Shown: positions 1 through 64,000 of the stretch, in pieces
How the letters are laid out: every line of letters begins with the position of its first letter
Position numbering within the stretch: the first letter of the stretch is position 1
Assembly (NCBI GenBank): GCA_021770785.1
Contig: JAETQH010000003.1
Span: 62,001-126,000 of the forward strand
Length of the DNA stretch: 64,000 nucleotides
Direction of reading: 5' to 3'
Source: Lachnospiraceae bacterium
GTDB taxonomy: Bacteria; Bacillota; Clostridia; Lachnospirales; Lachnospiraceae
Position numbers and translations under genes: made by a program
The notes under the pieces: generated by a model
The model's database searches: none
The model's input: the letters and a program-made list of their open reading frames with translations, nothing else
Told to the model about the DNA's origin: nothing

Positions 1-15
1 GGGAGGCTGAGGAAC

Positions 16-1335
16 ATGGACAAAAATAAAATACATTTGAAGGCACCGGGGAATTGGATCAACGACCCCAATGGTTTTATCTATTATAAAGGAAATTATC
101 ATTTATTCTATCAATATTTCCCCTATGCGCCGAGATGGGGAACCATGCACTGGGGACATGCCGTGAGCAAAGACCTGGTAAACTGGGAGCATCAGGGAGT
201 TGCGGTTTTTCCTACCAAATATGAGGACCAGAACGGCTGTTTTTCGGGCAGTGCCATAGAGCGGGATGGCAGGCTGTATCTCTATTACACCGGGGTTCAT
301 TATAACAAAATAAATCCGGAGGATATTCATCAATGTCTGAATGATGAGTTTGAGTCTTCACAGATCATGATTACATCGGAGGACGGGATTCATTTTGACA
401 ATTTTCATGGGAAAAAAGTGATTGTACCTCCGATAACGGATGAAAAGGTCGGGGACAGAACCCATGCAAGAGATCCGAAAGTATGGCGGGGAAAAGATGC
501 CTGGTATATGGTACTGGGCAGTAAAACTCCTGATAACAGGGGAAAATTGATTTTTTATAAAAGTGAAGATTTATATGATTGGGAACCAATCAATACGGCA
601 TCGAAGGAAAGCGGATTTGGCTGGATGTGGGAGTGTCCCGATTATTTTGAAACGGAAGGCGGAAAAGTGCTTATCATTTCCCCCATGGGCTTTAGGAAAG
701 AAGCAGGGCTGGAAGAAAATCATACCATCTGTATGTTGGCAGCTTTTGAGGAAGCAGCTTGCAGGATGGAAATGCCGGAAACGTATCAATATCTGGATTA
801 CGGACTGGACTTATATGCACCGCAGTCCACCGAGGATGAAGAGGGAAGAAGAGTTCTGGCAGCATGGCTTCGTATGCCGGAGGCAGTGAATGGAAAATGG
901 TGCGGGATGTTCTGTATTCCAAGGGTAGTGGAAGTAAAGGATGGACATATTTATTTCCGAGTGCATCCCAATATTGAAAAAATGTATACCCGGCGGATTT
1001 CCCATGCATCACAGGCCGACAGTGCAGGATATAAAGTCAGCTTTGAAATAGGGGACGGGGAAACGGTAAACATCGGCGGATACAAAATTTCACGAAGAGG
1101 CAGGCAGATTTGTACGGACCGGCAAGGGGTATTCCCGGAGCATACAAATTTCAGAATGCAGTGTGCGACTCCGGAAGTAAAAGAAGGATTTCATCTTGAT
1201 GTTTACGTGGATTCAAATCTCATCGAGGTTTTTGTAAATAATGGTGAATATGTTATCAGCAATACCGTTTATGGTTTGACGAGGGAAATCCGGGCAGAAG
1301 AAACGGAAAAGTTACAGATAGATACATTGGAATAA
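16..1335 (+). CDS. scrB: GH32 sucrose-6-phosphate hydrolase / beta-fructofuranosidase
   Basis: ORF; N-terminal WINDPNG motif, RDPKV and ECPD motifs typical of GH32. Confidence 0.93.
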   Translation: MDKNKIHLKAPGNWINDPNGFIYYKGNYHLFYQYFPYAPRWGTMHWGHAVSKDLVNWEHQGVAVFPTKYEDQNGCFSGSAIERDGRLYLYYTGVHYNKINPEDIHQCLNDEFESSQIMITSEDGIHFDNFHGKKVIVPPITDEKVGDRTHARDPKVWRGKDAWYMVLGSKTPDNRGKLIFYKSEDLYDWEPINTASKESGFGWMWECPDYFETEGGKVLIISPMGFRKEAGLEENHTICMLAAFEEAACRMEMPETYQYLDYGLDLYAPQSTEDEEGRRVLAAWLRMPEAVNGKWCGMFCIPRVVEVKDGHIYFRVHPNIEKMYTRRISHASQADSAGYKVSFEIGDGETVNIGGYKISRRGRQICTDRQGVFPEHTNFRMQCATPEVKEGFHLDVYVDSNLIEVFVNNGEYVISNTVYGLTREIRAEETEKLQIDTLE

Positions 1336-1362
1336 CAGCCCTGGAGGGTTGAAGGAGGGAAT

Positions 1363-2328
1363 ATGAAAACATATGATGTAGTGGCATTGGGAGAATTGCT
1401 GGTTGACTTTACGGAAAGCGGGGTAAGTCCCCAGGGAAATCCGCTGCTGGAAGCCAATCCGGGGGGAGCGCCCTGTAATGTTCTCGCAATGCTGAACAAT
1501 TTGGGAAAGAAAACAGCATTTATAGGAAAAGTGGGACAGGATTCCTTTGGCAGAATGCTTGGGGAGGCGGTAAAGGAGAGCGGTACGGATGTGACGAATC
1601 TTGTAATGGATGAAAAAGTACCCACTACCCTGGCATTTGTGCATACCCTGTCGGATGGTGACCGTGATTTCAGCTTTTACCGGAATCCGGGGGCAGATAT
1701 GATGCTGAAGAAGGAAGAAATCATGGAAGAAGTGATTGAGGGCGGGAAGATATTTCATTTTGGCACACTGTCTTCTACGCACCCGGGGGTCCGGGAGGCA
1801 ACCCGGTATGCAGTCAAAGCGGCAAAGGAGCATGGTCTTCTGATTTCCTTTGACCCCAATTTAAGGGAACCGTTATGGGACACATTAGAGGATGCAAGAA
1901 AAGAAATTGCATACGGACTTTCCCAATGTGATATTTTAAAAATTTCGGATAATGAGCTGGAGTTTATGACGGGAACGAAGGATTACACGGAGGGAGTGGC
2001 GATTCTACGGGAAAGCTATTCCATTCCCCTTATTTTTGTGACGATGGGCAGAGACGGAAGCAGAGTTTACTATAAAGATATGGTGGTGGAAGCAAAGCCT
2101 TTTTTACAGAAGAATACAGTTGAGACAACCGGAGCAGGAGATACCTTTGAGGGCTGTGCCCTGAATTATATTTTAGAGCACGGATTGGCAGAATTGTCAG
2201 AAGCAGAGCTAAGGGAGCTTCTTATTTTTGCCAATGCGGCAGCTTCTATTATCACTACCAGAAAAGGAGCTTTAAAGGTAATGCCGAAAGAGGAGGAAAT
2301 CAGAAAACTGGCAGAGGAGAGAAGCTGA
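1363..2328 (+). CDS. scrK: PfkB-family fructokinase
   Basis: ORF; GGAPCNVA N-terminal and TTGAGDTFEG C-terminal PfkB signatures; directly downstream of GH32. Confidence 0.9.
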   Translation: MKTYDVVALGELLVDFTESGVSPQGNPLLEANPGGAPCNVLAMLNNLGKKTAFIGKVGQDSFGRMLGEAVKESGTDVTNLVMDEKVPTTLAFVHTLSDGDRDFSFYRNPGADMMLKKEEIMEEVIEGGKIFHFGTLSSTHPGVREATRYAVKAAKEHGLLISFDPNLREPLWDTLEDARKEIAYGLSQCDILKISDNELEFMTGTKDYTEGVAILRESYSIPLIFVTMGRDGSRVYYKDMVVEAKPFLQKNTVETTGAGDTFEGCALNYILEHGLAELSEAELRELLIFANAAASIITTRKGALKVMPKEEEIRKLAEERS

Positions 2329-2354
2329 GAGGCGAAAAAAGAGGAAAGGATAGA

Positions 2355-4211
2355 TTGAAAATGGCAAAAGCAGAGGATATTTTTCAAAAAAGATTAGAAA
2401 AGCACCATGATGAACTGAGATGGCTTTACATGGAATTGTATCAAAATGATTCTATGTTTGCTGAGTTGTGTACAAATATGTATCAATACTATATGAATCG
2501 CAGGCAGCAGCTGAAAATGCGGGATGAACAGAGAGAGAAGAATCCGGACTGGTTCAGACAGAATGATATGCTGGGCATGATGCTGTATATTGATAATTTT
2601 GCGGGGAATTTGAAAGAAATGCAAAAAAAGCTTTCCTATCTGGCTTCCTGTAACGTAAATTGCATTCATCTGATGCCTTTTTTGGACTCTCCGAAAGGGC
2701 GGTCTGACGGAGGATATGCCGTGGCAGATTTTCGCAAGGTAAGACCGGATCTTGGGACAATGGAAGATTTGGCAAAGCTGGCGGATATGTGTCACAAGAA
2801 AGATATAAATCTCTGTATGGACTTTGTGATGAACCACACTTCAGAGGAACATGAGTGGGCGATTCGTGCAAGACGGGGAGAGGGTGAGTATATGAGCCGG
2901 TATTTTTTCTACGACAATGATGAAATTCCGGCCAAATACGAAGCCACCGTTCCACAGGTGTTTCCCACTACGGCACCGGGAAATTTCACATATCTGCCTG
3001 AAATTGGATATTATGTTATGACAACATTTTATCCCTATCAATGGGATTTGAATTACAGGAATCCCAGAGTGTTTAATGAAATGATGTATCAGTTTCTGTT
3101 CTTTGCGAATCAGGGAATGGATATTATCCGCATAGACGCAGTTCCCTATATCTGGAAAGAATTGGGAACAAAATGCCGGAATCTTCCCGAGGTGCATACG
3201 ATTGTGCGTATGATGCGCATGATAGGCGAGATTGTCTGCCCTAGTGTGCTGCTGTTAGGAGAAGTAGTGATGGAACCGGAAAAAGTAGTTCCGTATTTCG
3301 GAACCATAGAGAAGCCGGAGTGCCATATGCTTTATAATGTAACTACTATGGCAACTACATGGAACTGCGTGGCAACAAAAGACATACGTCTATTGAAGCG
3401 TCAGATGGACATTGTGAACAATCTGCCAAAAGAATATACCTTTTTGAATTATCTCCGCTGTCATGATGATATTGGCTGGGGATTGGATTATTCCGTCTTA
3501 CAGCAGTGGGGAATGGAGGAAATACCCCATAAGCGTTTTTTGAATGATTATTTCACGGGCAAAACAGAAAACAGCGTCAGCCGGGGAGAACTATATAATG
3601 AGGATCCCATCACTCAGGATGCAAGATTTTGCGGCACTACTGCCTCTATGTGCGGAATAGAGAGTGCCCGGCTTGAAAATGATTTGTCTAAGATAGATAA
3701 GGCAGTGGAGCTGGATGTTATGCTTCATGCGTATATGCTGGCCCAGTCAGGGATACCTATGCTCTACAGCGGTGACGAAATTGCCCAGCTTAATGATTAT
3801 AGATATAAAGAGAATCCGGATAAGGCAGGGGATTCCCGTTATATTCATCGCGGTAAATTTCAGTGGGATCTGGCAGAGAAAAGAAAAGAGAGCACAAGTG
3901 TACAGGGGAAAGTGTTCTGGGCTCTTGACAAACTTGAAACTATCCGCAGAAAAGAAGCTGTTTTTCAGGCATCCGCTAATGTCTATACCTATGATGTACA
4001 TAACGATTCTGTTCTTTGTATTATGAGAGAAAATGGGAGTGATGTATTTTTTGGAATATTTAATTTTAGTGACAGAGAAGAAACCGCATGGATTCAGGAG
4101 GACGGCATTTTTACAGACCTGATGGCAGGCGGGAAAATCGAAGTAAAAAATATAACACTTCCCGGGTATGGTTTCCGTTGGACAAAGGGAGAGAAAAAGC
4201 TTCCTAAATAA
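2355..4211 (+). CDS. GH13 alpha-glucosyltransferase/hydrolase, amylosucrase-like
   Basis: ORF; DFVMNHTSEEHEWA, IIRIDAVPYIWK, LRCHDDIGWG motifs of GH13 amylosucrase-type enzymes; in sucrose operon. Confidence 0.85.
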   Translation: MKMAKAEDIFQKRLEKHHDELRWLYMELYQNDSMFAELCTNMYQYYMNRRQQLKMRDEQREKNPDWFRQNDMLGMMLYIDNFAGNLKEMQKKLSYLASCNVNCIHLMPFLDSPKGRSDGGYAVADFRKVRPDLGTMEDLAKLADMCHKKDINLCMDFVMNHTSEEHEWAIRARRGEGEYMSRYFFYDNDEIPAKYEATVPQVFPTTAPGNFTYLPEIGYYVMTTFYPYQWDLNYRNPRVFNEMMYQFLFFANQGMDIIRIDAVPYIWKELGTKCRNLPEVHTIVRMMRMIGEIVCPSVLLLGEVVMEPEKVVPYFGTIEKPECHMLYNVTTMATTWNCVATKDIRLLKRQMDIVNNLPKEYTFLNYLRCHDDIGWGLDYSVLQQWGMEEIPHKRFLNDYFTGKTENSVSRGELYNEDPITQDARFCGTTASMCGIESARLENDLSKIDKAVELDVMLHAYMLAQSGIPMLYSGDEIAQLNDYRYKENPDKAGDSRYIHRGKFQWDLAEKRKESTSVQGKVFWALDKLETIRRKEAVFQASANVYTYDVHNDSVLCIMRENGSDVFFGIFNFSDREETAWIQEDGIFTDLMAGGKIEVKNITLPGYGFRWTKGEKKLPK

Positions 4212-4227
4212 AATAATTTTCACTGAA

Positions 4228-4276
4228 TCAATACGCCTGACCTGGCTGGCTGCATCAGACAGGTCAGGCGTATTGA
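4228..4276. terminator. Perfect 17-bp inverted repeat downstream of GH13 gene (possible terminator without clear T tract)
   Basis: tcaatacgcctgacctg (4228-4244) pairs with caggtcaggcgtattga (4260-4276). Confidence 0.6.
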
Positions 4277-4349
4277 TATACAAATCATTCTATCCTTAAA
4301 TCTAATTATTAAAAATGTATAAATTCCGCAATTTTTCCTAAATTCCCTG

Positions 4350-4378
4350 TTGACAAAGAATACCACCAGTGCTATCTT
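4350..4378 (+). promoter_or_regulatory. Putative sigma-A promoter for hrcA operon
   Basis: TTGACA (4350-4355), 17-nt spacer, TATCTT (4373-4378). Confidence 0.75.
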
Positions 4379-4391
4379 AAGTACATAGATG

Positions 4392-4418
4392 TTAGCACTC
4401 CACAACAACGAGTGCTAA
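4392..4418 (+). promoter_or_regulatory. CIRCE operator
   Basis: TTAGCACTC-N9-GAGTGCTAA, exact consensus, between promoter and hrcA. Confidence 0.98.
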
Positions 4419-4439
4419 CAAAAGAAGATGGAGGACGGA

Positions 4440-5489
4440 ATGGACGAATTCGAATTAGATGAACGAAAAACGAAAATTCTAAATGCCATTATCCGAACTT
4501 ACTTAGAGACAGGGGAGCCGGTGGGCTCACGAACCATTTCAAAGTACACGGATTTGAATTTAAGTTCTGCCACCATCCGAAACGAGATGGCAGACTTAGA
4601 GGAGTTAGGGTATATCTTACAGCCCCACACCTCAGCAGGACGTATTCCCTCCGATAAGGGTTACCGCTTTTATGTGGATCATCTGATGGCGGACAAGGAA
4701 CGGGAAGTGGACGAGATGAAGAACTTTGTCATTGAGCACACCGAAAAGATGGAGCAGGTATTACAGCAGGTGGCAAAAATCCTTGCTAAAAATACCAACT
4801 ATGCAACCATGGTGACAGCGCCCACCTACCACAAAAATAAAGTAAAATTTATTCAGCTTTCCCACATGGACGACGAGCAGATACTTGCCACCATAGTCAC
4901 TCAGGGAAATCTGGTAAAGAATAAAATCATTCCGGTGGAAGAGCCCATAGACAACGAGACGATGTTAAAGCTGAATTTTCTTTTAAACGCCAATCTGAAC
5001 GGTCTGGCATTAGAGGAAATCAATTTGGCCACCATAGCAAAGTTAAAGGAACAGGCAGGCATTCACAGCAACATTATCAGCAATGTGCTTGATACCGTGG
5101 CAGAAACCATGGGGCAGGAAGAGGATATCCGCATTTACACCAGCGGAACCACAAATTTTTTCAAATATCCGGAATTGAGCGACTCCGAGAAGGCAAGCGA
5201 ATTGATTTCCACCTTTGAGGAAAAGCAGCAGTTAGCCAGTCTGGTCACTGAAAACCTGTTGAATGAGGAAAAGACAGGGATTCAGGTTTATATAGGAAAT
5301 GAAAGCCCCATTCAGACCATGAAGGATTGCAGTGTTGTCACCGCAACCTATGAATTAGGGGAAGGCATACGGGGAACGATAGGAATTGTCGGACCAAAAC
5401 GTATGGATTATGAGAAAGTAATGGATAACCTAAAGACCTTGAAGAGTTCCTTAGATGGAATTTTAGATAAGTCGAAGGAAGAGACATAG
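4440..5489 (+). CDS. hrcA: Heat-inducible transcription repressor HrcA
   Basis: ORF with HrcA N-terminus (LDERKTKILNAIIRTYLETGEPVGSRTI); start 4440 favoured by GGAGG six nt upstream; CIRCE upstream. Confidence 0.96.
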   Translation: MDEFELDERKTKILNAIIRTYLETGEPVGSRTISKYTDLNLSSATIRNEMADLEELGYILQPHTSAGRIPSDKGYRFYVDHLMADKEREVDEMKNFVIEHTEKMEQVLQQVAKILAKNTNYATMVTAPTYHKNKVKFIQLSHMDDEQILATIVTQGNLVKNKIIPVEEPIDNETMLKLNFLLNANLNGLALEEINLATIAKLKEQAGIHSNIISNVLDTVAETMGQEEDIRIYTSGTTNFFKYPELSDSEKASELISTFEEKQQLASLVTENLLNEEKTGIQVYIGNESPIQTMKDCSVVTATYELGEGIRGTIGIVGPKRMDYEKVMDNLKTLKSSLDGILDKSKEET

Positions 5490-5504
5490 AAAGGCGGTTT
5501 ATAG

Positions 5505-6197
5505 ATGGCAGAGAATAAAGAAGAAATTTTAGAAGAAGAAAATGATATAGAGACAGCAGCAGAGAATGTGGCAGAAGAAACCACAGAGGCAGCGGAGGAA
5601 AACAGCGCAGAGGAAACAACAGAGGAAAACAGCGCAGAGGAAACAGCGGAGGAGGTTTCCGGGGAAGCCGGGGAGGAAGAAACCTCCGGGGAAACGGCAG
5701 AAGCGGCTGCCGGGGATAAGGATGGCAGTGCCAGGAAAGGCTTTTTCAAAAAGAAAAAAGACAAAAAGGATGAGCAGATAGAAGAACTCACCGACCAGGT
5801 AAAACGCCAGATGGCGGAGTTCGATAACTTCCGGAAACGTACCGAAAAAGAAAAGACACAGATGTACGACATGGGAGCGAGAAGCATCGTTGAAAAAATC
5901 CTTCCGGTGATTGACAATTTTGAGCGGGGGCTTGCAGGAGTGTCGGAGGAACAGAAAGAGGACGCTTTTGTGGTGGGAATGGATAAGATTTACCGCCAGA
6001 TGCTCACCGAGTTAGAGACCATCGGAGTAACACCGATTGAGGCGTTGGGCAAAGAGTTTGATCCGGAATACCACAATGCAGTCATGCAGGTGGAGAGTGA
6101 GGAATTTGAGTCTGGCGTGGTGGCACAGGAATTACAGAAAGGCTATATGTACAAGGACAGCGTGGTAAGACACAGTATGGTGGCAGTCGTATCTTAG
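5505..6197 (+). CDS. grpE: Nucleotide exchange factor GrpE
   Basis: ORF; AEFDNFRKRTEKE and VIDNFERGL motifs; acidic N-terminus; between hrcA and dnaK. Confidence 0.96.
   Translation: MAENKEEILEEENDIETAAENVAEETTEAAEENSAEETTEENSAEETAEEVSGEAGEEETSGETAEAAAGDKDGSARKGFFKKKKDKKDEQIEELTDQVKRQMAEFDNFRKRTEKEKTQMYDMGARSIVEKILPVIDNFERGLAGVSEEQKEDAFVVGMDKIYRQMLTELETIGVTPIEALGKEFDPEYHNAVMQVESEEFESGVVAQELQKGYMYKDSVVRHSMVAVVS
5595..5648 (+). repeat. 27-bp direct tandem repeat (2 copies) within grpE
   Basis: gaggaaaacagcgcagaggaaacaaca at 5595 and near-identical at 5622. Confidence 0.8.
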
Positions 6198-6294
6198 TAT
6201 GGCGGCAAAGGTTCAGACATAAAGGTCTGGAGACAGATTTTTATAACACATAAATTAGTTTATTAATTTCATTTCTTAGAATGAGGAGGAATAA

Positions 6295-8175
<1,881 letters not shown>

Positions 8176-8298
8176 AAACAGCTTATGATATACTTCCGGT
8201 GACAGTATCAGGAAGGAGACAAACGGGGGTTCCGGGTGAAAATTCGGGAACCCCTGTATGCAGTTTATTTGAATGTAGGACGGAAAGAGGAATCAGTT

Positions 8299-9477
8299 AT
8301 GGCGGATAAGAGAGATTATTACGAGGTTTTAGGGGTAAGTAAAACCGCATCGGATGATGAGATTAAGAAAGCCTTCCGTGCAATGGCAAAAAAATATCAT
8401 CCCGACATGCACCCGGGAGATAAAGAGGCGGAGGAAAAATTCAAAGAAGCTCAGGAGGCTTATGCGGTCTTAAGTGACGCGGAAAAGAGACGGCAGTACG
8501 ACCAGTTCGGCCATGCAGCCTTTGACGGCACAGGAGGCGGTGCAGGCGGCTTTGATTTCTCCGGCATGGATATGGGAGACATTTTCGGAGATATTTTCGG
8601 AGATTTCTTTGGCGGTGGTTCGAGAAGAAGAACCAACGACGGTCCGATGAAGGGGCAGAATTTGCGCACCAGCATCCGCATTACCTTTGAGGAGGCGGTG
8701 TTCGGTTGTGAAAAAGAAATCGAGATGGTGCTTAAGGATGAGTGTAAGACCTGTCATGGAAACGGTGCAAAACCGGGGACTTCGCCGGAAACCTGCCCAA
8801 AGTGCGGCGGAAAAGGAAAGGTAGTCTTTACCCAGCAGTCTTTCTTCGGTACCGTGCAGAATGTCCAGAGCTGTCCCGACTGTAACGGAACCGGAAAAAT
8901 TGTCAAAGAAAAATGTCCGGACTGCCGCGGCACAGGCTATATTGCCAGCAAGAAGAAAATCAAAGTATCCATTCCGGCGGGAATTGACAACGGACAGAGT
9001 GTACGTATCCGTGAAAAAGGCGAGCCGGGGGTAAACGGCGGTCCCAGGGGAGATCTGCTGGTGGAGGTTGTGGTGTCAAGACACCCACAGTTCCAGCGTC
9101 AGGATATGAATATCTATTCCACCGCACCCATTTCCTATGCCCAGGCGGCATTGGGCGGTGAAATCCGTATCAGTACGGTAGACGGGGATGTACTTTACGA
9201 AGTAAAACCGGGCACACAGACCGATACCCGTATCCGTCTAAAGGGCAAGGGAGTTCCGTCCCTGCGGAATAAATCCGTTCGGGGCGATCAATATGTCACG
9301 CTGGTGGTACAGGTTCCTACAGGATTGAGCAGTGAAGCGAAGGAGGCTCTTCGCAAATTTGATGAACTGACCGGAGGCTCCCTGAATAAGGGCGGCAGCG
9401 GCGAAGGTACAGCGGAGAAGCCGAAGAAAAAGAAAGGCTTTATGGATAAGATGAAAGAAGCCTTAGATGATATTTAA
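8299..9477 (+). CDS. dnaJ: Molecular chaperone DnaJ
   Basis: [30 protein letters not shown] region, four CxxCxGxG zinc motifs; start moved to ATG 8299 ([12 protein letters not shown]). Confidence 0.97.
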
Positions 9478-9649
9478 ACTGCCATATTTCTAATACCTAG
9501 TACCTATTACCTATTGAGGGCGGATACTAAATGTAGTATCATGTCGATAAATGGTGAAAAATTTCAACCAGATATTGTGTTTCTTGATAGGTGAATCCCA
9601 TAGAGCAAAAGGAATGGGATGTTTTTGTAGGAATTAAGGAGTGTGTGCG

Positions 9650-10168
9650 ATGAGCCAGTCGGCTGTAAAAGGCAGCAATGCGAAGGTAGTATTTCAGCAG
9701 TGGCGTTTTAAGCAGGAGATAAAACTAGAACATCAGAAACAGGAACTGCAGGAAGAAAGAAGGGAGCTTGAAAAAGCCCGGAGGGAGTTTGAGCGGGAGA
9801 AAAGAGAATATACCATCTGGAAGAAATCAGAAGACGGAAGGCTGAAAAACGAGAGCAAGCTTTTTCAGATGAAGTGGAAGATTTTAGAGGAAGAGTTAAG
9901 AAAGTTGGCGGATGAGAAACAGCAGGTGGAAAAACAGAGGAACTTCTACCGCTTTGTAGAAGAACACGAGAAAAAAAGCCAGGCGAGAATTCCAGAAAAC
10001 GGCAGCAAGGCAGAGATGTTCTTCGTGGGCGTCGGCAACGAACACGCTTTAAAACGCCGCTATAAAGATCTCATTAAAATTTATCATCCCGATAATTTAA
10101 ACGGCGACACCGGAACATTGCAGGAGATTAACAGAGAGTACGACAGATTAAAAGCAATATACCAATAA
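9650..10168 (+). CDS. Coiled-coil protein with C-terminal J domain
   Basis: ORF; charged coiled coil followed by LKRRYKDLIKIYHPDNLNGDTGTLQEINREYDRLK (HPD motif); AAGGAG upstream of ATG 9650. Confidence 0.75.
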   Translation: MSQSAVKGSNAKVVFQQWRFKQEIKLEHQKQELQEERRELEKARREFEREKREYTIWKKSEDGRLKNESKLFQMKWKILEEELRKLADEKQQVEKQRNFYRFVEEHEKKSQARIPENGSKAEMFFVGVGNEHALKRRYKDLIKIYHPDNLNGDTGTLQEINREYDRLKAIYQ

Positions 10169-10172
10169 AAAT

Positions 10173-10208
10173 ACCGCATTTAAGAAAAATCTTAAATGCG
10201 GTGTTTTT
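10173..10208. terminator. Bidirectional intrinsic terminator
   Basis: accgcatttaag / cttaaatgcggt hairpin flanked by A-rich and T-rich tracts between convergent genes. Confidence 0.9.
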
Positions 10209-10704
10209 ATGCACACGGGTGCGGAGTAGAGGGATAAATCAGATGCGCTTCGTCAATGCAGTAAAGTACATTTTCTAAGTAGCGGCGGGCGAGGTAGTTT
10301 GCCATGCCCAGATTCATATCTAAATAGTTGCCGCAGTCCTTCGGCGACGCTCCCGGCACCTCATCCTTGAAATCCCGGATAAACTCAAACATTTCAATCA
10401 TCAAATCCACGATATCCTTTGACTCGTAATCTCCGGCAAGCAGCAGATAAAATCCGGTGCGGCAGCCCATAGGCCCGAAATAGATGGTTTTATCCTTAAA
10501 CTGCGGGTGGTTGCGCAGAAAGGTGGCGGCGAGATGTTCAATGGTGTGCATTTCCGCCGTGTTCATCACCGGCTCATCGTTGGGGGAAGTCATGCGCAGA
10601 TCAAAGGTTGTGATGACCTCGGAACCCACCGTATCTTTTCTGGAAACGTAGACACCGGGCTGTAATTTGATGTGGTCTATGGTGAAGCTTGCAATTTTTT
10701 CCAT
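10207..10704 (-). CDS. luxS: S-ribosylhomocysteine lyase LuxS
   Basis: ORF; HTIEHL zinc motif, GPMGCRTGFY; start at MEKIASFTIDH with GGAGG SD. Confidence 0.97.
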   Translation of the reverse strand: MEKIASFTIDHIKLQPGVYVSRKDTVGSEVITTFDLRMTSPNDEPVMNTAEMHTIEHLAATFLRNHPQFKDKTIYFGPMGCRTGFYLLLAGDYESKDIVDLMIEMFEFIRDFKDEVPGASPKDCGNYLDMNLGMANYLARRYLENVLYCIDEAHLIYPSTPHPCA

Positions 10705-10869
10705 GGAAACCTCCTGAAATTGAAATTTTATTTTTTTGACTATGCCTTTCTGTAAAGGGAAAGCAACTGTCAAAATTTATTGTAGACGATAAAATCACAA
10801 CATGCAAGGGTGAAAAAGCGCAGGTGGGATAAAATGTGAAAAATCCCATAGCGTTTCTGCCATCCGGTG

Positions 10870-10899
10870 TTGACGAAGACCGCATTACGGTGATAGGAT
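10870..10899 (+). promoter_or_regulatory. Putative promoter for MNT/HEPN pair
   Basis: TTGACG, 18-nt spacer, TAGGAT. Confidence 0.45.
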
Positions 10900-10942
10900 A
10901 AGGCATGAAAAAGGTTTTTGAGTAGCAGAAAGGGATAGAAAT

Positions 10943-11251
10943 ATGCTGATGAAAGAAATGATAAATACAGGGGTTGATATAGTTGTCTGGAAAGAAATAG
11001 AACAATTTGTCGAAAAATACAAAATACAAAAGGTAATTTTATTTGGTTCAAGGGTGCGGGGAGATTATCGGAAAACCAGTGATATTGATTTAGCAGTATA
11101 CGGGGGCGACGTGGCAGCATTTATGCTGGATGTGGACGAGGAAACATCCACGTTGCTGAAATTTGACATTGTGAATATGGATAAACCGGTACAGGAGCAG
11201 CTAAGACAGTCTATTAGGAAAGAAGGAAGGGTAATTTATGAAAAAGTATGA
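10943..11251 (+). CDS. MNT-domain nucleotidyltransferase (MntA-like antitoxin)
   Basis: ORF; GS-X10-DXD motif exact: GSRVRGDYRKTSDID. Confidence 0.85.
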   Translation: MLMKEMINTGVDIVVWKEIEQFVEKYKIQKVILFGSRVRGDYRKTSDIDLAVYGGDVAAFMLDVDEETSTLLKFDIVNMDKPVQEQLRQSIRKEGRVIYEKV

Positions 11252-11630
11252 GAATTTTTGTGCAGCATTGAAAAATTTGAAAGATATTTATAATTATGAA
11301 GAACCATACACTAATGTTGTTTTAACAGGATTAGCAGCTTTATATGAGATATGCTTTGAACAGTCGTGGAAGGCAGTAAAAGAGATATTAGAGCTGAATG
11401 GATTTCCAGAAGGAAAGACAGGTTCTCCCAAGCAGATTTTAAAAACAGCATATCAGGCAGGTATGATTAAAGATGAAAAAATATGGGTAGAAGCGTTGGC
11501 AACCAGAAATAGCGTGGCACACGCATATAATCAGGCAGTTGCATTAGATATTGTCAGAGCAACGAAGAAAAAGTATTATCAGATGTTCTGCGATTTAAAA
11601 GACGAGTTGGACACAAATTGGATGAATTAG
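11238..11630 (+). CDS. HEPN-domain protein (HepT/HI0074-like toxin)
   Basis: ORF overlapping the MNT gene by 14 bp; RX4HXY motif exact: RNSVAHAY. Confidence 0.85.
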   Translation: MKKYENFCAALKNLKDIYNYEEPYTNVVLTGLAALYEICFEQSWKAVKEILELNGFPEGKTGSPKQILKTAYQAGMIKDEKIWVEALATRNSVAHAYNQAVALDIVRATKKKYYQMFCDLKDELDTNWMN

Positions 11631-11648
11631 AAATAAGGCAGGTACAAA

Positions 11649-12413
11649 ATGCAGAAATATGATTTTAAAACACAGCCCTCTATTTTAATACAGGGAGCGA
11701 TGGATACGGAAACGGAATATCTGATTGAAAAATTAGAGGGACGGGAAAAAATCACTCTTGGGAACTGGGAATTTCATACCGGGTTCCTGGGAAAATACAG
11801 GGAGCCGGTGATTATCTCAAAAACTTATCAGGGTATGGTAAACGCAGCGGCAGCCAGCAGCCTCGCCCTGGCATGTTTTTCTCCGAAAACGGTGATCAAT
11901 CAGGGGATTGCGGGGGGACATGATACCTCTTTTCACAGAGGAGATGTTGTGATAGGGGAAAAGGTAGTTCCCATGGGAGCGATGGTGCGCAGATACGCTC
12001 CCCATGGAGCAGGCATCAGCGAGACGGATTTTGAACCGCTGCCCATTGAAATTTTTGACAAAGGTTTGGGAAAAACCAGAAAAGTGGTGGATTTTCCCTG
12101 TGATGAAAGGCTTATCGCCATAGCAGAGCAGATGGAAGCAGGGCTTACAGCGGGGCGGGGGGTGTTAGGCTCGGCAGACGAGTGGAATAACCAGATAGAC
12201 AGGATAGCCCTGCTTCGGGAACGGTATCACACAACGGCGGAGGATATGGAGTCGGCGGCTCCCGCAGAATTATGCCTCTCCTATGGGATCCCTTTTATCG
12301 CAATCCGGATTCTGTCCAATTCCGTTGTAAACGGAGAGGAATTTGACGAGTCCGTGGGCTTAGAGGGACAAAAATTTGTGCTGCGGTTTGTGGAGGCATT
12401 GCAGGGCCTATGA
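11649..12413 (+). CDS. 5'-methylthioadenosine/S-adenosylhomocysteine nucleosidase family protein
   Basis: ORF; GIAGGHD, TTAEDMESAA, IRILSNS motifs of the PNP_UDP family. Confidence 0.85.
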   Translation: MQKYDFKTQPSILIQGAMDTETEYLIEKLEGREKITLGNWEFHTGFLGKYREPVIISKTYQGMVNAAAASSLALACFSPKTVINQGIAGGHDTSFHRGDVVIGEKVVPMGAMVRRYAPHGAGISETDFEPLPIEIFDKGLGKTRKVVDFPCDERLIAIAEQMEAGLTAGRGVLGSADEWNNQIDRIALLRERYHTTAEDMESAAPAELCLSYGIPFIAIRILSNSVVNGEEFDESVGLEGQKFVLRFVEALQGL

Positions 12414-14596
12414 AAAAAAGAATAGGGCAGTGCATCAGGAAAAGGGCGGGCAGGGGGCTTACATTAGCGGCGGCAATGTTGTTACTGATGTCCGGCAGCG
12501 TGCAGGCAGCGGAATGGGAGCCTGTAACCATAGATTTTACAGAAGAGGAAAAGGAATTTATTGAAAATTCCGGGGAAGTTACGGTTGCCTTTATTCCCGA
12601 CCGGGCGCCGCTTTCGAACATAGACCAGAAAGGGGAAATCACCGGAATTACCGTAGATATCCTTAACATGATAGAAAAACGCAGCAACATTCATTTCCGG
12701 TATGAAATGATGCCCTCGGGAATGCGGGTGGTGGAATATATAGAGCAGCACCCGGAGCAGCTGGTGGCAGGGGTGCTTTCCGACAGCAGGGAGTTTGTGG
12801 ATGAAAAATATCTGCTGACGGACGATATCTATTCCGATGATGTGGCGTTAGTGTGCAAGGCGGGCATTGACTACGAAATAGATGCAAAGGATGGCAGCTA
12901 CCAGCTGGCGATTCCCAAAAATTATGCCACCTTTGAGCATTATGTAAAGGAGCAGTTCCCCCAGTTTGAGGTTGTTATGGTGGATTCCACGTTAGAGTGT
13001 ATCCGGATGGTGGAAAACGGGGAGGTGGATGTGGCGGCGCAGAATGTGAGGGTGCTAGAGCCCCTTCTTTCAGATCCGCATTTTGAAGATATTACCGTGC
13101 TGCCTACCTTTTTTATGAGGGAAAATACAGCCATTGTCTCCGGGGTTTCGGAAGACCATCAGATTCTCACCGGAATTTTAAATAAATGTATCGCCACGAT
13201 TTCCGAAACAGAAATTTCCCAGTTTACTGTGGATCATACGGTGGCAAGTGTGTACCGTATGACGTTCTCGGATGTGCTGTACCAGTTCCGTTACCCTTTT
13301 ATTGCCATTGGAGTGCTGGTCTTAACACTGCTTGCCCTAATGGGGGCGTTTCAGGTATCGAAAAAGCAAAGTTTTGTACTTCTGGAAGAAAAGAATAAAG
13401 AACTGGCGGAGGCGGTGGAGCAGGCGGAACGTGCCAATGCGGCAAAAAGCGAATTTCTGGCAAGGATGAGCCACGAAATCCGTACGCCGATGAATACCAT
13501 AGTGACGTTGACAGAACTGGCAAAGGAACAGCAGGCGCAGCCGCAAAAGTTAAAAGAGGATTTAGAAAAAATTCAGGTATCTTCCAAACTGCTGTTAAAT
13601 ATTATCAATGACGTTCTTGATATGTCTGCCATAGAACTGCACAAAATGAAAACCGCCAAAAAGCTTTTTGACATGCAGGAGCTGATTGGTTCCATTGCCA
13701 CGGTTTATGAGTCGGAATGCAGGCAGAAGCATATCACATTCGGCTTAGAGATGAAAATGGCGGATGGGTATGTGTTGGGAGATGCCATCAGGGTGCAGCA
13801 GATTATTATGAATCTGCTTTCTAATGCCTATAAGTTTACGCCGGAGGAGGGTGAAATCAGGGTTACGGTAAAGGAGATTCCCACGGAGAAAAAAAATGAG
13901 GCTTATTACAAATTTGAGGTCAGGGATAACGGTGAGGGAATCACGGAGGAAATGCAGCAGCGGTTGTTTCTGCCCTTTGAGCAGGAGCGGGCAGACACCT
14001 ACCATCAATATGGAGGCAACGGTCTCGGGCTTGCCATTGTAAAAAATTTAGTGGAGCTGATGAAGGGAACCATTGCCTGTGAATCCCGAAAGGGGGAGGG
14101 CACAGTATTTACGGTGATATTGCCTTTTGAACTTGCCCCGGAGGAAACTTCCAAAGAGGAAAAGAAGGGGAAGGACAAGCAGGTAGAAGTCGAGAAAAAA
14201 CAGTATGATTTTGGAGGAAAAACCGTACTTTTGGCAGAAGATACGGAGATGAATGCGGATATCACCAGAGATTTATTAGAGCTGGTTCATTTAAAAACTG
14301 TCTGGGCACGGGACGGGGAAACAGCGGTAAGGCTGTTCGAAGCCTCCGCCCCGGGAGAAATTGCAGCGGTGCTGATGGATATCCACATGCCGAAAATGAG
14401 CGGTTATGAGGCAGCCCGGGCAATCCGCTCCATGGAGCGCCCCGACGCTGCGGAAGTACCGATTTTCGCCATGACGGCGAGTGCTTTTGAGGAAGATATC
14501 AAAGAATCGCGAAATGCGGGCATGAATGAGCATATTGCAAAGCCGGTGGATATTTATCTGCTGTATGCACTTCTTGCAAAATTTTTGCAAAAATAA
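12410..14596 (+). CDS. Hybrid sensor histidine kinase: signal peptide, periplasmic SBP_bac_3-like domain, TM, HisKA, HATPase, REC
   Basis: ORF; AKSEFLARMSHEIRTPMN H-box, GNGLGLAIVKNLVELM G-box, VLLAEDTEMN...VLMDIHMPKMSG REC. Confidence 0.93.
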   Translation: MKKRIGQCIRKRAGRGLTLAAAMLLLMSGSVQAAEWEPVTIDFTEEEKEFIENSGEVTVAFIPDRAPLSNIDQKGEITGITVDILNMIEKRSNIHFRYEMMPSGMRVVEYIEQHPEQLVAGVLSDSREFVDEKYLLTDDIYSDDVALVCKAGIDYEIDAKDGSYQLAIPKNYATFEHYVKEQFPQFEVVMVDSTLECIRMVENGEVDVAAQNVRVLEPLLSDPHFEDITVLPTFFMRENTAIVSGVSEDHQILTGILNKCIATISETEISQFTVDHTVASVYRMTFSDVLYQFRYPFIAIGVLVLTLLALMGAFQVSKKQSFVLLEEKNKELAEAVEQAERANAAKSEFLARMSHEIRTPMNTIVTLTELAKEQQAQPQKLKEDLEKIQVSSKLLLNIINDVLDMSAIELHKMKTAKKLFDMQELIGSIATVYESECRQKHITFGLEMKMADGYVLGDAIRVQQIIMNLLSNAYKFTPEEGEIRVTVKEIPTEKKNEAYYKFEVRDNGEGITEEMQQRLFLPFEQERADTYHQYGGNGLGLAIVKNLVELMKGTIACESRKGEGTVFTVILPFELAPEETSKEEKKGKDKQVEVEKKQYDFGGKTVLLAEDTEMNADITRDLLELVHLKTVWARDGETAVRLFEASAPGEIAAVLMDIHMPKMSGYEAARAIRSMERPDAAEVPIFAMTASAFEEDIKESRNAGMNEHIAKPVDIYLLYALLAKFLQK

Positions 14597-14613
14597 CGGA
14601 ACTGTGTTATGAT
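14585..14613 (+). promoter_or_regulatory. Putative promoter for prmA
   Basis: TTGCAA, 17-nt spacer, TATGAT. Confidence 0.5.
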
Positions 14614-14625
14614 ATTTTCTAGTGC

Positions 14626-14683
14626 GCCAAAAGCCGCCTAAGCAGCAGGGAGCATTGGACGGAAAGCTGTGGCGGCATTTGGC
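14626..14683 (+). promoter_or_regulatory. Leader hairpin upstream of prmA
   Basis: gccaaaagccgcc (14626-14638) pairs with ggcggcatttggc (14671-14683) with a single internal A/A mismatch. Confidence 0.5.
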
Positions 14684-14718
14684 AGAAAGGTTCGGAGAGA
14701 AAGAGTGAGGGCGGCATT

Positions 14719-15705
14719 ATGAAATGGAAAAAATATACCATTGAGACAACAACGGCGGCAGAGGATTTTATGAGCTCCATGCTGATGGAGCTTGGCATCG
14801 AGGGAGTGGAGATTGAGGATAATATTCCCCTTTCTAAGGAGGATCAGGCGGATATGTTTATTGATTTTCTGCCGGAGCTTCCACCGGATGACGGCGTGGG
14901 CTATGTGAGCTTTTATCTGGAGGATAACGGGGAGGACTACACGGAGCTTTTAAAGAAGGTGAAAACAGAACTGGAAAATCTGCGGAAAATCGTAGATGTG
15001 GGAAGCGGTGTGATTACCTCCGACGAAACCGAGGATTTAGACTGGATCAATAACTGGAAAAAGTTTTTCAGCTCCTTCTATATTGATGATATTTTAATCA
15101 AACCCACCTGGGAGGAATTAAAGGAAGAGGATAAGGACAAATTCCTCATTGAGATTGATCCCGGTGTTTCCTTTGGGACCGGAAAGCATGAAACCACCCA
15201 GCTTTGTATTAGACAGCTGTTAAAATATATCCGTGGAAATAAGGATTTTCAGCCGGAGAAGACAGCGCCGAAGGTGCTAGACGTGGGCTGTGGCAGTGGT
15301 ATTCTGTCCATTGTGGCGTTAAAATTAGGTGCTTCGGAAGTGGTGGGGACAGACCTTGACCCGGACTGCATGACCTCCACCCATGACAACATGGAAGTCA
15401 ACCATTTAGATTTAAGCAAGGGAACCTTCTATGTGGGAAATCTCATTGATGACACCGCTCTGCAGGAAAAAGTCGGCACGGAAGAGTACGATATCGTGGT
15501 GGCAAATATTTTGGCGGACGTGATTATTCCCATGGCTCCGGTGATTCCGGCACGACTGAAAAAGGGAGGCTATTTTATCACCTCCGGTATCATTGATTTT
15601 AAGGAAAATGCTGTGAAAGAAGCCGTTGAAAATGCCGGGCTTAAGGTGGTGGAAATCAACCGTCAGGGCGAATGGGTGAATATTACGGCATGTAAGGAAG
15701 CATAA
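14719..15705 (+). CDS. prmA: Ribosomal protein L11 methyltransferase
   Basis: ORF; DPGVSFGTGKHETTQLCI, LDVGCGSGILSI, VANILADVI. Confidence 0.96.
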   Translation: MKWKKYTIETTTAAEDFMSSMLMELGIEGVEIEDNIPLSKEDQADMFIDFLPELPPDDGVGYVSFYLEDNGEDYTELLKKVKTELENLRKIVDVGSGVITSDETEDLDWINNWKKFFSSFYIDDILIKPTWEELKEEDKDKFLIEIDPGVSFGTGKHETTQLCIRQLLKYIRGNKDFQPEKTAPKVLDVGCGSGILSIVALKLGASEVVGTDLDPDCMTSTHDNMEVNHLDLSKGTFYVGNLIDDTALQEKVGTEEYDIVVANILADVIIPMAPVIPARLKKGGYFITSGIIDFKENAVKEAVENAGLKVVEINRQGEWVNITACKEA

Positions 15706-15723
15706 CAAGGAAATGAGGACAGG

Positions 15724-16470
15724 ATGTATCAGTTTTTTGTAGAGGATTGGCAGATTGCCGATTCGGCTGTGACGATTGAGGGCAGTGATGTCAACCATAT
15801 CAGAAATGTACTCCGAATGAAAGCCGGGGAAAAAGTGAGAATCAGTACCTCTTCCGGGAAAAATTATTTCTGCCGCCTGTCGGAAATCGGCGAAGCAATG
15901 GTGCAGGCAGATATTTTAGAAGAGCTTTCGGAGGGGACGGAGCTGCCGAATAAAATTTATCTGTTCCAGGGGCTGCCTAAGGGTGACAAAATGGAGCTGA
16001 TTATTCAGAAGGCGGTGGAATTAGGCGCATACGAAATGATTCCTGTGTCCATGAAAAACTGCGTGGTAAAATTAGATGCCAAAAAGGCGGAGAATAAAGT
16101 GAGACGCTGGCAGGAGATTGCCAAAAGCGCTGCAAAGCAGTCAAAACGCAGCCTGATACCGGAAATATGTACTCCCCTTACCTATCGGCAGGCAGTGGAA
16201 GCGGCAAAGGAATTGGATGTAGTATTTATCCCTTATGAAAATGAGCGGGGAATGGCGGCAACCAGAGAGGCGGTGGAGCAGCTTAAGGCAGGGCAGAGCA
16301 TCGGAATTTTTATCGGACCGGAGGGCGGATTTGCCCCGGAGGAAATCGAACTGGCAAAAAAGGAAGGAATGCAGCTGATTTCCCTCGGAAAACGGATTTT
16401 GCGGACGGAAACCGCCGGGCTTGCCGCGCTGGCGGTGCTGGCTTATCATTTGGAAACGTTGGATTTTTAG
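15724..16470 (+). CDS. rsmE: 16S rRNA (uracil(1498)-N(3))-methyltransferase
   Basis: ORF; IGPEGGF...LGKRILRTETAGLAALA SPOUT motif. Confidence 0.95.
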   Translation: MYQFFVEDWQIADSAVTIEGSDVNHIRNVLRMKAGEKVRISTSSGKNYFCRLSEIGEAMVQADILEELSEGTELPNKIYLFQGLPKGDKMELIIQKAVELGAYEMIPVSMKNCVVKLDAKKAENKVRRWQEIAKSAAKQSKRSLIPEICTPLTYRQAVEAAKELDVVFIPYENERGMAATREAVEQLKAGQSIGIFIGPEGGFAPEEIELAKKEGMQLISLGKRILRTETAGLAALAVLAYHLETLDF

Positions 16471-16496
16471 ACCGACAGTTAGAAAGAGTGAAAAAC

Positions 16497-17651
16497 ATGC
16501 AGGCATATTTAGATAATTCAGCCACCACCCGCTGCAGTGAGCGGGCACGGGATATCATGGTGAAAGTATTGACGGAGGATTTCGGAAATCCCTCCTCCCT
16601 TCATACCATGGGGATGACGGCGGAAGGCTATATCAAAAAGGCAAAGGAGCAGATTGCCAAAACCCTGAAAGCGGAAGCAAAGGAAATTCTCTTCACCTCC
16701 GGCGGAACGGAATCCAACAATCTGGCGTTGATAGGGACGGCGCTTGCTAATAAACGTGCCGGAAACCATATCATTACTACCTCTATTGAGCATGCCTCCG
16801 TCTCGGCAGTGGCAGCTTATTTAGAGGAAATGGGGTTTTGTGTCACCTATTTAAAGGTGGATAAGGACGGCTTGATTTCGTTGGAGGAATTGAGGGAAGC
16901 GGTGTGTGAGGACACGATTCTTGTTTCCCTGATGATGGTAAACAACGAAATCGGCGCAGTAGAGCCCATTGAAGAAGCGGTAAAAATCATCAAAGCGAAA
17001 AATCCCAAAACCCTGGTGCATGTGGATGCCATCCAGGCCTATGGAAAATACCGTATCTGCCCGAAAAAGCTGGGCATTGATTTGCTTTCTGTCAGCGGAC
17101 ATAAAATCCATGCCCCCAAGGGAACAGGATTTTTATATATCAAAGACAAGACCAAGATAAAGCCCATAATTTACGGCGGCGGCCAGCAGAAGGGAATGCG
17201 CTCCGGCACGGAAAATGTTCCGGGGGCTGCAGCCCTTGGAATGGCGGCAGAGGAAATTTATGAGAATTTTGACGAAAAAATCGAACATCTTTATTCCCTG
17301 AAAGAGCGTTTTATTAAAGGGGTCACTGAAATCGAAGGGGTTGCCATAAACGGAAAAACAGGGCGTGATTCTGCCCCGCACATTGTCAGCGTCAGCATAG
17401 ACGGCGTCCGCAGCGAGGTCATGCTCCATTCCTTAGAGGAAAAGGAGATTTATGTCTCCGCCGGAAGCGCCTGTTCCTCCAACAAGCCCGCCCCCAGCAA
17501 AACCCTGCAGGGCATAGGCTTGCCTAAGGCACAGCTAGAGAGCACCATCCGTTTCAGCTTTTGCGTAGATACCACGGAAGAAGAGATAGACTACGCCATT
17601 GCGGCGCTGAAGGAGATTGTTCCGTTCCGCAGGAAATTTATCCGTAAATAG
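16497..17651 (+). CDS. Cysteine desulfurase (NifS/IscS-like)
   Basis: ORF; YLDNSATTR, SGHKIHAPKGTGFLY PLP-Lys motif, SAGSACSS; start 16497 (GTG 16488 is an alternative). Confidence 0.95.
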   Translation: MQAYLDNSATTRCSERARDIMVKVLTEDFGNPSSLHTMGMTAEGYIKKAKEQIAKTLKAEAKEILFTSGGTESNNLALIGTALANKRAGNHIITTSIEHASVSAVAAYLEEMGFCVTYLKVDKDGLISLEELREAVCEDTILVSLMMVNNEIGAVEPIEEAVKIIKAKNPKTLVHVDAIQAYGKYRICPKKLGIDLLSVSGHKIHAPKGTGFLYIKDKTKIKPIIYGGGQQKGMRSGTENVPGAAALGMAAEEIYENFDEKIEHLYSLKERFIKGVTEIEGVAINGKTGRDSAPHIVSVSIDGVRSEVMLHSLEEKEIYVSAGSACSSNKPAPSKTLQGIGLPKAQLESTIRFSFCVDTTEEEIDYAIAALKEIVPFRRKFIRK

Positions 17652-17674
17652 TACTATACTTTTGTCAGGAAACA

Positions 17675-17709
17675 GCCCAAGATGCCTGAACATATCCGGC
17701 ATCTTGGGC
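17675..17709 (+). promoter_or_regulatory. 12-bp perfect hairpin between cysteine desulfurase gene and thiI
   Basis: gcccaagatgcc / ggcatcttgggc; no downstream T tract. Confidence 0.55.
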
Positions 17710-17737
17710 GTACCTTATCGAGAAAAAGGAGAACCAT

Positions 17738-18922
17738 ATGTACAAAGCATTTTTGATTAAATACGCAGAAATCGCCATTAAAGGCAAAAACCGTTACCTC
17801 TTCGAGGACGCATTGGTAAGCAGGATGAACCATGCCTTAAAAAAAGTAGAAGGAACCTTTAAAATCCGCAAGGAGCAGGGGCGTATCTATGTGGAAACTG
17901 AGGGAAACTTTGATTTTGACGAGGCAGTGGAGGCACTAAAGTGTGTGTTTGGTATCGTAGGAATCTGCCCGGTGGTGATATTAGAGGACGAGGGTTTCGA
18001 TAAACTGGCAGAGGAAGTCATCCGTTACATTGACATGGCTTACCCGGACAAAAACTTTACCTTTAAAGTCAACGCCCGCCGTGCAAGAAAAAATTATCCT
18101 CTGGAGTCCATGGAAATCAATGCCAAAATGGGAGAGCGTATCTTAGAAGCCTATCCCGGCTTAAAGGTAGATGTCCACAAACCGGATGTCATGATAAACA
18201 TCGAAATCCGCAGCCAGATTAATCTCTATTCCACCGTAATCCCCGGCCCCGGCGGTATGCCTGTAGGCACCAACGGCAAAGCTATGCTGCTGCTTTCCGG
18301 CGGTATCGACAGCCCGGTGGCAGGCTACATGATTGCCAAAAGAGGGGTGACCATAGATGCCACCTATTTCCATGCGCCCCCCTATACCTCAGAGCGGGCG
18401 AAACAAAAGGTGGTGGATTTAGCAAAAATCGTGGCAAGATATTCCGGCCCCATCAATCTGCATGTGGTAAACTTCACTGACATTCAGCTTTACATTTACG
18501 AGCAGTGTCCCCACGAAGAGCTTACCATCATCATGCGCCGTTACATGATGAAATTAGCGGAGCACTTTGCCAAAGAAAATAAGTGCCTCGGTCTGATTAC
18601 CGGAGAGAGTATCGGCCAGGTGGCAAGTCAGACCATGCAGTCTTTAGCGGCCACCAACGAGGTCTGCACCATGCCGGTGTACCGCCCGTTAATCGGATTT
18701 GATAAACAGGAGATTGTGGAGATTTCCGAAAAGATAGATGCTTATGAGACTTCCATTCTGCCCTTTGAGGACTGCTGTACCATTTTTGTGGCAAAGCATC
18801 CGGTGACAAAACCGAGCCTGAATGTGATTCACAATGATGAGCGTAAGCTGGAAGAGAAAATTGATGAACTGATGAAGCAGGCGATTGATACGGTGGAAGT
18901 GATTCATATTGATGGGGAATAG
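17738..18922 (+). CDS. thiI: tRNA 4-thiouridine synthase ThiI
   Basis: ORF; THUMP region, LLSGGIDSPVAGYM PP-loop; next to cysteine desulfurase gene. Confidence 0.96.
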   Translation: MYKAFLIKYAEIAIKGKNRYLFEDALVSRMNHALKKVEGTFKIRKEQGRIYVETEGNFDFDEAVEALKCVFGIVGICPVVILEDEGFDKLAEEVIRYIDMAYPDKNFTFKVNARRARKNYPLESMEINAKMGERILEAYPGLKVDVHKPDVMINIEIRSQINLYSTVIPGPGGMPVGTNGKAMLLLSGGIDSPVAGYMIAKRGVTIDATYFHAPPYTSERAKQKVVDLAKIVARYSGPINLHVVNFTDIQLYIYEQCPHEELTIIMRRYMMKLAEHFAKENKCLGLITGESIGQVASQTMQSLAATNEVCTMPVYRPLIGFDKQEIVEISEKIDAYETSILPFEDCCTIFVAKHPVTKPSLNVIHNDERKLEEKIDELMKQAIDTVEVIHIDGE

Positions 18923-18933
18923 CCTATAAACAA

Positions 18934-18966
18934 AAAACCACAAAGAGTAAATCTCTCTGTGGTTTA
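18934..18966. terminator. Putative bidirectional terminator
   Basis: aaaccacaaagag / ctctctgtggttt hairpin between convergent genes. Confidence 0.65.
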
Positions 18967-19000
18967 TGTTTGAAACACTGGTATAAATATGTACGAGTAA

Positions 19001-19231
19001 TTAGATTAAGTATGGTTTTAAAGTTTCCATAATCTCATCAATATTGCTCTCAGCATGAATCGCTAAATCAATCGGTTTAGATAAATCTAAGCTGAAGATA
19101 CCCATGATAGATTTTGCATCAATGACATATCTGCCAGAGATTAAATCAAAATCAAATTCATACTGTGTGATAGCATTGACAAAGGATTTTACCTTGTCAA
19201 TAGAATTTAAAGAAATCTGTACTGTTTTCAT
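19001..19231 (-). CDS. HPr-like protein lacking the catalytic His
   Basis: ORF; KSIMGIFSLDL matches the HPr Ser46 region, GIHARPA-equivalent absent. Confidence 0.75.
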   Translation of the reverse strand: MKTVQISLNSIDKVKSFVNAITQYEFDFDLISGRYVIDAKSIMGIFSLDLSKPIDLAIHAESNIDEIMETLKPYLI

Positions 19232-19333
19232 AGCGAAAAACCTCCTTAAAGATTAACTATTGAAGTTACTCTTATACTAAAGGTTTTTTGTGGAAAAGTC
19301 AACAGTAAATGTAAACGGAGGGAAAGTAAAGTA

Positions 19334-20671
19334 ATGAAAAAAGCGGCATTACATAATCTTGGCTGCAAAGTAAATGCTTATGAGACAGAGGCCATGCAGC
19401 ATATCTTAGAAGCGGCAGGTTACGAGATTGTGCCATTTACCGAAAAAGCGGATGTCTATGTGATAAATACCTGTTCTGTCACCAATATAGCGGACAGGAA
19501 GTCAAGGCAGATGCTTCATAAAGCGAAAAAAAACAATCCCTATGCTGTGGTGGTGGCGGCGGGCTGCTATGTGCAGACAAAAGAGGCGGAAACTGCCTTA
19601 GATGAGAGTATAGATATTATCATTGGGAATAATAAGAAACACGAGTTAGTGAAATTGCTGGAAAAATTTGAAGCAGAGAAAAAACAGGAAGAGACAAAGC
19701 AGAACAGGAAAGCGCAGCTTGCCAGTATAGCTGATATCAATCATGAAAAGCAGGAGTATGAGGAACTTTATTTAGAGAGGACGGCGGAGCATACCCGTGC
19801 CTTTTTGAAGGTGCAGGACGGCTGTAACCAGTTTTGCAGCTATTGTATCATTCCTTTTGCCAGAGGCAGGGTCAGAAGCAGAAAGGCGGAGGACGTGTTA
19901 GGGGAGGTGAGACGCCTTGCGGAACACGGTTACCGGGAGGTGGTGCTGACGGGAATTCATCTCAGCTCCTACGGGGCAGATACCGGGGACAGCCTTCTGC
20001 ATCTGATTGAACTGGTGCATGAGGTGGAGGGAATGAAGCGGATACGCCTCGGCAGCTTAGAGCCGCGGATTGTGACAGAGGATTTTGTGAAACGGCTTTC
20101 CCGGTTAGAAAAAATCTGCCCCCATTTCCATCTTTCCCTGCAAAGCGGGTGCGATACGGTGCTTGCCCGGATGAACCGGCGCTACGATACGGCGGAATAC
20201 GAGGCGGGCTGTCAGATGTTGCGGAAATATTTTTCCCACCCGGCTATCACCACCGATGTGATTGTGGGCTTTCCGGGGGAGACGGAGGAAGAATTTCAGA
20301 TTACGAAGGAATATTTAGAGCGGATTCATTTTTATGAAATGCACATTTTTAAATATTCCAGAAGAGAGGGCACGAAGGCGGCGGCGATGAAAAACCAGGT
20401 GCCGGAGCCGGAAAAAACCAGGCGCAGCGCTATTTTGCTGGATTTGGAGAAAAAAATGTCAGAGGAATTCCGCAATGCCTATCTTGGGGAAACGGTGACG
20501 GCGCTGTTAGAAGAAAAGATGGAATTTGAAGGAAAAACGTATTTTACAGGTTACACGAAGGAGTACGTGAAAGTGGCTTTTGAGGCAGGGAGCGACCTGA
20601 CAAATCAATTTGTAACAGGAAAAATTTCCGAACAATTAACCGGGGATATCTATCTTATGGTTGAATTTTAG
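19334..20671 (+). CDS. mtaB: tRNA (N6-threonylcarbamoyladenosine(37)-C2)-methylthiotransferase
   Basis: ORF; NLGCKVNAYE, VQDGCNQFCSYCIIPFARG radical SAM cluster. Confidence 0.92.
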   Translation: MKKAALHNLGCKVNAYETEAMQHILEAAGYEIVPFTEKADVYVINTCSVTNIADRKSRQMLHKAKKNNPYAVVVAAGCYVQTKEAETALDESIDIIIGNNKKHELVKLLEKFEAEKKQEETKQNRKAQLASIADINHEKQEYEELYLERTAEHTRAFLKVQDGCNQFCSYCIIPFARGRVRSRKAEDVLGEVRRLAEHGYREVVLTGIHLSSYGADTGDSLLHLIELVHEVEGMKRIRLGSLEPRIVTEDFVKRLSRLEKICPHFHLSLQSGCDTVLARMNRRYDTAEYEAGCQMLRKYFSHPAITTDVIVGFPGETEEEFQITKEYLERIHFYEMHIFKYSRREGTKAAAMKNQVPEPEKTRRSAILLDLEKKMSEEFRNAYLGETVTALLEEKMEFEGKTYFTGYTKEYVKVAFEAGSDLTNQFVTGKISEQLTGDIYLMVEF

Positions 20672-20734
20672 GACAAACTATATTAAAATAATATACAGCA
20701 ATGCTTTTTGAGCAGGTATAAGGGCGTGATAAAT

Positions 20735-20998
20735 ATGCAGAATATCAATAATACACAATATTTCAAAGTGGAAAAGGAACCGGAGCTGAAAGTGGGAGAC
20801 ATTTTAGAGATTGTCTATCATGCACTCAGTGAAAAAGGCTATAATCCGGTGAATCAGATTGTTGGATATATTATGTCTGGAGATCCTACTTACATTACCA
20901 GCCATAATAATGCAAGAAGCCTGATTATGAAGGTAGAACGTGACGAGTTGGTGGAAGAAGTATTAAAATCTTATATCAGAAACAATCGTTGGTCGTAG
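20735..20998 (+). CDS. ireB: IreB family regulatory phosphoprotein
   Basis: [40 protein letters not shown]; upstream of ruvX; start moved to ATG 20735. Confidence 0.9.
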
Positions 20999-21011
20999 TA
21001 ACGGAGAGAGT

Positions 21012-21449
21012 ATGCGGATTTTAGGATTAGATTTTGGCTCAAAGACTGTCGGCGTGGCAGTCAGCGACGAGCTTTTGTTGACGGCACAGGGACTGGAAAT
21101 CGTAAGACGACAGTCTCCTAATAAGTTGCGCCAGACATTGGCGAGGATTCAGGAGATTGTGACGGAATATCAGGTGGAGCGCATTGTGTTAGGTTTCCCG
21201 AAAAACATGAACAATACCGAGGGAGAGCGTTGCGAGAAAACCAAAGAATTTAAAGAAATGTTAGAACGACGCACCGGCTTAGAGGTGGTATTGTGGGACG
21301 AGCGGCTCACGACAGTTTCAGCAGATAAGTACATGATGGAAACGGGTATCCGGAGAGAAAACCGCAAGCAGTATGTGGATGAGATTGCGGCAGTTTTTAT
21401 TTTACAGGGATATCTGGATTTTCTGGGTCATGAGAAGGTTTCTGTCTGA
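21012..21449 (+). CDS. ruvX: Holliday junction resolvase RuvX (YqgF)
   Basis: [26 protein letters not shown]. Confidence 0.94.
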
Positions 21450-21495
21450 GACGGATGACGGCAGGAAAATCAAAAGGAAAGGAAATGGTTCGTCA

Positions 21496-21759
21496 ATGGA
21501 GAAAGTAACATTTGTTGACCCGGAAACAAAAGAAGAACTACAGTTTTTTGTGGTGGAAGAGACACAGATTAACGGAATCCGGTATCTTTTTGTGACAGAG
21601 GAAGAGGACGGTGACTGTGATGCCTATATTTTAAAAGAGATTGCGGCAGAGGAAGAGGATTCTGTCTACGAGATGGTGGAAGATGATACGGAGCTTGCGG
21701 CAGTAGGAAAAATTTTTGCAGAATTGATTGAGGACGCGGACATTGAATATGAAAAATAA
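21496..21759 (+). CDS. DUF1292-like acidic protein
   Basis: ORF from ATG 21496 with DUF1292-like pattern (FxxxEETxxNGxxYLxV...) in the ireB-ruvX context. Confidence 0.75.
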   Translation: MEKVTFVDPETKEELQFFVVEETQINGIRYLFVTEEEDGDCDAYILKEIAAEEEDSVYEMVEDDTELAAVGKIFAELIEDADIEYEK

Positions 21760-21847
21760 GGAATTAGAACTGACAACGATCAGTGAGGAAGTAAAAGCAA
21801 CAGAAAAGAGAAAAACAGAGCGGAAAAAAAATAACGGAGGTAAGAAT

Positions 21848-23512
21848 TTGAAAAAAGAAAAAAGTTCAAAGCTGAAGATTATTCCATTGGGCGGCTTAGA
21901 GCAGATTGGAATGAATATTACAGCTTTCGAATATGAAGACAATATTATTGTGGTGGACTGCGGTCTGTCCTTTCCGGAAGATGACATGTACGGAATCGAT
22001 TTGGTTATCCCGGATATCACTTATTTAAAAGATAATATTGAAAAAGTAAAGGGATTTTTCATTACCCATGGCCATGAGGACCATATCGGTGCGATCCCTT
22101 ATGTGTTAAAAGAGGTCAATGTACCAATTTATGCCACGAAACTGACCATCGGTATCATTGAGCATAAATTAAAAGAGCACAACATGCTCACAAAGGTAAA
22201 ACGAAAAGTAGTAAAATACGGACAGCACATCAACTTAGGCTGCTTCCGTGTGGAATTTATCAAGACGAACCATAGCATTCAGGATGCGGCAGCCCTTGCC
22301 ATTTATTCTCCGGCAGGCACCGTAATCCATACCGGGGACTTTAAGGTGGACTACACCCCGGTATTCGGTGATGCCATTGATTTACAGCGTTTCGGCGAGA
22401 TTGGAAAAAAAGGCGTGTTAGCGTTGATGTGCGACAGTACCAATGCGGAGCGCCCCGGCTTTACCATGTCGGAAAAGACAGTGGGAAAAGCCTTTGACGA
22501 GATTTTTGCAGACCATAAAAATACCCGTATTATTATTGCTACCTTTGCCTCTAACGTGGACCGTGTACAGCAGATTATCAACACGGCGTACAAATACGGC
22601 AGAAAGGTAGTGGTTGAGGGACGAAGCATGGTAAATATTATCGGAACCGCTTCGGAGCTCGGCTATATCAACATTCCCGATAATACACTCATTGACATAG
22701 AAGAATTAAAGAGCTATCCGGATGAGAAGACCGTGCTCATTACCACAGGCAGCCAGGGCGAATCCATGGCGGCATTGTCCCGGATGGCATCCGGCATTCA
22801 CAAGAAAGTGACGATTAAGCCCAATGACACCATTGTATTAAGCTCCAATCCAATTCCGGGAAATGAAAAAGCCGTTTCCCGTATCATCAACGAGCTTTCC
22901 ATGAAGGGCGCCAACGTGATTTTCCAGGATGTGCACGTATCCGGTCATGCCTGTCAGGAGGAAATCAAGCTGATTTATTCCCTGGTAAGACCGAAATATG
23001 CCATTCCGGTACATGGCGAGTACCGCCATTTAATTGCACAGGCGAGAGTGGCAGAAGAGCTTGGAATCAACAAGGACAATATTTTCATTTTATCCTCAGG
23101 AGATGTGCTGGAATTAGACGAGGAAAGCGCAGACGTTACCGGAAAAGTCCATGTGGGCGATATTATGGTAGACGGACTCGGCGTCGGAGATGTAGGAAAT
23201 ATTGTGCTCCGTGACAGACAGCACTTAGCGGAGGACGGTATCATTATCGTAGTCCTTACCCTAGAGGGCGGTTCAGGACAGCTCCTTGCCGGGCCGGACA
23301 TCGTATCCCGCGGTTTCGTTTACGTCAGAGGTGCGGAGAGCCTGATGGAAGAGGCAAAGCATCTGTTAGACGATAAAATGCAGTACTGCATGGATCGCAA
23401 CATCACCGACTGGGGTAAGATTAAGAACGAAATCAAAGATTCTTTAGGCGATTTTGTCTGGAAGGAAACCAAGAGACGGCCGATGATTATGCCGATTATT
23501 ATGGAAGTTTAG
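21848..23512 (+). CDS. rnj: Ribonuclease J
   Basis: ORF; HGHEDHIGAIPY, metallo-beta-lactamase/beta-CASP; TTG start at 21848 preceded by GGAGGT (ATG 21749 is an alternative). Confidence 0.94.
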   Translation: MKKEKSSKLKIIPLGGLEQIGMNITAFEYEDNIIVVDCGLSFPEDDMYGIDLVIPDITYLKDNIEKVKGFFITHGHEDHIGAIPYVLKEVNVPIYATKLTIGIIEHKLKEHNMLTKVKRKVVKYGQHINLGCFRVEFIKTNHSIQDAAALAIYSPAGTVIHTGDFKVDYTPVFGDAIDLQRFGEIGKKGVLALMCDSTNAERPGFTMSEKTVGKAFDEIFADHKNTRIIIATFASNVDRVQQIINTAYKYGRKVVVEGRSMVNIIGTASELGYINIPDNTLIDIEELKSYPDEKTVLITTGSQGESMAALSRMASGIHKKVTIKPNDTIVLSSNPIPGNEKAVSRIINELSMKGANVIFQDVHVSGHACQEEIKLIYSLVRPKYAIPVHGEYRHLIAQARVAEELGINKDNIFILSSGDVLELDEESADVTGKVHVGDIMVDGLGVGDVGNIVLRDRQHLAEDGIIIVVLTLEGGSGQLLAGPDIVSRGFVYVRGAESLMEEAKHLLDDKMQYCMDRNITDWGKIKNEIKDSLGDFVWKETKRRPMIMPIIMEV

Positions 23513-23553
23513 TGACACAAAATTTTTGAGGCAGCGGCAGGGGGAAGAAAGGA

Positions 23554-23973
23554 ATGGCAGCAGCGATGAACTTGAACAAAATAGTTTTTAAATTTGTCAG
23601 ATTCAGTTTCTCAATTCTGGTGATGCTGTTAGTGGTGGTATGCTTAGTAAAACTGGGAACTTTCTGCTATGAATTTGGTTACCGTGTATTTACGGAAGCG
23701 CCCATGGAAGAAACTCCGGGAACGGAAAAGGCCGTGGAAATAACCGCAGATATGTCAGAGGGCGATATCGGAAAGCTGTTGAAGGAAAAAGGGTTGGTGC
23801 GGGACGCAAAGCTTTTCTATGCCCAGCTGAAACTGTCTGCTTACGCAGGAAAGTTAAGACCAGGCACCTACACCCTGAATACCTCCATGACAGCAAAAGA
23901 AATGATGGTAATTATGGCAACCGTACCCGAGGGGGAGACGGAAACTGAGAGTGAGGCAGGAGCAACGCCGTGA
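23554..23973 (+). CDS. Short MltG/YceG N-terminal-like membrane protein (no catalytic domain)
   Basis: ORF; one TM, EITADMSEGDIGKLLKEKGLVRDAKLFYAQLK...LRPGTYTLNTSMTAKEMM resembles the MltG N-terminal LysM-like region. Confidence 0.7.
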   Translation: MAAAMNLNKIVFKFVRFSFSILVMLLVVVCLVKLGTFCYEFGYRVFTEAPMEETPGTEKAVEITADMSEGDIGKLLKEKGLVRDAKLFYAQLKLSAYAGKLRPGTYTLNTSMTAKEMMVIMATVPEGETETESEAGATP

Positions 23974-24626
23974 TAGTAGACGAAAGACTGGTTACCTATA
24001 TCAATTCCCTTGACACAGGCAACACAGAAATTTTAGACCGGATAGAAAAAGAAGCCATAGAAACCTATGTGCCCATTATCCGAAAAGAAATGCAGCAGTA
24101 CTTAAAACTGCTTCTTTCCATAAAAAAACCGGAGAAAATATTAGAGGTAGGTACAGCGGTAGGTTTTTCCGCCCTTCTGATGGCAGAATGCAATCCCGTC
24201 CCCTGCCACATTACCACCATAGAAAACTACGAAAAACGCATTCCCCTCGCCCGGGAAAACTTCCGCCGCGCCGGAAAAGAATCCCAAATCACTCTCCTAG
24301 AGGGCGATGCCGCCGACATTTTAAAAACCTTAGAAGAACCCTACGACTTCATCTTCATGGATGCCGCCAAAGGACAATACATTCACTTCCTGCCTGACAT
24401 CCTGCGCCTTTTGGCAAAGGACGGCATCCTGGTTTCCGACAACGTACTACAAGACGGCGACATCATCGAATCCCGCTTTATCGTAACCCGCAGAAACCGC
24501 ACCATCCACAAGCGGATGCGTGACTACCTATACGAACTGACCCACAACGAAGAACTCATAACCTCCGTTCTTCCTATAGGCGATGGAATTACGGTAAGCA
24601 CCCGAATTTCACCCAAATGCACCTAA
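23970..24626 (+). CDS. trmR: O-methyltransferase, TrmR-like (tRNA 5-hydroxyuridine methyltransferase)
   Basis: ORF; EVGTAVGFSALLMA, DFIFMDAAKGQY; upstream of a U32 gene as in Bacillus yrrMNO. Confidence 0.8.
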   Translation: MIVDERLVTYINSLDTGNTEILDRIEKEAIETYVPIIRKEMQQYLKLLLSIKKPEKILEVGTAVGFSALLMAECNPVPCHITTIENYEKRIPLARENFRRAGKESQITLLEGDAADILKTLEEPYDFIFMDAAKGQYIHFLPDILRLLAKDGILVSDNVLQDGDIIESRFIVTRRNRTIHKRMRDYLYELTHNEELITSVLPIGDGITVSTRISPKCT

Positions 24627-24668
24627 ACTATCGTAGCAAGTACGTGCGTAAAGTTTCGCCAATAAACA

Positions 24669-24819
24669 GCTTGGAACGGCAGGCATTTTTGGCAGACCCT
24701 TCCAAGGGTGCCGGTGCTTAACGAGGTTTTTTCGAGTTTAGAATCCGCTGCGTTCCAGCATCACCGCAGGTGCTGCGGGAGCGAGAGCGTGTCAGACAAA
24801 AATGCCTGCCGTTCCAAGC
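24669..24819. repeat. Intergenic inverted-repeat element with 23-bp perfect arms
   Basis: gcttggaacggcaggcatttttg (24669-24691) and caaaaatgcctgccgttccaagc (24797-24819), 105-nt interior. Confidence 0.9.
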
Positions 24820-24871
24820 GTCCCTATTGAAGAACCTAACGAAAACCATTGAAAGGATACCCCCCAACGTA

Positions 24872-26095
24872 ATGAGAACCCCCGAACTATTAATCCCAGC
24901 CAGCAGCCTAGAAGTCTTAAAAATCGCCGTCATCTTCGGTGCCGATGCCGTCTACATCGGCGGTGAAGCCTTCGGTCTCCGTGCCAAAGCCAAAAACTTT
25001 TCCATGGAAGAGATCAAAGAAGGCATAACCTTCGCCCACGCCCATGACGTAAAAGTCTACATCACCGCCAACATACTGGCGCACAACAGTGATTTAGCGG
25101 GCGCAAGAGAGTACTTCACCGAGCTTTGTACCGTCAAACCCGACGCACTGATTATCTCAGACCCCGGCATGTTCCGGTTAGCGCAGGAGGTCTGTCCCGA
25201 AATTGAATTGCACATCAGCACCCAGGCAAATAACACCAACTATGCAACCTACCGTTTCTGGCATGAGTTAGGGGCAAAAAGAGTGGTGTCCGCTAGAGAG
25301 CTTTCTTTAGAAGAAATCAAAGAAATCCGTGCCAATATCCCGGACGATTTAGAGATAGAAACCTTTATCCACGGCGCCATGTGCATTTCCTATTCCGGAA
25401 GGTGCCTGTTATCCAACTATTTCACCGGAAGAGATGCCAATCAGGGGGCGTGCACGCATCCCTGCCGCTGGAAATACTCCATCGTGGAGGAAACGAGACC
25501 GGGCGAATATATGCCGGTTTATGAAAATGAGAGAGGAACTTATATTTTCAACTCCAAAGACCTCTGCATGATAGAGCATATTCCGGAATTAATAGAATCA
25601 GGTATTGACAGTTTTAAAATAGAGGGTAGAATGAAGACAGCACTATATGTGGCAACGGTAGCGAGAACCTACCGGAAGGCCATTGACGATTACAGGGAAT
25701 CGCCGGAGCTTTACAGGGAACATCTTCCCTGGTATTTAGACCAGATATCAAATTGTACCTACCGTCAGTTTACCACCGGATTTTTCTTCGGAAAACCTTC
25801 GGAGGAAGCCCAGATTTACGATAACAACACGTACCTTAAGGAATACACGTACCTTGGAATCGCAGGGGAGCCAAACGAAGAGGGGCTTTACCGGATAGAG
25901 CAGCGGAATAAGTTTTCCGTGGGCGAGGAAATCGAGGTGATGAAGCCAAACGGAGAGAACCGTAAGGTGACGGTCCGCCGGATTTTAGACGAGGAGGGCA
26001 ATGAGATGGAGTCTGCACCCCATCCGAAGCAGGTGTTATATATTGATTTGGGTGAGCCGTTAGACAGATATGATATATTGCGAAGAAAGGAATAG
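24872..26095 (+). CDS. U32 family peptidase-like protein (TrhP-like tRNA hydroxylation)
   Basis: ORF; ELLIPASSLEVLKIAVIFGADAVYIGG, HGAMCISYSGRCLLSNY, GACTHPCRW; start moved to 24872. Confidence 0.9.
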   Translation: MRTPELLIPASSLEVLKIAVIFGADAVYIGGEAFGLRAKAKNFSMEEIKEGITFAHAHDVKVYITANILAHNSDLAGAREYFTELCTVKPDALIISDPGMFRLAQEVCPEIELHISTQANNTNYATYRFWHELGAKRVVSARELSLEEIKEIRANIPDDLEIETFIHGAMCISYSGRCLLSNYFTGRDANQGACTHPCRWKYSIVEETRPGEYMPVYENERGTYIFNSKDLCMIEHIPELIESGIDSFKIEGRMKTALYVATVARTYRKAIDDYRESPELYREHLPWYLDQISNCTYRQFTTGFFFGKPSEEAQIYDNNTYLKEYTYLGIAGEPNEEGLYRIEQRNKFSVGEEIEVMKPNGENRKVTVRRILDEEGNEMESAPHPKQVLYIDLGEPLDRYDILRRKE

Positions 26096-26108
26096 GAGGG
26101 TGATTACC

Positions 26109-27167
26109 ATGAAAGAGGAAAAGTATGTTGCATACGTGGGCACCTATACCCATGAGAATAGTGTAGGAATCCATATTTACGATGTGGATGTGGAAAAGGG
26201 GCAGCTGCATGAGCGCAAGGTTGTGCCTATCAACAATCCGTCGGATTTAGTGGTTTCTAAGAATAAGAAATATTTGTACTCTATTGCGGACGAGGGCGTG
26301 GAGGCCTTTCGGATATTGCCGGACGGCGACTTAGAGGCAATGAATAAGCAGTGGATTGGCGGCATGAGAGGCTGCTATGTGGAGACAGATAATGAGAACC
26401 ACTTCCTCTTTGTGGGAGGACATCATGACGGGCGTGTCACCATGATGCGGCTTTTGCCGGACGGAAGCATCGGTGAGATTGCAGACGGTATTTTCCATAA
26501 GGGGACGGGAAAAGTCAGCGACAGACATAACAGTGTGCCTCATGTGGACTGCGTGAAGCTGACACCGGACCAACAGTTTTTATGTGCTGTGGACAACGGG
26601 CTTGACCAGGTAAAGATTTACCGGGTGGATTATGAATTTGGCAAGTTAAAATTGATTGATATTATCCGAGGACCTCTGGATTCTGCTCCCCGTATGATAC
26701 GTTTTTCCAGAAACGGAAAATTCGCATACATATTGTATGAATTGTTGAATGTGGTGGAGGTTTATAAATACAGCCTCAAGAATAACCAGCCGGTATTTGA
26801 GAAGATACAGACCATTTCCACGGAATATAAGGATGATGAGGATATCTGCTCTGCTTCCGGCATGGAGATTTCAAGGAGCGGCAAATACCTGTTCTGCTCG
26901 AATGCAGGGGTAAATTCCGTAGTGGTATTTTCCATTAATGAGGAGACCGGGGAGCTGACCGAGACATTCCGCACCAAAGTGGACAGTGAATATCCGAAAG
27001 TGTTGGCGGTTTATCCCGATGAGAAGCATTACCTGACTTTAAACAACGCTTCTAACGAAATCGTCTCTTATACCATCAACTATGAAAACGGTTACTCCCT
27101 GCAGGCTGGAGCCCCGGTGAAGGTGGATAAGCCGAATTGTATTTATATTTTAAGAATAGAAGAATAA
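26109..27167 (+). CDS. Lactonase family / 6-phosphogluconolactonase-like beta-propeller
   Basis: ORF; YVGTYTHENSVGIHIYDVD, SRNGKFAYILYELLN; ATG 26109 after GGAGG. Confidence 0.82.
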   Translation: MKEEKYVAYVGTYTHENSVGIHIYDVDVEKGQLHERKVVPINNPSDLVVSKNKKYLYSIADEGVEAFRILPDGDLEAMNKQWIGGMRGCYVETDNENHFLFVGGHHDGRVTMMRLLPDGSIGEIADGIFHKGTGKVSDRHNSVPHVDCVKLTPDQQFLCAVDNGLDQVKIYRVDYEFGKLKLIDIIRGPLDSAPRMIRFSRNGKFAYILYELLNVVEVYKYSLKNNQPVFEKIQTISTEYKDDEDICSASGMEISRSGKYLFCSNAGVNSVVVFSINEETGELTETFRTKVDSEYPKVLAVYPDEKHYLTLNNASNEIVSYTINYENGYSLQAGAPVKVDKPNCIYILRIEE

Positions 27168-27170
27168 CAT

Positions 27171-27203
27171 AAAAATGCAGTCCATTGCGGGCTGCATTTT
27201 TTG
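27171..27203 (+). terminator. Intrinsic terminator
   Basis: aaaaatgcag...ctgcattttttg hairpin. Confidence 0.8.
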
Positions 27204-27411
27204 CAGGATAGGAAATTCCAAGATGTGGGAAAAGGGAAAAGCCGCAAAATTCCTATGAGCCGAAACTGTCGGACAGGTAAAGCTCTTATTTTAGGGAAAA
27301 GAATCAAAAACATGGCATGTTATCTCTCAAAGCGGATAAACTAAAGAATAGCAAGAATTTTCTTTCCTCCGGCAGGCTGCGGGGGAAAGCAGCAGGAGTA
27401 AGGGGCAGGCT

Positions 27412-28527
27412 ATGAGAGACGAAGAGAAGATACAACGGCAAAAGGATTTTCTGGTGGGCATTGCATTCTGGGGTGTCTGGGGCGTGATTGCCTTTCTTTT
27501 TTTGAAAGCGGCGGGGTCTGTGCTGCTGCCCTTTGTCATTGCCTTTGCCGTGGCGTGGATGTTGGCAAAGCCGGTGGACTTCATCACGGAAAAACTCCGT
27601 TTGAGGCGGAGCATTGGGGCAGTTGCCGCAGTCCTGCTTTTTTATGTGCTGCTGGGTGTTATCGTCTATTTTGCGGGAAGCCGCCTGCTCCATCTGATTT
27701 ATGATACCTTTTATGAAATGTCTTATTTCTTTTCCGACACAGTGATTCCCGTGCTGCAAAAATTTTTTTCCTGGCTGGAGAAGCTATTGGAGTCCTTTAC
27801 GCCTGCATCGCCGGGCATCATGGGACGGGGAGCGTTGGTTTCTTCGGCGGAAACCGCTTCTGCCGGAGGGCTGGAAAAAGCGGGCAAAGTGGTTTCGGAG
27901 CTGTCGGGAGACTTAATTACAGGTGTCTCTGACATGGCGGCGGGCATTCCCGGGATTTTGATGAAAATGCTGATAGCGGTGATTGCCACCATATTTATGG
28001 AGGTGGAGTTTCACGGAATCATGAGCTTTTTAAAAAAGCAGGTGCCGGAAAAATACCGGAAAATGTTCTCGGACGGGAAATGCTATGTGACGGGAACGTT
28101 GGGGAAATGTATCTGGTCTTATTGTTTGATTTTCGGGCTGACCTTTTTGGAGCTGTGGGTGGGGCTTTGTATTCTGGGAATTGACGGAGCGGTGTTGATT
28201 GCCTTTATCATCGCAGTGTTAGACATTCTCCCCGTATTAGGAACCGGCACGGTGCTGCTGCCCTGGTCCGTCATTGCCTTTGCTTCGGGAAATGCGGGGA
28301 TGGGAGCGGGAGTTTTGATTCTCTACCTGTTTATCACAGTGGTGCGGAATATCATTGAGCCGAAGCTGGTGGGGCACCAGATGGGGCTCTCCCCGGTGGT
28401 CATGTTGCCCTGTATGCTGGTGGGATTGAAGTTTTTCGGTATCATTGGGTTGTTTTTGGTGCCCCTTGGGGTGGCGTTTCTGAAAAGTTTAAATGACAGG
28501 GGTGTGATTCACCTGTTCCGTACCTGA
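27412..28527 (+). CDS. AI-2E family transporter-like membrane protein
   Basis: ORF; multi-TM, DILPVLGTGTVLLPW, IIEPKLVGHQMGLSPVVML. Confidence 0.88.
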   Translation: MRDEEKIQRQKDFLVGIAFWGVWGVIAFLFLKAAGSVLLPFVIAFAVAWMLAKPVDFITEKLRLRRSIGAVAAVLLFYVLLGVIVYFAGSRLLHLIYDTFYEMSYFFSDTVIPVLQKFFSWLEKLLESFTPASPGIMGRGALVSSAETASAGGLEKAGKVVSELSGDLITGVSDMAAGIPGILMKMLIAVIATIFMEVEFHGIMSFLKKQVPEKYRKMFSDGKCYVTGTLGKCIWSYCLIFGLTFLELWVGLCILGIDGAVLIAFIIAVLDILPVLGTGTVLLPWSVIAFASGNAGMGAGVLILYLFITVVRNIIEPKLVGHQMGLSPVVMLPCMLVGLKFFGIIGLFLVPLGVAFLKSLNDRGVIHLFRT

Positions 28528-29364
28528 AAGAGTGGGCTGACGTTTCCGGTATTCGCTGGGGGTCATGCCCATTTTTTGACGGAATTGTTCGCAGAGGTAG
28601 TTGCCGTGGCAGTACCCGGTTTCCTGGGCGATTTCCATAATGGATTTGCCACTCTGCATTAACAGGCGGCAAACATGGCGCAGCTTGATATCCGTCAGAT
28701 AGGTATGGTAGGATTTCCCCAGCTGGGCGGAAAACAGCCTGGAAAAATAAGCGGGAGAGAAGCCTGCCTGCCTCGCTGTTTCCTCTAAGGAGGGATTTTT
28801 GTAATAATAATTTTCCATATAGTAAAGAGCGTTGATAACAGGCTCTGTCAGCGGCGTATGGGAAAGCTCCGTGGTTTCTTCCGGCAGCTGGTTTTCGTAG
28901 ACAGCGGCAAAGAGTCGGAAGAGCATTCCCTGTAAAACCATTTCTTTGTAGGGGGTATCCTTCTGATATTCCGCCACCATATCCCGAAATAAGATAAAAA
29001 TCTGTTTGGAAATCTCCGGCGGAAAGCGGCAGACACGTTTATCGTAAAGAGCATCAAAATTCTGCTGTCCGAATCTTTCGAGAAAGGGTGCAATGATTTT
29101 CGGGGAAAATTTCACCAGAATACGTTCGTAGGGCTGTTCCGATACGGAAAGAGTTTTGCCGTAGACATAGGGCCGCATCATGGAGACGTCTCCGCTGTGG
29201 TAGCTGTAGCTTCCGGTGGGGGTGATACATTTCCGGTCTCCCGAAATGGTGTAGCCGATGTTGTAGTGGTCGGTGGCCATCTCCATGGTGGGCATGGCGT
29301 AGTGGGTGGAAAAATTTTTATGTTCTACATAAATGTTGGTGTTTTGCGGCAGTGGGATTGGCAT
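28489..29364 (-). CDS. AraC family transcriptional regulator
   Basis: ORF; C-terminal AraC HTH (SIMEIAQETGYCHGNYLCEQFRQKMGMTPSEYRKR); start at MPIPLP with upstream SD; 39-nt tail overlap with the convergent transporter gene. Confidence 0.9.
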   Translation of the reverse strand: MPIPLPQNTNIYVEHKNFSTHYAMPTMEMATDHYNIGYTISGDRKCITPTGSYSYHSGDVSMMRPYVYGKTLSVSEQPYERILVKFSPKIIAPFLERFGQQNFDALYDKRVCRFPPEISKQIFILFRDMVAEYQKDTPYKEMVLQGMLFRLFAAVYENQLPEETTELSHTPLTEPVINALYYMENYYYKNPSLEETARQAGFSPAYFSRLFSAQLGKSYHTYLTDIKLRHVCRLLMQSGKSIMEIAQETGYCHGNYLCEQFRQKMGMTPSEYRKRQPTLSGTEQVNHTPVI

Positions 29365-29665
29365 AGAAAACTCCCTCCTTTGAAAAATTGTCAAAAAAGT
29401 TACTTTGGATTTGAGGACGGTTTGAGAAACGCCCACAGTCATCTTGTTACTGATAGAATGTCACAAATCCTTAGATTTTTCAAGAGATATTACATAAATT
29501 TGAATGAAAAACAAAACTTTTGTGTCTATACTGGGAAATGTGAAAGGCAAAATTGCCTTTTACCTTATGGGAAAATGAGTTGCCAAGTACAGCCGAAAAG
29601 GAACGAGTTTTGCCGTTACAGGAAAATGCGTTATCAGGCGCAGTGAATTGGAGGAGTGAGAGAAC

Positions 29666-31453
29666 ATGGAAAAAGAAAAGAACATGCACCCGGCATGGCG
29701 TACCATACGGTACATTCTGCCTTACTGGTATCTGATTGCAGCTTCTACGGTTGCCGGAGTTTTAAAGCTGACGGTGCCTCTGGTTCTGCCCCAGGTGGTG
29801 AAATATTTTACGGACGTTGTGTTAGTTTCCGGCAGTCCCTTAAGCGCAGAGGAAAAAATGGCAGAGATTTATAAGTGGCTGTTGATTTTGCTGTGCCTTT
29901 ACATTTTTATCTACATACCGGCGGCATTTATCCGTCAGGCAGGCTCCACGGAGGTGTCAAACCGGGTAATGCACACTATGCGCTGCCAGCTCTTTAACCA
30001 TTTACAGGGGATGTCGGCGCAGTTTCATCATGAAAATAAATCCGGCAGCCTGGTGACTAGGGTCAACAGTGACGTGGAACAGGTACACGGATTTATCTGG
30101 AATGTGGCGACCAATATCTGGATTGATTCTATTGTGTTAATGATCTATCTGGTATTAATGCTGCGGATGAATGTACCCTTGACGGTTGTGGCGGCAGTTA
30201 CCCTGCCATTATCTGTCATCGCCACGAAAAAAATCCGTGCCAGAATCCGCAAAGCCAACAAAAAAGTACTTGGTGAATTTTCCGATATTTCCGGCTATAT
30301 GCAGGAGCGGATGGCGGGCTTTGCGGTGGTGAAGCTCTTTGGCATGGAGGAACAGGAAAAAGACAGGTTTCATGACATATCGGAGTCCATTTACTGCAAT
30401 AACAGAAAGGTCAACCGTTATTTTTCCTTAGGGGAGGCATTGACGGCCTCTTTTTCGGAGATTATCTGTGCCGTGGTGGTGTGCTTTGCCGCCGGGTTTA
30501 TTGTAAAGGGAGATATGAGTATTGGAGATATGATTGTCTTTTATTCTTATCTGGGATATTTTATCACCCCAATTCGACGGTTTGCGGAGCTGAATGTAAC
30601 CTACGCCAGAAGTATAGCGGGCATTGAGCGTGTCTATGAAATCTTAGATACCAAGCCGGACATTGTGGAGAAAAAGGAGCCGGCAAGGCTGCCGAAAAAT
30701 GCCAGAATGGACATTGCGTTTCGCCATGTGTCTTTCCAGTATGATAAGCACAGCTATATCCATAATATTGATGATGTGAGTTTTTCCGTGCAGGAAGGGG
30801 AAAAGATAGCCTTAGTAGGTTCCAGCGGCTGCGGGAAAACCACGATAGTAAATCTCCTGACAAGATTTTATGATACCGACAGCGGAACGATCTATTTAGC
30901 GGGAAAGGAGCTGCGGGAGTATTCTCTGGATTCTTTATATGCGCAGATGGGAATGGTATTTCAGGAAACGATACTGTTTTCCGGTACTATTGAGGAAAAT
31001 CTCCGTTACGGAAAGCCGGACGCCACCATGGAGGAATTAGAGGCTGCGGCGCGGGCGGCAAATGCCTATGATTTTATTATGAAAACGCCGGACGGGTGGA
31101 ATACCATGTTAGGAGAGCGGGGAATCGGGCTCTCCGGCGGACAGAAGCAGAGGATTTCCATTGCCAGGGTATTTCTCCGCAACCCGAAGCTTTTGATTTT
31201 AGATGAGGCAACCAGCGCTCTGGATTCTGAGTCGGAGAAGCTGGTGCAGGAGGCGTTAGACCAGTTGATGGAGAACCGCACCACTATTGTGATAGCCCAC
31301 AGGCTTTCCACCGTTGTCAATGTGGATAAAATCTTTGTGATGGATAAGGGCAGGATTGTGGAGATGGGAAAACACGAAGAACTGCTGAAAAAGGGCGGGC
31401 GTTACACAGAACTGTACCGAATGCAGTTTCAGGATGTATTAGAGGCTGTGTAA
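29666..31453 (+). CDS. ABC transporter, fused permease/ATPase
   Basis: ORF; GSSGCGKTTIVNLLTRFYD Walker A, LSGGQKQRISIARV signature, LLILDEATSALD Walker B. Confidence 0.95.
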   Translation: MEKEKNMHPAWRTIRYILPYWYLIAASTVAGVLKLTVPLVLPQVVKYFTDVVLVSGSPLSAEEKMAEIYKWLLILLCLYIFIYIPAAFIRQAGSTEVSNRVMHTMRCQLFNHLQGMSAQFHHENKSGSLVTRVNSDVEQVHGFIWNVATNIWIDSIVLMIYLVLMLRMNVPLTVVAAVTLPLSVIATKKIRARIRKANKKVLGEFSDISGYMQERMAGFAVVKLFGMEEQEKDRFHDISESIYCNNRKVNRYFSLGEALTASFSEIICAVVVCFAAGFIVKGDMSIGDMIVFYSYLGYFITPIRRFAELNVTYARSIAGIERVYEILDTKPDIVEKKEPARLPKNARMDIAFRHVSFQYDKHSYIHNIDDVSFSVQEGEKIALVGSSGCGKTTIVNLLTRFYDTDSGTIYLAGKELREYSLDSLYAQMGMVFQETILFSGTIEENLRYGKPDATMEELEAAARAANAYDFIMKTPDGWNTMLGERGIGLSGGQKQRISIARVFLRNPKLLILDEATSALDSESEKLVQEALDQLMENRTTIVIAHRLSTVVNVDKIFVMDKGRIVEMGKHEELLKKGGRYTELYRMQFQDVLEAV

Positions 31454-31609
31454 ATTTTTCCGTGGAAATACCGATATAATTAAAAGAAGAAAATGTGTGC
31501 CGTATTTTTTGCCGGATTGCCGGGAAATGCTGTGTGAGACGGCAGAAAGACAAAAGAAGCGACAGACAGAAACGGATTTCAATAAGATATTTTCAAGGAG
31601 GAAAAAGCA

Positions 31610-32335
31610 ATGAGCCAGATGAGTAATGTAACAGGAACCTATGGAACAGAGTACCAGAGCCGTACGGAGCAGACCAGAAAGAAACAGCAGACTGCAGCGG
31701 TGGAGCGTATGGACCGCAACTACGGCAGGGTCATCGGAGAGCCGGAGTTAAGCGATACCGCCAAGGAGTATTATGAGAAATTAAAGAAAAAATATTCCGG
31801 TATGGATTTTATCTTAGTTTCCCCGGAGATGAAGCAGGCGGCGGAAGCCAGAAAGGGCAGCTATTTAAGCTCTAAGGAGCTGTTGGTGCTGATTGATTCC
31901 GACAAGATTGAAAAGATGGCGACGGACGAAAATTACCGCAGGAAGTACGAGAGTATTTTAGATACCGCCATGGTACAGACCCAGCAGATGAAGAAGGATT
32001 TAGGCAGCAATGCGGAGGCAGTGACCTCTTTTGGCATGACTTTTGATGATAAGGGAAACGCTTCCTTTTTCGCAGTGGTGGACAAATCCTTAGCGGCACA
32101 GAAGGAGCGCATCACCGAGAAGAAAGCAGAGGCGGCGCAGGAGAAAAAAACCGAAGCGAAGAAAGAGGCGAAAAATAAGAGGGGAGGAAAGGATTCCGAG
32201 GTGACAACCCTGACGGCATCCTCCTGGCAGGAGCTTTTGCAGAAGATTCAGGAGACACTTGCCTCCGACGGAACAGGGAAGAATCTGACGGCTGAGGAAA
32301 AAGCGCTGGGGCAGTCCATTGACTATACCATCTAA
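31610..32335 (+). CDS. Conserved hypothetical protein (possibly DUF6033)
   Basis: ORF with strong SD (aaggagg); family assignment from memory, uncertain. Confidence 0.6.
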   Translation: MSQMSNVTGTYGTEYQSRTEQTRKKQQTAAVERMDRNYGRVIGEPELSDTAKEYYEKLKKKYSGMDFILVSPEMKQAAEARKGSYLSSKELLVLIDSDKIEKMATDENYRRKYESILDTAMVQTQQMKKDLGSNAEAVTSFGMTFDDKGNASFFAVVDKSLAAQKERITEKKAEAAQEKKTEAKKEAKNKRGGKDSEVTTLTASSWQELLQKIQETLASDGTGKNLTAEEKALGQSIDYTI

Positions 32336-32367
32336 CAACGAAATCAAGCTGTTTTAAAAGGATAAGG

Positions 32368-32413
32368 AAACCTTACTGATCTTACAAAAACCGGATATCA
32401 GTAAGGTTTTTTC
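32368..32413 (+). terminator. Intrinsic terminator
   Basis: aaaccttactgat / atcagtaaggttt followed by T tract. Confidence 0.8.
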
Positions 32414-32483
32414 CTAACTTGTGGCAAATCCTCCGGGAAACTGTTATACTATACCTATCAAAGGAAGAAAGCAGGTGAAATGT

Positions 32484-32993
32484 ATGGATTTAGGTTTACA
32501 AATAACAGATATGGCGGGAGCAAGTCCGGAGCATTCATTGGTAATCGTTAATTTTGTGTCAGCAATCAGAAAGCAGCTAAAAAATAGTACCTGCTATGTG
32601 TATTCTGATAATATTCAATATAGATTTAAAAATACAGAGGGAGAAGATAAAGTGGTTATTCCGGATGCTTCCATAAATTGTCGTGTAAAAGCAAGGCGGG
32701 GAAATGCATTTGTAGATGCTCCCCGCATGGTTATGGAAGTCGTTTCTCCGACGACTGAAAAATATGATAGAAACGAAAAGATGGATTTATACCGTCAGCA
32801 GGAAATTGAGGAATATTGGATTGTTGATTGGAAAAAGAAGCAAGTTGAAATATATGAGTTAGATTATGAAAATCAGGTGCCGCAATATTATTTGTGGAAT
32901 GTAATCACAGAAAAGAATCGGGACGAATTAAAGATTATTCATTTTCCAAACGTGGAAATTACTTTTGATGAATTGTTTGACGAGATAGAATAA
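32484..32993 (+). CDS. Uma2 family endonuclease-like protein
   Basis: ORF; VVIPDASINC, MVMEVVSPTTEKYDRNEKMDLYRQQEIEEYWIVD. Confidence 0.85.
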   Translation: MDLGLQITDMAGASPEHSLVIVNFVSAIRKQLKNSTCYVYSDNIQYRFKNTEGEDKVVIPDASINCRVKARRGNAFVDAPRMVMEVVSPTTEKYDRNEKMDLYRQQEIEEYWIVDWKKKQVEIYELDYENQVPQYYLWNVITEKNRDELKIIHFPNVEITFDELFDEIE

Positions 32994-33075
32994 ATACTTG
33001 AAAAATATAAGGCAGATAAGCTTCAACATGCTTAAATGCCCTGCAGAAACGGTTAAATTTATTTTTAAAAGAAAA

Positions 33076-33104
33076 TTGCGGTTGACGGATAAAATGTGTA
33101 TAAT
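33076..33104 (+). promoter_or_regulatory. Putative promoter for trpS
   Basis: TTGCGG, 17-nt spacer, TATAAT. Confidence 0.55.
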
Positions 33105-33134
33105 AGACCCATAGAAAAAATTGACAGGGGAAGA

Positions 33135-34226
33135 ATGATGGCAGAAAAGATTATTTTAACAGGTGACCGTCCTACCGGGAAATTACACGTAGGACATTAT
33201 GTAGGTTCTTTGAAACGAAGGGTAGAGCTTCAGAATTCCGGGGAGTTTGACAAGATATTTATTATGATTGCGGACGCCCAGGCGTTGACGGACAATGCGG
33301 ACAACCCGGCAAAGGTGCGCAGCAATATTATGGAAGTGGCGTTAGACTACCTCTCTGTGGGGCTTGACCCGGCGAAATCCAACATTTTCATCCAGTCCTA
33401 CGTGAACGAGCTGACAGAGTTATGCTTTTATTATATGAATCTGGTGACGGTTTCCAGATTACAGAGAAATCCTACCGTAAAATCCGAGATTCAGATGAGG
33501 AACTTTGAAACCAGTATTCCGGTAGGATTCTTTAACTATCCCATCAGCCAGGCAGCGGATATCACCGCCTTTAGGGCAACCACCGTTCCGGTGGGGGAGG
33601 ATCAGATGCCCATGCTAGAACAGACAAAGGAGATTGTACACAAATTTAATGCAGTCTACGGGGAGACCTTGACCGACCCGCAGATTTTACTGCCGGAAAA
33701 CAAGGCATGTTTAAGGCTTCCTGGTACGGACGGCAAGGCAAAGATGAGTAAATCCTTAGGAAACTGTATTTACCTTTCCGAGCCGGAGGCGGAGGTAAAG
33801 AAAAAGGTAATGTCCATGTTTACCGATCCGAACCATATCCGCATTGAGGACCCGGGCAATTTAGAGGGAAATACGGTGTTTACTTACTTAGACGCATTCT
33901 GTAATGACGGTCATTTTGCAGAGTACCTTCCGGAATATTCCTGTTTACAGGAGTTAAAAGACCATTATACAAGAGGCGGCCTTGGTGACGTGAAGGTGAA
34001 GAAATTCCTAAATAACGTCATGCAGGAGGAATTAAGCCCTATCCGTGCCAGAAGAAAGGAATACGAGGGACGGATTGAGGATGTTTACGAGATTTTGAAA
34101 AAGGGCAGCGAGGTGGCAAGGGAAGAGGCTGCCAAGACTTTGGCAGATGTGAAACATGCCATGAAAATTGACTATTTTGAGACGCCGGAGTTTTTAGAGG
34201 AACAGAGAGAGAAATTTGGAAAATAA
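33135..34226 (+). CDS. trpS: Tryptophan--tRNA ligase
   Basis: ORF; GDRPTGKLHVGHYVGSL (HIGH), KMSKSLGN (KMSKS). Confidence 0.97.
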   Translation: MMAEKIILTGDRPTGKLHVGHYVGSLKRRVELQNSGEFDKIFIMIADAQALTDNADNPAKVRSNIMEVALDYLSVGLDPAKSNIFIQSYVNELTELCFYYMNLVTVSRLQRNPTVKSEIQMRNFETSIPVGFFNYPISQAADITAFRATTVPVGEDQMPMLEQTKEIVHKFNAVYGETLTDPQILLPENKACLRLPGTDGKAKMSKSLGNCIYLSEPEAEVKKKVMSMFTDPNHIRIEDPGNLEGNTVFTYLDAFCNDGHFAEYLPEYSCLQELKDHYTRGGLGDVKVKKFLNNVMQEELSPIRARRKEYEGRIEDVYEILKKGSEVAREEAAKTLADVKHAMKIDYFETPEFLEEQREKFGK

Positions 34227-34227
34227 T

Positions 34228-34277
34228 AAAAAAACCTGCTGTGTCGGAAAACAAAATCCGATACAGCAGGTTTTTTT
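34228..34277 (+). terminator. Intrinsic terminator of trpS
   Basis: aaaaaaacctgctgtgtcgga / tccgatacagcaggttttttt. Confidence 0.93.
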
Positions 34278-34311
34278 GAGATTCGGGGGCGGGGCTGGGG
34301 AAGGGTATGGA

Positions 34312-34547
34312 GCAGGTTGCACAAAGTGGGGGCTGTTTTTGTTCCGATGTCCAGAGATAAGATGTTCTAAGAAATCTGGGCAGGGGCTGTAGAGTAGGGA
34401 CGTAAACGGTACAAAGGCGCCTTCCATGGCGCCGTTGTACCTCGCCCAGCCGTCCGTGGCTGGGCGTTACTGGGTACCGACAGATTTCTAAGAACCTCTA
34501 ATCTCTTCCCATAGTCACAAAAACAGCCCCCACTTTGTGCAATCTGC
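34312..34547 (+). repeat. T-shaped foldback element, copy A
   Basis: 29-nt terminal inverted repeats (34312-34340 / 34519-34547, one G.T pair), inner gttctaagaaatctg / cagatttctaagaac stem, two apical hairpins (34409-34441 and 34443-34466). Confidence 0.9.
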
Positions 34548-34552
34548 CAATA

Positions 34553-34799
34553 TCAGTTATCGTCAGCCCCGCTTCGATAAGTCCAAAATATCGGTAACGG
34601 TTACTGGCAGCCGCTTTTGATAAGAGAAAAATATCGGTAACGGTTACTGGCAGCCGCTTTTGATAAGAGAAAAATATCGGTAACGATTACTGGCAGCCGC
34701 TTTTGATAAGAGAAAATACTGGTAACGGTTACCGTCAGCTGCTTTTGATAAATGAAAAACATCGGTAACGCCTACCGTCAGCTGCTTTCGAGGTCTGTA
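34553..34799. repeat. 43-bp tandem repeat array (about 5 units plus a degenerate leading unit)
   Basis: tcggtaacggttactggcagccgcttttgataagagaaaaata; starts at 34591, 34634, 34677, 34719, 34762. Confidence 0.93.
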
Positions 34800-34898
34800 C
34801 TTCCATGGGGAGAAAATACTATGAGAAAAACAAAGCACAGTATATCAGAAGAGACAGGTATAATGCTGGAGTCAAAAGGGGGTTCGATAACTGATATT

Positions 34899-35136
34899 GG
34901 CAGATTGCACAAAGGAGGCTCTGTTTTGTGACTATGGGAAGAGATTAGAGGTTCTTAGAAATCTGCCAGAACACCAGTAACGCCCAGCCACGGATGGCTG
35001 GGCGAGGTACAATGGCGCCATGGAAGGCGCCTTTGTACCGTTTACGTCCCTTTTCCAAAACTTTTTCGCAGATTTCTTAGAACATCTTATCTCTGGACAT
35101 CGGAACAAAAACAGAGCCTCCTTTGTGCAATCTGCC
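34899..35136 (-). repeat. T-shaped foldback element, copy B (inverted relative to A)
   Basis: 29-nt perfect terminal inverted repeats ggcagattgcacaaaggaggctctgtttt (34899-34927) / 35108-35136; same core and apical hairpins as copy A on the other strand. Confidence 0.9.
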
Positions 35137-35180
35137 TCACAACCTTATCTCCCCCCTACTTTTTTTGCCCCCAACAATTA

Positions 35181-36545
35181 TTATAGCAGCACGCAGAAGC
35201 AAGCCCCGTCTCCCGGTGCGTCCGTCACAAAGAGCTTTCCGTGATGGCCTTCTACGATTTCCCTTGCAATGCAAAGCCCAAGACCAAAATGCTCCTTGTC
35301 AGTACGGGAGCTTTCTCCGCGGTAAAACCGCTCGAAAATCAGCTTTTTATCGTGGTCCGGCACTCCGGGGCCTGTGTCGGATACCCGGAATAACAAGCGG
35401 GCGGTTTTCGGAAAAGCGATTTTTGTACCGGAGACGGAAAGCAGGTCGACGGGCGGCTTCCTCAGGGCGTCAGGGGAGGACAGTGTGGTTACGGACAGGG
35501 TCACCGTCCCGCCTGCCGGGGTATAGGACAGGGCATTATCTAACAGAATAGAGAGCACCTGCAAAATCCGTTCCCCGTCACAGCAAATATCCGGCAAAGG
35601 CCCCTCCGGCAGCGTCAGCTTTAAGGTAATCTGTTTTTTCTTTGCCAGTAGCTCATATTTTTCATAGGCGGCAAGCAGCAGTTCGTCCGGCTGGCAGGGG
35701 AGGGACTGCAGGTGCAGGGAATTAGCGTCGGAGTTTGCTAAAAGCAGCATATCGGAAATCAAACGCTGCATCCTTGTCCCCTCCCGGCGCATAATATCGG
35801 CAAAATGGCGCTGCTCGTCAGGGTCTTTTGATTTTTCAAGGGCCTCTAACCCGGAAAGAATCACCGCAAGGGGTGTCCGCAGCTCATGGGAGGCAGAGGC
35901 CACAAACCGGTTCTGTTTCCGATGGTTTTCTTCTAAGGGCAGTAACATGCGCTTTGTAAAGAACCGGGAAAAGAGGGCGAGAAGGAATAGACCTAAAGTA
36001 TCTGCCAGGGCAAAGAGAAGGCGCTGGATAACAATCTGTCTTTGCTGCTGTTTCAGGGAATAAAAAATCAAAAAAGACAGCAATCCGTTGCTTTTTGATA
36101 TTTTTCCGGCGCAGACATAGTAGGCTTCCTCCCCTTTGGGGGATAGGGGGAATTCTGCGTGGCTGCTTAACTGACTGCGGTTGTCGGAGAGAAGGGAAAG
36201 ACGGTAATCCTCCTCGGCTGTTTTTATGGCAAGGCGGATAAGCCTTTCGCTTAGCTGTTCTTCCGGCGCAGTTAGCTGTTGGGAAAAAAGTGGTGTACCG
36301 TTGTCGTAGAGTACAAATTCAAAGCTGTTTTTTTCCCGGAGACCGTTGAGGTATTGTAAGGAAACGGTATCCTGCTCCTGCAGGTGGGAGAGAACGGAGC
36401 TGCTTTCCTTTAAAAAAGAAGTATAGCTGTTCTTTTTCAGCCCGTTTTCCGCCACAAAAAGGCAGACAACTGTCATCAAAATCAAAATCGCCCCGGTGAC
36501 AGCGGTACAAAAAAGGGTCATTTGGCGGTGTAAATTATGAAACAT
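35181..36545 (-). CDS. Sensor histidine kinase
   Basis: ORF; FVASASHELRTPLAVI H-box, FGLGLCIAREIVEGHHG; two TM segments. Confidence 0.93.
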   Translation of the reverse strand: MFHNLHRQMTLFCTAVTGAILILMTVVCLFVAENGLKKNSYTSFLKESSSVLSHLQEQDTVSLQYLNGLREKNSFEFVLYDNGTPLFSQQLTAPEEQLSERLIRLAIKTAEEDYRLSLLSDNRSQLSSHAEFPLSPKGEEAYYVCAGKISKSNGLLSFLIFYSLKQQQRQIVIQRLLFALADTLGLFLLALFSRFFTKRMLLPLEENHRKQNRFVASASHELRTPLAVILSGLEALEKSKDPDEQRHFADIMRREGTRMQRLISDMLLLANSDANSLHLQSLPCQPDELLLAAYEKYELLAKKKQITLKLTLPEGPLPDICCDGERILQVLSILLDNALSYTPAGGTVTLSVTTLSSPDALRKPPVDLLSVSGTKIAFPKTARLLFRVSDTGPGVPDHDKKLIFERFYRGESSRTDKEHFGLGLCIAREIVEGHHGKLFVTDAPGDGACFCVLL

Positions 36546-37218
36546 GGGTGTCCTCCAATCGGTATCCTGCGCCCCGGATGGTGGTGAGGGAGAGGGTGCT
36601 TCCTACAGTGGCAAACCGTTTCCTTAAGAAATGGACGTAGGTATCTAAATTTCCCTCTTCCACGTCGGCGTCGGCGCCCCAGACACGGGAGAGGATGACC
36701 ATACGGCGCAGCAGGGTTTCCGGTTCCCGCAGAAAGACCTCCGCTAACCGTCCCTCCCTGCCGGAGAGCATCAGGCTGCCCTTTGGCCCGTTTAGCTGGC
36801 GGATATCCACATCATAGGAAATGTCCCCGTAGGAGAGGGCTTCGTGAGCCTCCCATTTGCCGCTGCGCCTGCCTAAGGAGCGGATTCGCGCCGACAGTTC
36901 TTCGTAGGCAAAGGGTTTTACCATGTAATCGTCCGCACCGCTGTCAAGCCCTTCAATCCGGTCATAAAGCTCCCCCAAAGCCGTGATGACGATGACCGGG
37001 GTTCTGATACCGGCAGCTCTCGCTCTTTTTAAAACCAGAAGCCCGTTCATGGTGGGCAGCATACGGTCTAAAAGAATCAGGTCGTAAGCATCCTGCAAAA
37101 ATAAATCCAGCCCGTCCCTGCCGTCGTGGCAGACCGTTATTTCGTGGTGCTCCTGTTTCAGCTGGAAAGCTAAGGTATCACATAAATTTTTATCGTCCTC
37201 AATCAGTAAAATCCGCAT
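36535..37218 (-). CDS. OmpR-family response regulator
   Basis: ORF; REC (LLIEDDKNL, LILLDRMLP, KPFAYEEL) plus winged-helix DNA-binding C-terminus. Confidence 0.94.
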   Translation of the reverse strand: MRILLIEDDKNLCDTLAFQLKQEHHEITVCHDGRDGLDLFLQDAYDLILLDRMLPTMNGLLVLKRARAAGIRTPVIVITALGELYDRIEGLDSGADDYMVKPFAYEELSARIRSLGRRSGKWEAHEALSYGDISYDVDIRQLNGPKGSLMLSGREGRLAEVFLREPETLLRRMVILSRVWGADADVEEGNLDTYVHFLRKRFATVGSTLSLTTIRGAGYRLEDTHVS

Positions 37219-37249
37219 AAGTATTTTGCCTTTCTCTTTTCACTTTCAC

Positions 37250-37346
37250 TTTTGCGTTCATTATAACCTTATTACTGCGCAGGCATTATGCGCATCTCAA
37301 GTTTCGGAGAAACTTGCATAGGAACGCTGGTTTTGCGTTCATTATA
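37250..37346 (-). repeat. 16-bp direct repeat pair in divergent promoter region
   Basis: ttttgcgttcattata at 37250-37265 and 37331-37346; on the minus strand each reads TATAATGAACGCAAAA. Confidence 0.7.
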
Positions 37347-37495
37347 TCATAGTAATCTTAAAAGTTTCTTTAAAAAGTGAGCTTTAAAACTGCCGGAAAA
37401 TTAAAGGCACATTTAAAGAAAATTTAAAGAAAGTTCTGGTAGGATAAATCTATACCGAATTGGTATCTGAAAAATATACGGAAAGGAACGAGCAT

Positions 37496-39802
37496 ATGAG
37501 AGAAAGAGGTATGACAAGACTGGTCAGCCTGCTGCTCTGCCTAGTGCTTATGACAGCAGGGCTTAGCGGGTGTAAAAAAACTTCCCCCTCCACAGAGGAA
37601 AATAACGGGGCAACAGAGCTTCTGTCGCAGGAGGAAGGGACGGGAGGCAAGGGAAGATTTTTGGAAACGGAGCTTCCCCTGCCGGAAAATATAAGGGAAC
37701 TGTATGCCATGTCACTGTTGGAGGACGGAAGGATTGCCCTGTTTCTTTGGAATGACAAAGAAAGGGCCTATCAGGTTCAGGAAACAGAGGATGAAGGAAA
37801 AAGCTGGAAGGTCCGGAATATCGACCTGGAGGCGGCGAAGGAGCTTTTCGTCGGCTATCTTAACACGGCTGCCATCAGACCGGACGGGACGGTGGGGGTT
37901 CTTTCCCAAAATGACGGAAGGCTTCTTCTGGGGATTATCCTGCCGGACGGCAGCGTGGAACTGCGGGAACTCTCCCTGCCGGATGTGGAGAGCCAGGAGC
38001 AGGAGTATGCACAGAACATTATCGGAAGCGCTTTTGACGCAGATGGTAATCTTGTGATAGAAAATCTGAACAGCCATTTCTATAAAGTAGATTTAACAAA
38101 CGGAAACTGCGAGCCGCTGCTGGATCTGGAAGAAAAATATATCCGGCATTTTGGAACAGCAGGAAATAAGGTGCTGGCAGTGTCGGCAGAGGAGGTTGTC
38201 CTGTTCGACAGCACAACTGGGGAGCTTTTAGAGGGAGAGACGGTGTTAAATGATATGCTGGCGGCGGACAGCTCCCTTTCGGAGATAGTGAGCGATTCGG
38301 GGAAACCGCTGGTATTTGCCGGAGAAACCGGCGGAGAGGTCATATTTTATGCAAACCATCAGGGCTTATTCTGCCATACTCCGGGGGGAAGCGTCAGTGA
38401 ACAGCTGATTAACGGCTCACTGACTTCCATGGGAGATACCACGGTGAGTTTTCTGGATTTGGTGATGGTAGACGAAGAGCATTTTCTTCTGGCAGCGGTG
38501 GGGAGTTTTGGGGAGGCTAAGCTGTTAAAGTACTCCTATGATAAGAATGCACCCTCTGTCCCGGAAACAGAACTGAAGGTTTATGCGCTAGAGGATTCCG
38601 CCTTTTTGCGGCAGGCAGTATCGGCATACCAGAAGGGACATCAGGATGTGTATGTGAACCTTCAAATCGGGCTTTCCGGTGATGACGGGATGACGGCGGA
38701 GGACGCCATCCGTGCCCTCAATACGGATATTTTAGCGGGCAGCGGGCCGGATGTGCTGATTTTAGACGGGCTTCCGGTGGAGAAATACATAGAAAAAGGG
38801 ATGTTAGCGGATATCAGTCCTGTGATAGAAGAAATTGCAGATAAGGACGGAGTTTTTGAGAATGTCAGACAGGCGTATGACAGTGACGGAGTCATTTACC
38901 AGTTCCCGGCAAGGTTTTATGTCAGCCTGGTAAACGGAGAGGAAGAGGCAGTGGAGGCAGGCGGAAGCCTGAAAAAGCTGGCGAATTTTGTGACGGAGAA
39001 AAAGGCGGCAGGGGAGAGTAAAATTTTCCCTATGCGCAGTGCGGAGAATTTACTGGAAAAACTATACTTTGCGGATTCTGCCGCATGGACAGAGAGTGAC
39101 GGGAAATTGAGCGAAGAGGCGGTAACGGAATATTTAAGCTGTGCAAAGCAGATTTATGATGCGGAGCCTGTGGAAAGCGAAGATGTTTATTATTCCAATG
39201 GGGGCGTGGCATCAGACACCATAGGAACGTTAGATGCCATGGGAGTCGCCTTAAAAACCTCAAAGCTGAATTACGGTACAATTGTCAGCATGACGGAATT
39301 TACCATGGTATATTCCATGAAGTCACAGTATGGTATTGAATATGAACTGGCGGACCGGGAGACGGCAAAGAGCTTTGTCCCCTGCCAGTTAGCAGGTATA
39401 AGCAGCCAGACGGCAAAAAGTGCGGAGGCGGAAGAATTTTTGCGGGTACTTTTAGGGGCGGAATGCGGCGCGTATTCTTTTAGCGGATTTCCGGTGAATC
39501 GGACAGCCTATGAAAAGGTGGTGGAGGATGCGGCAGAACGTTATGATGAGTATTCCAAGGGTGGAGTTGCGGTTTCCACGGATGAGGGAGATTTTTTTGA
39601 GATGATGTTTGAAAATCCCACGCCGGAAGAGTTTGATAAAATCACCGGAATCTTAGAGTCGGCAAAAAAACCTGCCTGTATGGACCGGGTGATAAAGGAG
39701 ATTGTCCTAGAGCAGGGAGAGAAGGCATTAAAAGGTGAGATGACCGTAGAAGAAGCAGTCAGCGAAATTATGAAAAAATGTAATCTCTATTTGTCGGAGT
39801 AG
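37496..39802 (+). CDS. Lipoprotein: N-terminal propeller-like (Asp-box) domain plus C-terminal extracellular solute-binding domain
   Basis: ORF; lipobox LSGC; TEDEGKSW Asp-box; solute-binding C-terminal half (VSAYQKGHQDVYV...DILAGSGPDVLILDGLPVEKYIEKGMLADISP). Confidence 0.8.
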   Translation: MRERGMTRLVSLLLCLVLMTAGLSGCKKTSPSTEENNGATELLSQEEGTGGKGRFLETELPLPENIRELYAMSLLEDGRIALFLWNDKERAYQVQETEDEGKSWKVRNIDLEAAKELFVGYLNTAAIRPDGTVGVLSQNDGRLLLGIILPDGSVELRELSLPDVESQEQEYAQNIIGSAFDADGNLVIENLNSHFYKVDLTNGNCEPLLDLEEKYIRHFGTAGNKVLAVSAEEVVLFDSTTGELLEGETVLNDMLAADSSLSEIVSDSGKPLVFAGETGGEVIFYANHQGLFCHTPGGSVSEQLINGSLTSMGDTTVSFLDLVMVDEEHFLLAAVGSFGEAKLLKYSYDKNAPSVPETELKVYALEDSAFLRQAVSAYQKGHQDVYVNLQIGLSGDDGMTAEDAIRALNTDILAGSGPDVLILDGLPVEKYIEKGMLADISPVIEEIADKDGVFENVRQAYDSDGVIYQFPARFYVSLVNGEEEAVEAGGSLKKLANFVTEKKAAGESKIFPMRSAENLLEKLYFADSAAWTESDGKLSEEAVTEYLSCAKQIYDAEPVESEDVYYSNGGVASDTIGTLDAMGVALKTSKLNYGTIVSMTEFTMVYSMKSQYGIEYELADRETAKSFVPCQLAGISSQTAKSAEAEEFLRVLLGAECGAYSFSGFPVNRTAYEKVVEDAAERYDEYSKGGVAVSTDEGDFFEMMFENPTPEEFDKITGILESAKKPACMDRVIKEIVLEQGEKALKGEMTVEEAVSEIMKKCNLYLSE

Positions 39803-39812
39803 GGGAAGAAGC

Positions 39813-40643
39813 ATGAAGAAAAAATATACCGGATATCTTTTTGTGCTGCCACATTTTTTAGGGGTGTGCCTGTTTCTGCTGCTGCCTTTTCTGGATGTGG
39901 TGCGGCGCGCCTTCCTGCGGACGGCAGGAGGCTTCTGCGGGCTGGAAAATTTTAAAACCGTGGTTTTTAATGAGGCATTCCGCCTTGCAGCGGGCAATAC
40001 CGTAAAATTTACACTGGTGTGCCTGCCCCTGCTGCTGTTTCTTTCCCTGCTGTTAGCAGTCCTTGTCTACAGTATGGGAAAGGCGGCGGGGGTTCTGAAA
40101 AACTGCTATCTGGTGCCTATGGCAATCCCCGCCGCCTGTGTGGCGCTGCTGTGGAAGCTGCTGTTTGATTCCCACGGACTGGTAAACGGGGTGGTGACTT
40201 CCCTTGGAGGAAGAGCTGTGGACTGGATGAATACAGGAAGCGCTTTCTGGGTGCTGGTGGGGAGCTATCTATGGAAAAATACAGGCTACGTCATGGTATT
40301 GTGGATTGCGGCGTTAGACGGCATTCCAAAGACGGTGTATGAAGCGGCAGAAATAGACGGAGCGGGGCGGGCGGCGGCTTTTTTTTACATTACGCTGCCC
40401 TGTATCCGCCCGGCGGCATTTACCATTGCGGTATTTTCTTTTCTGAACTCCTTTAAGGTTTTCCGGGAGGCGTATCTTGTGGCGGGAAATTATCCTCATG
40501 AGAGCATTTATCTGCTGCAGCATGTGTTTAACAATTGGTTTTTAAGCCTGTCGGTGGACAAGATGGCGGCGGGGGCGGTGCTCCTTGGGCTGGTTGCCGG
40601 AGCCGCCGTATGGGCGTTGCAGAGGGCATGGGAGCGGCAGTGA
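39813..40643 (+). CDS. Carbohydrate-type ABC transporter permease (MalF-like)
   Basis: ORF; multi-TM, YEAAEIDGAGRAAAFFYITLPCIRP EAA loop. Confidence 0.92.
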   Translation: MKKKYTGYLFVLPHFLGVCLFLLLPFLDVVRRAFLRTAGGFCGLENFKTVVFNEAFRLAAGNTVKFTLVCLPLLLFLSLLLAVLVYSMGKAAGVLKNCYLVPMAIPAACVALLWKLLFDSHGLVNGVVTSLGGRAVDWMNTGSAFWVLVGSYLWKNTGYVMVLWIAALDGIPKTVYEAAEIDGAGRAAAFFYITLPCIRPAAFTIAVFSFLNSFKVFREAYLVAGNYPHESIYLLQHVFNNWFLSLSVDKMAAGAVLLGLVAGAAVWALQRAWERQ

Positions 40644-40680
40644 GAAGGCTGCTGCCGGAACGAGGCATGGAGTGAACAAG

Positions 40681-41592
40681 ATGAGAGAGAGTATTAGAAG
40701 AAAAAGAGCTGCGGGAAGAAAAAGTGCAGCCGCAGGACGGATATACCATGGGGCGGTATGGATATGCCTCAGGGCAATCTGGATATTTTTTGCGGCATTT
40801 ACGGTAAGCCCGCTTTTTTTCCTGATTACCGGAAGCATGATGGGAACGGCGGAACTGCATGGCTATCTGTCCCCGGTATTTTCGGGGCAGGAGGGATATG
40901 CCCTCTGGCGGTTGTTTCCGCTCTATCCTACCCTGAAAAATGTGGTGGAGGTGCTGTTTGATTCTCCGGAATTTTTCCACATGTTCTGGAACACCATGAA
41001 GCTTACAGCAGGGATTATTTCGGGGCAGGTTCTTTTTGCAGTTCCCGCTGCCTGGGGGCTGGCACGGTATTCGTTTTTCGGGAAAAAGCTGATCTATCAG
41101 ATTTATATTCTTCTTATGATGACGCCCTTTCAGGTCATGATGCTGTCGGAATATCTGGTGTTGGAGAAAATCGGGTTAAATAATACGCTGTGGGCGGTGA
41201 TTTTGCCGGGAGTGTTTTCCACGTTTTCTGTGTTCTTAATGTACCGCTTCTTTTCGGAAGTGCCGGAGGAAATCTTAGAAGCGGCAAGGGTAGACGGAGC
41301 CGGGGAAGGGAGGCTGTTTTTTTTGGTGGGGGTGCCCCTGGGAAGGACGGGGATTGTTTCGGCGCTGCTGTTACAGTTTTTAGAGTGTTTTAGCATGATA
41401 GAGCAGCCCATTGCTTTTCTGAAGGATAAGTCCCTCTATCCGCTGTCTTTGTATCTGCCGGAGATTGAAATGGGGCAGACGGGTTTCGCTCTTTGTGCGT
41501 CCTTGATTGCCCTTTTGCCGCCGTTGTTTTTGTTCATGGCGGGAAGTGATGATCTGGCAAGAGGAATTGCGGCGGGGGCGGTGAAGATGTGA
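40681..41592 (+). CDS. Carbohydrate-type ABC transporter permease (MalG-like)
   Basis: ORF; multi-TM, LEAARVDGAGEGRLFFLVGVPLGR EAA loop; start moved to MRESI 40681. Confidence 0.9.
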   Translation: MRESIRRKRAAGRKSAAAGRIYHGAVWICLRAIWIFFAAFTVSPLFFLITGSMMGTAELHGYLSPVFSGQEGYALWRLFPLYPTLKNVVEVLFDSPEFFHMFWNTMKLTAGIISGQVLFAVPAAWGLARYSFFGKKLIYQIYILLMMTPFQVMMLSEYLVLEKIGLNNTLWAVILPGVFSTFSVFLMYRFFSEVPEEILEAARVDGAGEGRLFFLVGVPLGRTGIVSALLLQFLECFSMIEQPIAFLKDKSLYPLSLYLPEIEMGQTGFALCASLIALLPPLFLFMAGSDDLARGIAAGAVKM

Positions 41593-41654
41593 GGGATGCT
41601 GCCGGAAAATAAAATGTTCCTGGCAAAGGATACGCGTCAAAGGAAGGGAATAGG

Positions 41655-42992
41655 ATGAATAAGTTTTGGGCAAAAGGATTTGTGGTATTGCTTGTGGTAA
41701 TGTTGTTTTTTACGGTGGTGTCGAGGGCTGCGGACAGTTTTCTGGTGGCGCAGGTGTCGGCGGAGCCTTATACGGCAAAGAAGATTGAACATATCGTAAG
41801 AGCCGGGGCGGTGGCAGAAAAGGGGCCGGAGTTTCCGGTGATGACGGAGGCAGGGCTGCTGGTGAAGGCGGTTTATGTGCGGGAGGGGGAGTTTGTGGAG
41901 CAAGGAACGGTTTTGGCAGAGATTGATTTGGAGCAGTTAGCAGAAGTGGAAAGGGGGCTCCGGGATGAAATCCGGGTGCTGCAGCTGCAAAATGAAGCGG
42001 CGGAGCAAAATCAGGCATTAGTCTTGAAAGAAAAGGAAAAACAAAAGAAACGGGCGCAGGAGGACTACGAGAAAGCGCTTAAGAAACGGGAGGAAGCCCT
42101 GTGCCGGGCGGAGGAAGAATTGCAACAGGTGGAGGATGCCATTGACGTGTTTGCGGCAGGAGACAGAGCAGCTATGACCCAGGAGGAAGCGGCGGCGAAA
42201 AAGGCGGAGCTGTGGCAGACATATTTTGCAAAAAAGCAGGCGCAGGCGGAGACAGAGGAAGCCATGGAGGAAGCAGTCACTGCGGCGGAGCGGGCGTTAG
42301 AGGACGCCGACGGAGCCGGGACGGCGGACAATTCCGTGGCAATCAATTCCCTTAGTATTGCACAGAAGGAGGAATGTCTGAAAGCTTATGAAAAGATAGC
42401 GGAAGGAGGCGGGAAAATCATGGCAGGGAAGGCGGGGACAGTGACGGGAGTGCTGGTGCAGACAGGGCAGAAAACCGCTGACACGGCAGCCTTTACCATG
42501 ACGGAAACGGAGGGAGGAACTAGACTTTTGGCGGAGATTTCCAAAGAGGACGCCCGCTATGTGGAGGTTGGCGATGATGTTACGGTGGAAAAAAACGGGG
42601 AAAAATATGAGGACTTTTCTGTGACGGGAATAAGGCAGACGGAGGACGGCGGCCTGGAACTGACCGTCAGCTCTGAGGAACACGCAGAAAGTTTTCGGAT
42701 GGGAGAGAGTGCAGAAATCACTGTCACAAAACAGTCCGGAGTTTACAATACGGCGGTGCCCCTTGCCGCAGTCCACAGGGAGCAGAACAGCACCTATGTT
42801 TATGTGGCGGAGCAGAGGGATACGGTGCTGGGAAAACAGTATTTTACCAGAAAGGTGGAGGTAAAGATTCTGGAGAAAAACAGCAGCTATGCAGCCTTAG
42901 AGGACGGTGTGCTAAACAGTGAAAATCTCATTGTTACGGATTCCGATACATACTTGCAGGCAGGCGACAGAGTGCGCCTGCGGCAGCAGTGA
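41655..42992 (+). CDS. HlyD/RND-type periplasmic adaptor-like protein
   Basis: ORF; N-terminal TM, biotinyl-lipoyl-like GLLVKAVYVREGEFVEQGTVLAEID, long coiled coil, AGTVTGVLVQTGQKTAD. Confidence 0.82.
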   Translation: MNKFWAKGFVVLLVVMLFFTVVSRAADSFLVAQVSAEPYTAKKIEHIVRAGAVAEKGPEFPVMTEAGLLVKAVYVREGEFVEQGTVLAEIDLEQLAEVERGLRDEIRVLQLQNEAAEQNQALVLKEKEKQKKRAQEDYEKALKKREEALCRAEEELQQVEDAIDVFAAGDRAAMTQEEAAAKKAELWQTYFAKKQAQAETEEAMEEAVTAAERALEDADGAGTADNSVAINSLSIAQKEECLKAYEKIAEGGGKIMAGKAGTVTGVLVQTGQKTADTAAFTMTETEGGTRLLAEISKEDARYVEVGDDVTVEKNGEKYEDFSVTGIRQTEDGGLELTVSSEEHAESFRMGESAEITVTKQSGVYNTAVPLAAVHREQNSTYVYVAEQRDTVLGKQYFTRKVEVKILEKNSSYAALEDGVLNSENLIVTDSDTYLQAGDRVRLRQQ

Positions 42993-43858
42993 GGCGCAGT
43001 GTCAGATGGGCGGTTTTTGCCGTCTGTCTGATGGGAGCAGTGCTTCTGGGGACTTTGGGAAGTGTCTTTTGGAAGAGGAATGATTTTTCGGAAACGGGAA
43101 TTATCCTGGCTACGGAAAATACTTATGGAGCAGAGGGGGGCAGTTCAGGTGGAATCACACCGGCACAGGTAAAAAATATCAGGGAAAAAGAACAGGAGAA
43201 AGAAAATCCCATCGGGTTTACAGCGTGGCGGGAAGAGCCGGGGGCGTGGGTGACGGATGAGGACGGTTTCCGCAGCACAGACACAACGGTTTTGCGGCTT
43301 TGCGGCACGTCGGAATATCTGATTCCCCATGGAAAAATTCTCGGGGAGGAGGATACGGAAGGCTGCCTGTTAGGTGAGAGGACGGCAGAACAATTATTTG
43401 GAAGCCGCAGGGCAGAGGGACTTAAAATTCTGTGGTGCGGCAGAACGCTGCTGGTGCGTGGCGTGCTTCGGGAGCCGGAGGAAGTTCTGGTTGTACAGGA
43501 GACAGGGGAGACGACGGTTTTTGATTGGATAACTCTGGAAAAAAGCGGAAATACGAAGGAGCGGGCAAGGAAGTTTAAGGACAGCTACGGGCTGGGAGAA
43601 ATGATTCTTACCCACACAGGAGAAGGCTGGGCGAAACAGGTGCTTGGGCTGGTGCCGGGGAAGTGGTCAGATTTTTCCGGATGGCAGGCAAATACGGAAA
43701 AACGGCGGGAAGAACTGGCGGCGGAGGCGGGGCTAAAAAAAAACATGTTTGAACTGGCGGAGCAGGAGGGGAGAAGAAAAGGTTTTCTTTTGTGGATTTG
43801 CAGTATCGCTTTACTGTTTTGCAGTATGGGGATTGTAAGGAGAGAAAGGAAAGATTAA
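42989..43858 (+). CDS. Stand-alone MacB periplasmic-core-like membrane protein
   Basis: ORF; N- and C-terminal TM segments around DGFRSTDTTVLRLCGTSEYLI...CLLGERTAEQLFGS...LLVRGVL, MacB_PCD-like. Confidence 0.55.
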   Translation: MRRSVRWAVFAVCLMGAVLLGTLGSVFWKRNDFSETGIILATENTYGAEGGSSGGITPAQVKNIREKEQEKENPIGFTAWREEPGAWVTDEDGFRSTDTTVLRLCGTSEYLIPHGKILGEEDTEGCLLGERTAEQLFGSRRAEGLKILWCGRTLLVRGVLREPEEVLVVQETGETTVFDWITLEKSGNTKERARKFKDSYGLGEMILTHTGEGWAKQVLGLVPGKWSDFSGWQANTEKRREELAAEAGLKKNMFELAEQEGRRKGFLLWICSIALLFCSMGIVRRERKD

Positions 43859-44042
43859 TTATTATTTACCGCAACGGCTGTAAAAAGGAAATGGCAGTCA
43901 ATCTTAACAAAAAGTGGCAATTCATGAGATATTTTACTTGCGCCTTGACGGCGTATCATGTATGATATTTTATGAGTTGCTCTTTCTTTTGGAAGATTCC
44001 GAAGAAAGGGCGCAGGACAGATATGAGGAGGATGCAGACATT

Positions 44043-45731
44043 ATGGAAAATGAAAATGTCTCAAAAAATTTTATTGAGCAGATGATTGACAAAGACATAC
44101 AGGAGGGGCACTGTAAGGTTGTTCACACCAGATTCCCACCGGAACCAAATGGTTACCTTCATATCGGACATGCCAAGTCCATTCTTTTAAATTACGGACT
44201 GGCACAGAAATACAACGGACAATTCAACTTACGTTTTGACGATACAAACCCCACCAAGGAGAAAACGGAGTTCGTGGAGGCTATCGAAGCGGACATCAGA
44301 TGGCTCGGTGCAGACTGGGAGGATAGATTGTTTTTTGCGTCTGACTATTTTGACCGGATGTATGAAGCGGCAGTGACCTTAATTAAAAAGGGAAAAGCTT
44401 ATGTTTCCGACCTTTCCGCAGAGGAAATCAGGGAGTACCGGGGTACGCTGACAGAGCCGGGAAAAGAGGACCCTTCCTCTCACCGCAGCATGGAGGAAAA
44501 TTTAGCACTGTTTGAGGATATGAAAAACGGCAAATTTGCAGACGGGCAGAAGGTGCTCCGTGCCAGAATTGACATGGCTTCTTCGAATATTAATATGAGG
44601 GACCCGGTGATTTACCGTGTGGCGCATATGAGCCACCACAGAACCGGGGACAAATGGTGCATTTATCCGATGTATGATTTTGCACACCCCATTGAGGACG
44701 CCATCGAGGGCATTACCCATTCCATCTGTACCCTGGAGTTTGAAGATCACAGACCCCTTTACAACTGGGTGATTGACGAGGTGGGGGCGGACTTAAGACC
44801 GGATAAGGGAGAGATGCCCCCACAGCAGATTGAATTTGCAAAGCTTTATCTGACAAACGTTGTGACCGGAAAGCGTTATATTAAGCGTCTGGTGGAAGAG
44901 GGCATTGTAGACGGCTGGGACGACCCGCGTCTGGTGTCTATCGCAGCCTTAAGAAGGAGAGGCTTCACACCGGAGTCCTTAAAAATGTTCGTGGATCTCT
45001 GCGGTGTGGCAAAGGCAAACAGCTCCGTGGATTATGCCATGTTAGAGTACTGTATCCGGGAGGATTTGAAGTTAAAGAAACCGCGTATGATGGCGATTTT
45101 AGATCCGGTGAAGGTGGTGATCGACAATTATCCGGAGGGAGAGACAGAGTATCTTGAGGTGGTAAATAACTTGGAAAATGAAGAACTCGGAACCCGTAAG
45201 GTGCCTTTTTCCAGAGAAATTTATATTGACCGCGAGGACTTTATGGAAGAACCGCCGAAGAAATATTTCCGTATGTTTCCGGGTAACGAGGTACGCCTGA
45301 TGAATGCCTACTTCGTGACCTGCAACAGCTTTACTAAGGACGAAAGCGGAAAAGTAACGGAAATCCACTGCACCTACGACCCGGCTTCTAAGGGCGGGAA
45401 CAGCCCGGACGGCAGAAAGGTAAAGGGCACGATTCAGTGGGTGTCTGTGGCTCACGCAGTGAATGCGGAGGTTCGACTTTACGAAAATATTGTAGATGAG
45501 GAAAAAGGGGTATATAATGAAGACGGAAGCTTGAATTTGAATCCCAATTCCTTGACAGTTTTAAAGGACTGCAAGATAGAAGAAAATATGAAAGAGGCAA
45601 AGGCATACGACAGCTTCCAGTTTGTGAGACAGGGCTTTTTCTGCGTAGACGCAAAGGATTCCTCACCGGAAAAATTAGTATTTAACCGGATTGTGTCTTT
45701 GAAGAGTTCCTTTAAGCTGCCTACGGTGTAA
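44043..45731 (+). CDS. glnS: Glutamine--tRNA ligase
   Basis: [20 protein letters not shown], GlnRS C-terminal barrel; start moved to [10 protein letters not shown]. Confidence 0.96.
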
Positions 45732-45793
45732 ACAGGAACCACTGCTAAGGAGTGGACAGTAATATGATTATGCGGAAAGGATAGGAAATAGAT

Positions 45794-46645
45794 ATGAATT
45801 TATTTGCGGGATTAGAAAAATTTGGAATTAAAGCAGGGAATACGGCAAATCTTTTTGAGGAAGAGAAAAAGACAAGTACAGATGCCGACGGAACCGTAAA
45901 AGAAGAGATACCCAGCGAGGACAGCTTTCTTTTGGACAAAGCAGTGCGTTGCACGGTCTGCGACAAGGTGTTTAAGACGAAAATCATCAAGAACGGCCGT
46001 GTAAAGCGTATGGAGCCGGATATGGATTTGCGTCCGAGATTTGAGCACATTGATACCTTAAAATACAATGTTGTGTCCTGCCCATACTGCGGATATACCG
46101 CATTAAACCGTTATTTTGAGCATTTGACCTCCGGTCAGAGAAAGCTGATTAATGAGCAGGTTTGCGCAAACTTTAAGGCGGGTGCCTGCGTTGACCCTGT
46201 ATTGCTTGATTATGATGAAGCTATCGAGCGTTATAAATTAGCTTTGTTTAATACCATTGTGAAAAAAGGGAAAAACAGTGAAAAGGCATACATCTGCTTA
46301 AATATTTCCTGGTTATATCGGGGGCAGGCGGAAACTCTTGATTCTTCTGACCCGGAGGCTGAAAAGAAAAAAGCGGAGTGCAAGGAGCAGGAGGAAGCCT
46401 TTTATCAGCAGGCGTTTGAGGGATTTATGAAGGCCGTTTCTTCCGAGGACTTCCCCATGTGCGGCATGGATTCCTGCACGGTGGATTACCTGTTGGCAGC
46501 GATGGCATACCACTATAAGAAATACGATGTGGCATCAAAGTGTATTTCCAGAATCCAGGGAACGGCTTCTGCTTCTAAGAAGATGAAGGATCGTGCCTAT
46601 GATTTGAAAGAGAAAATCGTGGCTGAGATTAAAAACAATAAATAG
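45794..46645 (+). CDS. DUF2225 family protein
   Basis: ORF; CTVCDKVFKTKI...CPYCGYTA paired cysteines and TPR-like C-terminus. Confidence 0.85.
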   Translation: MNLFAGLEKFGIKAGNTANLFEEEKKTSTDADGTVKEEIPSEDSFLLDKAVRCTVCDKVFKTKIIKNGRVKRMEPDMDLRPRFEHIDTLKYNVVSCPYCGYTALNRYFEHLTSGQRKLINEQVCANFKAGACVDPVLLDYDEAIERYKLALFNTIVKKGKNSEKAYICLNISWLYRGQAETLDSSDPEAEKKKAECKEQEEAFYQQAFEGFMKAVSSEDFPMCGMDSCTVDYLLAAMAYHYKKYDVASKCISRIQGTASASKKMKDRAYDLKEKIVAEIKNNK

Positions 46646-46655
46646 GCATAATTCC

Positions 46656-48242
46656 ATGATAGAAATAATGATTGACTTGCAGGGGGGAGCGAAAGCTCCC
46701 CTTTATGAAAAAATTTATACCTATATTAAAAACGAAATCACCATCGGAAAGATGGCAACCGGAGAAAAACTGCCCTCCACCAGGCTGCTGGCGCAGAATC
46801 TTTCGGTGAGCCGCAGTACCGTGGAAATGGCATATGAACAACTCCTGGCAGAAGGTTACATTAAAGCGGAACCCTGCAGGGGTTTTTTTGTATGCGATGT
46901 GACGGAGCTTTACCGTCTTGGGGTACGTGTGCCGGAGAAAGACGGAGGACAGGAAAAAAAACGGGAGAGGGCAGGAGCATATGGAAGCCCGGGGCAGAGT
47001 CCGGAAACACAGGAGCAGGGAAAAGCCCGGAAACGCCTGCAGGGGGAGGCTGCCATCGAAATTGACTTTTCCCCCTATGCCATTGACACGGAGCATTTCC
47101 CTTTTAATATCTGGCGGAAAGTCCATAAAAATGTCCTCTTAGATGATAGGGAGGAATTGCTGTATGCCGGGGACGGACAGGGGGAGTTCGGCTTAAGATG
47201 TGCCATTGCCTCCTATCTGCATCAGGCGAGAGGTGTCAACTGCGAAGCCTCCGACATTGTGGTGGGAGCGGGAAATGAATATTTAGAGCTTTTGCTGACC
47301 CAGATTTTAGGCGGGGGACAGAAGGTGCTGATGGAAAACCCCACCTATCCCCAGGCATACTATACTTTCTGCAATGCAGGGTATCAGATGGAAATGCTTT
47401 CGGTGGGAGACGGGGGAATAGAGGCGGAGAAAGTGCGCCGGAGGAACCCGGATATCGTTTATATGATGCCTTCGCACCAGTTTCCCCTGGGGACGATTAT
47501 GCCGTTAAAACAGCGGTTGGAGCTGTTAAAGTGGGCGGCGGAGGGAGAAAACCGCTATTTAATCGAGGACGACCACGACAGCGAATACCGTTACCGGGGA
47601 AAACCGATTCCCTCCCTGCAGAGTGTGGATACTGTGGGAAAGGTGATTTATCTGGGGACTTTTTCGAAAAGTATCGCCCCCTCGCTGCGTATCAGTTATA
47701 TGGTGCTGCCTCCGGTGCTGTTGGAGCGGTATCACAGGTATTGCGGATTTTATTCTGTCACCGTGCCGAAAATGCAGCAGGAGGTGCTGCGGACGTTTAT
47801 TGAAGAGGGACATTTTGAGCGCCATTTGAATAAAATGCGTGGGATTTACCGTTCTAAGCATGATTTTCTTCTGGGGGAATTAAAGAAGAGAAACTGGGTG
47901 AAAGATGTCCGGGGAGAACATGCGGGGCTTCATGTGCTGGTGGAGGTTCGGACTAAGCTGTCGGAGCAGGAAATCTGTGCACTGGCAGAGAAACGCGGAG
48001 TACGGGTGCATGGGATTTCGGAATACTTTATTTGCGGGGAGGAAGAGAAGAGAGAAAATGGGGGAAAAGACGATGCCGGGGATAGAGGCTGTCCCTATCC
48101 ATCGGAGGAAGATAAGGGAGAACATGCGAGAGGAGCCAGCCGGAAAACGGCTGGCTGCCCGGTGGTGGTGCTAGGTTACGGAAAATTGACGGAAGCGGAA
48201 CTACGGGAAGGGTTAGAGAGACTGGATGAGGTGTTGAATTAG
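46656..48242 (+). CDS. MocR/PdxR-type GntR-aminotransferase fusion regulator
   Basis: ORF; GntR HTH (KLPSTRLLAQNLSVSRSTVEMAYEQLLAEGYI) plus aminotransferase domain (IEDDHDSEYRY, GTFSKSIAPSLRISYM). Confidence 0.93.
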   Translation: MIEIMIDLQGGAKAPLYEKIYTYIKNEITIGKMATGEKLPSTRLLAQNLSVSRSTVEMAYEQLLAEGYIKAEPCRGFFVCDVTELYRLGVRVPEKDGGQEKKRERAGAYGSPGQSPETQEQGKARKRLQGEAAIEIDFSPYAIDTEHFPFNIWRKVHKNVLLDDREELLYAGDGQGEFGLRCAIASYLHQARGVNCEASDIVVGAGNEYLELLLTQILGGGQKVLMENPTYPQAYYTFCNAGYQMEMLSVGDGGIEAEKVRRRNPDIVYMMPSHQFPLGTIMPLKQRLELLKWAAEGENRYLIEDDHDSEYRYRGKPIPSLQSVDTVGKVIYLGTFSKSIAPSLRISYMVLPPVLLERYHRYCGFYSVTVPKMQQEVLRTFIEEGHFERHLNKMRGIYRSKHDFLLGELKKRNWVKDVRGEHAGLHVLVEVRTKLSEQEICALAEKRGVRVHGISEYFICGEEEKRENGGKDDAGDRGCPYPSEEDKGEHARGASRKTAGCPVVVLGYGKLTEAELREGLERLDEVLN

Positions 48243-48311
48243 GAACGGTTATGGGAAGTGGCAACACGTAAAACGTAACATAATATGTCGAAAACGGGAA
48301 AATGTTTTAGA

Positions 48312-48352
48312 AAAAAGCGCCGCTCTATATCATCGATAGAGCAGCGCTTTTT
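48312..48352. terminator. Bidirectional intrinsic terminator
   Basis: aaaaagcgccgctctat / atagagcagcgcttttt, one mismatch. Confidence 0.9.
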
Positions 48353-48386
48353 CATCTTATAGGAAATTGTGGTTATATAGAAAAAA

Positions 48387-49607
48387 TTATTTTTCCTGTT
48401 CTAATTCCTGCATTTTCATGGCACGAACCTTTAATGGCAGACCAAACAGGGTAATAAATCCCTCTGCGTCATGGTGGTCATATAAATCACCTGTGGTAAA
48501 GCTTGCCAGAGACTCACTGTAAAGAGAGTATGGAGAAGTAGTTCCGGCCTTGATAATGTTGCCTTTGTACAATTTGAATTTAACTTCTCCGGTTACATAT
48601 TCCTGGGTAGAGGAAACAAAAGCCTTTACCGCGTCGCAGAGCGGAGTAAACCATTTTCCCTCGTATACAATCTGCGCCAGCTTATTGCCCATATCTTTCT
48701 TTACTTCCATGGTAGCACGGTCTAACACCAGTTCCTCTAACTGCTGGTGAGCCTCCATCAGGATAGTTCCGCCCGGAGTCTCATAAACGCCACGGGATTT
48801 CATACCAACCACACGGTTTTCCACGATATCAATAATACCGATACCATGTTTTCCGCCTAAACGGTTCAATTCACGGATAATATCGGAAACCTTCATTTCT
48901 TTGCCGTTGACAGACTTCGGAACACCCTTCTCAAAAGTCATAGTCACATACTCGCCCTCTTCCGGAGCTTTTTCCGGAGATACTCCAAGCACCAATAAGT
49001 GGTCGTAATTTGGTTCACATGCCGGATCCTCTAATTCCAGACCTTCGTGGCTGATATGCCAGATATTGCGGTCACGGCTGTAGCTTGAATCAGCAGAGAA
49101 TGGTAAATCAATGCCATGAGCCTTGCAGTATGCAATCTCAGACTCACGGGAATCCATATTCCACTTGTCATCTCTCCAAGCTGCAATGATTTTAAGGTCA
49201 GGAGCCAGTGCTTTGATACCAAGCTCGAAACGAATCTGGTCATTTCCCTTACCGGTTGCACCGTGGCAGATAGCAGTAGCGCCTTCTTTTCTGGCTACCT
49301 CTACTAATTTTTTCGCAATCAGAGGACGTGCCATAGATGTGCCAAGCAGGTATTTGTTCTCATAAACAGCGTTTGCCTCCACGCAGGGCATGATATAGTC
49401 ATCGCAGAACTCGTCGATAATATCCACGATATATAATTTAGAAGCTCCGCAGGAAATCGCCCGTTCCTCCAGACCGTCTAACTCCTCCTCCTGTCCGCAG
49501 TCGATACAGCAACAGATAACTTCATAATCATAATTCTCCTTTAACCAGGGGATAATAGCCGTGGTATCAAGACCGCCGGAGTACGCTAAAATAACTTTTT
49601 CTTTCAT
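48387..49607 (-). CDS. argG: Argininosuccinate synthase
   Basis: ORF; LAYSGGLDTTAIIPWL, GKGNDQIRFE. Confidence 0.97.
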   Translation of the reverse strand: MKEKVILAYSGGLDTTAIIPWLKENYDYEVICCCIDCGQEEELDGLEERAISCGASKLYIVDIIDEFCDDYIMPCVEANAVYENKYLLGTSMARPLIAKKLVEVARKEGATAICHGATGKGNDQIRFELGIKALAPDLKIIAAWRDDKWNMDSRESEIAYCKAHGIDLPFSADSSYSRDRNIWHISHEGLELEDPACEPNYDHLLVLGVSPEKAPEEGEYVTMTFEKGVPKSVNGKEMKVSDIIRELNRLGGKHGIGIIDIVENRVVGMKSRGVYETPGGTILMEAHQQLEELVLDRATMEVKKDMGNKLAQIVYEGKWFTPLCDAVKAFVSSTQEYVTGEVKFKLYKGNIIKAGTTSPYSLYSESLASFTTGDLYDHHDAEGFITLFGLPLKVRAMKMQELEQEK

Positions 49608-49659
49608 AGGATAGATTCCTTTCCGTTAGTATATTTGATGGTGAACATCGATTAAAAAC

Positions 49660-49688
49660 AATATATAACAAAATGAGGGGAAATGCAA
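49660..49688 (-). promoter_or_regulatory. Putative argG promoter
   Basis: minus strand TTGCAT, 17-nt spacer, TATATT. Confidence 0.55.
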
Positions 49689-49903
49689 GTGAAAAAATAT
49701 ACAGATATTCCTTATAAAAATTCATGGAGCGTATACAAAGTGACTGTTTTTTGGGGGGAATTGAAAAAAGGGACGCTTAGAATGTCAGAAAACACCTGAC
49801 ATTCCAAGCTGACTTTCTCAATATCTTATAGAAAAACAGTCATTTTATATATGCGTGAGAAAATGTCGGGGGAATAAGAAACTGTTGGTGTAAATTGCTT
49901 GTG

Positions 49904-50117
49904 AGGTTGAGAATCTGGATATTTTGAAAAAGTCTGATATCTATATTTTGGAAGAAAAGCATATTTTTTTGTTGAAAGGTTGAGAATATCTTTGAGGAAA
50001 GGCAGCTTTTTTAATGAGAGGTTGAAAACGTCTTTGAAGGAAGACAGACTTATTGAAGAGAGGCTGGAAATATCTAAAAAAAGAAAATACAATATTGAAG
50101 GAAGGCAGCTTTTGCCG
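49904..50117. repeat. Degenerate 42-bp tandem repeat array
   Basis: aggttg/aggctgg/aggcag anchors at 49977, 50019, 50061, 50103 (exactly 42 nt apart), further related unit at 49904. Confidence 0.75.
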
Positions 50118-50325
50118 CAACATAGTTGACTATATAATAGTAGAACTTCCATAGAGTTTTCCCACCTTATTCCAATATAAGATTCATTCATGCAGCCCAA
50201 CCTCTCATTTCCCCTTAAATCATTCCAATCACATATATCTTCCCGCCACCTCCAGAGAATTTTTCCCCATGTGGCGTTTCATTTTTCCCGGAAACAGTAA
50301 CAGGGGGCTGTCGATAACGTATATT

Positions 50326-50565
50326 GGTAGAGGGCACCAGGGGCAGGGGGAAGGGTGGCTTTGGGAAGAGATTAGATGTTCTTGGAAATCTGCCCAGTAC
50401 CCAGTAACGCCCAGCCACGGATGGCTGGGCGAGGTACAAAGGCGCGCATGGATGGCGCCTTTGTACCGTTTACGTTCCTTTCCCACAACCTTTGCTGGCA
50501 GATTTCTTAGAACATCTTATCTCTGGACATCGCCACCCTTCCCCCTGCCCCTGGCGCCCTCTGCC
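50326..50565 (-). repeat. T-shaped foldback element, copy C
   Basis: 33-nt arms ggtagagggcaccaggggcagggggaagggtgg / ccacccttccccctgcccctggcgccctctgcc (2 non-Watson-Crick positions); same core (gatgttct..gaaatctg) and two apical hairpins as A and B. Confidence 0.9.
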
Positions 50566-50632
50566 GACACACCCCCTCATCCAGCCCCCACCCCCCATTC
50601 CACAAAAAAATAAACCCCACAAAAAAAGGGTA

Positions 50633-50661
50633 TTGCATAAAAATGTGAATGAATGTATAAT
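50633..50661 (+). promoter_or_regulatory. Putative argC operon promoter
   Basis: TTGCAT, 17-nt spacer, TATAAT. Confidence 0.7.
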
Positions 50662-50698
50662 TATGCAAAGAAAAACACAAAATGAATAAAAATTACAC
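50653..50698 (+). promoter_or_regulatory. Two putative ArgR/AhrC ARG boxes
   Basis: AATGAATAAAAATTACAC (50681-50698), 14/18 to CATGAATAAAAATKCAAK; AATGTATAATTATGCAAA about 13/18 (from 50652/50653). Confidence 0.6.
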
Positions 50699-50759
50699 TT
50701 TACTATACCCCTCCCCTGTACTAATATAGAAAGTGTGCAAAAATTAACGTCCTGACACA

Positions 50760-50794
50760 TTGATATTCCGGCAAGGCGCTTTGCCGGATATCAA
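50760..50794 (+). promoter_or_regulatory. argC leader hairpin
   Basis: ttgatattccggcaa / ttgccggatatcaa with one bulge. Confidence 0.55.
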
Positions 50795-50841
50795 TATGCC
50801 GGTACCTCAGGTAAAAACCAAAACGAAAGGATACAAAAATT

Positions 50842-51897
50842 ATGATAAAAGCAGGAATTATCGGTGCAACCGGATACGCAGGAAATGAACTGGTCCGCAT
50901 TTTAATGGGACACAAAGAAGTAGAAATCAAATGGTACGGTTCCCGCAGCTACATAGATAAAAAATACGCAGAGGTCTACCAGAACATGTTTGAAATCGTA
51001 GACGACACCTGTTTAGACGATAATATAGAGGAACTGGCAAATCAGGTAGATGTTATCTTCACGGCAACACCTCAGGGATTTTTAGCAGGCGTGCTTACGG
51101 AAGAAATCTTAAGCAAAACCAAAATCGTAGATTTAAGCGCCGATTACCGTATCAAAGATGTAAAAGTTTATGAAAAATGGTACGGCATTGAGCACAAAAG
51201 CCCCCAGTTTATCGAAGAAGCCGTTTACGGACTTTGCGAGATAAACAGAGAAAAAGTCAGGGGTGCGAGGCTGGTGGCAAATCCGGGCTGTTATACCACC
51301 TGTTCCATTTTAACCGCTTATCCGCTGGTAAAAGAGGGTATGATTGATACCTCCACCCTGATTGTTGACGCCAAATCCGGGACTTCCGGTGCAGGCAGGG
51401 GGGCGAAACTGCCGAACCTGTTCTGTGAAGTCAACGAAAACATGAAAGCCTATGGAGTGGCAAGCCACCGCCATACGCCGGAGATAGAGGAACAGTTAAG
51501 TTACGCGGCAGGGGAGGAAATCATGATTAATTTTACCCCCCATTTAGTTCCCATGAACCGGGGCATTCTGGCAACAGAGTATGCCACATTAAAAAGAAAA
51601 CCGGACGGCAGCCTTCCTACCTATGAGGAAGTGAAAGCAGTCTATGATAAATATTACCAGAAAGAAAAATTTGTTCGTGTCCTTGAAAAAGACGTACTGC
51701 CGGAAACAAAATGGGTGGAGGGCGGCAACTACGTAGACATCAATTTCAGGATTGATGAACGTACCGGAAGAATTGTAATGCTGGGAGCTTTGGATAATCT
51801 GGTAAAGGGCGCAGCCGGACAGGCGGTGCAGAATATGAACCTGTTGTTCGGGTTTGATGAGGCAGAGGGATTAAATTTAGTTCCGATGTTCCCGTAA
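50842..51897 (+). CDS. argC: N-acetyl-gamma-glutamyl-phosphate reductase
   Basis: ORF; GIIGATGYAGNELVRIL, ANPGCYTTCSIL. Confidence 0.97.
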   Translation: MIKAGIIGATGYAGNELVRILMGHKEVEIKWYGSRSYIDKKYAEVYQNMFEIVDDTCLDDNIEELANQVDVIFTATPQGFLAGVLTEEILSKTKIVDLSADYRIKDVKVYEKWYGIEHKSPQFIEEAVYGLCEINREKVRGARLVANPGCYTTCSILTAYPLVKEGMIDTSTLIVDAKSGTSGAGRGAKLPNLFCEVNENMKAYGVASHRHTPEIEEQLSYAAGEEIMINFTPHLVPMNRGILATEYATLKRKPDGSLPTYEEVKAVYDKYYQKEKFVRVLEKDVLPETKWVEGGNYVDINFRIDERTGRIVMLGALDNLVKGAAGQAVQNMNLLFGFDEAEGLNLVPMFP

Positions 51898-51967
51898 ATG
51901 ACAGGAAAAGAACCTCGGAGACAAAGAGATTCTGATTCAGCAGGAAGAAAATAAGGGGATTGAAATA

Positions 51968-52426
51968 ATGAAAGAAAACGTAACCATCCGGAAAATGACC
52001 ATGGAGGATTTTGAGGAAGTACATGGACTGTGGATGCAGATACACGGATTTGGAATAAGGAGCGTGGACGATTCCAAAGAGGGGGTGGAGCGGTTTATCC
52101 GCAGAAACCCGGACACCAGCATGGTGGCAGTATTAGAGGGAAGGATTATCGGCGCTATTTTATGCGGGCATGACGGGCGGAGAGGCTGCCTGTACCATGT
52201 CTGCGTCCATGAAAATTACAGAAAGCACGGTATCGGCCAGAGAATGGTAAAGGCCTGCTTAGAGGCGCTGAAAAAAGAGCATATTTGTAAGGTGAATCTC
52301 ATTGCTTTCCGAAAAAACGAGGTAGGAAACCGTTTCTGGCAGGGAATGGGCTGGACCTTCCGGGAAGATGTGAATTACTACGAATGTCTGCTGGACAAAA
52401 ATAACGTGACAACTTATAATCCGTAA
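51968..52426 (+). CDS. GNAT family N-acetyltransferase
   Basis: ORF; VCVHENYRKHGIGQRMVKACLEAL acetyl-CoA site. Confidence 0.9.
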   Translation: MKENVTIRKMTMEDFEEVHGLWMQIHGFGIRSVDDSKEGVERFIRRNPDTSMVAVLEGRIIGAILCGHDGRRGCLYHVCVHENYRKHGIGQRMVKACLEALKKEHICKVNLIAFRKNEVGNRFWQGMGWTFREDVNYYECLLDKNNVTTYNP

Positions 52427-52529
52427 AAAGTGTGAAAATTTCGAAGACCGCATCAGCGGGTGTGGAATGAAAATGAGCCGGGAATATCCAAAAGAACCCC
52501 TCGGACTTTAAGAAAGGCAGGAAAAAGAT

Positions 52530-53753
52530 ATGGAACAGATAACAGGCGGCGTTACCGCGGCAAAAGGCTTTGCGGCAGCTTCTACTGCAGCAGGAATCAA
52601 ATATAAAGACAGAACGGACATGGCGATGATTTACAGTGAAGTACCCTGCAATGTGGCAGGAACTTTTACAAAAAATATCGTAAAGGCAGCTCCGGTGAAA
52701 TGGGACCAGAAAGTGGTTTATGAGACGAAGAAGGCACAGGCGGTTGTTATCAATGCGGGAATCGCCAACGCCTGCACAGGGGAAGAGGGTATGAGTTACT
52801 GTAAGGCAACCGCAGAGGAAGTGGAAAAACAGATGCAGATTCCGGCAGAACAGGTATTGGTGGCCTCCACCGGAGTGATTGGAATGCAGCTTCCCATCGA
52901 TAGGATTTGCGCCGGAGTGAATGTCATGATTCCGCAGCTGCAGGGAGATTTAGAGAGCGGACATAAGGCGGCACTTGCCATTATGACCACCGATACCCAC
53001 GAGAAAGAAGTGGCAGTACAGTTAGAAATCGGCGGAAAGACCGTAACCGTCGGGGGTATGTGTAAAGGCTCCGGCATGATACATCCTAATATGTGCACCA
53101 TGTTAAGTTTTGTCACCACAGACGCAGCTATTTCGCAGCCATTGCTGTTAGAAGCATTGCAGGCAGATGTGGAGGATACCTATAACATGATTTCTGTGGA
53201 CGGCGATACCTCCACCAACGATACCTGCGTGGTTTTGGCAAACGGCATGGCGGGCAATCCGGAGATTACAGAGAAAAATGCAGACTATGATGCGTTCCGG
53301 CAGGCGCTCCATCTGGTAAATGAAACCCTGGCAAAAATGATGGCAGGAGACGGAGAGGGGGCTACGGCTCTCTTTGAGGTAAAGGTCATCGGGGCAGAGA
53401 GCAAGGAGCAGGCAAAACGTTTAAGCAAATCAGTGATTACTTCAAGTCTGACGAAGGCGGCTATCTTCGGACACGATGCAAACTGGGGCAGAATCCTCTG
53501 TGCCATGGGATACTCCGGTGCGCAGTTTGATCCGGAAAAAGTAGATTTGTTTTTTGAGAGTGCAGCCGGAAAAATGCAGATTATCAGAGACGGCGTTGCT
53601 TTGGATTACAGTGAAGAACTGGCAACAAAAATCTTATCTGAGCCTGCAGTGACAGCCATCGCAGACATAAAAATGGGAACTGCGGAAGCTACGGCATGGG
53701 GATGTGATTTGACTTTTGATTATGTAAAAATTAATGCGGACTATCGCTCTTAA
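52530..53753 (+). CDS. argJ: Bifunctional glutamate N-acetyltransferase/amino-acid acetyltransferase
   Basis: ORF; KGSGMIHPNMCTMLSF autoprocessing ATML-like region. Confidence 0.96.
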   Translation: MEQITGGVTAAKGFAAASTAAGIKYKDRTDMAMIYSEVPCNVAGTFTKNIVKAAPVKWDQKVVYETKKAQAVVINAGIANACTGEEGMSYCKATAEEVEKQMQIPAEQVLVASTGVIGMQLPIDRICAGVNVMIPQLQGDLESGHKAALAIMTTDTHEKEVAVQLEIGGKTVTVGGMCKGSGMIHPNMCTMLSFVTTDAAISQPLLLEALQADVEDTYNMISVDGDTSTNDTCVVLANGMAGNPEITEKNADYDAFRQALHLVNETLAKMMAGDGEGATALFEVKVIGAESKEQAKRLSKSVITSSLTKAAIFGHDANWGRILCAMGYSGAQFDPEKVDLFFESAAGKMQIIRDGVALDYSEELATKILSEPAVTAIADIKMGTAEATAWGCDLTFDYVKINADYRS

Positions 53754-53795
53754 CATACGAAAACCCTAGAGAAAATAGAACAGATACTGAAATTT

Positions 53796-53835
53796 TCTTA
53801 AATCCAGTTTATATGTGTACAAACTGGATTTAAGA
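53796..53835 (+). promoter_or_regulatory. 15-bp perfect hairpin between argJ and argB
   Basis: tcttaaatccagttt / aaactggatttaaga; no T tract. Confidence 0.6.
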
Positions 53836-53876
53836 GATAGTTTCAATAAAACGCAAGTGAAATGTGGAGGACGAAA

Positions 53877-54773
53877 ATGGATATCGAAGAGAAGAATATA
53901 CAGGAATTATTGCAGAAAGCAGAAGTGTTGATTGAGGCACTTCCTTATATACAGCGTTTTAACCGTAAAATTATCGTGGTAAAATACGGCGGCAGCGCCA
54001 TGGTGGACGAAACCTTAAAGCATCAGGTGATTCAGGACGTGACCCTGTTAAAATTAGTAGGCTTTAAATCGATTATTGTCCACGGCGGAGGAAAAGAAAT
54101 CAGCAAATGGGTGGAGAAATCCGGTATGGAGCCGGAGTTTGTCAACGGTTTCCGTAAGACAGACGAAGCCACCATGGAAATCGCTGAGATGGTATTAAAC
54201 CGTGTGGGAAAATCCCTGGTGAAGCTGGTGCAGGAGTTAGGCGTTAATGCCGTTGGAATCAGCGGAAAGGACGGCGGTCTGTTAAAGGTTGAGAAAAAAT
54301 ATGCCGACGGAAAAGACATCGGTTTTGTAGGGGAGATAACCGAGGTGAATCCCAAAATCCTTTATGATTTGCTGGAAAAAGATTTTCTTCCTATTGTCTG
54401 TCCGGTGGGAATGGACGCAGAATACAACAGCTACAACATCAATGCAGATGACGCGGCATGTGCCATTGCAAAGGCAGTTAATGCGGAAAAACTGGCATTT
54501 TTAACAGATATCGAGGGTGTTTATAAAGATCCTTCCGATAAGAGCACCTTAATTTCTTCCCTGACCATACCGGAGGCGAGGGAGCTCATCGGCGGAGGCT
54601 TTATCGGCGGAGGAATGCTGCCGAAATTAAATAACTGTATTGACGCAGTGGAAAACGGCGTATCAAAGGTGCATATTTTAGACGGACGTATCGCTCACTG
54701 CCTGCTGTTGGAAATCTTCACCAAAAAAGGTATCGGCACGGTAATTTTAGGCGACCAGGTGACCAGATTTTAA
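53877..54773 (+). CDS. argB: Acetylglutamate kinase
   Basis: [33 protein letters not shown]. Confidence 0.97.
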
Positions 54774-54874
54774 TAGAGGCAAGAGCCTGGCATTTATGGA
54801 AAGCGGGAATAGAATGGCTTCTAGAAGCTTAGGAATGTTGAGTTTAAGAGTTAGAGAAAGGCAGGATGATTGTT

Positions 54875-56068
54875 ATGAATCAGGAAAGTTATATTGAAAA
54901 AGCGGAAGAGAATATCCTTCATACATACAACCGTTTCCATTTGGTGTTAGACCATGGAGAGGGCGTTTATCTTTATGATACTGACGGAAAAGAATATTTA
55001 GATTTTGCGGCAGGCATTGCGGTGCAGGCATTAGGCTATCATAATAAAGAATACAATGAGGCGTTAAAAGCGCAGGTAGATAAACTGCTTCATACCTCCA
55101 ACCTTTATTATAATGTTCCCATTGTTCATGCGGCGGAACGGCTAAAGGCAGCCAGTGGCATGGACCGGGTGTTTTTCACCAACAGCGGCACGGAGGCAAT
55201 CGAGGGCGCCATTAAGACGGCAAAAAAATATGCTTTTACCAGAGACGGCCATGCGGGACACGAAATTATTGCCATGAATCATTCTTTTCACGGCAGAAGC
55301 TTAGGAGCATTGTCCGTTACCGGAAATAAACATTATCAGGAACCCTTTGAGCCGCTGATGCCGGGAGTGAAATTTGCGGAATTTAACAATTTAGACAGTG
55401 TAAAGGCTCTCATTAATGAGAAAACCTGTGCAATTATTTTTGAGACGGTGCAGGGAGAGGGCGGAATCTACCCTGCCACGGTGGAATTTATCGAAGGGCT
55501 GAGAAAGCTTTGCGATGAAAACGATATCCTTTTGATTTTAGATGAAATTCAGTGCGGCATGGGAAGAACCGGGGAAATGTTTGCGTGGCAGCATTACGGA
55601 GTGAAGCCGGATGTGATGACCAGCGCCAAAGCCCTTGGCTGCGGTGTTCCGGTGGGAGCGTTCCTTATGACTGAAAAGGTGGCGGAGAAATCCTTAAAAC
55701 CGGGAGACCACGGAACTACCTACGGGGGCAATCCTTTGGTGGGAGCCGCTGCAGATAAAGTGTTGGAAATCATGGAGCGGGACGATATTCCGGGACATGT
55801 GCGGGAGATTGCGCCTTATCTGGAACAGAAATTAGACGAACTGGTGGAAAAATACGACTTTATCACGGCGAGACGGGGCATGGGACTGATTCAGGGACTC
55901 GTGTCAGAAAAGTCGGTGGGGCAGATTGCGGCAAAAGCCATTGAAGAAGGGCTTCTTGTGATAACGGCAGGCTCTGATGTCCTTCGTTTTGTACCGCCGC
56001 TTATTATTGAGAAAAAGCATGTGGACGAGATGATACAGAAATTAGAGCATGTATTGCAGAGTATATAA
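54875..56068 (+). CDS. argD: Acetylornithine aminotransferase
   Basis: ORF; FTNSGTEAIEGAIK, ILDEIQCGMGRTG; start 54866 or 54875. Confidence 0.96.
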   Translation: MNQESYIEKAEENILHTYNRFHLVLDHGEGVYLYDTDGKEYLDFAAGIAVQALGYHNKEYNEALKAQVDKLLHTSNLYYNVPIVHAAERLKAASGMDRVFFTNSGTEAIEGAIKTAKKYAFTRDGHAGHEIIAMNHSFHGRSLGALSVTGNKHYQEPFEPLMPGVKFAEFNNLDSVKALINEKTCAIIFETVQGEGGIYPATVEFIEGLRKLCDENDILLILDEIQCGMGRTGEMFAWQHYGVKPDVMTSAKALGCGVPVGAFLMTEKVAEKSLKPGDHGTTYGGNPLVGAAADKVLEIMERDDIPGHVREIAPYLEQKLDELVEKYDFITARRGMGLIQGLVSEKSVGQIAAKAIEEGLLVITAGSDVLRFVPPLIIEKKHVDEMIQKLEHVLQSI

Positions 56069-56113
56069 AAGCAGTTATTTTTCAACAGATCTTAAGTAAT
56101 ATGTGAGGAAAAG

Positions 56114-57352
56114 ATGGGAACATTACAGAAGAAAATCGTATCCGTAATCATAGTAGCGGGTTTGCTTATTTTGACAGTGGCAAAAGTTCAGAACGCTTCT
56201 GTCTCCGGGAACAGGAGTGGGGAGCAGGAGACGACGGTAACCGGAAACGGCGAGACGCCAGCAGGCGGCAGCGGGCAGAAAAACACAGAAAATTCTCACT
56301 CGGGGGACAACGCCTACCGGCAGGCGGATGCGGATCTGATTTTCTGGTATAATGACAAATCTTACGATACATTCTTTTTGCTGGCGGCGGAAGAATATTT
56401 TAAAGAGACAGGGATAAAAGTGCAGCCAGTGTATGAGGGAAGCGCCGAATATCTGACGGCGGTTTATGATAGGACCATGCAGAATGACGCATATCCGGAT
56501 GTCTACCTGATTTCGGGGGACAATTTGGAGGCAGCATATCTTTATGGTCTTGCTGCCGTGAACGAAAGGGCGGAAAGCTATGGAGGAGCGGCGGAAAATG
56601 CGCTGGCAGCCGCTGCTTACGGGGATAAGCTGTTGGGGTATCCCCTCAATTATAGTACCTGTCTTTTTGTTTACCAGAACAGTTATTTTGAGACAGCGCC
56701 GGTTTCCATGCAGGAAATCATTGATTATTCCAACGAGAACGAGCCGGGGGAAAATGTAGAGTACTTAGTGGAATGGGATGTGAATGACCCCTTCTATGAT
56801 TTCCCCTTTGTGGCAAACTGCATTACCTTTGAAAAAGACGGACCCCAGCGGATGAATGTGGTTTATGACGAAGAAATGTATCAGAAGGATTTGGAATTTT
56901 TTGAGACTCTGTTAGCCTCTTTTTCTGTCAATGCGGAAACAGTTTCCGAGGAAACTATTTTAGAGAATTTCAAAGGGGGAAGGACACTTTGCGCCATGCT
57001 TGACACGGATTCCCTCTGCCAGCTGGAGGGTTATACCTATTCGGTGACGCAGATACCGGATTTGAATGAGGAGTTAAAGACTTCCGTCTGTGCCATGACG
57101 GAAATGCTGGTGGTAAATGATTTCTCGGAAAAACAGCAGCAGGCGGTGGATTTTGCAGAATTTGCCACGGTGGAACTGGCGGACAGGCTGTATGAAACCT
57201 CCGGCCATTACTCCGTATTTCTATCGGAGCAGGCGGACATGGTAGAACAGACTGCCTATGAGACTTATGAAGGAGCGGTCTTAGCGCCGGATTCCCAGGA
57301 CGCAAGGGATTTTTGGGTAGGCTTGAAGGAGACGATTGCAACGTATTTTTAA
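56114..57352 (+). CDS. Extracellular solute-binding protein (family 1-like), membrane-anchored
   Basis: ORF; N-terminal hydrophobic segment; LIFWYNDKSYDTFFLLAAEEYFKETGIKVQPVY...DAYPDVYLISGDNLEAAY. Confidence 0.78.
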   Translation: MGTLQKKIVSVIIVAGLLILTVAKVQNASVSGNRSGEQETTVTGNGETPAGGSGQKNTENSHSGDNAYRQADADLIFWYNDKSYDTFFLLAAEEYFKETGIKVQPVYEGSAEYLTAVYDRTMQNDAYPDVYLISGDNLEAAYLYGLAAVNERAESYGGAAENALAAAAYGDKLLGYPLNYSTCLFVYQNSYFETAPVSMQEIIDYSNENEPGENVEYLVEWDVNDPFYDFPFVANCITFEKDGPQRMNVVYDEEMYQKDLEFFETLLASFSVNAETVSEETILENFKGGRTLCAMLDTDSLCQLEGYTYSVTQIPDLNEELKTSVCAMTEMLVVNDFSEKQQQAVDFAEFATVELADRLYETSGHYSVFLSEQADMVEQTAYETYEGAVLAPDSQDARDFWVGLKETIATYF

Positions 57353-57482
57353 AATATTATTAAAATATTTTTAAAATACGTGAAAAAAAAGGTTTATGCT
57401 CTTGTCATAAATAGGAAATTTCGTTAAAATAAGAATGGGCATTGAGGACTCCTGTCTTGTGGAAAAGATAAGGAGAATGCTT

Positions 57483-58181
57483 ATGAAACGAAAATTAATG
57501 GCGGCAGCAGTCCTGCTTTTTTTAGGTATGGCAGGGACTGGCTGTGGAAATGATAAAACGGCTTATTTTGAGATGCCGGAAGCAGCAGATGCGACAGAGA
57601 CGGAACGGGCTTTGGAGCATGAGGACGAAGCTCCGGCAGGGCAGGATTTAGGAAATACCGGAAATGACAGCAAAGTTTTGGAAAATCAGAGCACGGAGCA
57701 GGACATATATTACGTGTATGTCTGCGGGGCAGTGAAGGAGCCGGGGGTCTATGGGTTAGAACCCGGAGCCAGAATTTACGAGGCGGTTGAGGCCGCGGGC
57801 GGTCTGACGGAAGAAGCAGAGTTCTCCTCTGTCAATCAGGCGGAGAAGGTTTCGGACGGACAGATGGTTAAAATTTTAACAAAAGAAGAAGCTGAGGCTT
57901 TGGGTGAAACGCCAGCCTCCGTTGAAACAGTAACTTCCGGTGACGAAGCGACAGTGGTTTCCGGTAATGCTGTGGCAGAGCAGGACGGACGCATCGATAT
58001 TAATCTGGCGTCCGCAGAAGAGCTGATGACACTGCCGGGGATTGGCAGGGCAAAGGCGGACAGTATCATATCCTACCGTGATAGCAGCGGTGGGTTTTCT
58101 TCCATTGAGGAAATCATGCAGGTGGAAGGAATCAAAGAAGGCGTATTTAATCGTGTGAAGGATAGTATAAAGGTGAAATAG
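57483..58181 (+). CDS. comEA: ComEA family helix-hairpin-helix protein
   Basis: ORF; SLBB (VYVCGAVKEPGVYGLEPGARIYEAVEAAGGLTEEA) plus HhH (INLASAEELMTLPGIGRAKADSIISYR). Confidence 0.9.
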   Translation: MKRKLMAAAVLLFLGMAGTGCGNDKTAYFEMPEAADATETERALEHEDEAPAGQDLGNTGNDSKVLENQSTEQDIYYVYVCGAVKEPGVYGLEPGARIYEAVEAAGGLTEEAEFSSVNQAEKVSDGQMVKILTKEEAEALGETPASVETVTSGDEATVVSGNAVAEQDGRIDINLASAEELMTLPGIGRAKADSIISYRDSSGGFSSIEEIMQVEGIKEGVFNRVKDSIKVK

Positions 58182-58184
58182 AAT

Positions 58185-58877
58185 ATGGCAAAAAAGGTTC
58201 TTGTTGTAGATGATGAAAAGTTAATTGTAAAGGGCATCCGGTTCAGCTTAGAGCAGGACGGCATGGAAGTAGACTGTGCATATGATGGGGAAGAGGCGCT
58301 AAAGCTTGCGACGGAAAATGCTTACGATATGATTTTGTTAGATGTGATGCTGCCGAAGATGGACGGCTTTGAGGTCTGCCAGCAGATAAGGGAATTTTCC
58401 AATATGCCGATTGTCATGCTGACGGCAAAGGGCGATGATATGGACAAAATTTTGGGACTCGAATACGGCGCCGACGATTACATTACCAAGCCCTTCAATA
58501 TCTTAGAGGTCAAGGCAAGAATCAAGGCGATTATGAGAAGGACGGCGGGCAGCCAGCCGAAAAAAGAGGACAGCAAGGTCATTGAGGCGGGAGATTTGAA
58601 GTTAGACTGCGAGAGCCGCAGGCTGTTTATTCTGGGAAAAGAGGTAAATCTGACAGCAAAAGAGTTTGATTTGTTGGAGCTTTTAGTGAACAATCCCAAC
58701 AAGGTATACGGCAGGGAAAATCTTCTGAATTTGGTGTGGGGTTATGAGTATCCCGGCGATGTGCGTACCGTGGATGTCCACGTGAGACGTCTGAGAGAAA
58801 AAATCGAGAGTAATCCAAGTGAGCCGAAATATGTTCATACAAAATGGGGCGTAGGCTACTATTATTCCCAGAATTAA
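58185..58877 (+). CDS. OmpR-family response regulator (WalR/PhoB-like)
   Basis: ORF; REC plus winged helix. Confidence 0.94.
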   Translation: MAKKVLVVDDEKLIVKGIRFSLEQDGMEVDCAYDGEEALKLATENAYDMILLDVMLPKMDGFEVCQQIREFSNMPIVMLTAKGDDMDKILGLEYGADDYITKPFNILEVKARIKAIMRRTAGSQPKKEDSKVIEAGDLKLDCESRRLFILGKEVNLTAKEFDLLELLVNNPNKVYGRENLLNLVWGYEYPGDVRTVDVHVRRLREKIESNPSEPKYVHTKWGVGYYYSQN

Positions 58878-58890
58878 TAAGGTGCGTGTA

Positions 58891-60333
58891 ATGACAAAAT
58901 TTAAAAAAGTATTTGATTTTTTTAAAAGCTTAAAGATAAGGCTTATCCTTTTATTTCTCTTAATTGGGATCATACCGGGCATCCTGCTTCGGGTCGGGAT
59001 GCTCAATTCTTATGGGAACCGGGCAGTTTCCATTCGGACAAGCGAGATACTCAGTCAGGCGAAGATACTGGCAAACCAGATTGTATCAAACGATTATCTG
59101 AAACATTCTTCCTCCACCCATATCAATGCGCAGTTAGAGCAGCTGTCTACCATCTACGACGGCAGAATGATGATTATTGACGATGAATTTCACATTATCA
59201 AGGACACCTACCGTCTTGACGAGGGAAAAACCATTATTTCCGAGGAAGTAATCAAAAGCTACAACGGGGAGGAAATCACGAAATACGATTCCGAGAACCG
59301 TTATATTGAACTGACCATTCCTCTGGTGCAGCCCCAGTTGGACAGTGAGGAAAAGAAGATTATCGGCGTCATGCTGATGAGTGTCTCAACGGACAGTATC
59401 AATCTCAATTATGAGTATCTTTCTGTCAATGCCATGGTCATTGAGCTGTTGTGTGCCTTTGCAGTAATCTTTATCAGCGTCATTGCTGCGGTGCAGATAG
59501 TAAAGCCTTTTCGCAAAATGTCCGCTTCCATTGATATGATTCAGACAGGGTACGGGGAGGACGCCCTTGCAGTCAATGATTATACGGAAACCAAAGTTAT
59601 CTGCGAAAAATTTAACAGTGTGTTGAGCCGGATGAAGGTGCTCGACGATTCCAGGCAGGAGTTTGTCTCCAACGTGTCCCACGAATTAAAAACGCCCCTG
59701 ACTTCCATGAAAGTGCTGGCGGATTCTATCAACAGCATGGAGGATGCACCCGTTGAGCTGTACAAGGAATTTATGCAGGATATCGGAAACGAGGTAGACC
59801 GGGAGACGAAGATTATCAATGACTTGCTCTCCCTTGTAAAAATGGACAAGGCGGCGATGGATTTAAATGTCACCAATATCAATATCAATGAATTGTTAGA
59901 ACAGATATTAAAGCGCCTAAAGCCCATTGCGGATAAACAGAAGGTGGAGCTGGTATTAGAGAGCTTCCGTCCGGTGAGTGCGGATGTGGACGAGGTAAAG
60001 ATTACCTTAGCCATTACCAACCTGATTGAAAATGCTATTAAATACAATAAAGAAGAGGGCTGGGTGCATGTGACGTTAAATGCCGACCATCAGTATTTTT
60101 ATCTGAAAGTGGAGGATTCCGGTATTGGCATTCCGGAGGAAGCGTTAGAGCATATTTATGAGCGCTTTTACCGGGTGGACAAGTCCCATTCCAGGGAAAT
60201 CGGCGGTACAGGGCTTGGGCTTGCCATTACAAGAAATGCTATTTTAATGCACCGCGGAGCTATCAAAGTATTTAGCACAGAGGGAGAGGGAACGATATTT
60301 AATGTCCGGATTCCGCTGAAATATATTTCGTAG
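58891..60333 (+). CDS. Sensor histidine kinase
   Basis: ORF; sensor with 2 TM, HAMP-like, FVSNVSHELKTPLTSMKVL, GGTGLGLAITRNAILMH. Confidence 0.94.
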   Translation: MTKFKKVFDFFKSLKIRLILLFLLIGIIPGILLRVGMLNSYGNRAVSIRTSEILSQAKILANQIVSNDYLKHSSSTHINAQLEQLSTIYDGRMMIIDDEFHIIKDTYRLDEGKTIISEEVIKSYNGEEITKYDSENRYIELTIPLVQPQLDSEEKKIIGVMLMSVSTDSINLNYEYLSVNAMVIELLCAFAVIFISVIAAVQIVKPFRKMSASIDMIQTGYGEDALAVNDYTETKVICEKFNSVLSRMKVLDDSRQEFVSNVSHELKTPLTSMKVLADSINSMEDAPVELYKEFMQDIGNEVDRETKIINDLLSLVKMDKAAMDLNVTNININELLEQILKRLKPIADKQKVELVLESFRPVSADVDEVKITLAITNLIENAIKYNKEEGWVHVTLNADHQYFYLKVEDSGIGIPEEALEHIYERFYRVDKSHSREIGGTGLGLAITRNAILMHRGAIKVFSTEGEGTIFNVRIPLKYIS

Positions 60334-60393
60334 CTGTAGAAACAGAAATCATTTGTCCCTGTGGGTTTGCCCAGGGGCGGCAAAAGGAGATTT

Positions 60394-61371
60394 ATGATAA
60401 AAAGATATATTCTTGTGCAGCATTTTTTGCCGCAGCAATTCTTGCTACTGATTTCATTGCTGCTGCTTCTCACCGGATGCGGGCAGGAAGAGGTGAGCAG
60501 TGAGTATCATATCGAATACCTGAATAAAGAAAAAACAAAAATTATAAAAATGCCCTATGAACCCCAGGCGGATTCTGTGGAGGAGTTGATACCCCAATTT
60601 CTGGCAATGCTAAGCTCGGATCCCGATTCGGTGGAGTGCAGGAAACCCATTCCCAATGATGTGGAGGTTACGGATTACTCCTTAGACGGGGCGCTGCTTT
60701 CCATTTATTTTGATTCCGATTATAACAATATGAATGCAGTGGAGGAAGTGCTCTGCCGGGCTGCGGTGGTGCGTACCATGACCCAGATTGACGGGGTGGA
60801 CTGTGTCACCTTCTATGTGGGGGAATCGCCTTTAAGTGATGCAGATGGAAATATCATCGGCAGCATGAATGAGGAGAGCTTTATCGAAAATCCGGGGGAG
60901 CAGATTAACTCCATACAGAATACGTCTCTGACCTTGTATTTTTCCAATGAAGAAGGAAACGGGCTGGTGAAAGAAATCAGGGAGGACGTTTACTATAGCG
61001 GTAACATTTCCTTGGAAAAACTGATTATGGAACAGCTTTTAGAAGGACCGCAGATGGAGGGGATAAAATCTGCCATTCCCGAGGGGACGAAGCTTTTGAC
61101 CGTATCTGTGGTGGAAGGAGTCTGCTATGTCAGTCTGGATGGTACCTTTCGAAACCAGGATTATCAGGTGAGTGAGGCGGTGGTTATCTACTCGATTGTC
61201 AATTCGCTGACGGAGCTGCCTACCATCAGTAAGGTTCAGATTTCAGTGAAGGGCGACACCAGCGGTGTGTACCGTGATACCTTTGAGCTAAGCCATATGT
61301 ATGACAGAAACTTAGATTATGTGGTCAGTGAAGCGGTCTTGCGGACGGAGGAAGCAACGGAGGAGGAATAA
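60394..61371 (+). CDS. GerMN domain lipoprotein
   Basis: ORF; lipobox LLTGC; two GerMN-like repeats (VEEVLCRAAVVRTMTQIDGVDCVTFYV; SEAVVIYSIVNSLTELPTISKVQI). Confidence 0.85.
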   Translation: MIKRYILVQHFLPQQFLLLISLLLLLTGCGQEEVSSEYHIEYLNKEKTKIIKMPYEPQADSVEELIPQFLAMLSSDPDSVECRKPIPNDVEVTDYSLDGALLSIYFDSDYNNMNAVEEVLCRAAVVRTMTQIDGVDCVTFYVGESPLSDADGNIIGSMNEESFIENPGEQINSIQNTSLTLYFSNEEGNGLVKEIREDVYYSGNISLEKLIMEQLLEGPQMEGIKSAIPEGTKLLTVSVVEGVCYVSLDGTFRNQDYQVSEAVVIYSIVNSLTELPTISKVQISVKGDTSGVYRDTFELSHMYDRNLDYVVSEAVLRTEEATEEE

Positions 61372-61373
61372 GA

Positions 61374-63866
61374 TTGAGGGAACGGCCATTTTGCCAGATG
61401 GCAGCGGGCGTCCTGTTGGGAACTCTGCTTGCGGGTGTGCCGGCGGGGTGGCTGGCATTTCCGGCAGCGGCATTCTTTGGAATGGGATTTTTCGCATACC
61501 GGAAAAGGCGGGGGAAGGTTTTGGCGGGAACCGTCTTTTTGCTTCTTTACGGGACAGCAGCGTTTCTTGCGGCGGTGGGCGGCTATGTGAGAGCTCACGG
61601 TCTGCAACAGGGATATGATGCCTGCGAGTCCTATGTAAAAGAGGGAGAAGAACTTTTGCTGCAGGGACGCCTTGCGGGAAAAGAGGAAAAAAATCAGCAG
61701 TATATCTATGAATTATCAGACTGCCGGATGGTGCAGTGTCTATCTGCAGGATTTGGGGAAGAGATGCCTGTGGACAAATCTGACCGGACGAACCTCTCTT
61801 GTGGAAAAGTTCAGGTCTGTCTTAGTTCCGATACCTGTTCTATCGGAGAAACACTTGTATTAAAGGGAACGGCTCATTTGTGGGAAGAGGCGCGAAATGA
61901 GGGAAATTTCGATTCAAAAGCCTATTACCGTGCAAAGGGGCTGTCATTTCAAATAAGAAATTCTGAAATCATACAGACATACGGAAAAAAAGACCTGTGG
62001 AGGGAGAAGCTTTACCAGTGGAAAGGGCAGGTAAAAAATGTGTATCAGACCCTGTTGCCGGAGCGGGTCAGCGGTATCTTAATCACTATGGTGTTAGGGG
62101 ATAAATCCCTATTAGAAGGGGAGGTAAAGGAGGCTTATCAGGCTGTCGGTATTTCCCATATCCTTGCCATCAGCGGACTCCATGTGTCTGTTATCGGAAT
62201 GCTGGCATACCGGCTGCTGCGCAGGGCGGGGATTGGCTTTTGGGGAGCGGGCATTCCTGCAGCCCTGCTGCTGTGGTCTTACGGGGAAATGGTGGGGCCT
62301 GGAGCTTCCGTTTTTCGTGCAGTGTGTATGTTTCTTTTCCTGATAACGGCACAGGCGGCAGGACGCAGTTATGACTCCCTGAATGCCTTGGGTTTTGCGG
62401 CGGTATGCCTGCTGCTTAAAAATCCGGGAATTTTGTTTTATGCAGGATTTCAGTTTTCCTTTGGTGCCGTGCTGGGGGTGGTTCTCCTGGGGAAAATCGT
62501 AAGGAAGAATACCCAAGGGCATCCGTGGCTGGAAAAAATTTTTACCGGGGCGGCGATACAGGTGACGACCCTGCCCATGGCGGCGTGGTACTATTATGAA
62601 ATCCCGGTGTATGCGGCGGCAGTGAATTTGCTGGTACTTCCCTTTGTGGGTGTGGTGCTGGTTTTTGGAATGATAGGAGGAATCACAGGGCTGTATGTTC
62701 CGGTGTTGGCAAAATATTTGTTTTTTCCCTGTCAGGTGATATTGGCCGGCTATGAAAAAGTCTGTGACATCACAAAGATGCTGCCGGATCCCGTGTGGGT
62801 GGCGGGGCAGCCTGCGGCGTGGAGAATGTTTGTGTACTATACGCTGTTGTTTTGCTTGGTTTTGTGGTGCAAATGCCGCAGGAAAAGAGAGGAAACGCAG
62901 AACTTTTCCCTTGGGAAGCTGGGGGCAGGGACGGTGGCGACGGCATGTTTACTGTTATTTTTGTTTTTTCCTGCAAAAGGGGGATTTGAGCTGGATGTGC
63001 TGGACGTGGGGCAGGGGGACGGTATTTTCCTATCTACGGAAAGCGGGTACCGTCTGTTTTTTGACGGAGGGAGTACGGATGTCTCAAAGGCGGGGACTTA
63101 CCGGATAGAACCGTTTTTGAAATGCAGGGGCATCCGGCAGATAGATTACTGGATTGTGTCCCACACGGATTATGATCATATTTCCGGGTTAAAGGAGCTT
63201 TTAGAAAATGATTATCCCATTGGGAAGCTGATTTTTTCTAAAGAAATCCCCCAGGACGAAGCCTATGGGGAATTGGTGCAGCTTGCGGAGGAAAAAGGGA
63301 CGGAGCTTCATTTTATGGAGCGGGGTGAGACACTTCACCTTGGCACGGCGGAGCTTAGGGCGCTGTCGCCGGGGAGAACTGAGCCGGAGCCTGGAACTTT
63401 GTCATCGGGGAAAACATCATCGGAGGCTGTGGCGCTGTCATCGGGAGGAGCTGCGTCGGAGGCTGTGGCGCTGTCATCGGGAGGAACTGCGTCGGAGGAT
63501 AAAAATGCCCTGTCTTTGGTGCTGATCTATGAGGAAAACGGATTTTCCGGGATTTTTACCGGAGATATCGGGGCAGAGCAGGAACGGCAGCTATTGGCCA
63601 CGGGTGAACTGGAGAAGGTGGATTTTTACAAGGCGGCGCACCATGGCTCTAAATATTCAAATTCCAAAGAGTTTTTAGAGGCGCTACAGCCCGGGGTATC
63701 CGTCATTTCCTGCGGCGAAAATAACCGTTACGGACATCCGGGAGCGGAGGCGGTTTCTCATATGGACGCGGCGGGCAGCAGGGTATTTTATACCATGGAA
63801 AGCGGGCAGATAAAGGTCAGGAGAGAGAAGGACAGATTTATCGTGGAAACGTATCTGGGGAAATAA
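61374..63866 (+). CDS. comEC: DNA internalization-related competence protein ComEC/Rec2
   Basis: ORF from TTG; Competence domain (ISHILAISGLHVSVIGMLAYRLLRR), C-terminal metallo-beta-lactamase (LDVGQGDGIFLST, SHTDYDHISG, KAAHHGSKYSNS). Confidence 0.95.
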   Translation: MRERPFCQMAAGVLLGTLLAGVPAGWLAFPAAAFFGMGFFAYRKRRGKVLAGTVFLLLYGTAAFLAAVGGYVRAHGLQQGYDACESYVKEGEELLLQGRLAGKEEKNQQYIYELSDCRMVQCLSAGFGEEMPVDKSDRTNLSCGKVQVCLSSDTCSIGETLVLKGTAHLWEEARNEGNFDSKAYYRAKGLSFQIRNSEIIQTYGKKDLWREKLYQWKGQVKNVYQTLLPERVSGILITMVLGDKSLLEGEVKEAYQAVGISHILAISGLHVSVIGMLAYRLLRRAGIGFWGAGIPAALLLWSYGEMVGPGASVFRAVCMFLFLITAQAAGRSYDSLNALGFAAVCLLLKNPGILFYAGFQFSFGAVLGVVLLGKIVRKNTQGHPWLEKIFTGAAIQVTTLPMAAWYYYEIPVYAAAVNLLVLPFVGVVLVFGMIGGITGLYVPVLAKYLFFPCQVILAGYEKVCDITKMLPDPVWVAGQPAAWRMFVYYTLLFCLVLWCKCRRKREETQNFSLGKLGAGTVATACLLLFLFFPAKGGFELDVLDVGQGDGIFLSTESGYRLFFDGGSTDVSKAGTYRIEPFLKCRGIRQIDYWIVSHTDYDHISGLKELLENDYPIGKLIFSKEIPQDEAYGELVQLAEEKGTELHFMERGETLHLGTAELRALSPGRTEPEPGTLSSGKTSSEAVALSSGGAASEAVALSSGGTASEDKNALSLVLIYEENGFSGIFTGDIGAEQERQLLATGELEKVDFYKAAHHGSKYSNSKEFLEALQPGVSVISCGENNRYGHPGAEAVSHMDAAGSRVFYTMESGQIKVRREKDRFIVETYLGK
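63390..63497 (+). repeat. 36-bp tandem repeats inside comEC
   Basis: gctgtggcgctgtcatcgggaggagctgcgtcggag at 63426 and 63462, plus a degenerate upstream unit. Confidence 0.88.
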
Positions 63867-63962
63867 AGAAATTTCGTTTAAAAATCAGTTTCCGTGGGCT
63901 GATTGAAATAACCACGGCATAACTGCTTGAAGAAGGACAGGGGATTGTGCTAGAATAAACCC

Positions 63963-64000
63963 ATGAAAAGCATAGATGAAGATATTAAAACAGGACAATT
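63963..64000 (+). CDS. 5' end of a CDS running off the window, possibly DNA polymerase III delta subunit
   Basis: MKSIDEDIKTGQF resembles HolA N-termini; only 12 codons visible. Confidence 0.4.
   Translation, partial: MKSIDEDIKTGQ

Follow-up and report, generated by a model that had tools for sequence, protein, structure and literature searches.

TwoAYGGAY (RF01731) copies in Lachnospiraceae as foldback repeats that probably evolve by template switching between their arms

The first description of TwoAYGGAY, in 2010, classed it as a probable RNA that is not cis-regulatory (Weinberg et al., PMC2864571), and binding of the family by CsrA was proposed in 2014 (PMC4333381). Rfam 15 holds it as RF01731, with two covarying pairs added and the type label Cis-reg. 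No functional study of TwoAYGGAY was found in the literature searched, and the family has stayed unexplained since 2010. A second point of reference comes from parts of two reports on template-switch mutations, according to which template switching homogenizes the arms of inverted repeats and inverts spacers (PMC8604942) and can be a source of compensatory changes in the hairpins of RNAs (PMC8794818). The window analyzed here, a 64,000-nt stretch of DNA from a Lachnospiraceae genome (the host genome, G000), contains two oppositely oriented elements, copies A and B, and a third copy, all of which belong to this already named family.

Identity and architecture of the foldback elements

Copies A and B and the third copy each match model positions 1–168 of RF01731 in cmscan (Rfam 15), with scores (Table 1) that compare with a curated cut-off of 43 bits, and they exhibit the two hairpins with AYGGAY-type loops over a common stem that are seen in RF01731 alignments. 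A sequence-only reading of this DNA had known no named family with such an architecture; the Rfam search overturned that claim with a clear match, an outcome that the reading itself had named as refuting it. Most of its structural description stands. It was right on the inner stem, on both hairpins of the apex, and on their loops, and A and B form the opposed pair that it described, with 173-nt inverted arms, 88% complementary and 500 nt apart (sequence and repeat finder). The outer stem, TGGGGGC in A and GAGGCTC in B, has four differences, all mirrored on the opposite arm. B has a terminal inverted repeat of 29 nt that is 100% complementary, and A has a 67-nt arm pair that is 85% complementary. 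The length of roughly 237 bp given by the reading was too short, the foldback spanning ~305 bp in A and ~285 bp in B. The fold of A and B is far outside chance expectation: folded as RNA, B reaches −154.6 kcal/mol, whereas its shuffles average −82.5 (z = −13), and folded as DNA it lies at z = −15 relative to shuffles. The unit of the 43-bp array between A and B is like the outer end of an element arm (AATATCAGTTATCG..CAGCC..CTTTTGATA), as if an end had been amplified. The genes on either side of the third copy encode argininosuccinate synthase and an argC-like semialdehyde dehydrogenase, gene context being taken from longest-ORF heuristic calls.

Table 1. TwoAYGGAY elements and the associated repeat array in the window, followed by close head-to-head copy pairs among the genomes analyzed
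Feature	Position	Strand	Evidence or remark
Copy A, full foldback including outer arms (L017)	34280..34584, ends approximate	-	arm extension, sequence
Copy A core, RF01731	34346..34513	-	126.7 bits
Tandem array between A and B, 43-bp unit (family D1)	34585..34791		repeat finder
Copy B, full foldback including outer arms (L002)	34873..35157, ends approximate	+	arm extension, folds
Copy B core, RF01731	34933..35101	+	140.3 bits
Third copy, foldback with outer arms	50270..50621	+	arm extension, sequence
Third copy core, RF01731	50360..50531	+	127.5 bits
Head-to-head pair	G000 C1		
Head-to-head pair	G000 C217		
Head-to-head pair	G015 613736/614033		
Head-to-head pair	G015 2296099/2296552		orthologous to G013 C30
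Head-to-head pair	G027 C25		orthologous to G020 C88

Extended outward from the core, most copies in the host genome are foldbacks of ~280–340 bp, the full ones being ~316 bp. From the outside inward, conserved termini are followed by a short loop that is asymmetric, by a stem of ~25–45 bp specific to each copy, and by a conserved inner stem, P1; at the center lies a T-shaped apex made up of two hairpins with loops that are mostly A-N-GGA-N. Many copies end in GGATTCGGGNGGCAAAAGG and its complement; element ends are also written GGATTCGGG..CAAAAGG, and another type is represented by the ends found in the relative G015. A pattern search of the host genome for the first of these termini returned 41 sites versus 3 for the reversed control, and it also recovered derivatives of 114 and 211 bp that have the same ends and a shortened apex, together with others that have a different interior. 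Core-less palindromes of 100 to 281 bp in the host genome (L070, L071, L072, L075, L077, and L080) share these termini, and shorter GATTCGGGTGTCAAAAG hairpins are found as well. The core-less palindromes suggest a wider foldback family with exchangeable or deleted apices. Taken as a whole, our best explanation is that TwoAYGGAY is here a dispersed, intergenic, non-coding foldback repeat, resembling a miniature inverted-repeat element, that probably evolves by template switching from arm to arm.

Paired arm changes and inversion of the core

The two arms of a copy pair with each other at a median of 0.88–0.93, and arms of different copies at 0.41–0.57, in the host genome and its relatives G013 and G015, and the best match of an arm is its own partner in 87 of 93 copies. 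G027 has a weaker form of this pattern, and G022 lacks it. For the core, an alignment of 20 copies from a single genome was used instead of RNAalifold on 141 cores from mixed genomes, which aligned poorly. Two-sided changes were found in 27 of the 48 pairs of the 20-copy alignment, and its core stem changes comprise 62 two-sided cells versus 5 one-sided cells (table summed by hand). The compensation seen between A and B is thus real and general.

According to the sequence-only reading, the compensated outer-stem changes showed that the fold, as a structured RNA or as a DNA hairpin, is under selection. The fold is real and common to many homologs, and the apex is conserved, but the step from compensation to selection does not hold, because arm-to-arm copying in replication yields an identical pattern; given this neutral source, paired stem changes are not by themselves proof of a selected RNA. 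The DNA-hairpin alternative fares better than a position-dependent RNA, its role in replication or transposition being putative. In the explanation that we favor, replication forks would switch template from one arm to the other and copy arm changes across, so that the arms could drift yet remain paired, and switching would occasionally invert the core, whereas palindrome deletion would give rise to the truncated and core-less derivatives. Selection may be confined to the parts conserved in sequence, namely the ends, P1, and the hairpins of the apex with their A-N-GGA loops, via a putative binding protein, and the copy-specific stem would be kept paired by template switching and not necessarily by selection.

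Both hallmarks of template switching, arm homogenization and spacer inversion, are seen, and we infer this process as opposed to other arm-to-arm recombination. Spacer inversion was found by comparing orthologous copies in G013 and the single-contig genome G015, close relatives that contain 33 and 38 copies, respectively. In six of 22 orthologous copies the core is reversed and the flanks are collinear; the cores at these loci are 97% identical after turning, and the flanks are 96–98% identical in the opposite frame. Markers at all six loci have the same orientation outside the element, are nearly lacking in a near-perfect arm stem of 35–50 bp, and are inverted from the inner edge of that stem through the core, every inversion breakpoint falling within the copy-specific stem. 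Arm divergence is 9–14% in flipped copies and 6% in unflipped copies, with 2–4% in the flanks. The comparison covers one genome pair, and with the G013 draft split into ~50 contigs, palindromes may have been misassembled locally, but the higher arm divergence of the flipped copies is hard to get from assembly error alone.

Recurrent inversion of an apex flanked by the conserved P1 inverted repeat is also what an inverton would produce, with a site-specific recombinase recognizing P1 and flipping the core. We judge this very improbable: markers just beyond P1 are inverted too, and the stem in which the breakpoints lie differs from copy to copy, so that there is no common recombination site at the breakpoints. 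An AAV-like flip-flop via terminal hairpin resolution was also considered and is unneeded, all inversion breakpoints being inside the stem.

The orthologous cores of G013 and G015 diverge no slower than their flanks, so selection on the core is invisible at short range. At one locus (G015:2999324 versus G013:C16:94699) the site and the element ends are shared but the arms and core are those of another copy, an interior replacement. Copies that are not shared by the two genomes comprise one clean absence, two absences that keep the outer ends of the element and look like deletions, and half-deletions.

Distribution and spread of the copies

The host genome contains 22 copies, 12 of 60 relatives have the element, at a maximum of 38 copies per genome, and TwoAYGGAY was detected in 15 of 196 genomes of an order-wide sample, most of them multi-copy; the distribution is patchy between species yet multi-copy. 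A Roseburia sp. 831b megaplasmid of 243 kb carries four copies, two of which are located among the genes of a cobalamin cluster (L299, NZ_CP135163.1 23789–31922). The phages searched for the element gave no match. The trpS of the host is that of a Roseburia-like Lachnospiraceae, and the convergent junction of trpS with a histidine-kinase gene, the site of A and B, spans 955 bp in the host. The same junction is 120–170 bp long and element-free in three genomes of the genus, namely G019, with a trpS region matched by that of a MAG under the name Roseburia hominis, G077, and G082, indicating that A and B are lineage-specific; divergence across these junctions is too large for a base-exact empty site to be defined.

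Close copy pairs are all head to head (minus then plus) in five of five independent cases (Table 1), though orientation elsewhere is random. Two copies in G015 (L297 and L298; G015:2053357 and 2184758) have a group II intron with a reverse transcriptase (TIGR04416, RF02001) inside the TwoAYGGAY core, at an identical site beside a hairpin, and the sister genome has an uninterrupted ortholog (L107, G013:C7:6500).

The copies might spread in the manner of a classical MITE or a REP-type element, with a TIR transposase or a RAYT (Y1) transposase resident in the genome as the mover. This reading concerns how copies disperse, is compatible with template switching between the arms, and is in our estimation quite possible, if a little short of an even chance. 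The elements are short and non-coding, with terminal inverted repeats, many dispersed copies, a size and copy number like those of MITEs, and core-less relatives that share their ends, and the single clean presence/absence site has a possible 6–7 bp target duplication (GAAAAT), a feature of that one site. However, Y1_Tnp (PF01797) had no match in the copy-rich G013 or in the single-contig G015, and on this ground a resident RAYT/IS200 was rejected as the mover in these two genomes. The terminus pattern search of the host genome revealed no transposon-sized pair of ends that could represent an autonomous partner. The gene enclosed by pairs spaced 2.2 kb apart was considered as a transposase and set aside; it is nuclease-like and the same in both sister genomes.

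RNA-level readings and relation to known systems

The type label in Rfam would make TwoAYGGAY a cis-regulatory RNA for adjacent genes, and besides the label itself this reading can draw on the plasmid copy pair in the cobalamin gene cluster. It is largely refuted by orientation and we consider it extremely unlikely. In gaps between same-direction genes of the host genome and G015, the core is sense to antisense in a ratio of 18:19, the contexts include convergent, tandem, and divergent genes, the core is inverted between G013 and G015, and the original authors classed the family as not cis-regulatory (PMC2864571). Random orientation together with the flipping core makes the Cis-reg label unlikely and disfavors any position-dependent regulator.

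The proposal of a CsrA-binding RNA is rather unlikely in our assessment but deserves a hearing. A transcript of the Rfam strand would show two A-N-GGA hairpins to a CsrA dimer, the copies acting as a joint decoy, and the dispersed DNA form would be the means by which the decoy is spread. The published CsrA motif (PMC4333381) matches, and most copies hold one or two A-N-GGA hairpins, A and B holding both. Stems of hairpins with an A-N-GGA-N loop vary by paired changes, and the base preceding GGA in these loops is variable (T 136, C 39, G 9, and A 7). CsrA was detected in 15 of 15 positive genomes of the order-wide sample versus 112 of the 181 negative ones (p = 0.001 by Fisher test, uncorrected for phylogeny), with two CsrA matches in the host genome. 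Mismatches of the G-T type exceed those of the A-C type mildly in the hairpin stems (11:2) and in P1 (51:22), an excess that leans to the Rfam strand and hints at RNA-level selection too. As a means of deciding between RNA and DNA, this test was set aside for its mixed outcome: the outer arms have a G-T excess in the outer stem of G015 and an A-C excess in the host genome.

Other observations weigh against a decoy. Within the genus, CsrA is close to universal and its presence therefore offers no contrast, whereas the element is patchy; 18 of 139 scored copies are without an A-N-GGA-N hairpin; and a search for a sigma-70 promoter between A and B found none. With random core orientation and flipping, about half of the read-through transcripts would bear the complement. 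The idea is kept in play by the conservation of A-N-GGA loops in the majority of copies and by the presence of CsrA in all 15 positives. A combination of the two lines, in which a mobile foldback would spread paired CsrA-decoy hairpins through genomes and plasmids and core inversion would act as a switch between decoy and inert complement in read-through transcripts, seems improbable.

The full foldback unit, the inversion of its core, and the copying between its arms, that is, the dynamics of the family, appear to be absent from the literature searched. If template switching is the correct explanation, arm-to-arm copying can produce strong covariation in a family of bacterial hairpins, and covariation alone is not proof of a functional RNA. 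The family offers a natural test case for palindrome evolution, and the CsrA proposal can now be tested on named loci.

In comparison with TwoAYGGAY as modeled in Rfam, A, B, and the third copy match the full length of the model and have the identical two hairpins, loops, and closing stem, but the model, labeled Cis-reg, covers only the inner 168 nt, whereas the unit found in genomes is a longer, dispersed, and invertible foldback, the ends of which are conserved. Decoy RNAs of the CsrB/RsmZ type likewise have hairpin loops with A-N-GGA, whereas TwoAYGGAY, known here from DNA alone, has at most two sites per copy and many dispersed copies in random orientation. Like bacterial MITEs and REP/BIME-type repeats, the elements are short, non-coding, intergenic, palindromic, dispersed, and often paired; they differ in their conserved T-shaped apex and copy-specific arm sequence, and in that no cognate transposase was found and the richest genomes gave no Y1 transposase. 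With the template-switch mutations described in the relevant parts of PMC8604942 and PMC8794818 they share arm homogenization, paired substitutions, and spacer inversion. The inverted spacers reported there measure a few bases, with a maximum of 8 nt, whereas in TwoAYGGAY the whole core of ~168 nt and its edges are inverted, recurrently at several loci of one family.
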